Assembly: GCF_018837975.1 (NCBI RefSeq)
Contig: NZ_JAGSOY010000004.1
Coordinates: 62,001-126,000, forward strand
Origin: Zooshikella harenae
GTDB taxonomy: Bacteria > Pseudomonadota > Gammaproteobacteria > Pseudomonadales > Zooshikellaceae
Direction of reading: 5' to 3'
Length of the DNA stretch: 64,000 bases
The translations under genes were made by a program, and so were the position numbers. Every line of letters begins with the position of its first letter. The stretch's first letter is position 1. The notes beneath the pieces were generated by a model. That model ran no database searches and was not told the DNA's origin. It saw only the letters and a list, made by a program, of their open reading frames with translations. Positions 1 through 64,000 of the stretch are shown here, one piece after another.

Positions 1-66
1 CGCCCTACACTACCTTTTACTGAGGATGACCTACCTTAATTTATCCAGCAGATAGGTGAAAAAGAA

Positions 67-1137
67 TTAAACCACTTTTATATGCCAAGGCTCATAACGG
101 ACACCATAATGGTTATCCAGCGTATAGCGAATATTAACATAGCCAAGGTCCTGCAATTTTTTAAATACATCAGTTTCAGCAAAATCCTTAGTGAAATTAC
201 GTTTACCCAAGCCTTGACAGCCAACATCAAAGTCACCAATAGCATGATAGGAATGCCCAGGTGGTGCTAACGATCGTGAAGCTTGAGACAAATTCCCTTT
301 GGCATGAACAGCCTTCGCCATAAATAAATGCAGCTGTTTCATGACGCCACGAATGCCAGAGGTAAGAACCAGTGAGTCACCCACTTCAGAACGCACTTTG
401 TCATAGAGCTTATGCGCTTCTCCATGAAACAGAAAATGCCCTGTTCCAGGGATTTTACTGATTTCTTTTTCAGGAACTTCTGCAGAAAGTTGAGTAATTA
501 TTTTTTCACCAAAAAAACCATATTTTTTTGCTTCTGCAGAAAAAATTTCATCGATAAAATCAAGCTGTTCCTTTGGAAATGCTCCTCGCTTTGAATACCG
601 TGCATAGGTTTTCAGCATAGTATCCAAATTAATAATATTAAAATTACCATGCCCAACAATACGTTGTGCCTCTGTAAGGCTGGCTAATGTTGACTTTAGA
701 AGCTCATATCTTTGCTCAGAAAGTACAACATCGCCTTCGTGATAAGTATCAAAATTATCAATTTTAGCTTGGTAACTTTGAGCAACATTTGCGGATGAAG
801 CTTTTGGGGTTTCCAGAAAGTTCAGTTGTTGAGGCTGCACATAAGATAACTGCTCTGGCTGTGCAAACTCACCAGTAGTCAGCGTATCAATAGCAAAATA
901 CTCGTGACTTTTCCCCTCAGGAACCACCAAAGCGTCTTTGGTCGTTGTTGGTTGAGTGGCTATGGTCTCAATAATTGTTTGCGGGATATCTTCCAGGTCA
1001 GTTAGAACAATCGGTTGCTCACCAGGCAATACCGCTTGATGCTTTGCCTGCTTCGCTAACTGTCCCCACATAAACGCACATGATACGGTTACGGTTGAGC
1101 CTGCTAACACCCCTTCAAGAAAGACTCTTCGTTTCAC
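67..1137 (-). CDS. VanY-like M15-family peptidase (D-Ala-D-Ala carboxypeptidase-like), exported
   Basis: Likely zinc carboxypeptidase that trims D-alanyl peptides of peptidoglycan. The last 70 of 356 residues carry the family signature: a PGHSYH-x2-GDFD stretch (H298, Asp 302/304) and the terminal RYEPWHI (H352) give the metal ligands and active-site region. The N-terminus MKRRVFLEG followed by a hydrophobic stretch resembles a twin-arginine (Tat) signal, so a periplasmic location is inferred. The middle (about residues 35-230) is poorly conserved to my eye. The start codon is GTG, and no strong Shine-Dalgarno sequence is visible upstream. It is a single gene: the next gene leftward is outside the window. 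The fold assignment is fairly sure; the exact substrate is not. Confidence 0.75.
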   Translation of the reverse strand: MKRRVFLEGVLAGSTVTVSCAFMWGQLAKQAKHQAVLPGEQPIVLTDLEDIPQTIIETIATQPTTTKDALVVPEGKSHEYFAIDTLTTGEFAQPEQLSYVQPQQLNFLETPKASSANVAQSYQAKIDNFDTYHEGDVVLSEQRYELLKSTLASLTEAQRIVGHGNFNIINLDTMLKTYARYSKRGAFPKEQLDFIDEIFSAEAKKYGFFGEKIITQLSAEVPEKEISKIPGTGHFLFHGEAHKLYDKVRSEVGDSLVLTSGIRGVMKQLHLFMAKAVHAKGNLSQASRSLAPPGHSYHAIGDFDVGCQGLGKRNFTKDFAETDVFKKLQDLGYVNIRYTLDNHYGVRYEPWHIKVV

Positions 1138-1478
1138 AACTGATGAATCCCGTTTTCAAGTGTTGTGTATTGTTTTTATTTACTGGCATTAAAATATGCC
1201 AAATTCACTACTATCCAGTGTAGCTAATAAAACAGAAAAAGGATGAAAGTGATTTATAAAACCACATAAAAACATACGTTTTTAGCAGTTATTCTTAAAA
1301 TCATCTCTAAAAACACTAGCATAATCAGTATACGACACTAAATGCAAGTAATTCGATTCGCATAGTGGAGGCTATTTCGGCCAGCGTATCATTGAATCTA
1401 TTTGCTATACCGCTATCTGTAATACCGCTAGTTTCCCGTAAAACGTTGTTCAACAATCAATAGCTTTCGTCCTAAACG
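1138..1478. other. Intergenic region, no gene seen
   Basis: AT-rich 340 bp between the VanY-like gene and the GST-fold gene, both on the minus strand. I see no convincing ORF, RNA gene or strong hairpin. It presumably holds the promoter of the VanY-like gene and the 3' end of the GST-fold transcript. Confidence 0.5.
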
Positions 1479-2186
1479 CTAATCCCCATCAGGGTAGTAG
1501 CGTTGATTTATTCGCTCACAGTATTCAATAAGAACAGGTAATGACTGAGCATGTTGCTGCAGTGGAGAGGGAAATTTAGTGCACAGAGTCCCAACCAGAA
1601 AAGCATGAGCAACAGCATCATATACTGTTGGTTCCTCCCCCAACACAAATGACGATCCAGTCAATAAATCAGCAACGGTTGTTAAGTCTCGACAGCCCAG
1701 CTGATAAATAACATCAGGCTTATGACGACCTAAGCCTTGAGCAAGCAACTGTCGTTTAACATGTCCTCGAGTCATAAGCGAGATAAAACTCCCAACCCCT
1801 GGAGGCATATTTTCCATTAATAAACTTTTTATCACTGGCCAGTTTGTTTTATCAACCCAACGACTATACATCAATATCCAGTAATAATGCTCCTCCAGCA
1901 TACGGCACATCATGTAGCCATGAGCTAACGCTTTAACAGACAACCCATGCTTTATATCCAGTGAAAACCGATCAACCAAGTAATCAATAATCAAGTAAGA
2001 GTCAGCTATTAATAGATCCTCGGCCTTTATAAAGGGAAGTTTTCCATTTGGCCCAGCTTGAGGATTACGAATAAATTGAGACTTATGCTGTATATCGAAC
2101 ATGCGCATGAATGTTTCTACTTTCATACAGAAAGGGCTTAACTCCGGTAATCCCAGGCCGGGTCCAAAGCGATATAATTTAATCAT
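1479..2186 (-). CDS. Glutathione S-transferase-fold protein (metaxin/FAX-like)
   Basis: 235 aa. The N-terminal thioredoxin-like half opens with KLYRFGPGLGLPELSPFC, then has the loop NGKLPFI and the 'ADS' turn (about residues 62-64) that normally hold glutathione. The C-terminal helical half ends in a YDAVAHAFL motif, as in the Tom37/failed-axon-connection type of GST-fold proteins. Function in bacteria is mostly unassigned: detoxification or glutathione-linked chemistry is inferred only from the fold. ATG start preceded by AGAGGA at good spacing. It faces away from the DUF3301/yeiP pair. Confidence 0.8.
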   Translation of the reverse strand: MIKLYRFGPGLGLPELSPFCMKVETFMRMFDIQHKSQFIRNPQAGPNGKLPFIKAEDLLIADSYLIIDYLVDRFSLDIKHGLSVKALAHGYMMCRMLEEHYYWILMYSRWVDKTNWPVIKSLLMENMPPGVGSFISLMTRGHVKRQLLAQGLGRHKPDVIYQLGCRDLTTVADLLTGSSFVLGEEPTVYDAVAHAFLVGTLCTKFPSPLQQHAQSLPVLIEYCERINQRYYPDGD

Positions 2187-2399
2187 TCCGCATGTCCTCT
2201 GGCGTTTTTATTATCAGTCTCACTTGTTTTAACCAACGCTGTCAAACGCATCTCCCTGTTTAGCCATCACTTGCTAGACAACTTTTCATTACTCCTTCCT
2301 GCAACCTGCCAATATACAATTTCTGTGTTTCAACATAACATGCCTCTGCCCAAGTTACGTTATACTCATCGTTTCTATCCACTCAGTACAAAAAAGACT

Positions 2400-2735
2400 A
2401 TGGTTGAAGGACTCATTATATGTACATGCATTGCAATTACCTGGTTATGGCTTGATGGCATAAGATGCAAAGATATTGCCCGAGCAGCAGGAAAACGTGC
2501 ATGTGAAGATTTACAACTACAACTGTTGGATGACACTGTCGCCAATATCAAAACACGACTCACACGCAATCAACAAGGCTCAATCACTTTACTCAGATAC
2601 TATCGCTTTGAGTTTACACAAACAGGTGAGCACCGATATAAAGGCACTGTGCAACTTATTGGTCACAGAATTAAGCATATACATTTAGACACCCCCGATG
2701 ACCTTGAGTCATCTCGGCAGACGTTTTTACAGTAA
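2400..2735 (+). CDS. DUF3301 family small membrane-anchored protein
   Basis: 111 aa from the chosen ATG. An open frame continues upstream, but family members start just before the single N-terminal membrane helix (about residues 3-20, LIICTCIAITWLWLDGI), so the internal ATG is preferred. After the helix come a helical segment with a conserved Cys, the family-typical LQLLDDTV stretch, a basic strand and the RYYRFEFTQTGEHRYKG pattern that marks DUF3301. Function is unknown. A TATACT hexamer about 38 nt upstream of the ATG could be a -10 element. The 3' end reaches to within 16 bp of the yeiP start, which suggests cotranscription. Confidence 0.8.
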   Translation: MVEGLIICTCIAITWLWLDGIRCKDIARAAGKRACEDLQLQLLDDTVANIKTRLTRNQQGSITLLRYYRFEFTQTGEHRYKGTVQLIGHRIKHIHLDTPDDLESSRQTFLQ

Positions 2736-2751
2736 ATGGAGACTTTCCCAT

Positions 2752-3318
2752 ATGCCAAAAGCAAGTGATTTAGCTAAAGGTCTTGTGGTAAACATAGGCA
2801 ATTCACTAGGCTTGGTTCGAGATATTGAGGTGAAATCACCTTCATCTCGAGGCGCTCAAACATTGTACAAAGTCCGGTTCACACTGATTCCATCACAACA
2901 AAAACTGGAAAAAACATACACTGGTGACGACTGGCTTGAAGATGCCGATTTCCAGCGCCGCCAGTGCACTATACTGTTTCGTGAAGATAGCCTGCTAACC
3001 TTCATGGATACTGAAAACTATGAGCAATATAGCCTGACAACAGATACTATTGGAGATCAGGTATATTACTTGCCCGAAGAAAATCAGGATATCACTGTAT
3101 TACTGGTCAATAATCAGGCAATTGCGCTTGAACTACCCACAGCAGTGACGCTAACAATCACTGATACCAGCCCAGGCATCAAAGGCGCAACAGCTACAGG
3201 TCGAACCAAGCCAGCTACACTAACAACAGGATTAGAGATACAGGTTCCCGAATACATAACCTCGGGTGAAAAAGTAAAAGTCAATACCAATACTGGAAAG
3301 TTTATGTCTCGCGCATAA
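2752..3318 (+). CDS. yeiP: Elongation factor P-like protein YeiP
   Basis: 188 aa, the length of E. coli YeiP, and alignable throughout: MPKASDLAKGLVV at the N-terminus, SSRGAQTLYKVRF in the KOW-like domain, the ALELPTAV strand, and the SPGIKGATATGRTKPATLTTGL OB-fold signature near residue 150. EF-P family proteins bind between the P and E sites of the ribosome and help peptide-bond formation. The role of the YeiP branch is less clear. The frame is open 18 codons further upstream, but the ATG here has a GGAGA-type ribosome site and gives the family N-terminus. It lies directly after the DUF3301 gene. Confidence 0.93.
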   Translation: MPKASDLAKGLVVNIGNSLGLVRDIEVKSPSSRGAQTLYKVRFTLIPSQQKLEKTYTGDDWLEDADFQRRQCTILFREDSLLTFMDTENYEQYSLTTDTIGDQVYYLPEENQDITVLLVNNQAIALELPTAVTLTITDTSPGIKGATATGRTKPATLTTGLEIQVPEYITSGEKVKVNTNTGKFMSRA

Positions 3319-3386
3319 GCTGAAAGAACAAGCTATAAAACAGTCATAACTATAATTGTGAGAGCGTTATTCGTTAATTAAAAGCT

Positions 3387-3989
3387 ATGAAAACCCCTTC
3401 ATTTTTTTCCACGCTAGACACATTAAATCCCCCCCAGCAAATATGTTTTGCAGCGGCAATTCTTACTCGAAGCGCACCAAACTATCAGCTGTTTTTGGAA
3501 TTAACTCAATTTGGTGATATACAGCTTTTTAGACAAGCTTTAAACTTACTCTGGGACTTTGCCTCAGGCCAACAAAATCAAGCAGCCTTGGAAAAGTGGC
3601 TACCACAAATAGAACAGCACATTCCAGACCGGGAAGCATTTGATATGTATGGGGTACACCCAGCCACTGATGCCATGCTGAGTTTAAGTATGGCGATGAA
3701 CTGTGCCTTATCTCCCAGCTCAGAAGAAGTCGATGGTATTGCACAGCTAGCATTAAAAACAATTGGACAATTTCTAAAATACAGTGAGGTCCCTGAGCTT
3801 AAAGGCACAGAATTACAACAATACATAGAACAGCATCCACTGTATCTACAGCAGCTTGATTTTTATGATGAGTTACTTGATACCCTTGCTAAGGTTAAAC
3901 TGACGCCCTCTTTAATAAAAGAGATAAAAACCCTGGCTCGTAATGATGAAACTAGTCACTTAGGCATCAGTATTTCAGAAGAGAAATAG
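3387..3989 (+). CDS. yjaG: YjaG family protein (DUF416)
   Basis: 200 aa, alpha-helical, matching E. coli YjaG along its length: NYQLF-x5-FGD near residues 31-43, a QALNLLWDF helix, the FDMYGVHPATDA motif near residue 84, and the closing LGISISEEK. Biochemical function is unknown in the family. It is soluble, with no signal peptide or membrane segment. It stands alone after yeiP, separated by 68 bp, and is followed by a perfect 11-bp-stem terminator-like hairpin. No good Shine-Dalgarno sequence is visible before the ATG. Confidence 0.85.
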   Translation: MKTPSFFSTLDTLNPPQQICFAAAILTRSAPNYQLFLELTQFGDIQLFRQALNLLWDFASGQQNQAALEKWLPQIEQHIPDREAFDMYGVHPATDAMLSLSMAMNCALSPSSEEVDGIAQLALKTIGQFLKYSEVPELKGTELQQYIEQHPLYLQQLDFYDELLDTLAKVKLTPSLIKEIKTLARNDETSHLGISISEEK

Positions 3990-4017
3990 TACTGGTTCTC
4001 CACACAAGGATTTATAC

Positions 4018-4050
4018 AAACTCGTTGTAAAGAAGACTCACAACGAGTTT
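4018..4050. terminator. Bidirectional terminator-like hairpin between convergent genes
   Basis: A perfect 11-bp inverted repeat (AAACTCGTTGT / ACAACGAGTTT) with an 11-nt loop lies between yjaG (plus) and the unknown gene at 4063 (minus). The arms end in short A/T runs on both sides, which suits termination in either direction. Confidence 0.75.
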
Positions 4051-4062
4051 AGTATTTAAAAT

Positions 4063-4659
4063 CTAAGCTACTTTCTTTTGAAAAACACGTTGTAGCTTGT
4101 CAGTAATAACCTGCTGAATACCACTATTGACCATTTTGCTTAAATGCTGGATTGCAGATAACTCCAGCCGATAAATACGGATCGCCTTTCCACCAGCCAT
4201 ACTTTTACCAGCAACAATCACTGGTAGCACGGGTTTAGTATGCAACGCTAGGCGTAATAGCTCACTAATACCTTCCTTCACTGAAAGCATCGCACTAGAA
4301 GATGTAGGCTGACGAAATGCAAGTCCATGAGGAAATTCCTCATTTTTTTGACCGCAATGAACTTCAATACCGGTATATCGTATAGCCTCTTGGGGAATAT
4401 TATAAAACGTATGATGCAAAGCTGATTTATCTGGCTGAACAATAACCCTCTTTTGATAGATTAAATCACAATTTTCTGAATTACTCTCATTGCTATATTT
4501 TAATTGATAGTTGGTGATTAACTTTGCCGTTTCAGGTAAATACACGCAAAAAAGTAATTTAAGCAAGGGTAAAGCATTAATCTGATTTTGATCTGAGACA
4601 CTACCAAGCACTAATGACATAGCAGACTGAAATGCTTCGTTTGTTGTGTTAAACGACAT
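4063..4659 (-). CDS. Hypothetical protein, function not recognised
   Basis: 198 aa from an ATG preceded by GAGGG at 7-nt spacing. An alternative ATG 14 codons upstream also has a plausible AGGTGA site, and I cannot decide between them by homology. There is no signal peptide, membrane helix or catalytic motif. The C-terminal third is basic and helical (about residues 155-198, ending QRVFQKKVA). A central IVAGKSMAGGKAIRIYRLELSA segment looks like a beta hairpin. It is a monocistronic gene convergent with yjaG. Base use is like that of its neighbours. No function can be assigned. Confidence 0.6.
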   Translation of the reverse strand: MSFNTTNEAFQSAMSLVLGSVSDQNQINALPLLKLLFCVYLPETAKLITNYQLKYSNESNSENCDLIYQKRVIVQPDKSALHHTFYNIPQEAIRYTGIEVHCGQKNEEFPHGLAFRQPTSSSAMLSVKEGISELLRLALHTKPVLPVIVAGKSMAGGKAIRIYRLELSAIQHLSKMVNSGIQQVITDKLQRVFQKKVA

Positions 4660-4701
4660 AACTTTTCCCTCAGGCTTGTAAAATGTTCCCGTAAGCGTCA
4701 T

Positions 4702-5172
4702 ACACCATCACCTATCAATAAGGTATTTAAGCAACCTCTATGACTAACCACGTATGTACACACGCAGGAATAGTTTTTGAGATTGTAAACCTGGCATATC
4801 TTTCTCAACACACTGCAAAACCACTCTTTTTATTTGCTTCCCCAAGAGCATTTAAGCAACATACGCTGACTAAGGGAACGATATACCTCAACACGAGGCA
4901 TAAAATACAACACTGCACAATGAGCAGTTAATGTGCCAAAATAACGCCCCAAATTAACGTTAAACGCATCACAAAAACAAAAATAAAATGAGACTCATGT
5001 CACCATAGCTGCTGATTTAGTTACTTTTTTTGTCATTGACAAGGTCAACAAGTGACAAAAACAGTCACATCAAGAAAGCGATAAGAGCGGCTTAAAACAA
5101 ACGATTATCAATAACATTGTTTTGCGATACACTATGGCGCTGTTTTTTTGCCGTTTTCTCTGGAGTATCGCC
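4702..5172. other. Intergenic region with a long hairpin (5027-5061)
   Basis: This 470-bp gap between divergent genes has no convincing gene: a 63-codon frame at 4740-4931 lacks recognisable features. It does contain a near-perfect hairpin at 5027-5061: outer arms TTTTTGTCA / TGACAAAAA enclose a second stem TTGAC / GTCAA with loop AAG, broken only by a 4-nt bulge. It lies about 110 bp before the DUF2788 gene and could be an operator or a structured leader. Confidence 0.45.
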
Positions 5173-5376
5173 ATGAGCTGGGAAGAATACGAAGCGCTTT
5201 TCATGCAAGGCCTTATCGCTGCACTCATTATTTTTATGTTTTTTATTGTCTTTGATCTGGCCAAAAAAACAAAAGCAGGAAAGTTCGGTTCTTTTGTGTT
5301 ATTTGGAGCGCTCTGCCTTGGTGTTATTGCCTACATTATCAAAGCAGTTGTTGTTGATAGCTTTGGCGGGTACTGA
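5173..5376 (+). CDS. DUF2788 family small membrane protein
   Basis: 67 aa. The sequence from MSWEEYEALFMQGLIAAL onward is the conserved DUF2788 pattern: a short acidic N-terminus, a first membrane helix (about residues 10-29), the conserved basic FDLAKKTKAGKFG loop, and a second helix (about 39-60). Function is unknown. The upstream frame is open, but the chosen ATG has a TGGAG ribosome site at suitable distance and gives the family start. It is probably a monocistronic inner-membrane protein. Confidence 0.85.
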   Translation: MSWEEYEALFMQGLIAALIIFMFFIVFDLAKKTKAGKFGSFVLFGALCLGVIAYIIKAVVVDSFGGY

Positions 5377-5466
5377 TTGAAAGGAATTGATGAAGTCTCG
5401 TTAAAAACTACAGGTAAGGTATACACTACGTTCTTATCTCCGAAAATGACAAAAAAAAATGCCCAT

Positions 5467-5496
5467 AAAAAAAGCCTGGTTGCTTAACAGCCAGGC
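5467..5496 (-). terminator. Rho-independent terminator of the lipoprotein hydrolase gene
   Basis: Read on the minus strand, a GCCTGGC/GCCAGGC-type stem (5474-5496, one wobble pair) is followed by seven T residues. A second hairpin (AGATAAG / CTTATCT, 5518-5542) lies between it and the gene end. Both follow the metallo-beta-lactamase-fold gene that stops at 5641. Confidence 0.75.
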
Positions 5497-5640
5497 GAGA
5501 CAAGAACGAACATGATAAGATAAGGCTTGGTGCAGCTTATCTCGTTTCATTTTGGTCAATAGACCTATTGACTACAATCCGTACAAATACTGACTAAGAT
5601 ATGATCAGCTCACAAAGAAACCTTTAATCACTATTTCAGT

Positions 5641-6687
5641 TTATAGCTGCAACTGCTCACCTACTTTGGGAACAATAAATTGCCCATGCAGCTCGTCGGC
5701 TTGCTGATCCAATAGTGAGGTTAATTCATCTGCAGCTTGATACTGACCATCGTCGCCCAAATCAAAAGTACGAAAGTGAATAGCCATACTATAGTCAGCC
5801 GCTAACTGTTGATGAACCGATAACGCATCCTTAGGTGAGAGATGATTATCAGCCATAAACCATCGAGGTAAATAAGCACCTATGGGGAGAAGCGCCAAAT
5901 TCACGTGCTTAAATCGCTGCTTAATCAGCTCAAAATGAGGCCCTATCCCAGTGTCACCCGAAAAATACGTTGTACCCTGCTTTCCTTTCAGTACAAAGCC
6001 TAGCCATAACGATCTGTTCATATCAAAGCGTGTTCTTGTTGACCAATGCTGGGCAGGTACACCTGTTATGTTAAAAGAAGAAGAAATGTGTAACGTTTGC
6101 CACCAATCAACCTCATACACTTTGTTAATCCCGGCATCACGTAACAACTTGCCATTACCTAAACCAACGACAAACCTCGGATTAAATTGCTTGTCCAGTT
6201 TTACTAATGTTGGCAAATCTAAATGGTCATAATGGTTATGACTGATGATAACGACATCAATTGGAGGTAAATCTTCAATCGCCAAAGCAGGTGGGTGATA
6301 ACGTTTAGGGCCAATAAAGCTAACAGGACTACAACGCTCAGACCAAATGGGGTCAGTCAAAATATTTAACTTATCCTGTTGTATAAGTACGGTAGCGTGG
6401 TTAATAAATGTCGCTTTAATGCCTGAGTTGATCCGAGCAGGCTTAACCTTCGTAGGCTTTACGCTGAAAATCTGCCAGTGATCATTATCCACACTATGCC
6501 AACGCCAACGGATAATATCCCATAATGTTTTGCGCTTTGTGGGCACAATATTATAAAAGTACGTCCCATCAAAATGATCAGATACAGGTCCCTGATAAGT
6601 TGAACTGCACCCCGCTAATATAAAACCTGCTCCCACAATTATCAGGCTAAGCGCTATCAACCACCTTACCCAACACTTCATATTCAT
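5641..6687 (-). CDS. Metallo-beta-lactamase-fold hydrolase, lipoprotein (NAPE-PLD/UlaG-like)
   Basis: 348 aa. The N-terminus has one hydrophobic helix ending in a lipobox, L24-A-G-C27, so it should be lipid-anchored. The catalytic fold follows: a TFINHATVLIQ strand, then the zinc motif SHNHYDHLD, the PAQHWSTRT His, the SGDTG Asp and the DNHLSPKDA His, which together form the binuclear metal site. The sequence resembles the branch containing NAPE-phospholipase D-like enzymes, so a lipid or phosphoester substrate is possible but unproven. No downstream partner gene; a terminator follows. The start codon ATG has only a weak ribosome site, and the second in-frame ATG lies two codons later. Confidence 0.88.
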   Translation of the reverse strand: MNMKCWVRWLIALSLIIVGAGFILAGCSSTYQGPVSDHFDGTYFYNIVPTKRKTLWDIIRWRWHSVDNDHWQIFSVKPTKVKPARINSGIKATFINHATVLIQQDKLNILTDPIWSERCSPVSFIGPKRYHPPALAIEDLPPIDVVIISHNHYDHLDLPTLVKLDKQFNPRFVVGLGNGKLLRDAGINKVYEVDWWQTLHISSSFNITGVPAQHWSTRTRFDMNRSLWLGFVLKGKQGTTYFSGDTGIGPHFELIKQRFKHVNLALLPIGAYLPRWFMADNHLSPKDALSVHQQLAADYSMAIHFRTFDLGDDGQYQAADELTSLLDQQADELHGQFIVPKVGEQLQL

Positions 6688-6869
6688 AGCGTTATCACCA
6701 CATACTCAAGCCAGAACTAGCATGTTATACTCAATGCTCACCAAATAATGTCTGCAGCCAATAAGGTTATCCCGTAGCTAATATGATTCACCTTAAACTG
6801 ACTGTTAATTCACTCCTTATAATTCTATGTATTCACCTGTCTACTATGTTTAAAGGTTAAAACACCACA

Positions 6870-7550
6870 ATGCCCTTTAAACATTCAAAGATAAAGCAGA
6901 AAACCCAACGCTCACAAGTCGCTCAACCCAATACGAATGACATTGTCGTGCTATTTAATAAGCCTTACCAAGTGCTGTCACAGTTTACTGATGACCAACA
7001 AAGACAAACGCTCTCTGACTATTTAACGATTCCAAATATTTATGCAGCAGGGCGTTTAGATCGTGACAGTGAAGGCCTACTGCTTTTAACCAACAATGGT
7101 CGTTTACAGCACACAATTGCTCATCCAAAGCACAAACTACCCAAAACCTACTGGGTACAGGTAGAAGGCATTCCCAATAATGATGCCTTACAGCAGTTAC
7201 GCAATGGTGTCACGCTTAATGATGGCTTAACGCTCCCTGCAACTATTGAACTGATTCTCCCCCCCCCCTCACTTTGGCTGCGGGCCCCCCCAATCAGAGA
7301 GCGTAAATCAATTCCTACTCAATGGTTAGCCATTACTTTAGTTGAAGGGCGTAACCGCCAAGTCCGACGTATGACTGCTGCAGTTGGCTTTCCAACATTG
7401 AGATTAATACGTGCGCAAATGGGACCTTGGCACATAGGGGAGTTACAACCTGGTGATTCAATGATATTACAAGACCCTTGGCAGCAAATAGCGCGGTACC
7501 GATCACAGCAATCTCAGCACAAGCCATCTAAACTTCGGCCAAAAATATGA
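6870..7550 (+). CDS. rluE: 23S rRNA pseudouridine synthase RluE
   Basis: 226 aa. RluE makes pseudouridine 2457 of 23S rRNA in E. coli. The conserved catalytic segment [15 protein letters not shown] (catalytic Asp in RLDRD) lies near residue 65. The RluE-specific blocks [19 protein letters not shown] and [21 protein letters not shown] follow. No S4 domain is present, as expected for this subfamily. The gene contains a run of ten C bases and another of seven C within 35 bp (7259-7291). The frame remains intact across both, but this is a likely slippage site. The VanZ-like gene follows closely. Confidence 0.93.
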
Positions 7551-7572
7551 CTATTAATACGTTTTGCAAATT

Positions 7573-7986
7573 ATGACTAAATTCTTACAAAATAATTATG
7601 TGTTACTGGCCCGTCTAGCGTTAGGCATTTGCCTGATTGCAATTTCAATACTTGCTTTCAGTCCTGCTGTTATTGATCCTCTCGTACACACCAGCGACAA
7701 ACTTAAGCATGGATTTGCCTTTTTAGTTTTGGGCTATTTAGTTGATGCAGCATGGCCTACAAGCTCCTTTCACCACCAGAAATGGCTGTTTTTATTGAGT
7801 TATGGCGTATTTATCGAAGTGGTGCAGTACTTTATCCCTTACCGCTCAGCCTCATTGTTGGATCTACTGGCTGATACTTCAGGTATCGTGTGTTACTGGC
7901 TACTTATTCCAGGTTTCAAGTATTTACCTCTCATCAACTGGCGCTGGCAGCTTCACACGCTTTCCACTTCACGCCAGCAAAATTAA
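7573..7986 (+). CDS. VanZ-like family membrane protein
   Basis: 137 aa. Contains the VanZ-like signature SDKLKHGFAF near residue 40 and, in the third helix, VFIEVVQYFIPYRSASLLDLLADTSG. About four membrane helices. VanZ of Enterococcus gives low-level teicoplanin resistance, but in Gram-negatives the role is unknown, so no resistance function should be read from this. A TTG three codons earlier is possible; the ATG is preferred. The stop is 8 bp before the next gene's ATG, so rluE, this gene and the first InaA-like kinase may form one transcript. Confidence 0.8.
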   Translation: MTKFLQNNYVLLARLALGICLIAISILAFSPAVIDPLVHTSDKLKHGFAFLVLGYLVDAAWPTSSFHHQKWLFLLSYGVFIEVVQYFIPYRSASLLDLLADTSGIVCYWLLIPGFKYLPLINWRWQLHTLSTSRQQN

Positions 7987-7994
7987 GGACTGAT

Positions 7995-8741
7995 ATGCAG
8001 TATCTATGTCCCTCTTTTGCCACACTTGCAAAGCAACAGCAACTTATCCACTTTAGCGATTTCTGGGACTTAACAACACCTTGGTTTGAACCCCCCAACC
8101 ATCGTCGTAATGGCTGGAGTGGTGTTATCGAATACCCATTAATGGATAATAGCGGACACATACACCGCTACTTTATAAAGCGACAAGAAAATCACAACAC
8201 ACGTAGTTTGCGCCATCCTTTTGCAGGGGAACCAACGTATCGTCGTGAATTGATTAGTATTCTGAAATTACAGACTCTCAATATACCTACCCTGGAAGTA
8301 GTGTATTACCAAGAGCGAAAAGTAAAAGGAAACCATCAAGCTATTTTAATTACCAAAGCACTTGAAAACTTTCAAAGCTTTGGTCAGTGGTATGAAAGTA
8401 AACCGGATGAAAATCAAATATCATTGGCGTTTCAACAACTTGCCGCCATTGTTAAACAGCTTCACCAACATAAACTCGCACATTACTGTTTATATCCTAA
8501 TCATATTTTTATTAAACCCGACGAAAAAAATAAATTTGATATACGCCTAATTGATTTAGAGAAAGTGCGTTATACCCCTCTTTCTGCGCAAGGCCGTTAT
8601 AAGGACTTAGATTGCTTTTTACGCCATGCCTCAGGCTTTTCCAAACAACATTTAAACCTGTTTTTCAATGAGTATTTCAAAGACTTGTCCCAGTTTACTC
8701 ATATTCAAAATAAGTTAATGCAACAGTTACCGCAATCATAA
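7995..8741 (+). CDS. InaA-like lipopolysaccharide kinase family protein, copy 1
   Basis: 248 aa. Belongs to the WaaP/InaA branch of protein-kinase-fold enzymes, some of which phosphorylate sugars of the LPS core. Visible: conserved N-terminal WFEPPNHRRNGWSGV, the nucleotide-binding strand with FIKRQENHN (likely ATP-contacting Lys), LITKAL, the catalytic-loop equivalent HYCLYPNHIF, and the metal-binding Asp in LIDLEK. The frame is open 35 codons upstream across the VanZ-like stop, but the chosen ATG has an AGGA site. It is a paralogue of the gene 142 bp downstream. The substrate is inferred only from family. Confidence 0.82.
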   Translation: MQYLCPSFATLAKQQQLIHFSDFWDLTTPWFEPPNHRRNGWSGVIEYPLMDNSGHIHRYFIKRQENHNTRSLRHPFAGEPTYRRELISILKLQTLNIPTLEVVYYQERKVKGNHQAILITKALENFQSFGQWYESKPDENQISLAFQQLAAIVKQLHQHKLAHYCLYPNHIFIKPDEKNKFDIRLIDLEKVRYTPLSAQGRYKDLDCFLRHASGFSKQHLNLFFNEYFKDLSQFTHIQNKLMQQLPQS

Positions 8742-8809
8742 GACTATATTTAGCTGCAGCTAATTTTAGTTTTTAATATTTTTTAAAAGTGAGAACTACT
8801 TAAAGGCTA

Positions 8810-8836
8810 TGACATTTCCCTTCAAGGGCAATGTCA
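8810..8836. repeat. Hairpin between the two InaA-like genes
   Basis: TGACATT / AATGTCA arms enclose CCCTT-CA-AGGG, giving an almost perfect hairpin (one T/C mismatch). A second inverted repeat follows: CATACGG (8841-8847) pairs with CCGTATG (8879-8885), which covers the ATG of the second gene. The first may terminate or stabilise mRNA; the second could mask the start codon. Confidence 0.5.
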
Positions 8837-8882
8837 TTACCATACGGTGACAATAATAAATACAAAGTGGTAGCGAAGCCGT

Positions 8883-9623
8883 ATGAATCACTTTATTGTT
8901 GCCTCACAAGCCGTTGCTGATCTTCTGACTCAAAATCAACTTAGTAGCTTTGAACAAATCTGGGAAACTGAGCTACCGTGGTTTGAGCCTCCAAATCACC
9001 GCCGAAATGGCTGGAGTGGTGTCAGTGAGCATCAGTTGCTTACTTCTTCAGGTAATCACATCAACATATTCATAAAGCGTCAGGAAAACCATAATACATT
9101 TAGCTTTCACCATCCCATCACAGGAATTCCTACTTTTTCTCGTGAGTTTAATAATTTAAAACGACTTTATCATATTGGTATCGGGGCTCCTCAACCACTA
9201 CTCTACGCAGAGCGCAATCACTGTGGCAAAAAACAAGCCGTTTTAATCACCAAAGCGCTTGATGGCTACTGTAGCTTAGAAAGCTGGTATCAACGCTATC
9301 CAAAAGCAACACTTCCAACACGCGAAAAATTACTTAGCTCCCTGGCAACATGCCTACGTACCTTTCACAATCATCATTTAGTCCATAACTGCCTTTATCC
9401 AAAACATATTTTTGTCACTAATGCAGAAAACCCTGATTACTTCCAAGTTTGCTTAATTGATTTAGAAAAAACCAAGCGTGTATTCAATGTAAAAAAACGC
9501 TGTAATCATGACTTACAACGTTTTATTCGACATGCAGACATCATCCCTAAGCCAGATATTCAGTGCTTTATGGAACGTTACCAGCTAGTAGATAATAGAC
9601 AGCATTACCTTCGTGCAAGTTAA
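8883..9623 (+). CDS. InaA-like lipopolysaccharide kinase family protein, copy 2
   Basis: 246 aa, a clear paralogue of the preceding gene: it shares WFEPPNHRRNGWSGV, FIKRQENHNT, VLITKALDG, the catalytic-loop motif HNCLYPKHIF and the metal Asp in LIDLEK, all in the same order and spacing. All kinase-fold residues seen in copy 1 are kept, so both copies are probably active rather than one being a relic. The ATG has no clear Shine-Dalgarno sequence and lies in one arm of a 7-bp inverted repeat. It probably acts at the inner face of the membrane on lipid A/core sugar or a related acceptor; the substrate is unknown. Confidence 0.82.
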   Translation: MNHFIVASQAVADLLTQNQLSSFEQIWETELPWFEPPNHRRNGWSGVSEHQLLTSSGNHINIFIKRQENHNTFSFHHPITGIPTFSREFNNLKRLYHIGIGAPQPLLYAERNHCGKKQAVLITKALDGYCSLESWYQRYPKATLPTREKLLSSLATCLRTFHNHHLVHNCLYPKHIFVTNAENPDYFQVCLIDLEKTKRVFNVKKRCNHDLQRFIRHADIIPKPDIQCFMERYQLVDNRQHYLRAS

Positions 9624-9651
9624 ATCCATACAGGTAATAGAGCCAGTCACT

Positions 9652-10230
9652 TTATAATAATATTTTGCGTATATGTGCTTGCAGAAAAGGTACAACTTCA
9701 CCCTCAAACCATGGGTTTTTTCTTAGCCATAACGTATTTCGAGGAGATGGGTGAGGTAATGGCAAATAGTCAGGTAAACATTCATGCCAATGACTCACGC
9801 GTGCTGTAAGTGTTTTATGCTGATCTTGCAAGTAGTATTGCTGAGCATATTGCCCTACAAGCAGGGTAAACTGAATATTGGGCATTAATGGACGGAGCAA
9901 TGGGTGCCACTTAGGCGCACATTCTGGACGAGGCGGAAGGTCACCACTTTTACCTTTACCTGGATAACATAATCCTATAGGAACAATGGCAATTTTGCTT
10001 TCATCATAAAATTGCTCACGGTCCAAATCTAACCATATACGTAATCGATCACCACTTGGATCATTCCATGGAATACCAGTAGCATGAACGCGGGTTCCAG
10101 GCGCTTGGCCCACAATCAGAATCTTTGCTGTTTCACTTGCTCGCAGTACAGGGTTTGGTCCCAGAGGTAAATGTTCCTTACAGCTATCACATTGTCTTAT
10201 ATTCGCTAATAAATCTTTTAGAAGGATCAT
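9652..10230 (-). CDS. Uracil-DNA glycosylase family protein (family 4-like, Fe-S type)
   Basis: 192 aa from the chosen ATG, which places RQCDSC near residue 14 as usual; an ATG 9 codons upstream is an alternative. Motif 1 is GQAPGTRVHATG and motif 2 HPSPRN, as in the UDG superfamily. Four cysteines sit as C-x2-C (near the N-terminus) and C-x15-C (GLCYPG...RPEC), the spacing that binds a [4Fe-4S] cluster in family 4 enzymes. The acidic catalytic residue expected after GQAPG is not obvious, so its activity on uracil in DNA is likely but not proved. Cytosolic base-excision repair is the inferred role. Confidence 0.8.
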   Translation of the reverse strand: MILLKDLLANIRQCDSCKEHLPLGPNPVLRASETAKILIVGQAPGTRVHATGIPWNDPSGDRLRIWLDLDREQFYDESKIAIVPIGLCYPGKGKSGDLPPRPECAPKWHPLLRPLMPNIQFTLLVGQYAQQYYLQDQHKTLTARVSHWHECLPDYLPLPHPSPRNTLWLRKNPWFEGEVVPFLQAHIRKILL

Positions 10231-10336
10231 CAAGCATTGCATCCCAATACAGAGCATTCATCAGTGACATAATGTAGCAATTTTAGCGGGAGTCAAGAAA
10301 AGAGGAAGGTTTTAACCGAAGTGGCTATTCAAAGAA

Positions 10337-10540
10337 TCAAGCAGCTTTCATTGTTGTACGCAAATCAATCTCAGCCATAAAAAAAGCCTCCGAGCATGAA
10401 TACTTGGAGGCTTTTTTTATGGCCTTGCGGTTGTATGAGCCTTTTCCTTTTTTGGGTTTCTCGGTCTGGCTGCGAAACTGTCGCTGCATAACCAATTGTT
10501 TACCCAATGCTCGGCGCTTAGGTTTAAGTGAAGTAGCCAT
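10337..10540 (-). CDS. arfA: Alternative ribosome-rescue factor ArfA
   Basis: 67 codons. ArfA rescues ribosomes stalled on mRNA without a stop codon by recruiting RF2. The core FRSQTEKPKKGKGSYNRK (residues 22-39) matches the functional KKGKGSY region of ArfA. Codons 42-54 coincide with an intrinsic terminator, so most transcripts should end inside the gene and encode a nonstop peptide of about 52 residues. That product is destroyed by trans-translation unless tmRNA is overloaded, the known ArfA control circuit. The ATG follows AGGA at good spacing. The residues after codon 54 are probably dispensable. Confidence 0.9.
   Translation of the reverse strand: MATSLKPKRRALGKQLVMQRQFRSQTEKPKKGKGSYNRKAIKKASKYSCSEAFFMAEIDLRTTMKAA
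10379..10418 (-). terminator. Intrinsic terminator inside the arfA reading frame
   Basis: Seven A, GCCTCC, a 14-nt loop, GGAGGC and seven T form a perfect symmetrical inverted repeat. Read on the minus strand, the stem is followed by seven U right after the ArfA core codons. The placement within the frame is the expected device for making nonstop arfA mRNA. Confidence 0.9.
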
Positions 10541-10650
10541 TGTTTAACGTCCTAATTTCTGCTTTCAAATGATTAATGCTACAAGTTGCCTGCATACCCT
10601 GCAGGCTTCAATAACGAGGAGGTATCATAATAAATCTTTACCCTAAACGC

Positions 10651-10677
10651 AAAAAAGCAGGTCAGTTACTGACCTGC
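10651..10677 (-). terminator. Rho-independent terminator after the 102-aa gene
   Basis: GCAGGTCAG / CTGACCTGC with a 3-nt loop, followed on the minus strand by six T residues. It lies 73 bp past the stop of the gene at 10750 and separates it from arfA. Confidence 0.85.
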
Positions 10678-10749
10678 TAAAGGCAAGGGTAATGTACATC
10701 AGGGAAGATAAACTCAAAGAATCCCCTAAATAAGGGAATAGTTACGTGA

Positions 10750-11058
10750 CTACTCACCTTCACCAATAGGTTCTTTCGACGTTGACAAGAAACCTCTGCT
10801 TTGGGCGAAGTATAGATAAACGGGCTTCTCATTGCGTAATACATCAATTACATTTTCAAACATAGCTGATGGTAAATGCATCCGAATAATGCCACCACTT
10901 TCATAATCATTTTCATACTGCATACCAGGATCATTAAACCGGACATATCCTTTTGTTTTACCATCTGAACCATACAACGCTATTTGAGCACGGTTAGTTT
11001 GATAGCCTTCTGGACCACCATAAAATAAAACATGGTAACTTTTAATTTCTGTAGACAT
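10750..11058 (-). CDS. Small conserved-looking hypothetical protein
   Basis: 102 aa, soluble, no signal peptide. Starts MSTEIKSYHVLFYGGPEG and has alternating strand-like segments (AQIALYG, TKGYVRFND, GGIIRMHLP) and a helix (MFENVIDVLRNEK), suggesting a small alpha/beta fold. I do not recognise the family. ATG preceded by GGGAGATTGGAAAG, a good ribosome site. It has its own terminator downstream and 275 bp of upstream non-coding DNA, so it is a monocistronic unit and probably a real, expressed gene. Confidence 0.65.
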   Translation of the reverse strand: MSTEIKSYHVLFYGGPEGYQTNRAQIALYGSDGKTKGYVRFNDPGMQYENDYESGGIIRMHLPSAMFENVIDVLRNEKPVYLYFAQSRGFLSTSKEPIGEGE

Positions 11059-11334
11059 AACTTTCCAATCTCCCTATGGAATAAGTTTTTCTATCTTTTA
11101 ACTTTACTTAGTAAACCTACTCACTTAAGCGTAAATATACCCATAAGTGAAGAGGTTTCAGATTCACGAAGGGTATAGATTATTGGGAAACAATCTTAAG
11201 TCTAGCTTACCAACACTTGAAAAAAACTTAAAACACCGTAAATCAACTCAAATATGAGCTTAGCAGCTAGTTAACTGGCTGCAACAAATTAACATCGAAT
11301 ATTCATGATTATTTTATGAATTATTTTTAACAAT

Positions 11335-13014
11335 TTAATAACCGTAATCAAGCAACCAGGCTTCTGGAATCTCATAAAACCCATAAAAAGTGACTTCTTG
11401 TTTTTTCCCTTTCAACTGTATGGTATAGCCTGGCCATTCGTTAGTATCTATAGCTAATATTGATAAAAACGCACTCGAAATAATAATAGGGTATCCCGTC
11501 ACCTTGCTTTGCTGCTCCAATCTTGCAGCAGTATTTACATCATCACCAATTGCACTAATAATTTGTGCCGCTGGTGGCCCCATTGTACCCACAATGGCTC
11601 GCCCAAAATGTAAGCCTATACCACACGACAATGGCGCTAATAATTCAGAAGACAATAACCCATTAAGATGGACCAGTTTAGCCTGCATTAACGCGACCCC
11701 TTTTAATGCTTGCCAACAAACACGCACCTGGTTGTTTTCTTCTAAACCATATAATGCCATCAAACCATCGCCCGCAAATTGAGCATAGTGTCCTTCCGTA
11801 TCATGTAGCGCAGCCGTCATTTCCGCAAAAAACTGGTTCAAAATAAATAACACATCATAGGGTAAACGTTGCTCCCCTAAACGGGTCGAGTCCCGAAGAT
11901 CTAAAAAGAGTATCGCAACCTCACGTTCATGCCCATCCAGCCCACCAGGCCGCTTACTTGCTGAAGCTCTCACATCTGGAGATAAAAGCGGCTGCACTGA
12001 AATTGTACCTGTTGGATATAACTGACATGCTAAGCGGGTGTGAGCAGGTGCATTTATTTTATCTAATGCTTGCTTTTCAACGGCATTAGGTGGGGCTAAA
12101 GATACTTCACCTGAAGTAATTAATACCCGACAGGTTGTACATCTTCCTCGTCCACCACAAATAGCCGCATGAGGAATATCATGCTGACGAAAGGTATCTA
12201 ACAGTGAGGTATTGCGAATAAGACGAATGTTTTGACCACTGGCTAAACAAAGCTGTCCAACTGTTTGCTGCTGTAACCACAAATAATTCAGCCAGCGTAC
12301 CATTAATGGTAAGGCTAAAATAACCACATAGACCAGCCAGGCATAACGAGTATAATCTTCAACCGCAAAAAAGTAATCCTCTGTGAAATTAGCTTGCGTT
12401 TCTATCTTTGCAATGAGCGCCTCATCGAGCATTCTCAACAACTGCCGACCACTGGCTATAAACCCCGCAAGTGCTAAAACTGGTATTAACACCGCGCCCC
12501 CCAGCCAGTAACCCTGCAGATTTTGATACCAACGATTAACGCGCAACCAATAATGGATACCCAAACAGCCATGATACCAAACCAACAATAAGGTAGCTGC
12601 CTGCCATATGCCTTTCTCTGGAGCTAATGACCAATAAATCAATTGGATAGAAAGATAGTCATGGTCTACGGCAAAGCGATCCACTAAAGCATTTGTGGCC
12701 AACACATGTTGTACCAGCATAACGGGTATCAGCAAACCAGAAACAATCTGACGCCATTCCCAACCTGCTATACCCTGAAAATTTCTCCTGGCTAAAACCC
12801 AAATTGCATTAACCATGTGAGTAAAAACAGCCAAAAACATGACCATTTGGCCAACTACAGTATTCCATGGAGCCAGTAGCCATTGACGAGCGGTATTTTG
12901 CCAATGAATGTCAATCAACCCCATACTGTGATTAATCAAATGCATTAACACAAATGCAAATAGAACCAATCCGGAATATAGCCTTAACTTTGCTCTTAGA
13001 TTTTTCAGCTGCAA
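11335..13014 (-). CDS. Membrane class III adenylate/guanylate cyclase with [2Fe-2S] ferredoxin domain
   Basis: 559 aa. Residues 1-245 hold about six membrane helices; the first (SGLVLFAFVLMHLINHS) resembles the haem-binding helices of succinate dehydrogenase cytochrome b. Residues about 255-345 form a ferredoxin domain with C286-x5-C292-x2-C295-x34-C330. Residues about 362-545 form a class III cyclase with metal Asp residues D372 and D416, and the transition-state pair N494/R498 in NTAAR. It should make cAMP (or cGMP) under control of redox state or membrane electron flow, which is inference from architecture. The start is TTG with GGAGA at good distance. Confidence 0.88.
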   Translation of the reverse strand: MQLKNLRAKLRLYSGLVLFAFVLMHLINHSMGLIDIHWQNTARQWLLAPWNTVVGQMVMFLAVFTHMVNAIWVLARRNFQGIAGWEWRQIVSGLLIPVMLVQHVLATNALVDRFAVDHDYLSIQLIYWSLAPEKGIWQAATLLLVWYHGCLGIHYWLRVNRWYQNLQGYWLGGAVLIPVLALAGFIASGRQLLRMLDEALIAKIETQANFTEDYFFAVEDYTRYAWLVYVVILALPLMVRWLNYLWLQQQTVGQLCLASGQNIRLIRNTSLLDTFRQHDIPHAAICGGRGRCTTCRVLITSGEVSLAPPNAVEKQALDKINAPAHTRLACQLYPTGTISVQPLLSPDVRASASKRPGGLDGHEREVAILFLDLRDSTRLGEQRLPYDVLFILNQFFAEMTAALHDTEGHYAQFAGDGLMALYGLEENNQVRVCWQALKGVALMQAKLVHLNGLLSSELLAPLSCGIGLHFGRAIVGTMGPPAAQIISAIGDDVNTAARLEQQSKVTGYPIIISSAFLSILAIDTNEWPGYTIQLKGKKQEVTFYGFYEIPEAWLLDYGY

Positions 13015-13289
13015 CCATCAATCTCCGCAATAGCATATGAAATATCCCTTACAAAAGGGATATGATAATTATACTCATGATGCGGGGTAATGGGGTTATT
13101 CAATAATGCCGTTTTTCTCAGCTCCCATACTAAACGATAGCAATCAGCAAACCATCGATTCACTTCTGATCTTTACTTCCCTGATATTCACTCGGTATAG
13201 TGACTTTAATTAAGAGTCAAACTCCCTAAGAGACTAATAAATACTCTGCAAAAGCAGTATAGACCTCCAGTATTGAAGAGAATACAACG

Positions 13290-14072
13290 ATGCTAATGCT
13301 TATTTCTCCAGCAAAAACCCTTGATTTTAGTAGCCCAATTCCTAATAACCTCTCAGTGCTACATCCTCAATTTACACAACAACCTACCCAGCTAATAGAA
13401 ATACTTCGCCAGTATTCCACTTCAGAAATTAGCCAACTCATGAAATTAAGCGATAAGTTGGCAAGCTTAAATGTTGCACGTTATGCCAGTTGGCAAGAAA
13501 AACATAATGAAGAGAATAGTCGTCCAGCAATTTATGCATTCAAAGGCGATGTCTATACCGGACTTGATATCGATTCATTTACGCAGGAAGACCTACAGTT
13601 TGCTAATACCCATCTTGGCATTTTGTCTGGTCTTTATGGTTTACTTCAACCATTGACACTTATCCAGCCTTATCGCCTGGAAATGGGAACCAAACTGGCC
13701 AATGCAAAAGGAAAATCACTGTACGACTTCTGGCAAGATACAATAACTACAACTATTCGCCAGCAACTCGATAAACAGGGGGATAATGTTCTGGTCAACT
13801 TGGCTTCAAACGAATATTTCTCAGCCGTTGATAAGAAATCACTCAATGCCGATATCATTACCCCTAGCTTCAAGGATTACAAAAATGGGAACTATAAAAT
13901 AATCAGTATGTATGCAAAAAAAGCGAGAGGTATGATGGCACGCTATATTATTCAAAATAAAATCGTGCATCCTGCTGAAATTAAACAGTTTAACGAGTCA
14001 GGCTATCAACTTAACGAACAGTTATCAACGAATGATAATTGGATATTTACTCGAAAAATGAGTAATAACTAA
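13290..14072 (+). CDS. yaaA: Peroxide stress protein YaaA (DUF328/UPF0246)
   Basis: 260 aa, the family's usual length. It begins MLMLISPAKTLDF and contains AIYAFKGDVYTGLD, a GILSGLYGLLQPLTLIQPYRLEMGTK block and VNLASNEYFSAVD, all YaaA signatures. In E. coli YaaA lowers free iron and limits DNA damage during hydrogen peroxide stress. Cytosolic, no membrane segment. Monocistronic; preceded by 270 bp of non-coding DNA in which I do not see a clear OxyR site. Confidence 0.93.
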   Translation: MLMLISPAKTLDFSSPIPNNLSVLHPQFTQQPTQLIEILRQYSTSEISQLMKLSDKLASLNVARYASWQEKHNEENSRPAIYAFKGDVYTGLDIDSFTQEDLQFANTHLGILSGLYGLLQPLTLIQPYRLEMGTKLANAKGKSLYDFWQDTITTTIRQQLDKQGDNVLVNLASNEYFSAVDKKSLNADIITPSFKDYKNGNYKIISMYAKKARGMMARYIIQNKIVHPAEIKQFNESGYQLNEQLSTNDNWIFTRKMSNN

Positions 14073-14160
14073 TCACTTTTTTTACATACGATTACCAGGG
14101 ATGGTAACAAGCATAGTTTTTTAACTGAAAGTATTAACCAGACAATAAGACAGTAACTGA

Positions 14161-15744
14161 ATGAAATTTTTAGCTTTTCTAGTCATTTTTGCTAGCTGTT
14201 CTGCCAATTCGGCTTATGTTTTCAATAGTGATGGGAATGTAAACGATGTACCCGTTACCTTTAACTTATCTATAAATGATGCAGGAAAAGTAACCGGACA
14301 CTACTTCTATAAAAGAATAGGAAAGCCTATTGGCTTAGTAGGAACACTCAAAGACAAGGACCTTAAATTATTCACCACGAAAGAGAGTGGTATAAATGAG
14401 AAATTTGTCGGGTATGCAAGTATTCTTGATAACCAGATAATCCAGATTAAAGGTAAATGGCAAGGAAGATTAGGCCCAGATACTTTACTTTCAGGAAATA
14501 AAGTGGATGCCCACTTCAAGGCAACAAGTTTGAACATATTTGAAGATAAAACTGTCACCTGCCACGAAATGAGATCGGTTCCAGAGATTGTTTTTGGGGA
14601 TGATGCGGATATTGATTTAGGGTCTGGATACAGAGGTTTTACTGAAATAGAAGACTGTCGAGAAAGTTTGGCAAATATTAGCTTGTTAGAAAACTTAAAC
14701 CGTATTGCGACTAATATTAGAAGTGAAAAGTATATACAAGGTTGTACTGGTACTATTTACTATGCTCACTATCGGTACTTTAAATTTAGCCTGCAAACGG
14801 CAGGCTTTTGGCCTCCCATCATAAATGCTAAAGCAAAAGCATCTCCTAAAATCTTTTCTTTCAAAAAAAACGCTACTTTTGATTATCTATATCATTGGTC
14901 ACTTGAAAGCCCCTATAATTATCGTCTATATATGCTTTTATTAGAAGAAATGAACAAGTCTATTCATAGACTGACCCAACATTATATGGAAAACTTCAGC
15001 TATTCAGCTCCCTTAGCTAAAGAAAGTGCTGAAAATGCCATAATGCTATTTGTAGACTGGGCAGCTGGCACCTACTCCGAAAACAATGGTGATTATTCAT
15101 TTTCCTCAAAAAATTCTTTAATAAAACTAAAAATAACTGAAAAAACCACCTTACCTGAACTCAAGTCTCTATTTAAGCAGCTAGATAGTGATGAGCATAT
15201 AGAGCAAATATTTAGAGCCTCTCTGGTCCTGGGTAAACCCAAAAATTTTATCCAGTATATTATTGATAATGGTGGTAGTCAGTTTCTAAATAGTGGTCAT
15301 GAAAGCTTATTAACTTTGACCTTAGATCATCCAGAAATATTGGTCTATCTAATTAACGCTGGTGCAAAGGTGGACTTAGCAAACCCTTTTGGAAAAACAC
15401 CATTGTATTACGCTATTCAATTTGACAATGTTAAAGCCATACAAGCTTTACTATCGAAAGGAGCCAATATCAACCATAAGTATAAATCAGCCAGTGAATT
15501 ATCCAGTTTGAGATGCGAATATGATATAAAGCACACCCTTCGCACCCCGTTACATCATGCTGCACAACATGCTTCTTTGGAAACAGTAAAGTACTTGATT
15601 GAACAGGGCGCTGATATTACAGCCAAAGATGAACTAGGTGATTCAATTCTAGATTATGCAAAAAATAATGAACGAAAAGAGGTTCTTTTATATCTTGAAA
15701 AAAATTATAAAAATAAGGTACAAAAAATCATAGTAAAAAAATAA
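14161..15744 (+). CDS. Exported ankyrin-repeat protein
   Basis: 527 aa. Begins with a signal peptide (about residues 1-18, MKFLAFLVIFASCSANSA; cleavage at NSA-Y is plausible). Residues 20-130 form a beta-rich domain. The middle (about 140-340) is unrecognised, with several Cys. The C-terminal third has at least three ankyrin repeats, best seen as FGKTPLYYAIQFDNVKAIQA and RTPLHHAAQHASLETVKYLI. Ankyrin repeats bind proteins; the partner is unknown. Base composition is more AT-rich than neighbours, so acquisition is possible. A hairpin follows the gene. Confidence 0.8.
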   Translation: MKFLAFLVIFASCSANSAYVFNSDGNVNDVPVTFNLSINDAGKVTGHYFYKRIGKPIGLVGTLKDKDLKLFTTKESGINEKFVGYASILDNQIIQIKGKWQGRLGPDTLLSGNKVDAHFKATSLNIFEDKTVTCHEMRSVPEIVFGDDADIDLGSGYRGFTEIEDCRESLANISLLENLNRIATNIRSEKYIQGCTGTIYYAHYRYFKFSLQTAGFWPPIINAKAKASPKIFSFKKNATFDYLYHWSLESPYNYRLYMLLLEEMNKSIHRLTQHYMENFSYSAPLAKESAENAIMLFVDWAAGTYSENNGDYSFSSKNSLIKLKITEKTTLPELKSLFKQLDSDEHIEQIFRASLVLGKPKNFIQYIIDNGGSQFLNSGHESLLTLTLDHPEILVYLINAGAKVDLANPFGKTPLYYAIQFDNVKAIQALLSKGANINHKYKSASELSSLRCEYDIKHTLRTPLHHAAQHASLETVKYLIEQGADITAKDELGDSILDYAKNNERKEVLLYLEKNYKNKVQKIIVKK

Positions 15745-15812
15745 ATGAGTCAAGTCGATAAATATTATTTACCACAATATATCGCTCAACACTTGGGTAG
15801 CTCATGTTGAAA

Positions 15813-15838
15813 TGTTTGCCGCAAGGAAGCGGCAAACA
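15813..15838. terminator. Strong hairpin after the ankyrin gene, possibly part of an interspersed element
   Basis: Perfect 10-bp stem TGTTTGCCGC / GCGGCAAACA with loop AAGGAA, 69 bp after the stop of the ankyrin gene. No T-run follows. The adjoining sequence to about 15890 is GC-richer than its surroundings, which suggests an intergenic repeat unit rather than a plain terminator. Confidence 0.55.
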
Positions 15839-16014
15839 AGCCTACAGGGATGGATTCACGGCGTGTTTTACCGGAGTTATCCAAGTATTGTATAAAGGAG
15901 CTTTAGACAAACGACTTTTACAAAGCTAATTGATAAGTGATCGCTCTAAGTACTAGCCTAACTGAGCATCTCTAACTCTTTGCTGTAAGTTTAAAATAAA
16001 CAATTGATTTTCAA

Positions 16015-16821
16015 CTACTCACTCAGACTTTCCTGATCGACATTTTCTTTTATTTCAACTTTTAACTTCCTTGCTTCAGTATATAAATAGCGTACTAAAT
16101 CATATTCAAACGGCGAGCCTAAATCACCATACCGAAAAGGTGTTATATAACGTTGATTAATGGCTTGCAAAGCAAAAAGTTCATTATGATCATTTCTAAC
16201 ATCCGCAACATTTAAGAAATTAACTTCTTTTTCGGTAACAATATCCACTACTATACCTGTTGAATCTCTCAAGTTACTGGGTCCTAGAAAAGGTAATACC
16301 AGATAAGGCCCATCCCCAACCCCCCAGTAGGCCAACGTTTGTCCAAAATCTTCTTTAAATGCAGTCAATCCCATTGCTGATGCAGGATCAAATAAACCAA
16401 AAATACCTAAGGTTGTATTTATTAATAAGCGCCCAACACTCTTCGCGGTATTTTTTATTTGCAACTGTAACACTGAGTTCACGATGGTGGGGACTTCACC
16501 AATATTAGAGAAAAAATTTGATACACCCGCTCTCACAAACTCGGGAGTAACGGTTTCATATCCAGAAACAACGGGCAAAAAAACATATTCATCGAAAAGA
16601 TAATTAAATTTATAGACTCTTCGATTTATTCCTTCTAAAGGATCATACACAATGAGAAAATCTAAACTGTCAGGGTTCGGTGTTAAACGGTCAACTTCCT
16701 GTGTATAATCAATCGTTTTTAAAGGGTATTTAAAGCCATCTTTCGCAGGTTCTGGTAATTGCTTATCAGCATAGCTCGAAAACGCCATTAAATTTAAGGC
16801 GATGAAAAGAAAATATTTCAT
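16015..16821 (-). CDS. mlaA: MlaA (VacJ) family protein without a lipobox
   Basis: 268 aa. MlaA removes misplaced phospholipids from the outer leaflet of the outer membrane and passes them to MlaC. Family blocks are clear: FLIVYDPLEGINRRVYKFN (about residues 55-73), SNIGEVPTIVNSVLQ, GRLLINTTLGIFGLFDPA, and FGQTLAYWGVGDGPYLVLPFLGPS. The N-terminus is a plain signal peptide (MKYFLFIALNLMAFSSYA) with no Cys, so this homologue would not be lipid-anchored, unlike typical MlaA. ATG overlaps the upstream hydrolase stop by 4 bp, so translation is coupled. The other mla genes are about 24 kb away. Confidence 0.88.
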   Translation of the reverse strand: MKYFLFIALNLMAFSSYADKQLPEPAKDGFKYPLKTIDYTQEVDRLTPNPDSLDFLIVYDPLEGINRRVYKFNYLFDEYVFLPVVSGYETVTPEFVRAGVSNFFSNIGEVPTIVNSVLQLQIKNTAKSVGRLLINTTLGIFGLFDPASAMGLTAFKEDFGQTLAYWGVGDGPYLVLPFLGPSNLRDSTGIVVDIVTEKEVNFLNVADVRNDHNELFALQAINQRYITPFRYGDLGSPFEYDLVRYLYTEARKLKVEIKENVDQESLSE

Positions 16822-18197
16822 AATGAGCTTTTTTCCTGACGACTTAACGCCAAATCAAAAAATGCCAGTATATCTCGAGCATTCTGTTTAAAGTTTAAGT
16901 TTCCACAATGCCCACCATAAGGGTATATGGTGTAACGCTCATCTTTAAAAGTATCCTTAATAAACTGCAGATCCCCCTCTCCCAAAATAAAGTCGTCGGC
17001 ATTGGTCATAATCCCTATATAATTAGCGTTCTTTAAAAAGCTCTGAATACGATTTAAACTCACATTATTCATAAAATCAGTCAGCGTTTTGCCTGGGTTT
17101 TCCTGTTTCCAGTATGGGTAAACCCGCTGTTTAACATAACACTCAAAGTCACAGACAAGTACCCGACGCAGGTAGCGTGTTAATGATGTACTCACCGTCA
17201 CCCGCTGCTTCACAGGCAAATAAATGCCGGTTTTTCCAAGTTGATTTGAGGTAAAGTTCATATCAGCAACCGCAAATCGAAACACAATACCAATCAGTGC
17301 AGCCATTTCCTCTCTTGTCATGGCCTGACCTGAACCTTGTAAGTCAAAAAGAAAGGCATCGTCTACATTAATTCGACCATACTCTGCAAAAAATTTAGCT
17401 AATTTATTAAAAATATGATTATAAAATTGTTCAGCTGATTCAATACCTGGTATCTTAGCATGAATCATTTTATCTAAATGAGTAATTGAAGTGTAAAGAT
17501 TAACTGGAGGGTTGAGTAATAATATCTTTGAAAAGTTAATTCGTTTTTCTCGAGCATCAAGATCGCCTAAAAATGCAGCGTCTAATGCCCCCAAACTATA
17601 ACCTGTCAGGAATACCTCAGAAACGTTAATTTTTAAGTTTTGCTGGATATAATCAAAGGCTTTCTGAACAACATAATATAAATCAACCGCATCATACGGG
17701 CTAATACCTGGCACAAACGTGGTTGATGCTGACGTAATAAAGTCATAATTTGTAGGAGAGGATATTTGTAATACATGTAAACCTGCACCATAGAAAAGTT
17801 TCTTCAAATAATCCATCTTCTGTTCATTATAACTTCCTCCTGTACCCGCAATAACAACAACGATTGGCGCTTTATTTTCCTGCCAAGCAATATGAATAGG
17901 TAACTCTGCAACATCCCAAAGGTTTTTAGGAACCTTACGCTTAGGAAAAATTTTCAACTTAAATGTTTTTTCTAAAATGTCACTTTCATCTATAAGCTGT
18001 GGTCTAAACTCTGGCGGAGATGTCGCAATGGTAGCAAAAAACGGGTTTTTTATAGGGAAGTCGTAGTCAGCAAGCGCTGCTGATGAGCATAATATTAAGC
18101 AAGAAAATAGAACTAAAAAACAGAGATATTTACCAATATAGTTTTTATAAATCACCTGATATAAAACCAGACTGAGATAATAAAGGCTACCTTTCAT
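16818..18197 (-). CDS. Exported alpha/beta hydrolase in operon with mlaA
   Basis: 459 aa from the chosen ATG; the frame extends 30 codons further up, but that part overlaps the preceding gene. An N-terminal hydrophobic helix ends in SSAALADYD, a signal peptide. The hydrolase core shows VVIAGTGGSYNE (oxyanion region), the nucleophile elbow G-Y-S201-L-G, and a late GGHCGNL that supplies the catalytic His. Substrate unknown. Its translational coupling to mlaA points to a role in envelope lipid handling, for example lipid or fatty-ester hydrolysis (inference). Confidence 0.75.
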   Translation of the reverse strand: MKGSLYYLSLVLYQVIYKNYIGKYLCFLVLFSCLILCSSAALADYDFPIKNPFFATIATSPPEFRPQLIDESDILEKTFKLKIFPKRKVPKNLWDVAELPIHIAWQENKAPIVVVIAGTGGSYNEQKMDYLKKLFYGAGLHVLQISSPTNYDFITSASTTFVPGISPYDAVDLYYVVQKAFDYIQQNLKINVSEVFLTGYSLGALDAAFLGDLDAREKRINFSKILLLNPPVNLYTSITHLDKMIHAKIPGIESAEQFYNHIFNKLAKFFAEYGRINVDDAFLFDLQGSGQAMTREEMAALIGIVFRFAVADMNFTSNQLGKTGIYLPVKQRVTVSTSLTRYLRRVLVCDFECYVKQRVYPYWKQENPGKTLTDFMNNVSLNRIQSFLKNANYIGIMTNADDFILGEGDLQFIKDTFKDERYTIYPYGGHCGNLNFKQNARDILAFFDLALSRQEKSSL

Positions 18198-18226
18198 AAC
18201 AACAATACGATCATCCTCCCAATCGG

Positions 18227-18703
18227 CTAAGAGTAACATTGTATATGTTGAGGAACCTGCGTATTTGCTAACCAACGACTGAGCCATGCTGATAATTTGC
18301 GGTCAACCCTTTCAGTCTGATCAAGTTTTAGTTTTAACGGCTCCAAAATACGTTTTGCATAGAGTTCAAGTAAATGTTCATCAATAAGTGTGGTCGAACA
18401 ATGACCAACATGTTTCATGACGGTGAGAGGTGTAAAAACAATGACACCATAGTGTAACCCCGCTAAAATAGGGCTAACCTGACTTATTTCATCAAAAAGC
18501 ATCTGGTAGCCTATTGGTGCAACATCAGAAATTGATGTTTCACACACCAAAATCACTTTTCGATGAGGTGGTGAAATTGCAGATAAAGAAGGCCGCTGTT
18601 GCTCTATAGTGAAATGTTCAGCTGCCAGTCGCTCTACAATAGTGTGTACCCAATATTGACTTTGCTTCGCCAGGCATGAAGAAACAACTGTAATTGTTGC
18701 CAT
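18227..18703 (-). CDS. Flavodoxin-like protein, probably lacking a normal FMN site
   Basis: 158 aa. Strand-helix order resembles short flavodoxins such as MioC: ITVVSSCLAKQSQYWVHTIVERL, then a KVILVCETSISD strand/loop, then LAGLHYGVIVFT, then a Cys/Leu-rich helix ending LKLDQTE, and a final W-x3-W helix. The usual T/S-x-T-G-x-T phosphate loop is replaced (SSCLAKQS), so FMN binding is doubtful. ATG preceded by AAGGA. First gene of a three-gene operon with the exported hydrolase (29 bp downstream) and mlaA. Assignment rests on pattern only. Confidence 0.5.
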   Translation of the reverse strand: MATITVVSSCLAKQSQYWVHTIVERLAAEHFTIEQQRPSLSAISPPHRKVILVCETSISDVAPIGYQMLFDEISQVSPILAGLHYGVIVFTPLTVMKHVGHCSTTLIDEHLLELYAKRILEPLKLKLDQTERVDRKLSAWLSRWLANTQVPQHIQCYS

Positions 18704-19055
18704 AATCCTTATGTCTACATCCCTATAGGTTACTGTTACGGTTTACAGCACTAATATGATCATTTAATGATCATTATATCCATATAATAAACGCAAGAAT
18801 TATTGATATTATCATCTTTTCCAAGTGATAACTCATTCTTAGTTTATGATGTTATGAGAAAGTCGCAAGCCTAACTTTAAGAATAAAGATACTTTTCTCT
18901 TTCCCGATGCTAAATGAGTGTATATATCCTCATAGAATAATTTTTATGCCTAATTATCATACTATGCAGTGCGCTTGACGAACATCAAGGTAGATAATGA
19001 CTAATGTTCATACACTGCGCATAGTTCTTTTTCATGTACTCAGGATAACAGGCTT
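18704..19055. other. Divergent intergenic region with structured leader
   Basis: 352 bp between the flavodoxin-like gene and the radical SAM gene, without an ORF. It is AT-rich except for a compact inverted-repeat structure at 18961-19025, listed separately. Promoters for both directions must lie here; I cannot place them with confidence. Confidence 0.5.
18961..19025 (+). promoter_or_regulatory. Stem-loop leader upstream of the radical SAM gene
   Basis: Outer arms ACTATGC / GCATAGT, extended by AGTG / CACT with a 2-nt bulge, and an inner stem GAACAT / ATGTTC around an 18-nt loop. It ends 30 bp before the radical SAM start codon and is followed by TCTTTTTC. It may be a leader terminator/attenuator or a regulator-binding palindrome. 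No riboswitch class is recognised. Confidence 0.45.
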
Positions 19056-19658
19056 ATGACAGCGGACACATTGGTTTACGATATAAGCAACAGTCGATAT
19101 ATTAACCTGACTGACCGCTGCACACTTCGTTGCCAGTTTTGCCCCAAATATAATGGCTCCACTCAAGTACATGATTATCAATTAAAACTATCAAAACGTC
19201 CTACCGCTGAAGCTATTATTCCTCTACTAGAAAACCCTGCCCAGTATAACGAAGTTGTTTTTTGTGGTTTTGGGGAACCAACACTCAACCTAAAAACATT
19301 GCTCCGTATAGCCCACTATGTCAAAGATCATGGCGGGAATGTCCGAGTTAACACGGATGGCCTGGGTAACCGACTCCACAAGCGCAATATCCTCCCTGAA
19401 CTTGCAACCTGTGTTGACCGCCTATCCATTTCATTAAATGCACAAAATGAAGACGTATATAACACACATTGTAAACCTCAATTACCTAATGCCTATCAGG
19501 AACTACTCGACTTTATTAAACTCGCTCCTAACTACATCAAACATGTCACAGTCACAGCCATTGAAGGACTATCAGGGGTTGATATTACAGCCTGTGAAAA
19601 TATTGCTAAACAAGCAGGCGCTCATTTCAAAAAACGTGTTTTAGACCAGGTCGGCTAA
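19056..19658 (+). CDS. TatD-linked radical SAM protein
   Basis: 200 aa. Radical SAM cluster motif C22-x3-C26-x2-C29 (CTLRCQFC), followed by the SAM-binding GFGEPTLN (about residues 72-79), RVNTDG and LSISLNA strands. It is a short, core-only enzyme of the family usually found next to or fused with TatD nucleases. Substrate unknown. Here no tatD is adjacent; instead the gene converges with metG, and tatD and metG commonly neighbour one another in other bacteria, so the context fits a remnant of that cluster. AGGATAACAGG precedes the ATG. Confidence 0.82.
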   Translation: MTADTLVYDISNSRYINLTDRCTLRCQFCPKYNGSTQVHDYQLKLSKRPTAEAIIPLLENPAQYNEVVFCGFGEPTLNLKTLLRIAHYVKDHGGNVRVNTDGLGNRLHKRNILPELATCVDRLSISLNAQNEDVYNTHCKPQLPNAYQELLDFIKLAPNYIKHVTVTAIEGLSGVDITACENIAKQAGAHFKKRVLDQVG

Positions 19659-19729
19659 TATCAACTCATATACCAATCTGAGCCTCTTATACAGACTACC
19701 TTTATAAGATAGGTAGGGTTCCCTTGTTA

Positions 19730-21253
19730 TTACTGCTCTTTTGCTAAACGTTTAAAGTGACTATGTGCCTCTTTAATGGTAATAGATCTCAAATCGCAGG
19801 CTGACTGCCATTGAAGTGTTGTAATATCCTCACCTAACTCTTGTAATACTTGGCTCGTAAGGGAAGGGATTAATGGATAGGCAACAATAGCCAATAACCT
19901 GACTAGATTTGAAATGACTAAACAGGTTTCCTGTACTGATATGTTACTTTTCCCTTTATTAATTTTCCATGGCGTTCGTTGGTGAAAATAGCCATTACAA
20001 TGGTCTAGTGCCTCTTTCCATGACAACGTGGCTTGATAAAAATTGAATGTTTTATAAAAATAAAATATTTCTTTAACTGCCTGCTCACAGTGTTTAATAG
20101 TTAACTTACTCAGATTCGACAGTGTAGACTGATCAATAAATTTTGAATCAATACTACCTAAAAAACACTTCAAAATAATAGTGTGATTACGCTTAACTAA
20201 ATTAGCAAAATTATTAACCAAATCAGCATTAATAACCTCAATTAACTCATTAATAATAATATTTCCATCCCTGGCAATCTTTTTTTGCCGAAATAAAGCA
20301 TAACGTAAACCATCACTAGTCAATTTATCACTTAAATCATTAGGGCTAATTAATGTTTCAGGGTTAGATTTAGATATTTTTTGCCCATTAATGGTCCACC
20401 AACCATGGACCAGCAATTTTTTAGGTAATGGTAAATTAGCAGCAAGCAATAACGCAGGCCAGTAGATAGCATGAAATTTTAAAATATCCTTACCAATAAT
20501 ATGGGTTGTTTTTGTTAAAACACTCGGATCATAGCCTGCTTTTTTAAGTGCCGTTAAATAGCTAAAAAGAGCATCAATCCAAACATATATGGTGTGCTCT
20601 TGATGATCAGGGACCTTAATACCCCACGAAACATTCACACGCGAAACCGACAAGTCCTCTAGAGGACCTTGCTTTAAATAATCAAGAATGGCCTGACTAT
20701 AATGACTTGGGGTAATAAAATCTGGTGAGTGCTGATAAAATGCTATAAGCTGTTTTCGGTAAGTATCCAACCGAAACAGGTAAGTTTCTTCACTTTTGAT
20801 TTCAACTGGGGTTTTATGAATCGGGCAGCAGTTATCTTGCAGCTCATAGTTCGTGTAATATTGCTCACAGCCAAGACAATATAACCCTTGGTAATAACCT
20901 AGATATATATCCCCCTTTTCCACTAGTTTATTCCAAACAGATTGAATTAAATCATGGTGTTGCTCTTCTGTCGTTCGTACAAAAATATCTGTTTGAACGC
21001 CCAGCTCTGGCCATAAAGTTTTAAAAGCCTGCACTTTGTCTTTAATAAACTGATTTATGTCGGTTTTACTACGAACAACGGATTCCAAAATCTTTTGACC
21101 ATGCTCATCAGTTCCTGAGATCAAAAGGCAAGATTCATCATAGACAAGCGCATGAAAACGTTTATATACACCAGCAAGATATCCACTATACGCATGCCCA
21201 AGGTGAGGGGCGCCATTAACATAAAAAATAGGGGTTGTAACTATATTGGTCAT
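19730..21253 (-). CDS. metG: Methionyl-tRNA synthetase, single-zinc-knuckle (Thermus/Bacillus-like) form
   Basis: 507 aa class I synthetase charging tRNA-Met. HIGH is H17-L-G-H20 and KMSKS is K292-I-S-K-S296. The zinc knuckle is C126-x2-C129 ... C143-x2-H146 (CPIH), the one-knuckle arrangement of Thermus/Bacillus enzymes rather than the four-Cys, two-knuckle E. coli type. There is no C-terminal tRNA-binding (EMAP) extension. In a gammaproteobacterium this suggests a second, horizontally acquired MetRS; some such second copies confer tolerance to MetRS inhibitors, but that is not shown here. It lies between the aap operon and a radical SAM gene. Confidence 0.9.
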   Translation of the reverse strand: MTNIVTTPIFYVNGAPHLGHAYSGYLAGVYKRFHALVYDESCLLISGTDEHGQKILESVVRSKTDINQFIKDKVQAFKTLWPELGVQTDIFVRTTEEQHHDLIQSVWNKLVEKGDIYLGYYQGLYCLGCEQYYTNYELQDNCCPIHKTPVEIKSEETYLFRLDTYRKQLIAFYQHSPDFITPSHYSQAILDYLKQGPLEDLSVSRVNVSWGIKVPDHQEHTIYVWIDALFSYLTALKKAGYDPSVLTKTTHIIGKDILKFHAIYWPALLLAANLPLPKKLLVHGWWTINGQKISKSNPETLISPNDLSDKLTSDGLRYALFRQKKIARDGNIIINELIEVINADLVNNFANLVKRNHTIILKCFLGSIDSKFIDQSTLSNLSKLTIKHCEQAVKEIFYFYKTFNFYQATLSWKEALDHCNGYFHQRTPWKINKGKSNISVQETCLVISNLVRLLAIVAYPLIPSLTSQVLQELGEDITTLQWQSACDLRSITIKEAHSHFKRLAKEQ

Positions 21254-21569
21254 GATTAAGTCTCTATAAAGTAAGGTGAAACTTGACTGAAATAAAGACT
21301 TAATAGAAAACAGCTATTTGACCCCACTCCAGTCAACACAGTTTGATAAGGAATGGGGAATGCCAGAAAAAAGAATCAGAAATAAGGGCAGCCCATTCCC
21401 CACAACATTCGTTGTGTAGTCATAGGCATCATTTTGAATAGAGATATTTCTGGTGATCTGTTCATATACCTGAAGATAACAAAGCTTGATTAAGTTTGCA
21501 TCTTTTTTTCTCTTTCAGACTTAAGCTTCAGAGACATGATACTGTCTTCTGCAGCTAAGCAAGTTTGAA
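21254..21569 (-). other. Intergenic region between aapP and metG with inverted repeats
   Basis: No ORF. On the minus strand a CACAAC/GTTGTG hairpin (21401-21416) is followed by a long-range pair GGGGAATG / CATTCCCC (21355-21401), with a T-rich stretch inside the loop. These may end the aap transcript or form the metG leader. I looked for T-box features and saw none. Confidence 0.4.
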
Positions 21570-22346
21570 CTAGTGCTGTAAGATTTGGCTCAAAAACAGC
21601 TGGGTTCTTTCTGACTGAGGATTATTGAAAAATTCATTCGGATTATTTTCCTCAATGATTTGTCCGCCATCCATAAAGACCACACGATTAGCAACTGTTT
21701 TCGCAAAACCCATTTCATGCGTAACACATAACATGGTCATGCCGTCTTCAGCCAGCTCAATCATGGTATCCAGTACTTCCTTAATCATTTCTGGGTCCAA
21801 GGCTGATGTTGGCTCATCAAACAACATAACTTCAGGATTCATACATAAACTTCTTGCAATTGCCACTCGCTGCTGCTGTCCTCCTGATAACTGACCAGGA
21901 TATTTAAGTGCCTGGTCAGGAATCTTTACTCGTTGCAGATAATTCATTGCAATTTCTTCAGCCTCTTTTTTAGGCATTTTTCGTACCCAAACAGGTGCCA
22001 GGCAGCAATTCTCTAAAACAGTCAAGTGAGGAAATAAATTAAAATGCTGAAACACCATACCCACTTCTCGTCGAATCACCTCTATATTTTTAAGGTCATT
22101 TGTTAAAGGTGTTCCAGCCACAATAATATCGCCGGTTTGGTGTTCTTCTAATCGGTTGATACACCTTATCGTGGTTGATTTTCCTGAGCCTGATGGACCA
22201 CATAATACGATTCTTTCTCCTCGGCGAACCATAATATTAATATCCTTTAATACATGGAAGTCACCATACCATTTATTAACACTGCGCATTTCCACCATAA
22301 TCTCATCAGAGATTGCCATTAGGTTTTGCTGAAGCTCATTACTCAT
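21570..22346 (-). CDS. aapP: Polar amino acid ABC transporter ATP-binding protein AapP
   Basis: 258 aa ATPase powering import of general L-amino acids. Walker [10 protein letters not shown] near residue 52, Q-loop VFQHFNLFP, signature LSGGQQQR, Walker [13 protein letters not shown], then the H-loop VTHEMGF. The ATG is preceded by GGGAG at 8 nt; a GTG 8 codons earlier would lie in the palindromic repeat and is unlikely. It is the last gene of aapJQMP and is separated from aapM by the 127-bp repeat, which may alter its expression relative to the permeases. Confidence 0.93.
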
Positions 22347-22358
22347 GATACAACTCCC

Positions 22359-22485
22359 TATCCCCTTCACGAATCATTTTTAGGGTTTGTTGTCGGCGTT
22401 CTTCACTCCAGTCACTTATTATTATAAGCTCCTGGAGCTTCATCACTTGACGGCCGCCCCTAAAAACCCTTCGTAATGGGTATAA
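22359..22485. repeat. 127-bp palindromic dispersed repeat, copy 1 (MITE-like)
   Basis: The copy lies between aapM and aapP. The second copy is at 58139-58265. The ends are imperfect inverted repeats: TTTTTAGGG near the left end pairs with CCCTAAAAA near the right end, and the right terminus GGGTAT pairs with a left ATCCC/ATACCC. A central stem CTCCAG / CTGGAG flanks a loop rich in A and T. It codes for nothing. A folded RNA or a non-autonomous mobile element is likely. Confidence 0.8.
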
Positions 22486-22488
22486 TTA

Positions 22489-23589
22489 TTATGATTTATG
22501 CCCAGTATCTAATTTCTTTTCTAATGCTTGACTATAACGAGACATACCAAAGCAGAAGACCCAAAATACCAAACCAACAAACACATACCCTTCAACTGAG
22601 TAACCAGCCCATTTTGCATCAGCCAATCCAGCTTGAACGATAGCCAGCAAATCTAATAAGCCAATAATCAACACAAGACTGGTGTCTTTAAATAAAGCAA
22701 TAAACGTATTAACGATGCCCGGTATCATCAACTTGAGCGCTTGCGGTAAAATAATGAGTCCCATCATTTTCCAATAGGACAAACCTAACGCACTCGCAGC
22801 TTCATATTGTCCCTTGGGAATGGCCTGTAATCCACCTCTAACAACTTCTGCCATATAAGCAGACTGAAACATCACAATACCTATCAATGCACGTAATAAT
22901 TTGTCAAAAACAATCTCCTCAGGGATAAAAAGCGGTAACATCACTGAAGCCATAAACAGTACCGTAATCAATGGTACTCCACGCCAAATTTCAATAAATA
23001 ACGTACAAAACGTTTTAATGACAGGCATGGTTGAACGTCGCCCAAGTGCTAACAAAATACCAAAAGGCAATGCGGCAACGATTCCCACAACAGCAAGAAT
23101 CAGCGTTAGCATCAAGCCACCCCATTTATGGGTTTCAACAACCTCCAAGCCAAATGCGCCGCCATAGACCAAATAAAAAGTAATAACTGGAAAAGCCGTC
23201 AGCGTAAATATAACAATCGACTTTTTATTGGGTGTTTTTTCTGTAATAAGTAATGCAATTAATGAGGCAAAAAGAAGAAAAACACAATTGACTCGCCAGT
23301 AAAATTCCTCAGGATAAAAGCCATAAACAAATTGATTCAAGCGTGTTTTAATAAATACCCAACATGCCCCACCTACCGCACAATCATCACGAGTTTCTCC
23401 CACCCAACTAGCATCAATCAATGCCCACTTAATCACTGGCACAACACCAATGTAGATTAAATACACTGCAAACAGTGTTAATAGCGTATTCGTCACCGAT
23501 GAGAACAGATTGGCACGAATCCATCCAAAAGCCCCATCAGAACGTCGTGGTGGGGGTAAATCAGGCAATTTTGTATCACTGTGAATCAT
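22489..23589 (-). CDS. aapM: Polar amino acid ABC transporter permease AapM
   Basis: 366 aa inner-membrane permease, with about eight membrane helices. The binding-protein-dependent permease motif EAASALGLSYWKMMGLIILPQALK (EAA loop, about residues 265-288) contacts AapP. Long N-terminal cytoplasmic segment rich in Pro/Arg, then the AapM-type opening DGAFGWIRANLF. The ATG used here starts 4 bp after the aapQ stop and has GGAGAGGT upstream; an upstream alternative start would overlap aapQ. The assignment as M rather than Q rests on the N-terminus and gene order J-Q-M-P. Confidence 0.92.
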   Translation of the reverse strand: MIHSDTKLPDLPPPRRSDGAFGWIRANLFSSVTNTLLTLFAVYLIYIGVVPVIKWALIDASWVGETRDDCAVGGACWVFIKTRLNQFVYGFYPEEFYWRVNCVFLLFASLIALLITEKTPNKKSIVIFTLTAFPVITFYLVYGGAFGLEVVETHKWGGLMLTLILAVVGIVAALPFGILLALGRRSTMPVIKTFCTLFIEIWRGVPLITVLFMASVMLPLFIPEEIVFDKLLRALIGIVMFQSAYMAEVVRGGLQAIPKGQYEAASALGLSYWKMMGLIILPQALKLMIPGIVNTFIALFKDTSLVLIIGLLDLLAIVQAGLADAKWAGYSVEGYVFVGLVFWVFCFGMSRYSQALEKKLDTGHKS

Positions 23590-23593
23590 GCTA

Positions 23594-24781
23594 TTACCTC
23601 TCCACCAATGCAATTCGTTTGTTATACCAATTCATGAACAGTGAAATAAGCAAACTCAAGGTCAAGTACACCGCCATTGTCATGGCGATCACTTCAATGG
23701 CCTGACCTGTTTGATTCAGCGTCGTACCCGCAAACACAGATACTAAATCTGGATAACCAATAGCAGTGGCTAAAGAAGAGTTTTTAACTAAATTAAGGTA
23801 CTGACTGGTTAATGGTGGAATAATGACGCGCATTGCCTGAGGAATAATGACCAGTTTAAGCATTTTGGGGCGTGATAGCCCTAATGCAAGCGATGCCTCA
23901 GTCTGACCTTTATTTATAGATAAAATACCTGATCTGACTATTTCTGCAATAAATGCCGCAGTATAAACACTCAAAGCCAATAAAAGTGCTAGAAATTCAG
24001 GAATAACCGTAATACCACCACGATAATTAAATCCACGTAGTGTTGGCACCTCCCAATTTATTGGGCTACCAACAATAAAGTAGGTCAGTGCAGGTAAACC
24101 AAGCATGATAGCCAGTGATATGCTGACAATAGGAAAGCTTTTACCTGTCGCATCCTGCCGAACCTTTGCCCAACGCCTTACCCCAAAAACCACAAGCAAA
24201 GATAATACAAACGCGACCAGCACCCAGCCAAAACCTTCTACAAAATTAGGATCAGGCAGGGCAAGTCCACGATTATTAAGAAAGAAAACGTCAAAGAATT
24301 CGATGCTTTGCTTGGGTCTTGGTAAAGGTCTAAGCACCGCAAAATACCAAAAGAAAATTTGCAGTAATAATGGAATATTCCGAAACGTTTCAATATAAAC
24401 AGCAGATATTTTTGCAATTAACCAGTTGTTAGATAACCTCGCAATACCAATAATAAAACCAAGTACCGTAGCAATGATGATACCTATCGATGCAACCAAT
24501 ATGGTATTTAACAAGCCAACAAAAAATGTACGACCATATGAATGACTTTCGTCATACTCAATAAGACTCTGATTTATACCAAATCCGGCTTCAGACCATA
24601 AAAAGTCAAATCCAGTTTTGATACCTCTAGAATCGAGATTATGAAGTGTATTCGAGACAATATAAGCACCACATATTATCAAGAATACCAACATAATTAT
24701 TTGATAAAGCATGGATCGCTTTTCAGGGTCATTCCAAAAAGCCGTGTGTCCCTTAGCCAGATCCTTCTTTTTTTCCGGCAT
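23594..24781 (-). CDS. aapQ: Polar amino acid ABC transporter permease AapQ
   Basis: 395 aa, with about eight membrane helices. N-terminus has FWNDPEKRSMLYQ, typical of AapQ, followed by a large periplasmic loop with an LNTILVASIGI helix. The EAA loop TEASLALGLSRPKMLKLVIIPQAMR lies near residue 295. The ATG follows GGAGA at 9-nt spacing; a TTG two codons earlier is too close to that site. It lies between aapJ (162 bp away) and aapM (4 bp), so it begins the tightly packed part of the operon. Confidence 0.92.
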   Translation of the reverse strand: MPEKKKDLAKGHTAFWNDPEKRSMLYQIIMLVFLIICGAYIVSNTLHNLDSRGIKTGFDFLWSEAGFGINQSLIEYDESHSYGRTFFVGLLNTILVASIGIIIATVLGFIIGIARLSNNWLIAKISAVYIETFRNIPLLLQIFFWYFAVLRPLPRPKQSIEFFDVFFLNNRGLALPDPNFVEGFGWVLVAFVLSLLVVFGVRRWAKVRQDATGKSFPIVSISLAIMLGLPALTYFIVGSPINWEVPTLRGFNYRGGITVIPEFLALLLALSVYTAAFIAEIVRSGILSINKGQTEASLALGLSRPKMLKLVIIPQAMRVIIPPLTSQYLNLVKNSSLATAIGYPDLVSVFAGTTLNQTGQAIEVIAMTMAVYLTLSLLISLFMNWYNKRIALVER

Positions 24782-24943
24782 AAGCAATGATCTCCACTGT
24801 TTCTGTAAGTGGTCAGGTTATTGTTATTGATTCACACTTTACCTGTGCTTACAATTCTTTCAGAAACGGCTTTATACCCTTTAACGAATAACTTTTATTA
24901 ATTGGTATAAAGCAGCTACTGATACTTTTTTACTAGTGAATCT

Positions 24944-25957
24944 TTAGCGCATAGGTGGTGCGTACTGAATTCCACCTTTTGTCCAAAGCTTATTCAAGCC
25001 ACGATCGATTTTAAGAGGTGAACTTGAACCTACATTACGCTCGAAAATTTCTCCGTAATTACCAACCTGCTTAACAATTTGATAAGCCCAATCACTCGAT
25101 ATGCCAAGTGATTTAGAACCTTCACCACTTATAAAGCGCTGAACTTCAGGGTTCTTTGATTTCTTCTCTTTTTCAATGTTAGAGGATGTTAGGCCCAACT
25201 CTTCAGCATTAACCATGGCAAAAAGTGTCCACTTCACCAAATTAAACCACTGATCATCACCTTGTCGTACCACAGGACCTAAAGGTTCTTTGGAAATGAC
25301 CTCAGGTAATACCATTGCTTTATCAGGCTTGGATAATTTTATCCGTAATGCATAAAGTTGAGATTGGTCACTTGTTAAAACATCACATCGACCCGCTTCA
25401 AAGCCTTTCGCTGTTTGGTCTGCAGTATCAAAGACGACGGGTTCAAATTCCATTTCATTCTGTCTAAAATAATCCGCTAAATTCAATTCGGTTGTAGTAC
25501 CTGACTGAATACACACAGAAGCACCATCTAACTCTTTTGCACTTTTAACACCTAACTCTTTACTGACCATAAATCCTTGACCGTCATAATAGGTAACGCC
25601 AGTAAAGTTGAGACCAAGCGAAGCATCCCGAGTTATTGTCCAGGTGGTTACTCGAGACAATACATCAATTTCGCCGGACTGAAGTGCAGTAAAACGTTCT
25701 TTAGCGGTTAAGGGAGTATATTTTACTTTGTTCGCATCGCCCAATGTCGCAGCAGCTACGGCTCGACAAACATCCACATCAATCCCTTGCCACTTGCCCT
25801 TGTCATTTGGATTAGAAAACCCTGGTAAACCTGTCGTTACTCCACATTGGACATAGCCACGTTTCTGTACTGACTTAACTGTACTCGCAGCACTTGCCAT
25901 CATGGGAAAAGATACAGAAACAGCTGTTAATACTGCACATATACTTATTTTTTTCAT
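24944..25957 (-). CDS. aapJ: Periplasmic amino acid-binding protein AapJ
   Basis: 337 aa. Signal peptide MKKISICAVLTAVSVSFPMMASA (cleaved before AS-T). The mature protein begins VKSVQKRGYVQCGVTTGLPGFSN, followed by WQGIDVDVCRAVAAATLGD, typical of the AapJ/BztA type II solute-binding family. It delivers glutamate, aspartate and other L-amino acids to AapQM. The ATG has AAGGA at 7 nt; the codon before (GTG) is not needed. A 640-bp non-coding region lies upstream, with a perfect 18-bp palindrome at 26233-26250 that may be the operator. Confidence 0.94.
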   Translation of the reverse strand: MKKISICAVLTAVSVSFPMMASAASTVKSVQKRGYVQCGVTTGLPGFSNPNDKGKWQGIDVDVCRAVAAATLGDANKVKYTPLTAKERFTALQSGEIDVLSRVTTWTITRDASLGLNFTGVTYYDGQGFMVSKELGVKSAKELDGASVCIQSGTTTELNLADYFRQNEMEFEPVVFDTADQTAKGFEAGRCDVLTSDQSQLYALRIKLSKPDKAMVLPEVISKEPLGPVVRQGDDQWFNLVKWTLFAMVNAEELGLTSSNIEKEKKSKNPEVQRFISGEGSKSLGISSDWAYQIVKQVGNYGEIFERNVGSSSPLKIDRGLNKLWTKGGIQYAPPMR

Positions 25958-26599
25958 CACTTTTCCTTTATCTTATTAGAATTTTACTGGGGGTCTTCCT
26001 TTACTACTGGTTCTTAACAGCAGTACTCGCTTGCTCCTTTAATAGGCCCCTTAACCTATGTATACACTCTTTAACACCCTTTGGTTCCAACCACCACAAA
26101 GGCTACACCAACCATCCCTTTTGTTTTTGCTTTCATTTTTTGCTTTACATTCTTTCTAAAACCTGGGTAAGGATTTTTCGCAATACAATACGTGAAAGAC
26201 GAAAGCGTGTGGCCTAATTAAACAACAATCCCTTCACATTGCAATGTGAAAGTAGCCTTGAAATGATTAATAAATTGAAAAGATTTGACGAACTTCAAAT
26301 ATTTAAAACTTAGTTAAAATGCGTAGACATTCGATCACAAACAGTAAAGTAATGTTACAGTTAGAAACTTAAATGCTAAAACCTTTTTAAACAACATACA
26401 CTTACTGTTAACTCAACCCTCAGAAAATTTTGCAAATAAAGAGATCATCACCAGACAGATATACCTAAAATTATTTTACAGAAAATCCATTAACCACCAC
26501 TTTCAAGCAATTCGAAATAACACTTAAAAAAGCTATTCCCTTTTCTTTTGAGGCACTTTAAAAGTACGCAGCTTTATTGCTTGGCATATGCAGGAAAAA
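25958..26599 (-). promoter_or_regulatory. aapJ upstream region with perfect 18-bp palindrome
   Basis: 640 bp without a supported gene (a 107-codon plus-strand frame here looks non-coding). At 26233-26250 is the perfect palindrome TTCACATTG / CAATGTGAA, 276 bp before the aapJ start; a dimeric regulator could bind it. I looked for a sigma-54 -24/-12 site here because Pseudomonas aap genes use one, but found no convincing match. Confidence 0.5.
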
Positions 26600-27628
26600 C
26601 TACTTAAGCTCTAAAGCTATACATTTAACGGACAGTGACTGATTTGACGGGACAACCGTTCTATTTGAAAAAATAGCTGGTAGTTTTATGCTATCCATAA
26701 AACGATTCGAAGCGATAATTTTTACATTCTTTTCTTTACTGACAGACATCATTTTAGCTGCAGTATTAATCGTATCACCAAAAAACACCAATTCTCGTTT
26801 AATCGTGCCCACTTCTGCTACTAACACATCTCCAGAATGAATACTGATACGAAAGTCTGGCACTCTACTATAACGCTTTAGATACTCATTTTTTTTTGCT
26901 TCCATCATCGTGCATAGCGACTCTACACATTGAATACAGCGCTGATTATCCGTATTATTTTTCATTTGCCACGTCACTAATACCTCATCGCCTATTACCC
27001 GCTGCATAAAGCCGCCATAATTTGAAACAATACCAGCAATATCGGCAAAAAAATGTGAAAAAAACTGCTGTGCTACATTGTCACCTAATTCCCTTGTTAA
27101 GCTCGTTGAGCCAACTAAATCAATAAACATAAATACGCGTTGTTCATTTGTTGGCGTTCGATATTTTCCTAAGAAAAGCCCCCAGAATGTTGCTGTTCCT
27201 AAATGGGTGTTAATACGTAATATAAAATTCAAACCAAGCGCCAATAAGAAACTATATATAATATCATGCCATATACCAGGCGCTAAAAAAGGCTGACTAC
27301 ACTGAGGAATAAATATCTGCGTATTTACTAAACTATAATATTCAATAGCACCTATAATCAAAGTTGCAAAAACACTTAATACCAAAGCAAAAACAAGCTG
27401 ATTTAGCTGTACAAAAACCTCAGCAATTTTTGTCATTACATGATTAAGTTCCGTGAAGGATACCAGTAAGCTCACTAAGATACTTAAAGTAATCACGTGA
27501 AAAAGAGTTCGGTCGCTACTTAACGAATAAATGTAGCCTAATATGCTACTCATCAACATAATTGTTATAACTTTTACAATACCTTTCCGCACAAGCATAC
27601 TACCAAAATATAAAAACCTAATATTCAT
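26600..27628 (-). CDS. Membrane-bound class III adenylate/guanylate cyclase
   Basis: 342 aa. About four N-terminal membrane helices (residues 12-150), no recognisable sensor domain, then a C-terminal cyclase domain. The metal-binding Asp residues are in FMFIDLVGSTS and IGDEVLVTW; the nucleotide-site motif is GDTINTAAKM, where the usual transition-state Arg after NTAA is Lys. Substrate could be ATP or GTP. The ATG chosen has AAGGA at 8-nt spacing; a TTG 17 codons upstream is rejected. It is monocistronic and unrelated in position to the aap genes. Confidence 0.83.
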   Translation of the reverse strand: MNIRFLYFGSMLVRKGIVKVITIMLMSSILGYIYSLSSDRTLFHVITLSILVSLLVSFTELNHVMTKIAEVFVQLNQLVFALVLSVFATLIIGAIEYYSLVNTQIFIPQCSQPFLAPGIWHDIIYSFLLALGLNFILRINTHLGTATFWGLFLGKYRTPTNEQRVFMFIDLVGSTSLTRELGDNVAQQFFSHFFADIAGIVSNYGGFMQRVIGDEVLVTWQMKNNTDNQRCIQCVESLCTMMEAKKNEYLKRYSRVPDFRISIHSGDVLVAEVGTIKRELVFFGDTINTAAKMMSVSKEKNVKIIASNRFMDSIKLPAIFSNRTVVPSNQSLSVKCIALELK

Positions 27629-28260
27629 TCGTGAGTTCCTTTTCAATACTTCTTTTAAACGAGTCAAGCTAACTCCCAAATCCAGATACCTGGACCCTCA
27701 CTAAAAAATCACTTTTTTAAGAAGCACCCCCTTACCAACATTTTAGTGCTCAATATTTTTTCATAACAAATAATTTATTTCTCTTATTTCAAAGTATTTA
27801 TTTACTAAACTACGTAGGTATAAGCCACAACATTTTTTTGCACAAATTAAGTAGCTTACAAGAAAAAATCAAAATAAATAAACACGCCCCTAATGATTAC
27901 TCATCAAGGGTATATTCCATGTAAAATTAATTATTATCGTAATGAATTATTGCCCTCGATTTTGGGCATAGCTATGGTGATAACCAATAACTGAACAAAG
28001 AAGAGATGTACTCATCAGTTACTCATTATGAGATCTAATTCTAGCTCATAAATTCCATATAAGTGAACTAGTTTCTTTTTTAGTCTATTTTTTGTGATCC
28101 ATACAACATATTTTTCCTTTTACCCCCTTAACAAATCATTTTAGCTACGAAAAAGATATCAGAAATTCCATAAGGTACCTCTAAAAATAGTGTTTTTTTT
28201 ATAAGCACAAAGAAGCACTACACGAAGGGCTGCGTGTATAAACAGGCAAAGGGAAAACCA
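27629..28260. other. AT-rich intergenic region, no gene seen
   Basis: About 630 bp between the cyclase and the LysR gene. It holds minor hairpins (CCCT-ATGA / TCAT-AGGG at 27888-27910; TACACG / CGTGTA at 28217-28236) and runs of T, but no ORF or RNA I can name. It contains the cyclase promoter and the LysR 3' region. Confidence 0.45.
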
Positions 28261-29142
28261 TTACGATGATTTACACCAGGCTAGTAACCAGTGTATGAAG
28301 TCAGAGACTTTAGGGTTATTTTGATGTTTATTACTAAACACAAAATAACGATAACCCGATTCATATGTGATATTAATTAGCTGCACTAATCGCTCATTTT
28401 CGAGATCATCTTTCACCAAAAAATCTGGCACTAAAGCAACTCCCAAACCTTCACAAGCCGCTTGGATGAGCATAAAAAAGTGTTCCATACCAATTCGCTG
28501 AAACTGTGGATTATCTATATGCTGAGCATTAAACCAGCGCTGCCAGATTTTATCTCGTGATGTATGTTCTAACAGCGTATACTTCATAAGGTCTGCCGCA
28601 GTGCCAACCTTCTTTTTAATAATATCTTTACGACAGACGGGAATCAGCTTCTCGATAAATAGTTCGTCTGCTTGAATCCCAGGCCAACCTCCCTTTCCAC
28701 TACGAATAACAACATCAACACCTGGAGGAAACAGCTCTGTCTGGTTATCTCGGGTGATAACATTGAGTACATAATGAGGATAATGGTGTTTGAATTGGTT
28801 CAAACGTGGAATTAACCAACGTGTACTGAGTGATGGTAATACACTGATGGTCAATAATTCACTAGGTCGATGTGCACTCATAACACTTTGAGTCGCATCA
28901 CTCAAAATGTTCAACGCACTTGCAATCGCTGCTTGATACTGAAGACCTGCAGCCGTCAGTATTAACTTTTGACCTTGCCGTACAAATAAATCAAACCCCA
29001 GATACGCTTCCAGCTTTTTCACTTGCCGGCTCACAGCCCCTTGTGTCACGCATAACTCTTCTGCGGCAAGCGTAAAACTATGCAATCGTGCAGCCGCTTC
29101 AAATGTCCTTAGTGCATTAAGTGGAGGAAGTTTGCGTGCCAT
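28261..29142 (-). CDS. LysR-family regulator, GcvA-like
   Basis: 293 aa. Winged helix at residues 5-64 with the recognition helix in FTLAAEELCVTQGAVSRQVKKLE, then a linker helix and a periplasmic-binding-type effector domain. The opening RKLPPLNALRTFEAAARLHSF matches the GcvA/TrpI group. It is divergent from an AEC-family transporter across 241 bp, the standard layout for a LysR gene and its target, so it probably regulates the transporter in response to an amino acid or organic acid (inference). Confidence 0.88.
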   Translation of the reverse strand: MARKLPPLNALRTFEAAARLHSFTLAAEELCVTQGAVSRQVKKLEAYLGFDLFVRQGQKLILTAAGLQYQAAIASALNILSDATQSVMSAHRPSELLTISVLPSLSTRWLIPRLNQFKHHYPHYVLNVITRDNQTELFPPGVDVVIRSGKGGWPGIQADELFIEKLIPVCRKDIIKKKVGTAADLMKYTLLEHTSRDKIWQRWFNAQHIDNPQFQRIGMEHFFMLIQAACEGLGVALVPDFLVKDDLENERLVQLINITYESGYRYFVFSNKHQNNPKVSDFIHWLLAWCKSS

Positions 29143-29383
29143 AAATAAGCCTGGTATGAGAAAAACTCATGATACCCCTAAGTTTAATCGTTTGCTTATT
29201 TTATGCTAACTCGTTGTAATCACCCTGTTTTGCAATGGTAAGTTTAACCACTGAAATCACTTCAGACTTGCCCTATTCTCATTATTATTAATAGCCAGTG
29301 CGAATGGTTTTTAGGCGAGGCCATCGAGCGAAGATAACAAAGCATAAAAATCATACGCGAAGGGTATAGAAGTAGTAGTTATT

Positions 29384-30313
29384 ATGATTGATACAGGGTT
29401 CTTAATGACCAAAGTGAGCTTTTTATTCATTTTGGTGATGATTGGCTTTACCTTAGGTAGATGCTTCACTATCGAGTTAAAGACAATTTCCACATTGTTA
29501 CTTTATTTGCTCTCCCCTATTGTGGTGTTTAGTGGTATTGCTCAGGCTAAGCTCTTACCAATGTACTCACTCATTCCTATCTTCTTTTTCCTATTCAGCC
29601 TAACAATAGCACTCATAGCACTTAAGTTTGGGCGTTTATTTTGGCAAGACAATACTCGTCATTTATTTGCCTTATCATGCAGTACAGGTAATACGGGGTA
29701 TTTTGGCCTACCTGTTGCCATGGCGATTCTTGATGAAACGGGCGTAGCATTGGTTATCTTTGCCATGCTTGGTATCACTCTCTTTGAGTATACTGTTGGC
29801 TTTTATATCACTGCACGAGGCCAGTATGACGTTCGTAAAAGTATACAAAAACTGGTCAGATTGCCCTTCTTTTATGCATTTTTAGCGGGTTTACTGATCA
29901 ATCTGGCCCAAATAGAACTACCCACAGTCATTACTGATCAACTGCCAATCTTCAAAGGCAGCTATACCATGCTGGGGATGATGATGATTGGCTTTGCACT
30001 GTCATCAGTAACGCGTAAAGATGTTGACTGGAAGTTAATCGGTCTGACCACCTTCAGTAAATTCTTACTTTGGCCCTGCTGTGTCATTCTTGTGATTTTA
30101 TTAGACCAGCATTTACATCAGTGGCTGGATAACATTATGATCCAAGTGATGCTGCTTATATCCGTTGTCCCTCTGGCCGCAAATACAATTGCGCTTGCTG
30201 TTGAACTCAATGTGCACCCCCAAAAGGCCTCCGTTGCAGTGCTAACCAGCACAGCGCTGGGTGTACTCATTGTTCCTGTCTATCTTACTACCTTAACGCA
30301 ATGGCTAATCTGA
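29384..30313 (+). CDS. AEC family transporter (auxin efflux carrier-like permease)
   Basis: 309 aa, about ten membrane helices in two five-helix halves with a short cytoplasmic segment around residues 150-160. Family features: STGNTGYFGLPVAMAI near residue 105 (broken helix with Asn/Gly), and VPLAANTIALAVE near residue 270, the matching broken helix of the second half. AEC members export or import malate, malonate and amino-acid-like substrates. It stands alone and is divergent from a LysR gene. Another ATG at codon 8 is a possible start. A strong bidirectional terminator follows. Confidence 0.85.
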   Translation: MIDTGFLMTKVSFLFILVMIGFTLGRCFTIELKTISTLLLYLLSPIVVFSGIAQAKLLPMYSLIPIFFFLFSLTIALIALKFGRLFWQDNTRHLFALSCSTGNTGYFGLPVAMAILDETGVALVIFAMLGITLFEYTVGFYITARGQYDVRKSIQKLVRLPFFYAFLAGLLINLAQIELPTVITDQLPIFKGSYTMLGMMMIGFALSSVTRKDVDWKLIGLTTFSKFLLWPCCVILVILLDQHLHQWLDNIMIQVMLLISVVPLAANTIALAVELNVHPQKASVAVLTSTALGVLIVPVYLTTLTQWLI

Positions 30314-30341
30314 TAGAAAGCTAATGCCACCTAAACAAAAA

Positions 30342-30369
30342 GCCCTGCAAATCAAGCAGGGCTTTTTTA
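30342..30369. terminator. Bidirectional Rho-independent terminator (AEC gene / cysN)
   Basis: GCCCTGC / GCAGGGC stem with a 7-nt loop, flanked by AAAAA on the left and TTTTTT on the right, so it can stop the plus-strand transporter transcript and the minus-strand cysDN transcript. Confidence 0.88.
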
Positions 30370-30419
30370 GTCTTGTTGCTGTAAATGGATCTATAGCAGA
30401 ACTTAGCAGCAAATTATGG

Positions 30420-32069
30420 TTACAGCTGGCTTGCTAATTCCTCAACAGTTTTTGCTAAATGAATAGCATCATCAACTGTAATCTGTTGAGTAGCAACACT
30501 ATAACTGTCTTGTTGCTCAGCACAGACAAACAATACTATGACTCCCTGTTGCTGTAGATACTCAGCAATACTAGCCATGGACGTTGCTTCTACACCGGAT
30601 AAAGACTCCTGGTCCAGCACCACAACATTACGTCCTTGATTGAATAAAAGTCGCTCTAAATGCTTAGCTGCAGCCTGACGCTCCTTTCCGGTAATTTCAA
30701 TAATCTGAGGTTGTTGATCAAACCGTGCTGCGCGTTCTTGTTGTGTAACAGGCTTCACCTGTTGTTCGCCAACCCCTTTGACCATTCCTGCCCCCACAGT
30801 AACATTGGTCATTCGGTCAATTAAAATAAAAGCACCTGTACCTGGATTACTATGGTAAGCATCAAAGGTCACTGATTTATTCAATGCAAATTGACAAAGT
30901 GCAATCTCATTAAGCTGTAATTGCTCCCCTTGTTGTTGCTCCAGGGTGTTAACATCCGTTTTATGCTCAATGCGCGTTAGCGTGGCAATCGCCTTACTGG
31001 TAAGAAATTTAATATCATACTGTTTACCCACCTGTAGTGGTGCTTCCGCCATCCACACAACGGTTGCCTGTATATCACTCGCTACCAGAGGCAGAGTGTC
31101 AGGTTTAACAAGCAAATCGCCACGACTGATATCAATTTCATCCGTTAATGTAAGCGTAACTGCCTGCCCTGCAAATGCTTCAGTTAACTCTCCATCATAA
31201 GTGATTATTTGTTTTACTCGGCTGCGTTGCTGTGAAGGAAATACCACCAACTCATCACCTGTACGTACAACACCTGAGGTGATAGTGCCACTAAAGCCAC
31301 GAAAATCTAGGTTAGGCCGGTTAACATATTGAACGGGGAAACGAAAATCATCGAAATTACGATCCGAACTGATCTCTACTGTCTCCAAAATAGACATCAA
31401 TGGCTGACCTTGATACCAAGGAGTATTAGCACTGAGATTAACAACATTATCACCATCCAATGCCGATATCGGCACGAAGTGAATATCTTTAAAGCCAAGC
31501 TCTGCCGCAAATGTCGTGTAATCTTGCTTAATAGTTGTAAAAACTTCCTCAGAAAAGTCCATCAAATCCATTTTGTTAATGGCAACGATGATATGCTTGA
31601 TACCCAATAACGAAGTCAAAAAGCTATGACGACGCGTTTGTGTTTTTACGCCATTTCGAGCATCAATTAAGATAATGGCTAAATTACAGGTCGATGCCCC
31701 CGTCGCCATATTCCGCGTGTATTGCTCATGGCCAGGGGTATCCGCAATAATAAATTTTCGTTTTGCTGTTGAGAAGTAACGATAGGCAACATCAATCGTA
31801 ATGCCTTGTTCACGCTCTGCTTGCAAACCATCAACCAACAGTGCTAAGTCTAATTTTTCACCCGCATTACCATTTTTCTTACTATCATGTTTGATCGACT
31901 CCAGGTGGTCTTCATAAATCATTTTAGAGTCATGAAGTAGTCGACCAATTAATGTACTTTTTCCATCATCAACACTGCCACAGGTTAAAAAGCGTAACAG
32001 CTCTTTCTGCTCATGCTGTACCAGATAAGCATTAATATCAGTAGCGATCAGTTCAGATTGATGTGACAT
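30420..32069 (-). CDS. cysN: Sulfate adenylyltransferase subunit 1 with degenerate APS-kinase tail
   Basis: 549 aa GTPase subunit that drives ATP sulfurylase (CysD) in assimilatory sulfate activation. GTP motifs: GSVDDGKST (about residue 33), [12 protein letters not shown]. Residues about 450-549 extend beyond E. coli CysN (475 aa) and align in outline with APS kinase ([43 protein letters not shown]), but the P-loop GLSGSGKST is gone, so kinase activity is not expected. The frame opens 9 codons earlier; this ATG gives the family start. It follows cysD by 97 bp. Confidence 0.93.
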
Positions 32070-32166
32070 ACCCAGGCCCCACTTACAATGCTGCAAACGT
32101 TAATACCACACCTGTGGCTGCATTAGTGCTATTTTGGCAAATAAGACGGCAATTGCTGTTCATGGC

Positions 32167-33075
32167 TTAGAAATACCCTTCTTGCTTTTTCTTTTCCATG
32201 GAACCAGCACCATCATGGTCAATCACACGACCTTGTCGCTCTGAAGTTTTAGTCAGTAGCATTTCCTGAATAATATCGGGCAATGTCGTAGCGGAAGACT
32301 CAATAGCACCTGTCAGAGGGTAACAGCCAAGGGTTCTAAACCTGACCATTTTCAATTCTGGCTGCTCATCTTTATGGAGTGGAAAACGCTCGTCATCAAC
32401 CATTAAATCTACGCCATCGCGTATGACAACAGGACGTTTTGCTGCATAGTAAAGGGGTACAATGGGGATATTTTCTAAATGAATGTATTGCCAAATATCG
32501 AGTTCAGTCCAATTTGATAAGGGGAATACACGAATACTTTCACCCTTATTCACTTTACCATTATAGATATTCCATAGTTCTGGGCGTTGGCTTTTAGGGT
32601 CCCAACGATGATTTTTATCACGGAAGGAATAAACACGCTCTTTCGCCCGCGACTTTTCTTCATCTCGTCTGGCACCACCGAATGCCGCATCAAAACCATA
32701 TTTATCCAGGGCCTGTTTCAATCCCTGGGTTTTCATAATATCCGTATGCTTTGCACTACCATGTACAAAGGGGTTAATACCTAGCGCTTCACCATCAGGA
32801 TTTTTATGGATCAACAGTTCCATGCCCACTTCTTTCGCTCGTTGATCTCGGAAACTGATCATTTCACGAAACTTCCATCCTGTATCAACATGAAGTAGCG
32901 GAAATGGCGGCTTACTTGGGTAAAATGCTTTTAGGGCAAGATGCAACATAACAGAAGAATCCTTGCCTATGGAATAGAGCATGACTGGATTTTCAAACTC
33001 TGCGACCACCTCGCGGATAATATGGATACTTTCAGCTTCAAGCTGCTTTAAGTGGGTCAGATTATTTGTTTGCAT
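32167..33075 (-). CDS. cysD: Sulfate adenylyltransferase subunit 2
   Basis: 302 aa catalytic subunit of ATP sulfurylase, making APS from sulfate and ATP. N-type ATP pyrophosphatase loop [17 protein letters not shown] (residues about 36-52), then [13 protein letters not shown], the [16 protein letters not shown] substrate region near residue 114 and the late [13 protein letters not shown]. Full family length. First gene of the cysDN pair. Cytosolic. Upstream (33076-33200) no CysB site could be named with confidence. Confidence 0.95.
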
Positions 33076-33410
33076 CTCAGGCTACCATAGCGATTCTTCA
33101 CGCAGTTAACTTCAAACGGATAATCGCAGTTACTAAGTTGAGCGGTTTCACCCTTGCGCATAGTTCAAGGTTACCACCTGGACTATCAGATCCGTTGCCA
33201 AGTATTCATTAATCCCCCTGCTCTGCAGGGTTATGTTATTAGCAACCTACTATACCAAATTAATAATAATTATAATAAGTGAGCCAGTTAGACGTTTTTA
33301 TCATATAAATATGTTTTTTGGGGATAACTGCGACCTCAGAGAAAGGTCTGCCACAGCCCAATGTCTCCAAACAGGGGGCTGTGACTAAATGCGGAAAAAT
33401 AAAGGTCGGA
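33076..33410 (-). promoter_or_regulatory. Intergenic region between cysD and the Nif3-like gene
   Basis: 334 bp without an ORF. It carries a GACCT / AGGTC hairpin (33332-33348) next to a perfect 8-bp stem CACAGCCC / GGGCTGTG (33352-33383). On the minus strand these fall just after the Nif3-like stop and may end that transcript. The cysD promoter should lie in 33080-33250; no exact element is assigned. Confidence 0.45.
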
Positions 33411-34169
33411 TTAAACAGGGTTATCTATATCAACAAATATGTGTTCTATACCAAAATGATCTGCAAGTGCTTCCCCCAGTGCTTTAATACCATAGCGCTC
33501 AGAGGCATGATGGCCAGCAGCAAAATAATGAATCCCTAATTCACGTGCTATATGCACTGTAGGCTCAGAAATTTCACCCGATAGATAAGCATCAACGCCT
33601 AACTGCACAGCCTTTTCAATGAACCCCTGCGCTGCACCTGTACACCAAGCTACTTTTTTGATGGGTTGATTACCTGATTGAATAACAAGCGGTGAGCGTC
33701 CCAATACCTTGGTAATCTGTTGGGCAAACTGCTCCACGGTTAACTCACCAGAAACTTCACCTACCAGACCAATGCTGGTATTGATATCAGTATCCATCCC
33801 TTGAGTAACCTTCAAACCTAACAGCTTAGCTAATTGAGCATTATTGCCCAGTTCAGGATGAGCATCTAAAGGCAAGTGATAGGCAAGCAAGTTGATCTCA
33901 TGGGCGAGTAACGCCTGTAAACGCTTTTTCTTCATACCCACAACTGGCTCAGCCTCACCACGCCAGAAATAACCATGGTGAACCAGCAGAGCATCCGCCT
34001 GCAGTTTAATTGCACGATCGATAAGCGCCTGACTAGCAGTGACACCAGTCACAATTTTCTTAATATGTGGTTTGCCTTCAACTTGCAAACCATTAGGGCA
34101 ATAATCTTTAAACAGCTGCGGTTGCAACCATTCGTTCAAAGTATTTATAAGGACTTTACGTTCAACCAT
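33411..34169 (-). CDS. Nif3-like dinuclear metal centre protein (YbgI family)
   Basis: 252 aa. Metal-ligand motifs in order: LLVHHGYFW (about residue 62), LLAYHLPLDAHPELGNN (about 95), and near the C-terminus YFAAGHHASERYGIKALGEAL. These build the two-metal site of the hexameric YbgI/Nif3 fold. Biochemical function is unsettled in the family; annotations as GTP cyclohydrolase type 2 homologue are weak. It sits between cysD and the divergent degS/algW gene, the same neighbourhood seen in Pseudomonas. Confidence 0.88.
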   Translation of the reverse strand: MVERKVLINTLNEWLQPQLFKDYCPNGLQVEGKPHIKKIVTGVTASQALIDRAIKLQADALLVHHGYFWRGEAEPVVGMKKKRLQALLAHEINLLAYHLPLDAHPELGNNAQLAKLLGLKVTQGMDTDINTSIGLVGEVSGELTVEQFAQQITKVLGRSPLVIQSGNQPIKKVAWCTGAAQGFIEKAVQLGVDAYLSGEISEPTVHIARELGIHYFAAGHHASERYGIKALGEALADHFGIEHIFVDIDNPV

Positions 34170-34307
34170 AGTGTATACGTCTTACATTAGCAGAATATGA
34201 GATGACAGAATAAGTCATGAATCCGTATAATGAGTGTGCCCAGGGGTTAAGAAACACCTGAATAACTTGGCCAGATTTCAAAGCCACAGGCAAACTATTA
34301 CGAAAAC

Positions 34308-35558
34308 ATGACTATGAAAAAACTAGTGCATTTCCTTACATGGCCAACAATTTCTGGTGTCTTAGTTGCCATCATTCTAATGCAGCAATTCCCCAGCTTA
34401 GTTGGAAAAAACAATACTGCTGAACAAAATACACCACAAGTCACGCAGGCAGTATACAACAGTACAAATAGCCCTATCAGCCCAACTGAACCTGTCGTAG
34501 TTAATCAAGAAAATGTAACCGTTTCTCCCAGTAAAACCGGACCAAGCTCTTATAGTCATGCTGTAAAAAAAGCAGCACCTGCGGTGGTTAATATATACAC
34601 AACAAAAATAATTCGAGAGCGCCAACACCCTATCTTCGATGATCCTTTTTTTCAGGATTTCTTTGGTTATAACCAAATGCCTAAACGGAAACGTATGCAG
34701 TCCAGCTTGGGTTCGGGTGTCATTATGAGTCCAGAAGGCTATGTCGTTACCAACAACCATGTTATTGCAGGTGCCTCAGAAATTCTAATATTACTGCAAG
34801 ATGGTCGTGAAACAGCTGCTCGCGTTGTTGGTACAGATCCAGAAACTGACTTAGCCATTCTTAAAATAGATCTGGATAATCTACCTTCCATCACCCTGGC
34901 CCCCACTCGCAATGCCGAGATTGGTGATGTGGTATTAGCAATAGGTAACCCTTTTGGTGTAGGCCAAACTGTGACCATGGGTATTATCAGTGCCACAGGT
35001 CGTAGCAAACTGTACTTAAATACTTACGAAAACTTTATCCAAACAGATGCAGCTATTAACCCAGGTAACTCTGGTGGAGCCCTCATTAATGTTCATGGGG
35101 ACCTACTTGGTATAAACACAGCTATTTTTTCAAAATCAGGGGGGTCCCAAGGCATTGGTTTTGCGATCCCTTCAGAGATTGCCCGTGATGTAATGTTATC
35201 AATCGTCAAGCACGGCAAGGTTATTCGTGGCTGGTTAGGGCTGGAAACTCAGCAGTTTACCCGTGAGCTTGCAGATGCTTTTGGTCTTCCACATATAGAA
35301 GGGATTTTAATTACGGGGGTATATCGTAATGGCCCAGCCTTTCAAGCCGGCTTAAAACCTGGTGATTTAATTTTGGAAATAAACAGTATGCATGCACGGG
35401 AAGGACGCAAAGTCATGTATCAAGTGGCTCAAATGCGCCCAGGTGAAGAGGTTGTAATAAAAATAATTCGTAATGGAGTTGAGCAAGATATCAAATGTAT
35501 TATTGGCTTAAGACCATCACTTTCCGGGTTGCAAGAACCTTCTCGCTCAAGGCATTAA
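34308..35558 (+). CDS. degS: Periplasmic DegS/AlgW-type serine protease
   Basis: 416 aa. One N-terminal membrane anchor (about residues 7-30), a low-complexity linker, a trypsin-like domain and a single PDZ domain (about 305-395). Catalytic triad H151 (TNNHVI), D181 (TDLAIL), S255 (GNSGG). DegS/AlgW senses misfolded outer-membrane porins through its PDZ domain and makes the first cut in the anti-sigma factor RseA/MucA, switching on sigma-E/AlgU. A second ATG two codons in is equally possible. It is divergent from the Nif3-like gene and followed by a 12-bp-stem hairpin. Confidence 0.92.
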   Translation: MTMKKLVHFLTWPTISGVLVAIILMQQFPSLVGKNNTAEQNTPQVTQAVYNSTNSPISPTEPVVVNQENVTVSPSKTGPSSYSHAVKKAAPAVVNIYTTKIIRERQHPIFDDPFFQDFFGYNQMPKRKRMQSSLGSGVIMSPEGYVVTNNHVIAGASEILILLQDGRETAARVVGTDPETDLAILKIDLDNLPSITLAPTRNAEIGDVVLAIGNPFGVGQTVTMGIISATGRSKLYLNTYENFIQTDAAINPGNSGGALINVHGDLLGINTAIFSKSGGSQGIGFAIPSEIARDVMLSIVKHGKVIRGWLGLETQQFTRELADAFGLPHIEGILITGVYRNGPAFQAGLKPGDLILEINSMHAREGRKVMYQVAQMRPGEEVVIKIIRNGVEQDIKCIIGLRPSLSGLQEPSRSRH

Positions 35559-35587
35559 TCACTCTTCCAACTAAAGCTTCATTTCAA

Positions 35588-35623
35588 GCACTAATCCAGA
35601 ATACTTACAGCCTGGATTAGTGC
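35588..35623. terminator. Hairpin between convergent degS and hisC
   Basis: Perfect 12-bp stem GCACTAATCCAG / CTGGATTAGTGC with a 12-nt loop lies between the 3' ends of degS (plus) and hisC (minus). T-runs are lacking on both sides, so it may stabilise 3' ends or terminate weakly. Confidence 0.65.
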
Positions 35624-35663
35624 ACCTGTCTCTAGTACGAACAATCTATGACTAAAAGGCAAC

Positions 35664-36773
35664 TTAACTGGCAAGCAATGCTGCTAACTCTCTCAGCAAA
35701 ACTTCATTTTCTTTGGGTGTACCAACCGTAATACGCAAACAGTTGTTGAGTAAAGGATGAGTACCATGAAGACACTTTATTAGAACACCTCTCGCCAATA
35801 ACAACCGCTGGATCTCAGCAGCATCATGTTCCAGTGTGCGGCACAGTAAAAAGTTGGCCTCACTTGGCCAGACATGCAGATTGTCAAAAGCAGACAGTCG
35901 CTCTTTAAGTGCTTCCCGATCAGCACAAATCTGAGCCGTTTGTTTAAGTAACTCATCCACATGTTGTAGCGCAAATACCGTACTGGCTTGGGTTAACACA
36001 TTAATATTGTAAGGCAGGCGAAGTTTATTCACTTCTGCTAACCAGCCTGGATGACCTATTAAATAACCTAAGCGTAACCCTGCTAACCCCACCTTGGAAA
36101 GCGTTCGCATGATAACCACATTGCTGTAATCTGCCAGCAAGGAGTAGGCATCACTTGAAGAAAAAGCTGTATAAGCCTCATCAATGACAACCAAGCCTGA
36201 AGTAGCTTCAATAATACGCCGAACCTTTTCTTCTCCAAATACATTACCTGTTGGGTTATTGGGCTGTGCCAAAAAGATTAAGGCGGGGTTATGCGTCTCA
36301 ATAGCCTTCAGCATTGCACCAACATCCAGAGAAAAGTCCGTGCCTAACGGTATGCCCACATAATCCATCTGCAGGTACTGAGCAATCATCTTGTACATAA
36401 CGAAGCTTGGTTCTGGCGCCAGTATCGTTCGCTTTGGACCTGCTAATGTTATTGCTAATAACTGGATCAACTCATCAGAGCCGTTACCAAATAAAATCTC
36501 ATAGTCTTCTGCTATTTGGAATGCCTCACGAAACGCTTGCTTTAGCTGAGAACAATCAGCATCAGGATAACGGTTGACATGAATTTGTTGGAGCGAATCA
36601 AGCCATGCTTGATGCATTGTTGATGGCCAGTGGTAAGGATTTTCCATGGCATCAAGCTTAATGACATGCTCCCCAATGGTCGGCACATGATACGCTTTTA
36701 AAGCCTGCACATCAGTTCTAACCCAGCGCTCAACATGAGCACTTACTGCTTGTTTACGATTATCACTCGCCAT
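35664..36773 (-). CDS. hisC: Histidinol-phosphate aminotransferase
   Basis: 369 aa PLP enzyme converting imidazole-acetol phosphate to histidinol phosphate. Motifs: DAMENPYHWP, GNGSDELIQLLA, LAQPNNPTGNVF, VVIDEAYTAFS, and the PLP-binding Lys in MRTLSKVGLAGLRLGYLIG. Family length. Last gene of the hisG-hisD-hisC series, 34 bp after hisD. Cytosolic. The other his genes are not in this window, which matches the split his loci of pseudomonads. Confidence 0.95.
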   Translation of the reverse strand: MASDNRKQAVSAHVERWVRTDVQALKAYHVPTIGEHVIKLDAMENPYHWPSTMHQAWLDSLQQIHVNRYPDADCSQLKQAFREAFQIAEDYEILFGNGSDELIQLLAITLAGPKRTILAPEPSFVMYKMIAQYLQMDYVGIPLGTDFSLDVGAMLKAIETHNPALIFLAQPNNPTGNVFGEEKVRRIIEATSGLVVIDEAYTAFSSSDAYSLLADYSNVVIMRTLSKVGLAGLRLGYLIGHPGWLAEVNKLRLPYNINVLTQASTVFALQHVDELLKQTAQICADREALKERLSAFDNLHVWPSEANFLLCRTLEHDAAEIQRLLLARGVLIKCLHGTHPLLNNCLRITVGTPKENEVLLRELAALLAS

Positions 36774-36807
36774 AGGTCATCTTCTTATTGTTAGCTGTAT
36801 TCTCTCA

Positions 36808-38115
36808 TTATTCTTTAGTTGTGATTCTGTACTCAGCTGAGCGCGCATGTGCGGTCAGCCCTTCTCCCCTCGCCAGGGTAGATGCTATCTGTCCAATCTC
36901 ACTGGCACTTTCTGCAGAAAAACACACTAATGAAGAACGTTTTTGAAAGTCATAAACCCCAAGAGGAGAAGAAAAACGCGCAGTTCCAGAAGTAGGCAGC
37001 ACATGATTTGGGCCTGCACAGTAGTCACCCAATGCTTCTGCCGTATAGCGTCCCATAAAGATAGCACCAGCATGCTGTATTTTGGGCAGGAGAGCTTGGG
37101 GATTTTCTACTGACAACTCCAAATGTTCAGGGGCAATCTGGTTACTTACAGCTACCGCCGTATCTATATCAGGAGTCCAGATAAAAGCACCACGATTAGC
37201 TAATGAGGTGGCAATGAGATCTTTTCTTTCCATTGTAGGCAACAAGCGTTTTATACTTGCTTCTACTTTATGCAAAAAGTCCCTGTCTGGTGAAATTAGG
37301 ATAGACTGAGCATCTTCATCATGCTCTGCCTGCGAAAACAGATCCATCGCAATCCAGTCAGGGTCTGTTTTACCATCACAAATCACCAGAATTTCAGAAG
37401 GACCAGCAATCATATCAATGCCCACCTGGCCAAACACCAATTGTTTAGCCGTGGCCACATAAATATTACCTGGTCCCACAATTTTATCGACTTTGGGTAC
37501 AGACTCTGTGCCATAAGCTAAAGCAGCAATGGCTTGAGCCCCACCAATCGTGAACACTTTATCAACCCCAGCAATCGCTGCAGCTGCCAATACCCAATCA
37601 TTCACCACACCTTTGGGCATGGGCACAACCATAATAACTTCTTTAACACCAGCTACTTTGGCTGGAATCGCATTCATTAATACAGATGAAGGATAAGCTG
37701 CTTTGCCTCCAGGAACGTAAATACCCACCCGCGCCATAGGCGTAACTTGTTGTCCAAGTAAGACACCCTCTTCTTCATACTGCCAGGAACTCTGGACCTG
37801 CTTTTCATGGTACTGCCGAACTCGATCAGCAGCTGCTACCAGTGCTTGTTCATCATTGATATTTAAACGTTGGCGGGCTTCATGAAGTGTTTCAATACCG
37901 AGACAAACATCAGTAATTGAGGCTAAATTCCGCTGATCAAAACGACAGGTGTAATCAACTAATGCCTGATCTCCCTGTTGACGCACACCACTAATAATAG
38001 ATTGCACAGTACTCAATACTTGCTGATCAGAAACAGCTTCCCATGCAGTCAAAGTATTTAAATGCGTTGAAAAATCTTCTGCTGTGGCATCTAACCACTG
38101 AATATCAAGAGACAT
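36808..38115 (-). CDS. hisD: Histidinol dehydrogenase
   Basis: 435 aa zinc, NAD-dependent enzyme performing the last two steps to L-histidine. Signature blocks: [30 protein letters not shown] (about residues 130-160), [56 protein letters not shown] (His/Glu zinc region) and APEHLEL. Lies between hisG (61 bp upstream) and hisC. Confidence 0.96.
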
Positions 38116-38176
38116 AAGTTACGCTCTCCAACCAAGACTGCTTTATAGTCTTAACTAAGCCAAGGCTGTATTTGAC

Positions 38177-38824
38177 TTATTCTGACATTTCCCGCTTATT
38201 AACAGCAGACTCCAAGTCCTGAATCAGGTTTTGAAGTAATTTATGTTTTATTTTCATCGCTGCCTTATTAATGACCAACCTCGCACTTACATGAGCAATC
38301 AGCTCTCTGGGCTCTAAGCCATTTGCACGAAGTGTATTTCCAGTATCAACCACATCCACAATTTCATCAGCCAACCCCACCAAAGGTGCTAGTTCCATTG
38401 AACCATACAGCTTAATTATTTCTGCTTGATACCCTTGTGTAGCGTAGAAACGCTTTGCAATGTTGACAAATTTAGTAGCCACTCGTCGCCTTCTAGACTG
38501 CGGTTTACCACCCACGGGACCCGCAGTCATTAGCCGGCACTGCGCTATTTTTAAATCCAAGGGTTCATAAAGACTTTGAGTGCCATGCTCAAGCAAAACA
38601 TCTTTGCCAGAAACACCTGCATCAGCAGCACCATATTCAACATAAGTGGGAACATCAGTGGTTCGAACAATCAGTAAGTTAATATGAGGATGATGGGTGG
38701 GAATAATTAGCTTGCGGCTTTTCTTCAAGTCTTCTGCAGGCTCAATGCCTGCAGCTTTTAGTAAGGGCAAGGTTTCATCAAGAATCCGCCCTTTCGATAA
38801 CGCAATCGTAAGTTGATTTTTCAT
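38177..38824 (-). CDS. hisG: ATP phosphoribosyltransferase, short form
   Basis: 215 aa catalytic subunit for the first step of histidine synthesis. The start [22 protein letters not shown] is the family N-terminus; the open frame 24 codons upstream overlaps murA and is not used. [15 protein letters not shown] and the PRPP site [13 protein letters not shown] are present. The C-terminal regulatory ACT-like domain of the long (E. coli) form is absent, so this short enzyme should need HisZ as regulatory partner; hisZ is not in the window. It follows murA by 17 bp. Confidence 0.95.
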
Positions 38825-38841
38825 TGTTTTAGTAGCGTATG

Positions 38842-40104
<1,263 letters not shown>

Positions 40105-40193
40105 TTATTCCTCAAGCTCTTACTTAATACTGAGCCAGATAAACTCTGACAGCACAAAGGTGACAGCACAAAGGGCATCATCACTTTCTATTG

Positions 40194-40445
40194 CTATCCA
40201 TTTTGTTGGAGATACTGTTGCCACTCAGCAGGCGTGAAGAATTTCATCGTAACCGCATGGATAGTGCCATCAGCGATAAGGTGGTTGAGGTGCGTATAAA
40301 CCATCTGTTGTTTTTTTACGGGCGATAAGCCTGCGAATTCATCGCTGACAAGTACTAGCTGAAAATTACAGCCTTCACCATCAACAATAACTTCAGTCTC
40401 AGTTAGCTTATCTTCTAATAATGCTTTTATTTGCTCTGGTCCCAT
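40194..40445 (-). CDS. ibaG: BolA-family protein IbaG
   Basis: 83 aa from MGPEQIKALLED; the open frame continues 30 codons upstream, but that stretch is not BolA-like, and a GAGGT site precedes this ATG. BolA fold with the conserved Cys of DGEGCNFQLVLVSDEFAGLSPVKKQQMVY. IbaG binds monothiol glutaredoxin with an Fe-S cluster and is linked to envelope traits. It lies between mlaB and murA, its standard place. Confidence 0.93.
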   Translation of the reverse strand: MGPEQIKALLEDKLTETEVIVDGEGCNFQLVLVSDEFAGLSPVKKQQMVYTHLNHLIADGTIHAVTMKFFTPAEWQQYLQQNG

Positions 40446-40550
40446 CGCTACCTCAACATAAAATGCTGAAAAAAGGGGGAGTATCATATAAAAAAATACG
40501 CAGTAACGAAACCTTAACTGCGTTTTAATTACCATAGCAAATCTGACTTT

Positions 40551-40865
40551 TTACTCAATTCCTAAGGGAAGTACGCTATCAAGGCCACTTACCCTGGCCA
40601 AATCAAACAAATCAGCAGACATGTTTACAAACTTAAGTTGGAAAGAACACTTTTTTGCAAAGCGTAACCAGCAAAGTAAAACTGAGAGTCCTACACTACT
40701 GCACGCAGTGATTCCACCTAGATCAATCTGCCAGACAGAAACTGAATTGTCACTACTCATTAAGTCCCGCCCTTGCTGCTCAATTACCACAGCATTGGCT
40801 GCCTCAAGGCAGCCTGAAATTCTGAGAGAGCCTGGTTGAGTCACTTCTACTGTCGCATCTGTCAC
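40551..40865 (-). CDS. mlaB: STAS-domain protein MlaB
   Basis: 104 aa, STAS (anti-sigma antagonist-like) fold: a LRISGCLEAANAVVI strand-helix start, WQIDLGGITACSSVGLSVLLCWLRFAKK in the centre, and LFDLARVSGLDSVLPL at the end. MlaB binds and stabilises MlaF in the MlaFEDB inner-membrane complex. Start is GTG, 3 bp after the mlaC stop, so it is translationally coupled; no ATG fits. Confidence 0.9.
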   Translation of the reverse strand: MTDATVEVTQPGSLRISGCLEAANAVVIEQQGRDLMSSDNSVSVWQIDLGGITACSSVGLSVLLCWLRFAKKCSFQLKFVNMSADLFDLARVSGLDSVLPLGIE

Positions 40866-40868
40866 AGC

Positions 40869-41528
40869 TTAAGCACCTTTAGCTCGGGTCTTTTCTTCTG
40901 CAGATTTCATGATAGAAGACCAGTCATCAATCACTTTTTGAATATTACGCTGGTTTTCACGCATCGCTTGGTCAAACTGAGACTGGAAGACTTTTCCAAT
41001 ATTGATGCCATTAACTACGACATTACGTAACTTCCACTCACCCGCCCCATTTTTAAACATTGTGTAGGTTAAGGGGTAAGTTGTGCCATCTGCAGCATAG
41101 ATGGTCATATGCACAGGTACACGAGGCTTATTGAGATGAGCAGCAGGAATAGGTTTTACATCAATACGCTGATTATCATATTTAAGCAACGCTTTTCCAT
41201 AAAACTCAATCATGCTGGTTTTAAATACTTTTTCAAACTGTTGTAACTGTGCAGGAGTCGTTTTTTTAATGTGACGAACACTCATAACACTACGAGCAAT
41301 TTTATCAAATGCAACAACTGGCGAAAGCACTTTATCCAGCTCACCAAAAAAACGTTGAGGGTTACTTTTGTAATTTGGTTTTTCTTTTTTAATAACTGCA
41401 ATCATTCTCTCAGTGGTCTCTTTAACCAACCGATCAGGGCTATCGGCTACAGCTAAAGCACTTGAAATGAGGAAGCATTGCGCAAATACTACAGTAATTG
41501 CTTTTGTTAAATAGTTTCGCAAATTCAT
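40869..41528 (-). CDS. mlaC: Periplasmic phospholipid shuttle MlaC
   Basis: 219 aa. Signal peptide to about residue 28 (AVTVVFAQCFLISSALAVA). Mature part shows ATERMIAVIKKE-like start, RFFGELDKVLSPVVAFDKIARSVM, and VNGINIGKVFQSQFDQAMRENQRN near residue 180, characteristic of the MlaC (Ttg2) fold. It carries phospholipid between the MlaA-porin complex and MlaFEDB. Note the mlaA homologue is at 16015 and lacks a lipid anchor. Confidence 0.94.
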   Translation of the reverse strand: MNLRNYLTKAITVVFAQCFLISSALAVADSPDRLVKETTERMIAVIKKEKPNYKSNPQRFFGELDKVLSPVVAFDKIARSVMSVRHIKKTTPAQLQQFEKVFKTSMIEFYGKALLKYDNQRIDVKPIPAAHLNKPRVPVHMTIYAADGTTYPLTYTMFKNGAGEWKLRNVVVNGINIGKVFQSQFDQAMRENQRNIQKVIDDWSSIMKSAEEKTRAKGA

Positions 41529-41562
41529 GGATATACCTTCGTCTAGCTAATCCTGTTTATCT

Positions 41563-42030
41563 TTATTCAACTTCTTTGACTGATTGTTGAAGAAACTTCC
41601 CAATCAGATCTTCAAGAATTTGCGCTGGTTGGGTATTCCATATTTCTCCCCCTTCCTGCAAAGTCTTTTCCTCACCACCTAATGTAATACCAATATACTG
41701 CTCTCCCAAAAGGCCTGAGGTCAAAATGGCTGCCGTGCTATCTGTTGGAATATTATTAACTTGGCTGTCAATTTCCATAACAACCTTGGCACGCATTTCC
41801 GTTTTATCATAGGAAATAGAAACCACTTTTCCTACATTAACACCACTAATAGCCACCTTGGAACGCACTTTGAGACCACCAATGTGATCAAAGAAAGCAT
41901 GGACGTGATAAGTAGTCTGGGCTGTCTGAATAGACAATCCACTTACTCGCAAAGCCAACAGGATCAGCGCAAATATGCCTGCCAGCATAAAAACTCCCAC
42001 GCTGATCTCAACGGTTCTCATGCGCACCAT
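41563..42030 (-). CDS. mlaD: MCE-domain protein MlaD
   Basis: 155 aa. N-terminal membrane helix (about residues 10-28), then a single MCE domain with AFFDHIGGLKVRSKVAISGVNVGKVVSI and LTSGLLGEQYIGITLGG. MlaD forms the hexameric ring that guides lipid into MlaE. The ATG overlaps the mlaE stop by one base; a second ATG three codons in may be used. The hydrophobic Leu/Phe patch near the C-terminus (FLQQSV) matches the substrate contact region. Confidence 0.94.
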   Translation of the reverse strand: MVRMRTVEISVGVFMLAGIFALILLALRVSGLSIQTAQTTYHVHAFFDHIGGLKVRSKVAISGVNVGKVVSISYDKTEMRAKVVMEIDSQVNNIPTDSTAAILTSGLLGEQYIGITLGGEEKTLQEGGEIWNTQPAQILEDLIGKFLQQSVKEVE

Positions 42031-42845
42031 TACAGTTCTCCGAACATCACTGCCGTTAAAATAAAGTCTAAACCCAGTACAGCTAATGACGAATAAACAA
42101 CGGTTCTCGTTGTCGCTCGACTAATGCCTTCTGATGTGGGCATAGTATCGTAGCCTTGGAAAACGGCGATCCAGGTTACGACAAAACCAAAGACCAGGCT
42201 TTTAATCACACCATTACAGACATCATCTGCAAAATTAACAGACTGTTGCATGTTTGACCAAAAAGACCCTTCATAAATACCAAGCCAGTCAACACTGACC
42301 ATGGCCCCGCCATAAATGCCAATGACACTAAAAATTGCAGCAAGCAATGGCATTGAAATAAAACCAGCCCAAAATCGTGGCGCAACAATTCTTTTTAATG
42401 GGTCAACACCAATCATTTCCATGCTGGATAGTTGTTCCGTTACTTTCATCAAGCCAATTTCTGCTGTAAGTGCAGACCCTGCACGCCCCGCATAAAGTAA
42501 CGCCGTAACAACGGGGCCTAACTCTCGCAATAAGGTTAATGCCACCATCTGACCTACAGCTTCTTCAGAACCATAGGTAACAAGAATATTATATCCTTGA
42601 AGGCCCAGCACCATACCAATAAAAAGGCCTGAAACTGAAATGATGACCAGTGACAGAACACCTATTGAATACAGTTGTTGTAACAACAATTGATAGCGTG
42701 AACCAAAACCTGAGCGACCAAAGATGGCAAGTAATAAAAAGACACCTGATCGACCTATTGACTCAACCCGCATAATACCGGACTGCCCAAGACGGCGAAG
42801 AAAGGTAATGAAGCTGGTCATTAAATCCAATCGTTGCCGCTTCAT
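42030..42845 (-). CDS. mlaE: Phospholipid ABC transporter permease MlaE
   Basis: 271 aa permease, about five membrane helices. Family marks: [62 protein letters not shown] (the conserved LRELGPV and GRAGSA motifs) and [16 protein letters not shown]. Start overlaps the mlaF stop by 4 bp. An ATG eight codons in would give the more usual length of about 263. Confidence 0.95.
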
Positions 42846-43657
42846 AGCACCTCTCCCATCAACAAATCTTGGCGATAATCTTGTGCCGGATAATGATAAG
42901 GTACAGGCCCATCAGGAAGCCCTTTCATAAACTGTTTTATTCTGTCATCAGTAGAATTCATTAGCTCATCAGGTGCTCCATGCCCTAACACACTGGCATC
43001 ACCTACTACGTAAATATAATCAGCGATACTGGCAGCCTCATGGACATCATGGGAAACCACTATACTGGTTAAGTTCAAGGCATCATTTAATAAGCGAATC
43101 AACTGGACCAAAACCCCCATTGCAATAGGGTCCTGTCCAACAAAAGGCTCATCATACATAATCATCATTGGGTCCAAAGCAATCGCTCTTGCCAATGCGA
43201 CCCGACGAGACATTCCACCTGAAAGCTCGCTGGGCATTAAGTCTCTTGCCCCTCGAAGGCCAACTGCATGCAGCTTCATGAGTACAACATCACGAATCAT
43301 TGCTTCTGGAAGCTGAGTATGTACACGTAATGGAAAAGCAACGTTTTCATAAACACTTAGATCAGTAAAAAGAGCACCACTTTGAAACAACATGCCCATT
43401 TTTCGTCTGACCTTAAATAAATCACTACGACTTAAAGAAGGGATACTATGTCCATCCACAATAATATCGCCAGCATCAGGCTTAAGCTGGGCCCCGATCA
43501 AGCGTAATAACGTGGTTTTCCCTGTTCCACTTGGCCCCATAATAGCTGTCACTTTTCCTCTGGGAATATGAATTGTGACATTGTCATAAATAGCACGACC
43601 TGAACGTCTAAACGTTAAACCGTTAATTTCGACAATATTATCAGAGGCAAACGCCAT
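42842..43657 (-). CDS. mlaF: Phospholipid ABC transporter ATP-binding protein MlaF
   Basis: 271 aa ATPase. Walker [10 protein letters not shown] (about residue 41), signature [19 protein letters not shown], Walker [16 protein letters not shown], and H-loop VVSHDVHEA. Together with MlaE, MlaD and MlaB it powers phospholipid transport that keeps the outer membrane asymmetric. First gene of a tightly overlapping mlaFEDCB-ibaG-murA operon. The usual divergent neighbour yrbG is separated here by an inserted aminopeptidase gene. Confidence 0.95.
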
Positions 43658-44368
43658 AATTTATCAACCTTTGTTAAACGCAGAACAACATTGACTATGG
43701 GCCAGACTGGGTCAAATAAATACCGCACTCATTTTATTTGAATACGTAAGTCTTATTTGAAAATAGTGCACATTTTATACAATGATTCATTATTCAGCTG
43801 TCAATGAAGGGTTATCATCTATCCCTTTTTTCAGCAAAGACAATGCATCCACAATTAGGTAAAAGTACTTAGTGCCGGCTGACAGTATTAGTATTTTGTT
43901 ACTAGGGCGCGCATTTTAGCACTATTTATGAGGGAAACAAAAAGCAGCTTTTTATACACCAAATCACAAATGAATGTACTCACAAACCTATTAAATATCT
44001 AGCGCATCAATCTAATTTGCACCATCGTATTTTTTAAGATAACGGTATTGATATTTAGGTCACATTAGTGGATATCTTTTTTACCACACTACAAGCCAGT
44101 AACAACATAACTTTTAACAAAAATTAAACACTATCAACATATTTTCATAAACAATACTCGGTGTTGCGAAGGTATAATACCAATACAAACAGAATGGTTA
44201 TTTTTTCTATATTTAAAACAACTCTGCGTAAAAAAATATTACATTGCGTAATGTTTTAACACTAAATAGGAGACTATACGACCTGAAATCTCGTTAAAAC
44301 AGATTTAAATCCCTTCCTCCCTTAACCCTGTAGAGAGCTAAGGAAGGAGTAGGATTTCTTATAACGCT
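43658..44368. other. Intergenic region between mlaF and the aminopeptidase gene
   Basis: 711 bp, AT-rich, no ORF or RNA gene recognised. Contains the mla promoter region. A CCTTCCTCCCTTA / TAAGGaAGGAG pair at about 44311-44350 lies just after the aminopeptidase stop and may terminate it (minus strand). Confidence 0.45.
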
Positions 44369-46030
44369 TTAGTTGCTCCACTGCCATTGCTGATAGTCAT
44401 TTGATAAGTCATACCAAACTCCCACCCAGTCGCCATACTTCTCACCAAAATGTGTTAAGTAAAACTTAGTGTGCTCTGCATTTTGCAGCCTTCCGCCAAC
44501 CAGCTCCCAACGTTGTGTATCATCTGTAGTCTTACACTCACTCAGTTGGGCCATATTAGCGCCTGTAAACCAAGAGCGCATTGCCAAGCATTGCTTTTTA
44601 TCAGCTTTTGGATGTATACGACCTGCACTATCCATCATCCATTTTTGGTTAGCCGCATTATTACACTGGCTTGCGGTGATCCTATTGCCACCCTGCTTAT
44701 TCACACCTAAACAGAAACCTTTGCCATTTTTCAGAAGTTTATATGAACCATCATCTGGAGTATTTGGATCAGGGTTATCTGGACTACCCCCCGCACTTTT
44801 CGCTAACTCTACAGCAAAAGCCGTTGCTAACTTAGCGAATTTAATGGCATGCAAACCATTACCACCCGCACTTTCCAATGTATCATTGGTAGAATGAATA
44901 TTATTGTTTGATTCACGCATCTGTGCTTCAAAAGGCATTACTGCAGGATAGCCATTACGATACCAGGAAGCATGATCTGAACATGCATAACCACAACTAC
45001 CGTAACCTACAGTAATTTCTGGAAAGTAGGTTTCAGCAAGTTTTGCCGTAAACTGAGTAAGTTCATTCGATGTGTTGTCTTGCATAAATACAACATCTGC
45101 ACGAGAACCATTAAAGAGTGTCATATCCAACTGCATCACACCAATAACATTGGTATTACTCTGCTTGTGTTGTGCTGCAATATCACCTGAACCTCGTAAG
45201 CCAACTTCTTCTGCCGCATACCCCATAAACTTTATAGTGCGTTTGGGATTAAAATCACTTGCAAAGAGTACTCGCATTGCTTCAGTAAGTGAGGCTATAC
45301 CTGATGCATTATCATCTGCACCTGGCGCTTTTGCCCGTATTTTGTCACTACTGCTCTGATTGATTGAGTCCAGGTGCCCCCCAACAACAACAACCTCATC
45401 CGGTAATTCACTTCCTTTCCAGGTTAATACCACAGAAGGTTGTTGCCACTGGCTATGTTTCACCAATTTAACTGAAACATTTTTATGTCCATTTGCTAAC
45501 TGCTCCCACTGACTTTTAATCCAGTTGGCAGCCTCTACGCCAGTATCACTTTGATAGTAACGATTATTAAAACGGCTTAAACTATTAATGGTTTCTTTTA
45601 AAGATGCTTCCTGAACAGAAGGAATTAGCGCAGTGACGACTTCCCCTTGATCAATCGTGTAATTAGGTTCTACAAAGTCATTAAGTGGCGTGTTTTCATT
45701 TTGCTTCACCAAGGCTAGTGCTTGCTCAAAGTCATCATGCACTATAAATCCCCCGCAGCGTTTCATCCGCAGGTGAATAAACTGACTTAATGCATCTATT
45801 TTCTTCTTTGAAACCTTGGCGACAGTTGAATTACTTGTAGAAAATGCTTCATCGGCTGTCAGTGATGACAGATCAACATCCTCCAAAAGATAAGGCATTT
45901 CTGTACGGATTTTGTCCCGTGTCTCTTTATCGATAGTGATCCAAAAGCCATCATCAGCCCAACCAGACATACTGACTGCAGCTAACAATGCACTACTGAC
46001 AAAGACACGACTTAATGGTAAAAGCTTCAC
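44369..46030 (-). CDS. Secreted M28 leucyl-aminopeptidase-like enzyme with ricin-type lectin domain
   Basis: 553 aa. Signal peptide MKLLPLSRVFVSSALLAAVSMSGWA. Catalytic M28 domain with two-zinc ligands H219 (GGHLDS), D239/D240 (GADDNASG), E274/E275 (AAEEVGLRGS), D302 (MQLDM) and H379 (NIHSTNDT), as in the Vibrio proteolyticus aminopeptidase. A short NPDPNTPDDG linker leads to a beta-trefoil at about 428-553 with three QxW repeats (NQKWMM, TQRWEL, QQWQW), predicted to bind carbohydrate. The role is likely extracellular peptide degradation. It is inserted between mlaF and yrbG, which normally adjoin. Confidence 0.9.
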   Translation of the reverse strand: MKLLPLSRVFVSSALLAAVSMSGWADDGFWITIDKETRDKIRTEMPYLLEDVDLSSLTADEAFSTSNSTVAKVSKKKIDALSQFIHLRMKRCGGFIVHDDFEQALALVKQNENTPLNDFVEPNYTIDQGEVVTALIPSVQEASLKETINSLSRFNNRYYQSDTGVEAANWIKSQWEQLANGHKNVSVKLVKHSQWQQPSVVLTWKGSELPDEVVVVGGHLDSINQSSSDKIRAKAPGADDNASGIASLTEAMRVLFASDFNPKRTIKFMGYAAEEVGLRGSGDIAAQHKQSNTNVIGVMQLDMTLFNGSRADVVFMQDNTSNELTQFTAKLAETYFPEITVGYGSCGYACSDHASWYRNGYPAVMPFEAQMRESNNNIHSTNDTLESAGGNGLHAIKFAKLATAFAVELAKSAGGSPDNPDPNTPDDGSYKLLKNGKGFCLGVNKQGGNRITASQCNNAANQKWMMDSAGRIHPKADKKQCLAMRSWFTGANMAQLSECKTTDDTQRWELVGGRLQNAEHTKFYLTHFGEKYGDWVGVWYDLSNDYQQWQWSN

Positions 46031-46620
46031 GGCTAAACCCTCGCGATAGACCTAGTTCATAACAACGGATTACTTCGACTTGTAGTGGCCGTACGCTAGG
46101 TGCTCCAAAGGTCTGCTGCCCTAACACAACAGACCAAAGCTAATAGTTAAAAACTTTTTTATAAGTGTTTTACAAGTTCATCAATGAATAAATCTAAGCG
46201 CTACATATACTAAAAACGTGGCTATATAACTTTATTAACAACAAACTTTTTCTCAAAAATAGCCAACACATGATAAGTGTCAGACAGCACAAAAATATTC
46301 ATAAAGGGTATAAAAATAGCAAACACCTGTCGTACAGAACCCAATCAAGCTTATCAGTTAACGAAGGGGGGGCTGAGGGGAGCAAGTCGCAAATTATTAT
46401 CACCTGCTTACTAAAACGCGGATCTGCATAACATATCCCATTAGAGTAATGATTTTCATCATCGAATAATTGTGAAAACATAATTACTGCGAATTAATGA
46501 CAAATCTCACAACACAATAACTGAGTACAAACTATTTATTCTTTTTCTTTACTTGCATTTCAATTACAGACTTCCTTTAATAGCGCCCTAACAATACGAG
46601 AATATAAACGAGTTGAATTT
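46031..46620. other. Intergenic region between the aminopeptidase gene and yrbG
   Basis: 590 bp between divergent genes; no ORF or RNA I can support. A GGGTATA motif at about 46298 recalls the termini of the dispersed repeat but the rest does not align. Promoters for both flanking genes must lie here. Confidence 0.45.
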
Positions 46621-47598
46621 ATGTCTCTGCTATTAGCTTTTATCGCCATTTTGGTAGGTTTTGCTGTGCTCATATGGAGTGCAGATATGTTTGTCGATGG
46701 CGCAGCCGCCACTGCACGAAATTTTGGCATGTCAACCATGATGATAGGTTTAACTATTGTTGCTTTTGGCACCTCCGCACCAGAAATTCTGGTGGCGATC
46801 ATGGCTGCTTCGGATGGGCATTCAGGTTTAGCCGCTGGTAATGCACTAGGCTCTAACATTGCCAACATTGGTTTAGTTTTAGGCATCACTGCACTAGTAG
46901 CCCCCCTTCCCATAAAGTCATCTTTACTGCGTAAAGAAGTCCCCCTTTTACTTGCAGTGACATTTCTAGCAGGTGTGTGTCTCTTTGACTCTAGCTTGGC
47001 CCTACTGGATGGGATAATTCTACTGTGCGGGTTAGTGGCAACGCTTTACCTATTTTATCGTTGGCAGCAAAATTCTTCTAAAGGTGCAGACCCTCTGATT
47101 ACAGAGGAAGAAGAGGAAGTTCCTGATTTCTCGCAAAAAAAAGCAACATGGCTATTCATTTGTGGGCTGGTTCTTCTCCTTATTAGCTCCAGAATCTTGG
47201 TGTGGGGAGCCACTGAAATCGCGCAATCGCTTGGTGTCAGTGAACTCATCATTGGCTTAACGGTGGTTGCAATCGGAACCAGTCTCCCAGAACTAGCAGC
47301 CTCAATTGCTAGTGCTCGAAAAAATCACCACGACATTGCGATTGGTAATGTGGTTGGCTCAAACCTTTTTAACTTACTGGCTGTACTACCTATGCCCGCG
47401 TTGATTAACCCTGACCATTTCAGCAGCCTTGTTTTCCAGCGTGATTATCTAGCTATGTTGTTACTAACAGGATTTCTGGTTGGTATGATTTTCTGGGGTA
47501 AAATTCGACAATCCTCACTTAGCCGTATTAATGGCTCCTGCCTAGTTGCATGTTATGTGGGATATGGCATTGTTCTTTACTTAACTCACAGTCTTTAG
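46621..47598 (+). CDS. yrbG: Calcium/sodium antiporter YrbG family
   Basis: 325 aa, ten membrane helices in two homologous halves. The duplicated ion-exchange motifs are GLTIVAFGTSAPEILVAI with GNALGSNIANIGLVLG (first half), and GLTVVAIGTSLPELAASI with GNVVGSNLFNLLAVLP (second half). An acidic cytoplasmic loop (EEEEEVPD) lies between. Begins the plus-strand block containing kdsDC-lptCAB-rpoN. There are 112 bp to kdsD. Confidence 0.93.
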   Translation: MSLLLAFIAILVGFAVLIWSADMFVDGAAATARNFGMSTMMIGLTIVAFGTSAPEILVAIMAASDGHSGLAAGNALGSNIANIGLVLGITALVAPLPIKSSLLRKEVPLLLAVTFLAGVCLFDSSLALLDGIILLCGLVATLYLFYRWQQNSSKGADPLITEEEEEVPDFSQKKATWLFICGLVLLLISSRILVWGATEIAQSLGVSELIIGLTVVAIGTSLPELAASIASARKNHHDIAIGNVVGSNLFNLLAVLPMPALINPDHFSSLVFQRDYLAMLLLTGFLVGMIFWGKIRQSSLSRINGSCLVACYVGYGIVLYLTHSL

Positions 47599-47710
47599 TC
47601 TGTCATAATTCGCGCCAGCTAATACAGATGATTTTTACTCAGTCCACGTTCCATGTTAAATAAGCAGCCCAGTAATGTGTCTTTGACTCACTCTATATAG
47701 TAGGTAGATT

Positions 47711-48685
47711 ATGACCCAGGCAGAACAGCTTATAGCGTCAGGCAAACGCACCTTTGATATTGAAATTGAAGCGCTACAACAACTAGCAGGCTCTGTAAAT
47801 GCTGACTTTGTTGCAGCATGTGAGCTTATTCTTGACTGTAAAGGCCGAGTGGTTGTCGTAGGCATGGGCAAGTCAGGGCATATTGGTAATAAGATTGCCG
47901 CAACACTAGCCAGTACCGGCACACCTGCGTTTTTTGTACATCCTGGTGAAGCCAGTCATGGCGATATGGGTATGATTACCGACAGCGATGTCGTTATTGC
48001 TCTCTCTAATTCTGGTAACACTGCTGAGGTAGTAACACTTCTCCCCCTTCTAAAGCGACTGGGTACTTCTTTGATCAGCATGACAGGAAACCCCCAATCA
48101 ACGCTTGCAAAAGCGGCTGATGTTAACCTCGATGTTGCCATCAAAAGAGAAGCCTGCCCACTGGATTTAGCGCCGACAGCAAGCACGACAGTCGCATTGG
48201 TAATGGGTGATGCTTTAGCTATAGCTTTACTCGAAGCAAAGGGCTTCACTGCTGAAGACTTTGCATTTTCCCACCCTGGCGGTAGCCTAGGCCGACGACT
48301 ACTGCTAAAAGTTGCAGATATTATGCATCAGAAAGATCGCTTACCCGCAGTTCGCTTAGGTACTCGGCTTAGAGATGCCCTACTGGAAATGACCCAGCAA
48401 GGATTGGGTATGACCGCCATTGTAGACGCTGAAGGCCTGCTTCAAGGCGTCTTTACTGATGGCGATTTACGTAGAGCGCTTGATCAGAGTATTGATATTC
48501 AACAAGCCACCATTGACAGCGTCATGACATTGAAGTGCAAAGTTGCTAAAGCGGATATGCTGGCAGCTCAAGCACTTAATATTATGGAAAAAAACAAAAT
48601 CAATGGTTTAATTGTGGTTGATGATAACCATAAGGCCATAGGTGCCCTTAATATGCATGATCTTTTACGTGCAGGTGTCGTATGA
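47711..48685 (+). CDS. kdsD: D-arabinose 5-phosphate isomerase
   Basis: 324 aa. SIS sugar isomerase domain (about residues 40-180: VVVVGMGKSGHIGNKIAATLASTG, HPGEASHGDMGMI, LSNSGNT, DLAPTASTT) followed by two CBS domains (about 205-324). Converts ribulose 5-phosphate to arabinose 5-phosphate, the first step to Kdo for the LPS core. Stop overlaps the kdsC start by 4 bp. Confidence 0.97.
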   Translation: MTQAEQLIASGKRTFDIEIEALQQLAGSVNADFVAACELILDCKGRVVVVGMGKSGHIGNKIAATLASTGTPAFFVHPGEASHGDMGMITDSDVVIALSNSGNTAEVVTLLPLLKRLGTSLISMTGNPQSTLAKAADVNLDVAIKREACPLDLAPTASTTVALVMGDALAIALLEAKGFTAEDFAFSHPGGSLGRRLLLKVADIMHQKDRLPAVRLGTRLRDALLEMTQQGLGMTAIVDAEGLLQGVFTDGDLRRALDQSIDIQQATIDSVMTLKCKVAKADMLAAQALNIMEKNKINGLIVVDDNHKAIGALNMHDLLRAGVV

Positions 48686-49215
48686 GTTTACAGCATTTAA
48701 CCACAAAAGCCGCGGCTGTTCGTTTACTGGTATGCGATGTTGATGGTGTACTGACTGATGGCCGCCTTTACTTTACAGAAGACGGCCAAGAATTTAAGAC
48801 ATTTAACACGCTGGATGGCCTGGGCTTCAAACTTTTGCAGCAAACTGGGGTCAAAATCGCTATTATCACTGGTCGTAAATCCAAGGTTGTCAGCCAACGT
48901 ATGACTGCGCTTGGTGTAGAGATTGTTTATCAGGGTCGTGAAGATAAGCTTGTCGTTCTAAAAGATATTCTTGAGCAGCTTGATCTTACGCCTGAACAAG
49001 TAGCTTATTTAGGGGATGACTTACCTGACCTCCCTGCTATCCGCCATGTTGGCTTAGGCTTGGCTGTTGCTAATGCAAGTCCAATGGTGAAGCAATATGC
49101 TGCTGGCGTCACCCAACAGAATGGTGGACTAGGTGCTGCCAGAGAAGTATGCGAGTTTATTATGGCAAGCCAAGGTACCCTTGATGCCCAACTAGCTCCT
49201 TACTTATGTTGTTAA
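48682..49215 (+). CDS. kdsC: 3-deoxy-D-manno-octulosonate-8-phosphate phosphatase
   Basis: 177 aa HAD-superfamily phosphatase. Catalytic D19-V-D21 in CDVDGVLTDGRLYF, then IITGRKSKVV (Thr/Ser motif II) and YLGDDLPDLPAI (metal Asp pair). No cap domain, as expected for tetrameric KdsC. It removes phosphate from Kdo-8-P. Coupled to kdsD by ATGA overlap. Confidence 0.97.
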   Translation: MSLQHLTTKAAAVRLLVCDVDGVLTDGRLYFTEDGQEFKTFNTLDGLGFKLLQQTGVKIAIITGRKSKVVSQRMTALGVEIVYQGREDKLVVLKDILEQLDLTPEQVAYLGDDLPDLPAIRHVGLGLAVANASPMVKQYAAGVTQQNGGLGAAREVCEFIMASQGTLDAQLAPYLCC

Positions 49216-49261
49216 CGTGACATTACTGTCTTTAACTTCTATAGAATGAGCTTAGTTCAAT

Positions 49262-49843
49262 ATGGGCTTTAAACGTATTACTACGCTGATATTACTGTTG
49301 ATACTGGGGTATGGCTTATTTACTTTTCTGAATCAGCCTGATGCATTTAACTTAACTGCACCAACAAGTGATAAAAAGGAAGATACTGCTATTTCTCCAG
49401 ACTTTTTCATGGAGTCACCCGTAATCACCCAGTATACAGCTCAAGGTGAGCGAGACTACATTGTTGTTTCTGAGAAAATAAGCCACTTTCCTCACAATGA
49501 TATTTCGTTGATTGATCAGCCTGATATTTTGATTACACGGAAACAAAGTAGCGATTGGCATACAACATCACGTCAGGGCAGAATACTTCCTGGTGGAGAT
49601 GTGATGGAACTCTGGGATAATGTCGTAGTTAGAGAACAGAAAACTACGGGAAATCCTGGCATGATTATAACAACAGAATTTCTTACTGTTTATGCTGAAC
49701 AAAATCAGGCGAAAACCAAACGTCCAGTAACCATTAAAACTGTCAACTCAGTTGTCAACGCGGTCGGCATGAATACTTATTTAGATGAGGAGCGTGTGGA
49801 GTTGCTATCCAATGTTAGGGGAACATATGAAGTACAGGATTAA
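49262..49843 (+). CDS. lptC: LPS export protein LptC
   Basis: 193 aa. One N-terminal membrane helix (TLILLLILGYGLFTFLN), then a periplasmic beta-jellyroll: SPDFFMESPVITQYTAQG, LIDQPDILITRKQ, RQGRILPGGDVMELWDNVVV and [17 protein letters not shown]. It bridges LptB2FG and LptA. Its end overlaps the lptA start by 17 bp. Confidence 0.94.
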   Translation: MGFKRITTLILLLILGYGLFTFLNQPDAFNLTAPTSDKKEDTAISPDFFMESPVITQYTAQGERDYIVVSEKISHFPHNDISLIDQPDILITRKQSSDWHTTSRQGRILPGGDVMELWDNVVVREQKTTGNPGMIITTEFLTVYAEQNQAKTKRPVTIKTVNSVVNAVGMNTYLDEERVELLSNVRGTYEVQD

Positions 49844-50345
49844 CCTTTTAACAATAGGACTATTACTTGTTAACCTACTGGGCCAGCAAAGTGCCTGGGC
49901 TTTGCCTGCTGACAGAGAAAAGCCAATCCACGCAAAATCTGATAGTGCTAATGCCGAAAAAGATGGCATACGCATACTGACGGGAAATGTTGTCATCACC
50001 CAAGGCACCATAAAAATTACTGGTCACAAAGTCACGATTTACACTGACAAGCAGGGAAATATCAACAAAGTGATTGCCCTGGGTAGCCCTGCACACTATG
50101 AAGAAAAACCTGAACCAAACAAAGAGTTAATTCGCGCCTATGGGAAAAAAATCAACTATATGATTCCTCAAGAAAGAGTTGAAATTATTGTTAATGCCAA
50201 ATTGTTTCAGGAAGGCAACAAGTTCACAGGCAAGCGCATTGACTATAACATGAAAACCCAAACTGTGAATGCTAAAGGCGACTCATCAAAAGCTGGCGGC
50301 AAGCAACGTGTTGAGATGATCCTGCAACCCACTAAGACGAAGTAA
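49827..50345 (+). CDS. lptA: LPS transport periplasmic protein LptA
   Basis: 172 aa from the ATG inside the lptC end, with AGGGGA upstream; the frame is open 14 codons earlier but that part reads as lptC. Signal peptide ending QQSAWALPA. OstA-fold: [69 protein letters not shown]. It forms the protein bridge carrying LPS across the periplasm. lptB begins 4 bp downstream. Confidence 0.95.
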
Positions 50346-50349
50346 CTCT

Positions 50350-51075
50350 ATGCCTGTCCTACAAGCCCAAAATCTGGCAAAAAGCTATAAAGGCCGTCAA
50401 GTTGTCAAAGAAGTCTCACTTCATATCGAAAGTGGTCAAATCGTTGGTTTGCTTGGTCCCAATGGTGCAGGGAAAACAACTACGTTTTATATGATCGTTG
50501 GCTTGGTAAGATCTGATCATGGCCAAGTACAAATAGATGAACAGGATATTACGCACCTACCAATGCATGGTAGAGCACGTGCAGGAATTGGTTACTTACC
50601 ACAGGAAGCGTCTATTTTTCGAAAACTATCTGTCAGCGAAAATATTATGGGAATTTTAGAAACCCGTAAGGATTTAAATCGACAACAGCGAGAAGAAAAA
50701 CTTAACCAGTTGCTTGAAGAATTTAATGTAACCCACCTCAAAGATAGTATGGGTATGAGCTTATCTGGAGGGGAACGTAGACGTGTTGAAATTGCTCGTG
50801 CACTGGCAACAGAACCCTCTTTCATCCTATTAGATGAACCTTTTGCTGGGGTTGACCCCATCTCTGTAAATGATATAAAAATGATAGTATCTCATTTAAA
50901 AGAAAGAGGCATTGGGGTACTAATTACAGATCACAATGTGCGAGAAACACTTGATATTTGTGAGTTAGCCTACATAGTAAGTGAAGGACAAATAATCGCT
51001 CAAGGTTCAGCGAGTGATGTAATGGCCAACCAAAAAGTCAAGGATGTTTATCTTGGACACCAATTCAAAATCTAA
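50350..51075 (+). CDS. lptB: LPS export ABC transporter ATP-binding protein LptB
   Basis: 241 aa. Walker [19 protein letters not shown]-loop [14 protein letters not shown], signature [15 protein letters not shown], Walker [18 protein letters not shown]-loop [10 protein letters not shown]. It provides energy for LPS extraction with LptF/LptG, which are not in the window, as in other gammaproteobacteria. Confidence 0.98.
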
Positions 51076-51264
51076 GACAAGTAGCCTGGTCGCGCATATA
51101 ATGTGTTAGTGTATGAGATGCGGCCACTCATTATTCTCATTCACTATTTACTGAACAATTAGTGTGGCAGCATTAGTTCACCACAACGACAGGTACTGTT
51201 AGTGGAAAATTAATAGATAAATTTCAGCATTTGCTTTGTTGCAGTGTAGGTAAACCAACTAACT

Positions 51265-52818
51265 ATGAAGCCATCCCTAGTTTTAAAAATGGGTCAACAG
51301 CTGACAATGACGCCTCAGCTGCAGCAGGCCATTAAACTACTTCAGTTGTCTACTCTTGACTTGCAACAAGAAATTCAGCAAGCCTTAGACTCAAACCCAT
51401 TACTTGAACTTATTGAAGATGCCTCAGACACAAGCGTAAGTGGCGAGACAGCTGAGTCTACTGACGAACAACAAGTTGACATCACAGAAGAAACATCCCC
51501 TAGCTCCAATGGCGATGGTAGTAGCATTGAAGCCACCAACTCCCCATCTCAAGAGCAAGACAGTGATAGTAGTGAATCAGTTTATGAAGACCAGTGGGCA
51601 GAGCAAATCCCTTCAGAACTATCGGTTGATACCGCCTGGGATGATGTGTATGAGCCAATACTTCCAACTACTGGAAGTTCATCTTCTAACTCAGATGAAG
51701 AATTTGACTATACAGCTAGAAACAGCACTGCAGAAACAATACAGACACACTTGCACTGGCAGCTTAACCTTACCCCACTCAGCGATAATGACCGCCTGAT
51801 TGCAATTGCAATTATTGATGCTGTTGATGAAAGCGGCTATTTAACCTGTACTCTGGAAGATATTCAGGAAAGCTTTGACCCTGAACTCGAAATTGAGCTT
51901 GATGAAGTCGTTGCCGTTCACCGCTTACTAAAACAATTTGACCCTGTTGGTGTTGCCGCTCGGGATTTAAAAGAGTGCCTTTTCACTCAATTGACACAAC
52001 TCAGTGCAAATACGCCTTTCTTGGAAGAAGCGAAGCTAATCACCCAAAAGTATCTCCATTTATTAGGCAATCACGACTACAATCAACTTATGCGAAAAGC
52101 AAAGTTGAAAGAAGAGCAGTTGAAACAAGCCATTCTGTTGATACAAAGCTTAAATCCACGGCCTGGCTCTGTTATTCAAGATGAGAACTCTGAATATATC
52201 GTTCCAGATGTCATTGTTCAAAAAAGAAATGATCGCTGGAGTGTAGAACTTAATTCCGATGCCACCCCCCGTCTTCGCATCAATGCAAGCTATGCATCCT
52301 TAGTCAAGCGTGCAGACAGCAGTTCCGATAATACCTATATTAAAAATCATCTCCAGGAAGCACGCTGGTTTATAAAAAGTTTGCAAAGCCGTAATGAAAC
52401 ATTAATGCGAGTTGCTAGCTGTATTGTGGAGCACCAAAAAGGCTTTTTAGAATATGGTGAAGAAGCCATGAAGCCTTTGGTACTTCATGATATTGCAGAG
52501 GCAGTTGGCATGCATGAGTCAACAATATCAAGAGTAACAACTCAAAAATATATGCACACCCCTCGTGGTATATTTGAACTGAAGTATTTTTTCTCCAGTC
52601 ATGTCAGTACCTCATCGGGTGGAGAATGCTCATCAACAGCAATCCGAGCCATCATAAAAAAATTGATCGCAGTAGAGAATGCGCGAAAACCTTTATCTGA
52701 TAGTAAAATAGCCAAGCTTCTAGAAGAACAAGGAATAAAAGTGGCAAGACGAACTATCGCTAAGTACCGAGAGTCACTTTCAATTCCGCCTTCTAACGAG
52801 CGAAAACGGTTGGTGTAA
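51265..52818 (+). CDS. rpoN: RNA polymerase sigma-54 factor
   Basis: 517 aa. Region I is Gln/Leu-rich ([34 protein letters not shown]), region II acidic and Ser/Thr-rich (about 50-155), then the core-binding domain, the helix-turn-helix ([29 protein letters not shown]) and the RpoN box [10 protein letters not shown] near the C-terminus. Directs transcription from -24/-12 promoters with enhancer-binding ATPases. Followed by a strong hairpin before hpf. Confidence 0.98.
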
Positions 52819-52838
52819 GAAAGCGTTATAGGGTGACG

Positions 52839-52877
52839 AACACCCCTGTTACCCCTACTCAATGGATTAGGGGTGTT
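52839..52877. terminator. Hairpin between rpoN and hpf
   Basis: AACACCCCT / AGGGGTGTT, a perfect 9-bp stem with a 21-nt loop that itself contains ACCCCT, so an alternative pairing with the right arm is possible. No T-run follows; it may attenuate rather than stop transcription into hpf. Confidence 0.6.
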
Positions 52878-52945
52878 GTGAAGTCAGTAGTAGTACACTG
52901 TTTCTACTGATAGACTGTAAATCGGATCACTTAGGAGATCGATGC

Positions 52946-53254
52946 ATGCAAATAAATATTAGTGGTCACCACGTTGATATTACCGATCCGCTGCGCCAAT
53001 ATGTTATCAGCAAATTTGAGCGATTGGAGCGGCACTTTGATAACATTACCAATGTGCAAGTTACTTTAAGTGTTGAAAAACTTCGACAAAAAGCTGAGAC
53101 CACTTTACATATAAGAGGTGCAGATATTCGCGCTGAAGCGGAATCTGAAGACATGTATGCAGCGATTGACATGCTTGTCGATAAGTTAGATCGTCAACTT
53201 CTAAAACACAAAGAGAAAAACCTTGACCGTTTACAGGGCGCAGGAGCCCGATAA
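52946..53254 (+). CDS. hpf: Ribosome hibernation-promoting factor
   Basis: 102 aa. YfiA/HPF fold: MQINISGHHVDITDPLRQYV, KFERLERHFDNITNVQVTL, TLHIRGADIRAEAESEDMYAAIDMLVDKLDRQL and a basic tail KHKEKN. It is the short form that helps dimerise 70S ribosomes into 100S particles in stationary phase. A GGAGAT site precedes the ATG. It stands between rpoN and ptsN as usual. Confidence 0.95.
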   Translation: MQINISGHHVDITDPLRQYVISKFERLERHFDNITNVQVTLSVEKLRQKAETTLHIRGADIRAEAESEDMYAAIDMLVDKLDRQLLKHKEKNLDRLQGAGAR

Positions 53255-53285
53255 ACCGGCCATTGTTGGAGATTGTAAAAACGCA

Positions 53286-53744
53286 ATGAAACTCGAACAG
53301 ATTCTTGCCCCGGAGTGCACCGCTTGTGATGTTGAGGGTGGCAGTAAAAAAAGAACGTTAGAGCAAATTGCAGATATCCTGGCCGGTTACCGGCCAGGCA
53401 TCGGTGCTAGCGAACTTTTTGATAGTCTTATTACAAGAGAACGGCTGGGAAGTACTGGATTTGGCAATGGTATTGCGCTTCCCCACTGCCGGTTAACCAA
53501 CTGTGAAAAACCCATGGCGGCTTTACTAAAGCTTCGTGAACCCATCGAGTTTGATGCAATGGATAATCACCCTGTTGATTTAATTTTTGCACTTGTAGTT
53601 CCAGAAGAAGCTACTTCTGAGCATTTAGCTATATTGCAGCTTGTTGCTGAACGATTTGAAAATGCTAGTTTCAGAAATAGACTTCGTAATGCTCAAAGCA
53701 ACCATGAACTTTACGAGCTTGCTATTGCCCCTCTTCCTAATTAA
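53286..53744 (+). CDS. ptsN: Nitrogen-PTS enzyme IIA
   Basis: 152 aa from MKLEQILAPEC; the frame is open 21 codons upstream, but this start matches the family. Phosphorylated His is H67 in GNGIALPHCR. DLIFALVVPEEATSEHLAILQLVAE and the closing helix complete the EIIA fold. It accepts phosphate from PtsO (NPr, 1.1 kb downstream) and regulates potassium transport and nitrogen/carbon balance. Regulatory role here is by family. Confidence 0.95.
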   Translation: MKLEQILAPECTACDVEGGSKKRTLEQIADILAGYRPGIGASELFDSLITRERLGSTGFGNGIALPHCRLTNCEKPMAALLKLREPIEFDAMDNHPVDLIFALVVPEEATSEHLAILQLVAERFENASFRNRLRNAQSNHELYELAIAPLPN

Positions 53745-53797
53745 CAGGTCACACACAATCATCTAGCTTTAACGCTTCATTTATTTTTTACTCCAAG

Positions 53798-53839
53798 TGA
53801 CGGACTTCACTGTAGCTTGACTACAACAAGAAGCCGTCA
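53798..53839 (+). terminator. Branched hairpin between ptsN and rapZ
   Basis: TGACGG-CTTC / GAAG-CCGTCA arms with an inner TGTAG / CTACA stem, followed by TTTT. Placed 54 bp after the ptsN stop, it probably ends the upstream transcript, so rapZ needs its own promoter. Just downstream, TACACT / AGTGTA (53848-53867) is an inverted repeat of possible operator type. Confidence 0.65.
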
Positions 53840-53927
53840 TTTTGGTGTACACTATACATGCAGTGTAATAATAATATGGCGCGATAAATAAAAGCCAACT
53901 CACAACCATGGTACACATAAAAGTCGT

Positions 53928-54776
53928 ATGAAACTTGTTATCATTAGCGGTCGATCAGGTTCAGGGAAAAGTACTGGTTTACATGTACTTGAAGACCAAG
54001 GTTTTTTCTGTATTGATAATTTACCCTTAGTTTTACTCCCTGATTTGGCTAAAGAGCTGCAAAGAGCTTATTTAGACCGTGTAGCAGTCAGTATTGATGC
54101 CAGAAATATACGACAAGAGTTATCTCGCTTTCCAGAAATTATTAATCGGATCAAGCAACAACATGTTGATGCCGAGGTTATTTATCTCGATGCTGACGAT
54201 GAAGAACTTTTAAAACGCTTTAGTGAAACTCGACGAAAACATCCATTAAGCACCCAAAACTGTTCTTTGGCTGAAGCGCTTAAAGCTGAACAGCAAGTCC
54301 TGGAGCCAATCTCTAACCTGGCTGATCTCACCATGGATACGACAGGGCTTACGCTTCATGATTTACGCGATATATTTAATAAACGAGTAGCCTGTAAACA
54401 AGACAAAAGTATTGCATTATTATTTGAATCATTTGGCTTTAAAAAAGGTGCACCTAATGATGCAGACTATATTTTTGATGTTCGGTGTTTACCTAATCCC
54501 TATTGGGTCAATCATTTACGACAGTACACAGGTAAAGATCAGCCCATTAAAGAGTTTTTAATGGCAGAACCTCAAGTTGATGTGATGTTTGAAGACATTT
54601 ATAAGTTTGTTGAAAAATGGTTACCAAGCTTTGAAGCCTGCAACCGGAGTTACCTAACAGTTGCTATAGGGTGCACAGGAGGTCATCACCGTTCAGTCTA
54701 TTTAGCTGAGCGGCTTGCATCTTCCTTTCAAGCTAAGTACCGTAATGTCCAAGTTAGGCATCGTGAACTTCCTTAA
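53928..54776 (+). CDS. rapZ: RNase adapter protein RapZ
   Basis: 282 aa. Walker A G-R-S-G-S-G-K14-S-T near the N-terminus, the FCIDNLPLVLL segment, VIYLDADDEELLKRFSETRRKHPLS, and the C-terminal RNA-binding domain with IGCTGGHHRSVYLAERLA. It directs RNase E onto GlmZ-type sRNA and so links glucosamine-6-phosphate level to envelope precursor synthesis. Followed by ptsO 20 bp later. Confidence 0.97.
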   Translation: MKLVIISGRSGSGKSTGLHVLEDQGFFCIDNLPLVLLPDLAKELQRAYLDRVAVSIDARNIRQELSRFPEIINRIKQQHVDAEVIYLDADDEELLKRFSETRRKHPLSTQNCSLAEALKAEQQVLEPISNLADLTMDTTGLTLHDLRDIFNKRVACKQDKSIALLFESFGFKKGAPNDADYIFDVRCLPNPYWVNHLRQYTGKDQPIKEFLMAEPQVDVMFEDIYKFVEKWLPSFEACNRSYLTVAIGCTGGHHRSVYLAERLASSFQAKYRNVQVRHRELP

Positions 54777-54796
54777 TTAAGACTTCAGCCGTCACC

Positions 54797-55066
54797 ATGA
54801 TAGAAGAACAGCTCATCATCATTAATAAGCTAGGACTTCATGCTCGAGCTGCAGCAAAGTTTGTAACAACTGCTGCAGCCTTTGGCAGCACGATTCGTGT
54901 TGGCAAAGCAGGTAAAATGGTAGATGGCAAAAGCATTATGTCAGTCATGATGCTAGCAGCCAATCAGGGTACAACCCTCGATGTGCTTATTGACGGCAAA
55001 GACGAAGAACAAGCATTTATTGCACTTAAGGCATTGGTTGATAACTACTTTGAGGAAGGAGAGTAA
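54797..55066 (+). CDS. ptsO: Nitrogen-PTS phosphocarrier NPr
   Basis: 89 aa HPr-like protein. Active-site H15 in NKLGLHARAAAKFV; the regulatory Ser position lies in GKSIMSVMMLAANQG. Carries phosphate from EI-Ntr (PtsP, not here) to PtsN. 20 bp after rapZ, likely cotranscribed. Family length. Confidence 0.96.
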   Translation: MIEEQLIIINKLGLHARAAAKFVTTAAAFGSTIRVGKAGKMVDGKSIMSVMMLAANQGTTLDVLIDGKDEEQAFIALKALVDNYFEEGE

Positions 55067-55288
55067 AATTTATCGGGTCACAAGCATTTATAATATCCTT
55101 CCACTTTTACGAAAATACCAACACACCCAAAGACAATCCACAGCACACTCTACTGCACTCATTCCAACCTGTACATTTTCTGATTTAGTAAAAGAAATCA
55201 AGAAGATACTATGGCCTATCGCAAATTTTCGTTAAAATTTGCATTCTAGTGCTTTCTGTAACTTCTGCACTGCCCAACAGGGGGGGTT

Positions 55289-56644
55289 ATGGCTCAACAA
55301 CAAAGCAGCATTTCCGATACACAAATCCAGGCCTTAAATGAGGCACTGGAGCAAGGGGTATCGCCTCAAGTATCAATGATGCTGAACAGCCTATCCTCAG
55401 CAGATATTGCCCACTTACTTGAGTCTTCTCCTCCCAAAATAAGAACCCTGATTTGGCAGCTATTGGAAAAAGAACTTGCTGCTGAAGTACTCCAAGAACT
55501 TGGGGATGATCTGCGCCAATTTTATCTGGAACAGATGAATGTAGATGAAGTTGCAGCCCTTACCGAAAATATCGATACCGATGACCTGGCAGATATGCTG
55601 CAATTGCTGCCAGACACAATTACCCGACAAGTGTTGGCATCTATGGATGCCCAAGACCGCCATCGTGTAGAACAAGTATTATCCTATCCAGAAGATACTG
55701 CTGGCGGCTTGATGAATACGGATATGATTACTGTCCGTCCCAGCAATACACTGGATGTAGTATTTCGTTATTTACGCCGCCATCCAGAATTACCCGAGAT
55801 GACGGATGCATTATTGGTCGTTAACCGTCGAGATGAATTCATAGGCGTATTACCTATTAGTAAAATGCTCACCACCCACCCTTCTATCAGTGTGCGTGAA
55901 GTGATGCAAACAGATATTCAAGCCATCCCAGCCAATATGCCAGCTAATAAAGTAGCTCAGCTCTTTGAACGTCAGGACTTGGTCTCAGCTCCTGTAATGG
56001 ATGATGAAGGCAAGCTGGTCGGTCGTATCACCGTTGACGATGTTGTCGATGTTATCCGTGAAGAAGGTGAGCACTCTCTGATGAGTATGGCTGGCCTGGA
56101 TGAAGATGCTGACACCTTTGCGCCTGTTTTGAAAACAGCACGTAGCCGGGCAATCTGGTTAGGAATTAACTTGTTGACCGCTTTTATTGCCTCAGGTGTT
56201 ATTGGCATGTTCCAAGACACGATAGATAAAGTCGTGGCACTTGCAGTACTCATGCCCATTGTCGCAAGTATGGGAGGAATTGCAGGGAGCCAAACCTTAA
56301 CCCTGGTGATTCGAGCAATGGCCCTTGGTCAAATAGGGCAGTCCAACGTTCGCTGGCTAATATCAAGGGAATGTATAGTTGGTTTTCTAAATGGTTGTCT
56401 TTGGGCCGTTGTTGTATCTATCGCCTCAATGTTGTGGTTTAAAGACCCTATTATTTCTGCTGTTATTGCGCTCGCAATGGTCGTCAATTTACTTATCGCA
56501 GCCATTGCTGGAGCCGGTCTACCTTTGCTGCTAAAAGCGATGCGTATAGATCCTGCTTTAGCAGGAAGCGTAGTCTTAACAACCATAACTGATGTTGTAG
56601 GTTTTGTTGCGTTCCTTGGGTTAGCCTCCTATTTTTTCGGCTGA
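55289..56644 (+). CDS. mgtE: Magnesium transporter MgtE
   Basis: 451 aa. N-terminal superhelical domain (about residues 15-130), two CBS domains (about 135-255: LPISKMLTTHP and VGRITVDDVVDVIREEGE), and five membrane helices from about residue 290, with the pore signature VASMGGIAGSQTLTLVIRAMALG. The Mg2+-sensing cytosolic part closes the pore at high internal magnesium. The ATG follows a very strong GGGGGG site. It is 222 bp after ptsO, a gap with no gene seen, so perhaps separately transcribed. Confidence 0.95.
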   Translation: MAQQQSSISDTQIQALNEALEQGVSPQVSMMLNSLSSADIAHLLESSPPKIRTLIWQLLEKELAAEVLQELGDDLRQFYLEQMNVDEVAALTENIDTDDLADMLQLLPDTITRQVLASMDAQDRHRVEQVLSYPEDTAGGLMNTDMITVRPSNTLDVVFRYLRRHPELPEMTDALLVVNRRDEFIGVLPISKMLTTHPSISVREVMQTDIQAIPANMPANKVAQLFERQDLVSAPVMDDEGKLVGRITVDDVVDVIREEGEHSLMSMAGLDEDADTFAPVLKTARSRAIWLGINLLTAFIASGVIGMFQDTIDKVVALAVLMPIVASMGGIAGSQTLTLVIRAMALGQIGQSNVRWLISRECIVGFLNGCLWAVVVSIASMLWFKDPIISAVIALAMVVNLLIAAIAGAGLPLLLKAMRIDPALAGSVVLTTITDVVGFVAFLGLASYFFG

Positions 56645-56720
56645 GGCCAACACCAAGAACCTTACTATGCTATATACAACAATTGACGGGCTACCAAATA
56701 AAAAACAACAAAGTCAGTTA

Positions 56721-58079
56721 TTAGTGTCCTGCCACTGTCATTTGCTCTATCAGCAACGAACCCGTCTTCACATTACTCCGCCAGTCAATGTCATTACCTA
56801 TAGCAACAAGATTGCGAAACATATTTTTTAGGTTACTGGCAATGGTTACTTCAGAAACTGGAAACTGGATTTTGCCATTTTCAACCCAAAAGCCAGCTGC
56901 TCCACGAGAATAATCACCCGTGACAGCATTAATCCCATGCCCCATCAGCTCAGTAACAAGCAGACCACGATCCATCTTCTTCAGTAAATCATTCAAAGAG
57001 TAATCATGTGGTTCAATAAAAAGATTATGCACTCCACCCGCATTTGCCGTGCTTTGTATTTTCAGTTTGCGTGCAGAATAAGTGCTTAATACATAACTTT
57101 GTAGAACACCATCAGTTACAAAATCTTTTGCATAAGTCGCCAAACCATCATTATCAAAAGCAGCACTACCAATGACACCTTTTAGGTGAGGCTGCTCGTG
57201 AATTCTTACATTATCTGGAAATATTTGTTGATCTAGACTGTTTAGCAAAAATGATGCTTCTCTGTATTGGCTAGAGCCTGTTACTGCAGAAAGAAAATGT
57301 CCCAGTATGGAACTCGCTAATTCTGCTGAAAAAAGGACAGGAACCTGACAGGTTTCCACTTTTCGTGACCCTAAGCGGGCAACTGTCCGCTCAGCTGCTT
57401 TTGCGCCTACCTGCTCTGCTGCTTGCAGATCTCCACTATTTCGCGCAATGGTATACCAATAATCTCTCTGCATCTCCTTTTGCTGTTGGGCAATCATTAC
57501 ACAACTAATACTATGACGACTTGATAAATAGCTGCCTAAAAAACCATTAGAGTTTCCGTACAAACGACACCCCTGATGGCTGGCAACCGTCGCACCTTCA
57601 GAGTTACAAATAAGGTCACTTTGTTGGAATGCTGCCGCTTCAGTGGTTTTCGCCAGATCCACAGCTTGCTCAGGCGTAATGCCCCAAGGATGATATAGAT
57701 CCAAGTCAGGAATTTGCTGTGCCATCTGCTCAGGATCAGCCAATCCTGCACAGTCATCTTCTGATGTATATCGAGCAATATTCACCGCCGCAGCAACGGT
57801 GTCTTCAATCGCCTCAGGGGAGCTATCTGAAGTACTGGCTGACCCTTTACGCTTCCCGACATAAGCCGTAATACCAAAACCGCGATCACAGTTGAACTCT
57901 ACTGTTTCAACTTCGCCCTTACGCACACTAGCAGATAAGCCTGTATCCAAGCTGACACCGACCTCAGCCGCCGTGGCGCCTTGTCGCTTCGCTTCTGTGA
58001 GAATTTGTTCAACCAGGCTTTCTAGTTGTTTTTGCTCGACCTTAGGATCGATAGAATGAGAATGTTGTTGCACAGTCAT
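56721..58079 (-). CDS. pmbA: Metalloprotease-related protein PmbA/TldE
   Basis: 452 aa from MTVQQHSHS; an upstream open frame of 26 codons is not family-like. PmbA (TldE) pairs with TldD, the metal-binding subunit, to make the TldD/E protease that matures microcin B17 and degrades CcdA. It lacks the HExxxH motif, as all TldE do. Blocks: GLSASVRKGEVETVEFNCDRGFG, PVLFSAELASSILGHFLSAVTG, GVHNLFIEPHD and the final TGSLLIEQMTVAG. tldD lies 0.8 kb away. A dispersed repeat lies just upstream. Confidence 0.94.
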   Translation of the reverse strand: MTVQQHSHSIDPKVEQKQLESLVEQILTEAKRQGATAAEVGVSLDTGLSASVRKGEVETVEFNCDRGFGITAYVGKRKGSASTSDSSPEAIEDTVAAAVNIARYTSEDDCAGLADPEQMAQQIPDLDLYHPWGITPEQAVDLAKTTEAAAFQQSDLICNSEGATVASHQGCRLYGNSNGFLGSYLSSRHSISCVMIAQQQKEMQRDYWYTIARNSGDLQAAEQVGAKAAERTVARLGSRKVETCQVPVLFSAELASSILGHFLSAVTGSSQYREASFLLNSLDQQIFPDNVRIHEQPHLKGVIGSAAFDNDGLATYAKDFVTDGVLQSYVLSTYSARKLKIQSTANAGGVHNLFIEPHDYSLNDLLKKMDRGLLVTELMGHGINAVTGDYSRGAAGFWVENGKIQFPVSEVTIASNLKNMFRNLVAIGNDIDWRSNVKTGSLLIEQMTVAGH

Positions 58080-58138
58080 AAATATATTTAAACTTTTAAA
58101 TGTTAAACGTGCTGAGTCAAGTGATCCAGGCTCGTTAT

Positions 58139-58265
58139 TATACCCTTCACAAATCATTTTTAGGGTTTGTTGTCAGCGCTCTTCACCTCAGTCACTTATT
58201 AATATAAGCTCCTGAGGCTTCATCGCTTGACAGCCGCCCCTAAAAACCCTTCGTATTGGGTATAT
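58139..58265. repeat. 127-bp palindromic dispersed repeat, copy 2 (MITE-like)
   Basis: Same length and orientation as the copy at 22359-22485 and about 85-90% identical by eye. The central stem here is CCTCAG / CTGAGG, where copy 1 has CTCCAG / CTGGAG, so both arms changed together. The second stem TGTCA / TGACA is TGTCG / TGACG in copy 1, kept as wobble pairs. It lies between divergent pmbA and yjgA and may carry or influence promoters. Confidence 0.8.
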
Positions 58266-58336
58266 GAATCAAGTAGTGTTAACTCAGATGATTCAGGCTA
58301 CAATTGCGCCATACTGTAACAAAGATTCCTAGCAGA

Positions 58337-58876
58337 ATGATGACTGAAGACTTAACTGACGAATTTGATGATTATAAGAGTAAATCCCAGCTCAAGCGTG
58401 AAATGCATGCTTTACAAGCATTAGGCCAACGCTTGCTGGAATTAAAACCAGATATTCTTAAGCAAATTCCTTTAAACGACAGATTACGCCAAGCAGTGGA
58501 AGAAGGTAAACGCATTAAAAGCTTTAATGCCCAAAAACGTCACCTGCAGTTTATTGGCAAGCTCATGCGAGACCAAGATACTGAAGCAATCATTGCAACA
58601 CTAGATCGCCTTGATAGCACTAGTGAAGAATCAGCACGACGCTTCCACTTGCTTGAACGTTGGCGTGATCGACTACTTGATGACACCACCAGCCAAGAAT
58701 CACTCAATGAGTTGGTAACTCAGTGCCCAGAAGTTGAGATTCAACATGTAAGGCAACTGATTCGCCAAGCTCACAAAGAAACGGCAGCCAATAAACCTCC
58801 CAGTGCCAGCCGTAAGCTCTTTCGTTACCTACGTGAGCTGGACCAGCAACAGGATTTTTTAGGTAAAACCAGCTAA
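58337..58876 (+). CDS. yjgA: Ribosome biogenesis factor YjgA (DarP)
   Basis: 179 aa. Helical, charged protein with KSKSQLKREMHALQALGQRLLELK at the N-terminus, RIKSFNAQKRHLQFIGKLMR in the centre and SRKLFRYLRELDQ near the end, which define YjgA (DUF615). In E. coli it acts late in 50S subunit maturation at the peptidyl-transferase centre. Two ATG codons stand in tandem; the first is used here. An upstream TTG is rejected. Convergent with tldD. Confidence 0.93.
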   Translation: MMTEDLTDEFDDYKSKSQLKREMHALQALGQRLLELKPDILKQIPLNDRLRQAVEEGKRIKSFNAQKRHLQFIGKLMRDQDTEAIIATLDRLDSTSEESARRFHLLERWRDRLLDDTTSQESLNELVTQCPEVEIQHVRQLIRQAHKETAANKPPSASRKLFRYLRELDQQQDFLGKTS

Positions 58877-58889
58877 GTACCTAAGCTAC

Positions 58890-58907
58890 CAGGGGCTTAT
58901 GCCCCTG
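58890..58907. terminator. GC-rich hairpin between yjgA and tldD
   Basis: Perfect 7-bp stem CAGGGGC / GCCCCTG with loop TTAT, overlapping the tldD 3' end by a few bases. Suits two convergent transcripts, although no T-run is present. Confidence 0.6.
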
Positions 58908-60339
58908 TGCCACCTACTGTAATTTCTGCAATTTTTAAGGTTGGCTGCCCAACCCCAACAGGTACAGACTGCCCTTCTTTACCACACACACCAATACCAG
59001 GATCAAGAGATAAATCATTACCCACCATGGTAATGTTGTTCATAACATCAGGACCATTACCAATTAAGGTAGCACCCTTCACTGGCCGTGTAATTTTTCC
59101 ATTCTCGATCAAATAAGCTTCACTCGTCGAAAATACAAACTTGCCAGAAGTAATATCAACCTGACCACCACCAAGTTGTGCGGCATAAATACCTTTATCA
59201 ACGGAGGCAATAATCTCTTCTGGCGAAAGTTCACCTGGTAACATATAAGTATTGGTCATACGCGGCATAGGTAAATGAGAGTAAGATTCCCGGCGTCCAT
59301 TGCCTGTTGGTTTCATACCCATAAGCCGAGCATTTTGCTTATCTTGCATGTAATTTTTCAGAATGCCATTTTCAATAAGTACGGTACACTCTGCAGGCAC
59401 ACCTTCATCGTCCATATTAAGCGACCCTCGACGACCAGGTAATGTGCCATCATCAACCACCGTACAGAGCGAAGAAGCGACTTGCTCACCCATTCGACCT
59501 GAGTAAGCAGAACTACCTTTTCGATTAAAGTCTCCTTCCAAACCATGACCCACTGCTTCATGGAGCAATACTCCAGACCAGCCTGGACCAAGTACAACCG
59601 GCATAGCACCAGCAGGTGAAGGCTCTGCTACAAGGTTCACGAGTGCCTGGCGCACAGCATCACGCACATACTCCTGGGCACGATCATCTTTAACAAAAAG
59701 CTGGTAATCTGCTCGGCCACCACCACCCGCTGATCCACGCTCACGGCGTCCATCCTGCTCGACAATCACAGAAATATTTAAACGTACGAGCGGCCTGACA
59801 TCACCCGCCAAAGTGCCATCACTCGCGGCAACCAGGACCGTCTCATAGCCTCCAGCCAAACTCACCGTTACCTGTTTTACTCTAGAATCCAATTGTCGTG
59901 CTTGACGATCCATATCTTTCAACAGTGTTACCTTATCCTGCTGACTCAACACATCCAGTGGATTACTTGCAGGATAAAGCGCCAATGGACGCGAAGACTG
60001 CCAAGCCTGTACAGACTGATTCTGCCCTCGAGTAGCGATTGACCGAGCAGCTGCAGCAGCCTGATTGAGTGCGGGAAGAATGATTTCATTAGAGTAGGCA
60101 AAACCGGTTTTTTCACCACTCATGGCGCGCACACCCACACCACGATCAACATTAAAGCTGCCCTCTTTAACAATTCCATCATCTAAAACCCAAGACTCAA
60201 AGCGTGAGTTTTGAAAATATAAATCTGCAGCATCTATCTGATGGCCCAACATCCCATCAATAATATTAGCAACATGATTCTCTGTGAGCTCAGCAGGCAT
60301 CAACAGTTGTTCTTTTGCAGAGAGTAATAAATCAGTCAT
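58897..60339 (-). CDS. tldD: Metalloprotease TldD
   Basis: 480 aa zinc subunit of TldD/E. The HExxxH motif is H260-E-A-V-G-H265 in [15 protein letters not shown], followed by [27 protein letters not shown] and the C-terminal [31 protein letters not shown]. With PmbA it forms a barrel-shaped heterodimer that digests unfolded peptides. Close to the nitrilase gene (14 bp), so cotranscribed with it and probably with yhdP. Confidence 0.96.
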
Positions 60340-60353
60340 AAATAATAAGAAAC

Positions 60354-61196
60354 CTATTTCTTGATCAAAGCCAGTTCATAAGGACATCGATGAGATAATG
60401 ACGGCATTTGATCACGAATTTGTTTGACCTTTTGTAAATCAATTTCAGCCAGGATAACAGCTTCACCCTTTGTTGTTGATGCAATAGCTTGCCCCCAAGG
60501 GTCCACAATCATTGAGTGACCATGGGTTTCACGCTTATCCCCATGAGAACCTGTCTGGTTAGCAGCAATGACATAACTAAAGTTTTCAATTGCCCTGGCT
60601 TTTACGAGTGTTTCCCAATGTGCCGCCCCTGTAACAGCTGTAAACGCAGAGGGAATACAAAAAATATCAACGTTATGCTCAGCCAGCTTTCTAAAAATTT
60701 CCGGAAAACGTAAATCGTAGCAAATCACAGGTGCTACCCGACCAAATGGAGTATCAACAACGACAAGATGTTTACCTGGCAGGAACTCCTTTGATTCCCG
60801 ATATGATCCTTTGCTGTCATCCACATTGACATCAAATAGGTGGATTTTATCATAACGCGCAACTTCGTCTCCCTGATTATTATAGACAAAACAACTGGCC
60901 AGGCAGCGATCATCTGTTTGTCCTTCAGGTAAAAATGGAATAGAACCCGCAACCAGCCAAATATTATGGGTTCTGGCCTGTTCCGCTAAAAATGAGCGAA
61001 TAGGACCTTCAACCGTTTGCTCTCCCTTTCCAATTAATAACATCTCAGGTGTAGCAAACGCAGCAAAACACTCTGGTAATACAACTAAGTTGGCACCCAA
61101 CCGAACCACTTGACTAATTAGCCGTTCAGCATGCGTTAAGTTATCGGCTACATCCATGCCAGAGTTCATTTGTACAGCAGCTACTTTATATTTCAT
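60354..61196 (-). CDS. Carbon-nitrogen hydrolase (nitrilase superfamily, Nit-like amidase)
   Basis: 280 aa. Catalytic triad E42 (VVLPECFA), K116 ([12 protein letters not shown]) and C158 ([10 protein letters not shown]). The Nit1/Nit2-like branch hydrolyses deaminated glutathione or omega-amides, which fits a metabolite-repair role; the exact substrate is not shown. Conserved place between tldD and yhdP, 14 bp and 9 bp from them. Cytosolic. Confidence 0.93.
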
Positions 61197-61205
61197 TTCA
61201 TCCCT

Positions 61206-64000
61206 TTAATCGTCTTTTTCTGTGTCAGCACTAAATATTTTATCGAACGACACTTTTGGATCAGTCAGTGTCCCAGTCAAACGGTAACGCGCACTGGCAA
61301 ACTGTTGTACGGTATTACCCAGTAGCTTATCAAATAAATAAATAGCACCACCCACCTGAGGTGCCCCCATCAGTACCGCAATAATGGGTAAGTTATCCGT
61401 CACAGGTAGGGTAACCACGATAAATGCATCAACCTTATCTGTTACAAAATTAAGCACACCATCCATCTGAAAATCAGCAGAAGGTCCCTCAATGGTAACT
61501 GGACTATCAAAGGTTAAAATTCCCCTGTTAAAACGACCATTGACTTTGAATTTATCAAAGCTCACCCCAGAGGAAAATAAATCCGAAAAATCCAAACGTA
61601 AACGTCGAGCAATCGCATTAAAATTGAGAATACCCAACAGTTTCAGTGCATTCGCTGAGCGTTCAGTTTCAACAAAACGGCCATGTTCTATTTTACTACC
61701 AAATTTACCTGTGAGTGTTTTTAACGCAAAGGCCATGGGTGATCCTGGCCAGTTAACATCGACAGAGACTTTTGTTTTTTTACTGGTCAGCGTTGAAGCA
61801 TACCCCCAATTTTCGAGGACCTTACCAATATTTTCAGCACGAATCACACCTTTATAAAAGGAGCGGTGAAAACCACGCTGATAATTCCACGATAAATCCC
61901 CCGTAACCGATAGCCCCTGCATATCCCCTACGATATTTTGCACATGAAGTCCATTTGGGTTTGGACGAATATTTGCTGATAATGAGCCAACCTTCTGCTT
62001 ATCCAGCGTTAAGTCATGAATTCTAAGGTTCATAGCAGGAATCGACTGTGGTTTGACTGCAACATCCTGACTGTTTGCAGAAGCATCAGCTTTATTTTCA
62101 CCAACGCTACTTATTACCGCTTTATCAACCCAAATATCCATAGGTTGCCGTTGGCTAAAAGGAATATTGACCTGCCCCTTTAAATCATTACTATCAAGTA
62201 ATACACGCCAGTGATCCCTCATCGTCAACAATGAAACATTGATTTTTTTTAACTGCTGATTTGCGGCAACTAACTTATCAATAACAAAGTTACGGATCGT
62301 GACAGGTTTAATTGATGATGCACCCTTGCTATCAAAACCAGCCCATAGTGTTTGCCATTGGCTTACATCAAGCACAGGCAACCAACCTGCTACCTGAACA
62401 CCTCTGGGTATTGGAGAAATCAATCCACCTCGTCCAACCAGCAAATTGGCTGAAAGCAGTCCCTGTTTACCTAGTAGCATTGCTGCACTGAGTTGGTTGT
62501 GAATCATTCCTCTTAATAACAAAGGTTCTTGAAAGGCAATGTTCAACTGTAATGGACGCTTCTCACTAGGAGACTTATCAAAAGGTACGGGTAGATTTAA
62601 GCCAATACCTTGTAGGTCAGTTTGAATGGTTAACTGGGGAGCACGTTTTTTAGTGTCATAAACCTTTAATTCAGCCGTAATTTCCGTTTGGCCTTTAACC
62701 CATTTTTGAATTGGCTCTGGTGCACCTAACCAGCGCATAAGTGGCTTACTTTGTATTGGAGCTTGCAGCAAAATACTCTGTACAAACTGTTTTTTTTCTT
62801 TTTTAACCTCAAGCTTTGCGGTAAAAGCATTTTTTAAAAACTGTCCTTGCAGTCCCTGTCCAAACATGCCCTGTCCAGCATCGTAACGTAATGCACCATT
62901 AATTTGATCAAATGTAATATTTTGTTGTGGGAGTTTTATTTGGCCATTATGTACAGCAACATCTACTGTACCAGTTGGCTGAGTCTTTTCTTCTAATGGT
63001 ATGCTTAAGCCTAATTTGACATTATAGTCACCAGCAACAGTCCAAGGTACTTCAACATCATTGAGTGCATCTGCAATAGGACTCTCATGAAGTAGCTTAT
63101 TGGCATCCTTCCCCACCAATTTTGAATCACCCTTTAAATGCAGTACTAAAGGTTGGTTATTTTCCAGTTCCGTAAAATCTGCAGTTACTTGTAAACCATC
63201 AATTTTACTTTTGCTGTAAAGAGTCCCCTCTTCTACCTCAACATTCAAGTGATCACTACTGACATGCACCAGCGCTTTCAAAGCATTTGCTGTTGGCCAA
63301 GCAGGATCATACTGCAAGATTCCCTGACGAATTTTGAAAAATAAACCAAAATTTCTGGCGGCATCCAAATCGTCTGGGTCTAGTGATCCGTTATAAACAA
63401 AGGCCCCAGACTCAATATTGGCCTGCTTAATACTCTGATCAAGCCAAGTGACCAGCTCCTCAGACATGGCACCTCGTGCTGGCAAATACTGACTCGTATA
63501 TTGCGCATCCCCTTCAGTAACTCCGACGGTTAATGCCATTTGTGGGGATCTATCATCAAAGGGAAATTGAAGCCTGAACTGTCCTTTGAAGTCGCCATCA
63601 TCTCCTGTTAAGGCAACATTATGGGTATACAACTCATATTTGTTATCAAAAATACGCCACTCTAAACGCCCTGAAGCTTGGTCATAATACCAAGTCCGAC
63701 GAAAAAGGCTCTCTAGCCCCAGGCTAAATCGCTTAGTGTCCAATAAAATCACGCCTTTTTTGGGCGTGATAAGTGTGTAGCCAGAGATACCTGACCCTGA
63801 AGGTGCATTCTCCCATGCATCAACACCAACATCATGCAAACGTGCACTGGCAACAAAAGCTGAGGATTGACTTGGCTGCCAGTCCAACCAAACTTGTCGC
63901 AGTTTCCCTACCGGATTTAACGTGTGCAACAACTGATGTGCTTCTTTAGGAAGCCACTGTGTGGAAAGGGTCATTTTTTTCAGTGCCGCCAAGTCAATCT
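61206..64000 (-). CDS. yhdP: AsmA-like envelope protein YhdP (C-terminal part; runs off window)
   Basis: The frame is open to the right edge, so the N-terminus with its membrane anchor is missing; about 930 residues are seen of a family usually near 1270. A TTG at 63992 is an internal Leu, not a start. Long repeating beta-strand grooves (AsmA/TamB fold) and the conserved C-terminal block MAFALKTLTGKFGSKIEHGRFVETE, ALKLLGILNFNAIARRLRLDFSDLF with RLTGTLTDPKVSFDKI identify it. YhdP helps move phospholipid to the outer membrane with TamB and YdbH. Third gene of a tight set with nit and tldD. Confidence 0.92.
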   Translation of the reverse strand, partial: IDLAALKKMTLSTQWLPKEAHQLLHTLNPVGKLRQVWLDWQPSQSSAFVASARLHDVGVDAWENAPSGSGISGYTLITPKKGVILLDTKRFSLGLESLFRRTWYYDQASGRLEWRIFDNKYELYTHNVALTGDDGDFKGQFRLQFPFDDRSPQMALTVGVTEGDAQYTSQYLPARGAMSEELVTWLDQSIKQANIESGAFVYNGSLDPDDLDAARNFGLFFKIRQGILQYDPAWPTANALKALVHVSSDHLNVEVEEGTLYSKSKIDGLQVTADFTELENNQPLVLHLKGDSKLVGKDANKLLHESPIADALNDVEVPWTVAGDYNVKLGLSIPLEEKTQPTGTVDVAVHNGQIKLPQQNITFDQINGALRYDAGQGMFGQGLQGQFLKNAFTAKLEVKKEKKQFVQSILLQAPIQSKPLMRWLGAPEPIQKWVKGQTEITAELKVYDTKKRAPQLTIQTDLQGIGLNLPVPFDKSPSEKRPLQLNIAFQEPLLLRGMIHNQLSAAMLLGKQGLLSANLLVGRGGLISPIPRGVQVAGWLPVLDVSQWQTLWAGFDSKGASSIKPVTIRNFVIDKLVAANQQLKKINVSLLTMRDHWRVLLDSNDLKGQVNIPFSQRQPMDIWVDKAVISSVGENKADASANSQDVAVKPQSIPAMNLRIHDLTLDKQKVGSLSANIRPNPNGLHVQNIVGDMQGLSVTGDLSWNYQRGFHRSFYKGVIRAENIGKVLENWGYASTLTSKKTKVSVDVNWPGSPMAFALKTLTGKFGSKIEHGRFVETERSANALKLLGILNFNAIARRLRLDFSDLFSSGVSFDKFKVNGRFNRGILTFDSPVTIEGPSADFQMDGVLNFVTDKVDAFIVVTLPVTDNLPIIAVLMGAPQVGGAIYLFDKLLGNTVQQFASARYRLTGTLTDPKVSFDKIFSADTEKDD

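Follow-up and report, generated by a model that had tools for sequence, protein, structure and literature searches.

Two nearly identical palindromes lie 36 kb apart in the window, the 64,000-nucleotide stretch of the Zooshikella harenae genome analyzed here (source assembly of 5.91 Mb in 377 contigs). Some of the differences between the two copies fall at matching positions on both arms of a stem, and the original prediction took this as a sign that the folded form is selected, either as an RNA or as a hairpin recognized by a transposase. The locus raises the questions of what these repeats are, how they came to lie where they do, and what has kept their arms paired.

Identity and spread of the repeats

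Both repeats belong to ERIC (also IRU or MITEEc1), which is a non-autonomous miniature inverted-repeat transposable element (MITE), here in a Zooshikella genome. A reading of them as a new element is not supported: their length, tip, TA ends, core, and fold place them in this known one. As described in the available part of a 2007 review, ERIC has 127 bp, a 7-bp terminal inverted repeat (TIR), TA ends, and a target-site duplication, and its movement by a transposase was without experimental support (PMC2229807). The two window copies have the tips TATACCC...GGGTATA, with TATCCCC as the left tip of copy 1. They are of equal length, as predicted, but the span is 126 nt and not 127, since position 22485 is flanking DNA (Table 1).

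Table 1. Annotated features of the window, in window coordinates.
Feature	Position	Strand	Remark
AapP-like polar amino acid ABC transporter ATPase	21570..22370	-	ORF as listed; likely ATG near 22346, beyond the element (start inferred)
ERIC copy 1	22359..22484	+	126 nt, both TA ends counted; aapM-like/aapP-like spacer
TA target-site duplication, left	22359..22360	.	single TA at the empty site
TA target-site duplication, right	22483..22484	.	single TA at the empty site
AapM-like amino acid ABC permease	22489..23613	-	stop codon 4 nt from copy 1
ERIC copy 3, diverged, internal deletion, 79 nt	29290..29368	-	inverted-repeat pairs and covariance model, 56.3 bits, E 4.8e-10
PmbA metalloprotease	56721..58157	-	ORF as listed; start probably near 58079, beyond the element (start inferred)
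ERIC copy 2	58139..58264	+	126 nt, both TA ends counted; spacer of divergent pmbA/yjgA
YjgA ribosome biogenesis factor	58304..58876	+	divergent from pmbA

ERIC is widely used for bacterial typing. The published ERIC-PCR primers were compared with the window. They fell at the palindrome core of both copies in the right order, one primer matching 17 and 18 of 22 bases and the other 16 of 22 in each copy; the highest scores elsewhere in the window were 14-15 of 22. An Rfam scan of the window gave no match at the gathering score. Elsewhere in the window, positions 8078-9022 carry direct repeats of 48-50 nt, spaced by about 900 nt and 72-83% identical, perhaps a duplication.

The claim that the element occurs in two copies did not survive a wider search. 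A third copy lies in the window itself, and blastn with copy 1 as query returned 44 rows from the genome, or about 40 copies. A covariance model (R1) trained on 29 of these copies, all from this genome, gave 98 matches at E≤0.01; because 150 of 3300 first-look candidates were scored, this count is incomplete and its weakest members may be chance. Among 70 aligned model matches, 38 are 120-130 nt long, 22 are 160-190 nt, four are 233-236 nt, and six have other lengths. The copies of 160-190 nt contain inserts: 20 of the 22 have one of about 49 nt, always at the same site, and two have one of about 60 nt near the center. Forms of ERIC with internal insertions and deletions were reportedly described by Wilson and Sharp in 2006. 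The subfamily of about 175 nt (L072, L074, L075, L077, L078, L080-L083, and others in L086-L100) has a conserved insert of about 49 nt, seemingly with inverted repeats of its own.

Searching the genome with the ERIC left end gave 120 matches. Lone left ends were looked for in 20 stretches, each about 1 to 4 kb long, that surround ends absent from the copy list, among the matches listed. With up to four mismatches, matching right ends in these stretches occurred solely at an ERIC-like distance or came from known copies, and the stretches inspected were decayed copies, insertion variants, or 42-bp forms consisting of the tips only. The tip-only form, TATACCCTTCACAAATCATTTTTAGGCTTTGTTATGGGTATA, is identical at two sites (C13:89008-89049, which is L115:109-150, and C223:3411-3452, which is L117:1012-1053). 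Either the same deletion happened twice, or this is a mobile mini-ERIC of 42 bp.

Similarity to the ERIC of E. coli was clearest at the level of the model: R1, trained on Z. harenae alone, matched the E. coli element upstream of metE with an E-value of 7.8e-10 (search of 66 kb). Plain DNA similarity to E. coli is weak on its own. Some match at E≤10 turned up in 5375 of 5426 genomes, but no genome had a single stretch covering 80% of the query, and the strongest match listed was 75% over 68% of the query at E 2e-3. An exact family core pattern was present in 91 stretches of named genomes, whose hosts include Serratia, Escherichia, Salmonella, Yersinia, Xenorhabdus, Sodalis, Vibrio, Rheinheimera, Arsukibacterium, Endozoicomonas, Candidatus Endonucleobacter, Z. 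ganghwensis, and a metagenome-assembled genome (MAG) labeled Klebsiella. The ERIC on this Klebsiella pneumoniae MAG contig (L140) resembles the type of genome G036 and is unlike enterobacterial ERICs, and the contig may be mislabeled. Thirty-three cross-genus loci were picked, partly for clean tips; 32 gave both tips at lengths of 126-129 nt, from up to 14 genera, and one was without tips. Copies with worn tips were left out of this alignment, including those from E. coli, Yersinia, Salmonella, Citrobacter, and Rahnella as well as three of five inspected V. litoralis copies.

Zooshikella, a marine bacterium, belongs to the Zooshikellaceae, placed in the Oceanospirillales in NCBI taxonomy. R1 matched seven of 56 genomes in a set of relatives: all five genomes of the family, with Z. 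harenae counted, and two that belong to the order but not to the family. A cross-genus model, R2, matched 13 of 369 genomes across the class at E≤1e-6, with strict filters and nine candidates scored per genome, and the distribution of ERIC in the class is patchy. One genome, G083, has ERIC-like elements of 126 nt (three of its 28 matches read: L270, L273, L276) that are nearly identical to one another, are tipped by TATACTC, and have another core, CTCAGTCATGTATTCAGTATACACTCC; they are perhaps a recently expanded relative of ERIC. The available part of a 2007 paper gives a related repeat in Vibrio as the most distant host (PMC2759123), and in that of a 2024 review the hosts named for ERIC are Enterobacteriaceae and Vibrionaceae (PMC10969869). 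Zooshikella extends the range beyond the hosts named there. A literature search found no relevant report on ERIC in Oceanospirillales, Rheinheimera, or Endozoicomonas, or on Zooshikella repeats, which leaves absence from print unproven.

Insertion history and neighboring genes

Target-site duplication, sought as a mark of transposition, was found for copy 1. At the corresponding site of the sister species, Z. ganghwensis, the flanks abut at one TA and the element is absent, while the window has TA at both ends. The presumed ribosome-binding bases of aapP lie just outside copy 1 and are retained in both species. We infer an insertion here instead of a precise excision. At the copy 2 site, Z. 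ganghwensis has TATACCC joined directly to TTCGTATTGGGTATA, a relic that fits a deletion between the element's two ACCCTTC words; therefore, the copy 2 insertion is older. The element is also absent from Z. ganghwensis at a third site (L014), where the spacer cannot be aligned and so is uninformative on duplication. A clean TA duplication was thus seen at one of three orthologous sites, the other two being the deletion relic and the unalignable spacer. The case yields one insertion that the sister species lacks and one that survives there as a deletion relic.

As originally described, copy 1 splits the aapM-like from the aapP-like gene, and copy 2 sits in the spacer between the divergent pmbA and yjgA. 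The name Aap for the genes at 21570..23613 is the label given in that description. Provided that the aap genes share one transcript, copy 1 is read in it as its reverse complement. The 31 copies of the genome whose surroundings were scored lie in every gene arrangement: 12 are co-directional, nine divergent, and seven convergent, two have a gene on one side only, and one overlaps an ORF. The copies are dispersed, mostly intergenic, and non-coding, as only one of the 31 overlaps an ORF of at least 300 nt by more than 60 nt (rough ORF calls). Among the 12 co-directional placements, eight are in the orientation of copy 1 and four in the opposite one, numbers too small to claim an orientation bias.

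Copy 1 may affect aapP expression. In a transcript running from aapM to aapP it would fold as a long hairpin, which could change mRNA processing or stability in the manner of Yersinia ERICs. ERIC-dependent destabilization of mRNA in Yersinia is attributed to De Gregorio 2005 in the parts available of PMC2229807, PMC3049150, and PMC10969869; the first of these states that the upstream mRNA is destabilized in an orientation-dependent way through an RNase E site.

Pairing and substitution in the stems

The pairwise comparison of copies 1 and 2 gave 12 differing columns. Four of these form two fully compensated pairs in the central stem (CTCCAG/CTGGAG versus CCTCAG/CTGAGG), bearing out the claim that changes there match on both arms. 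Two more are A-U versus G.U alternatives in the second stem, so that TGTCA/TGACA becomes TGTCG/TGACG and stays paired as wobble, also as predicted. One column disrupts a pair in the tip of copy 1, and the remaining five lie outside pairs. On either strand, the two copies fold far better than their shuffled versions (z of -5.4 to -9.9, with 0 of 200 shuffles as good in each of the four folds).

Across genera, the pairing is well kept. In the 32 cross-genus copies, 96.2% of 992 cells are paired, 19 of 31 pairs have a change on both sides, and 173 cells are doubly changed; these measures were reached by 0 of 500 shuffles, and structures slid along the alignment were 30-44% paired. The structures were built from the same alignments on which they were tested, which favors them, and kinship of copies can beat shuffles without any structure. 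At least three pair types occur at several positions, and the number of further pair types was not above the shuffles (200 of 500). Since cross-genus pairing and compensation beat the shuffles, the structural reading is valid for the family.

Within Z. harenae, eight of 36 pairs show a double change, and 12 cells are doubly changed compared with 1.4 in shuffles. Single substitutions gave a different picture. They were counted in 29 copies, over 126 columns of which 72 are paired and 54 unpaired. Private substitutions fell in paired columns 27 times out of 55 and in unpaired ones 28 times, so that stems were not significantly spared (p 0.28). Nine of the 27 in stems pair with the consensus partner, where 9.1 were expected, and 12 pair with the actual partner (p 0.31). 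Shared substitutions make up 159 cells, 70 paired and 89 unpaired; among the 70, pairing with the consensus partner is retained in 37 against 34.0 expected (p 0.48), and pairing with the actual partner in 48. When each distinct shared substitution was counted once, 24 of 44 lay in paired columns (p 0.76). Within the genome, the excess of double changes is the sole signal for the fold.

Because single substitutions avoid neither stems nor the breaking of pairs, the data within the genome do not establish selection on each copy. The claim that the folded form is selected is upheld in part: the family-wide covariation (19 of 31 pairs) speaks for it, and the single substitutions in Z. harenae, which neither spare stems nor clearly favor pairing, do not extend it to the individual copies. 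The original prediction had named random substitutions falling outside stems just as often as the outcome that would count against it, and this is what was seen inside the genome and not across genera. We infer that selection acts on the source elements. The fold would then be kept mainly because sources must stay mobile or harmless, and not for a service that each copy renders to the host. When two copies of a mobile element differ by matched changes, it does not follow that each of them is a functioning RNA.

Two other accounts of the paired changes were considered. If the copies were a host regulatory RNA, retained to control neighboring genes, pairing would be selected at each locus. The stable folds of copies 1 and 2, the place of copy 1 inside an operon, the family-wide covariation, and the excess of double changes in the genome are all consistent with this. 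It is nevertheless very unlikely, since the sister species is without copy 1 and has only a relic of copy 2, private substitutions do not avoid stems and keep pairing at the expected rate, the copies lie in every gene arrangement, and no Rfam family was matched at gathering scores. The other account is mutational: template switching or conversion between the arms of the palindrome would copy a mutation in one arm onto its partner. In favor of this are the long inverted repeat that ERIC forms, the compensation on both arms of the central-stem differences between copies 1 and 2, and the single substitutions within the genome, which do not clearly avoid stems. On the other side stand the mismatched intermediate CCCCAG/CTGAGG, with one position unpaired, in three of the 29 copies, and the at least three pair types seen at several positions across genera. 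The intermediates mean that the double change between copies 1 and 2 need not have been simultaneous. With the methods used, selection and arm-to-arm copying are inseparable for any single pair; for the pattern as a whole, we regard copying between arms as unlikely, though less so than a regulatory RNA.

A candidate IS630 partner and known systems

A partner transposase with matching ends was sought, and a candidate with similar tips was found, although the match beyond the 7-bp tip is partial. Searching the genome for DDE_3 gave one match, an IS630 family transposase (NF033545). The element (L230:926-2046 on C13) is 1121 bp long with ERIC-like tips, TATACCCGTAGCGTTTGAGAATTAGG and TATCCCCAAAGCGTTTGAGTTTTAGG. 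Its transposase reading frame is interrupted, by either a programmed frameshift or decay. Related IS630s occur in seven of 369 genomes of the class, and further ones on plasmids. Those on Klebsiella and Vibrio plasmids have the upstream end TATACC[C/T]GTGAT[C/T]ATTGAAGA[C/T]GCTT and the downstream end TATACC[C/T/G]AAT[A/C]AAC[C/T]T[C/G]AAGATGCAG.

The ends of twelve such elements were compared with ERIC ends: that of Z. harenae, those of genomes G195, G083, and G381, and eight from plasmids. The elements were picked by protein similarity alone, and their tips were the best TA-bounded inverted repeat near the gene; the first rank was tied for the L283 pair, two registers were tied for the Z. 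harenae element, two pairs were tied for Acaryochloris, and a third-ranked shifted register was used for Anoxybacillus. The comparison excluded two duplicates (L283 and L268) and five elements that are without two clear tips (L261, L262, L266, L267, and L269). Past the tip, at positions 8-26, the best ERIC/IS630 pairs have 13-16 of 19 identical bases. Significance was taken from permutation within each end, as the alternative null contained degenerate ERIC ends. Eight of the 12 IS630s reached p≤0.037 at both ends; these values are not corrected for multiple testing, and three of the elements, that from Klebsiella and the two from Vibrio, are close relatives of one another. The Rhabdochlamydia element reached this level at one end, and those of Acaryochloris, Anoxybacillus, and Rhodovastum at neither.

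The two ends of ERIC differ, and the three bases behind the tip agree by side (IS630 upstream with ERIC left, downstream with right) in the elements of Z. harenae, G083, Klebsiella, and both Vibrio plasmids. For G381, the agreement is clear upstream and weak downstream; for G195, Allochromatium, and Rhabdochlamydia, it is upstream only; and it is absent in the three distant IS630s of Acaryochloris, Anoxybacillus, and Rhodovastum. The resident IS630 thus has positional similarity to ERIC ends that includes their asymmetry, set against partial identity past the 7-bp tip, an interrupted frame, and rare co-occurrence.

Co-occurrence of such IS630s with ERIC is weak. Two of the 13 ERIC-positive genomes of the class, Z. 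harenae and G083, have one at E≤1e-40 (Fisher p 0.02, and 0.18 without Z. harenae). The seven genomes with a related IS630 comprise these two, which have ERIC or ERIC-like elements, G232 with another MITE, and G086, G195, G248 (58% complete), and G381 with no match. In G232, two IS630 copies with 64-66% identity to that of Z. harenae stand beside a MITE of about 160 bp whose tips are almost identical to theirs (L271, L274, and L277 read, of 45 R2 matches), which means that this IS630 clade does make MITEs. A MITE can outlive its transposase, a point not counted here as support. The IS630s of the family relatives were tried as partners and set aside, having other tips (TAGTGGGCC..., TATAGCTTTCC...) and no likeness to ERIC. 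One IS630 of G036, also among the family relatives, has TATACTC at the start of either side, and several others yielded no clear tips.

These results bear on the chance that ERIC is moved by a transposase of another kind and that the likeness of the tips is convergence on a TA target site. The tip that stays invariant has few bases, and past it the IS630s of Acaryochloris, Anoxybacillus, and Rhodovastum are dissimilar; those of the Zooshikella family relatives have other tips, and just two of 13 ERIC-positive genomes carry a related IS630. This weak co-occurrence raises the odds of this alternative and lowers those of the broader proposal given below. We still consider convergence improbable, since eight of 12 IS630s match ERIC at both ends over positions 8-26 (uncorrected p≤0.037 each), left/right asymmetry agrees in the Z. 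harenae, G083, Klebsiella, and Vibrio elements, and a link between ERIC and IS630 was printed independently for Photorhabdus in what is available of PMC6267812.

Taken as a whole, the explanation that we prefer, with a probability of about 0.9, is that the repeats are ERIC copies in Zooshikella; movement by an IS630-type transposase and a fold maintained through the source elements are proposed along with it. The empty site with a single TA, the dispersed copies, and the family-wide pairing agree with the mobile hairpin of the original prediction. As a putative mechanism, an IS630 (Tc1/mariner) transposase of the "CCC" subgroup would recognize the TATACCC tips and the bases behind them, excise ERIC, and insert it at TA. 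A broader and more tentative proposal, to which we give somewhat less than even odds, is that gammaproteobacterial ERICs, that of E. coli included, are internal-deletion relatives of this subgroup, are still moved by it where it is present, have two distinct ends in the same left/right order, and are under selection for the fold in mobile sources only. The subgroup members would be the ISEc40 type in Enterobacterales and Vibrio and the L230 element in Zooshikella. This is a known element in a little-documented host clade, with a testable candidate partner. We know of no enzyme yet shown to move ERIC.

The Z. harenae element resembles ERIC/IRU/RU-1 (MITEEc1), as characterized in the available parts of PMC2229807, PMC2759123, and PMC10969869, in its length, 7-bp TIR tip with TA ends, TA duplication, palindromic fold, and dispersed non-coding copies. 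It differs from classic ERIC in its host family, its outer arms (ATCATTTTTAGGG/CCCTAAAAA compared with the TTCAAGTTGC type), and the insertion modules, about 49 and 60 nt long, that are its own. The IS630 idea had been published before: the relevant part of a 2018 paper links MITEPlu5, an ERIC relative in Photorhabdus luminescens, to CCC-type IS630s (PMC6267812). MITEPlu5 is the same kind of element, and its ends were compared there with ISPlu3, ISPlu8, and ISPlu19; it is unlike the Zooshikella ERIC in having 552 complete copies of 123 bp and another arm sequence. That part of the paper mentions neither Zooshikella nor ISEc40. In the passages available of the literature searched, the Zooshikella host, the ISEc40 comparison, and the asymmetry of ERIC ends were not found in print. 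Sequence support that includes this asymmetry is added here to the idea from Photorhabdus.

A similar partnership is described in the passages available on RUP of Streptococcus pneumoniae and IS630-Spn1 (PMC2229807, PMC3049150). RUP is a 107-bp MITE with IS630-like TIRs and TA targets; it differs in its Firmicute host and belongs to a different repeat family, set apart by description and not by sequence. Also close to the present case are the ISEc40-type IS630s of a Klebsiella plasmid (L281), a Vibrio plasmid (L284), and E. coli (L287), the last being the only one of the three annotated as ISEc40. Their upstream tip (TATACCCGTGATCATTGAAG...) resembles the ERIC left end, and the downstream tip of L281 and L287 (TATACCCAATAAACCTCAAG...) resembles the right end. 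Unlike ERIC, they are full-size with a transposase gene, and the E. coli member has 38% protein identity to the Zooshikella IS630. Relatives of the Klebsiella element covering at least 80% of it occur in 568 of 5426 complete E. coli genomes, the 12 best listed being annotated ISEc40. If the broader proposal is true, the decades-old ERIC of E. coli gains a transposase that can be named, one of the ISEc40 type.
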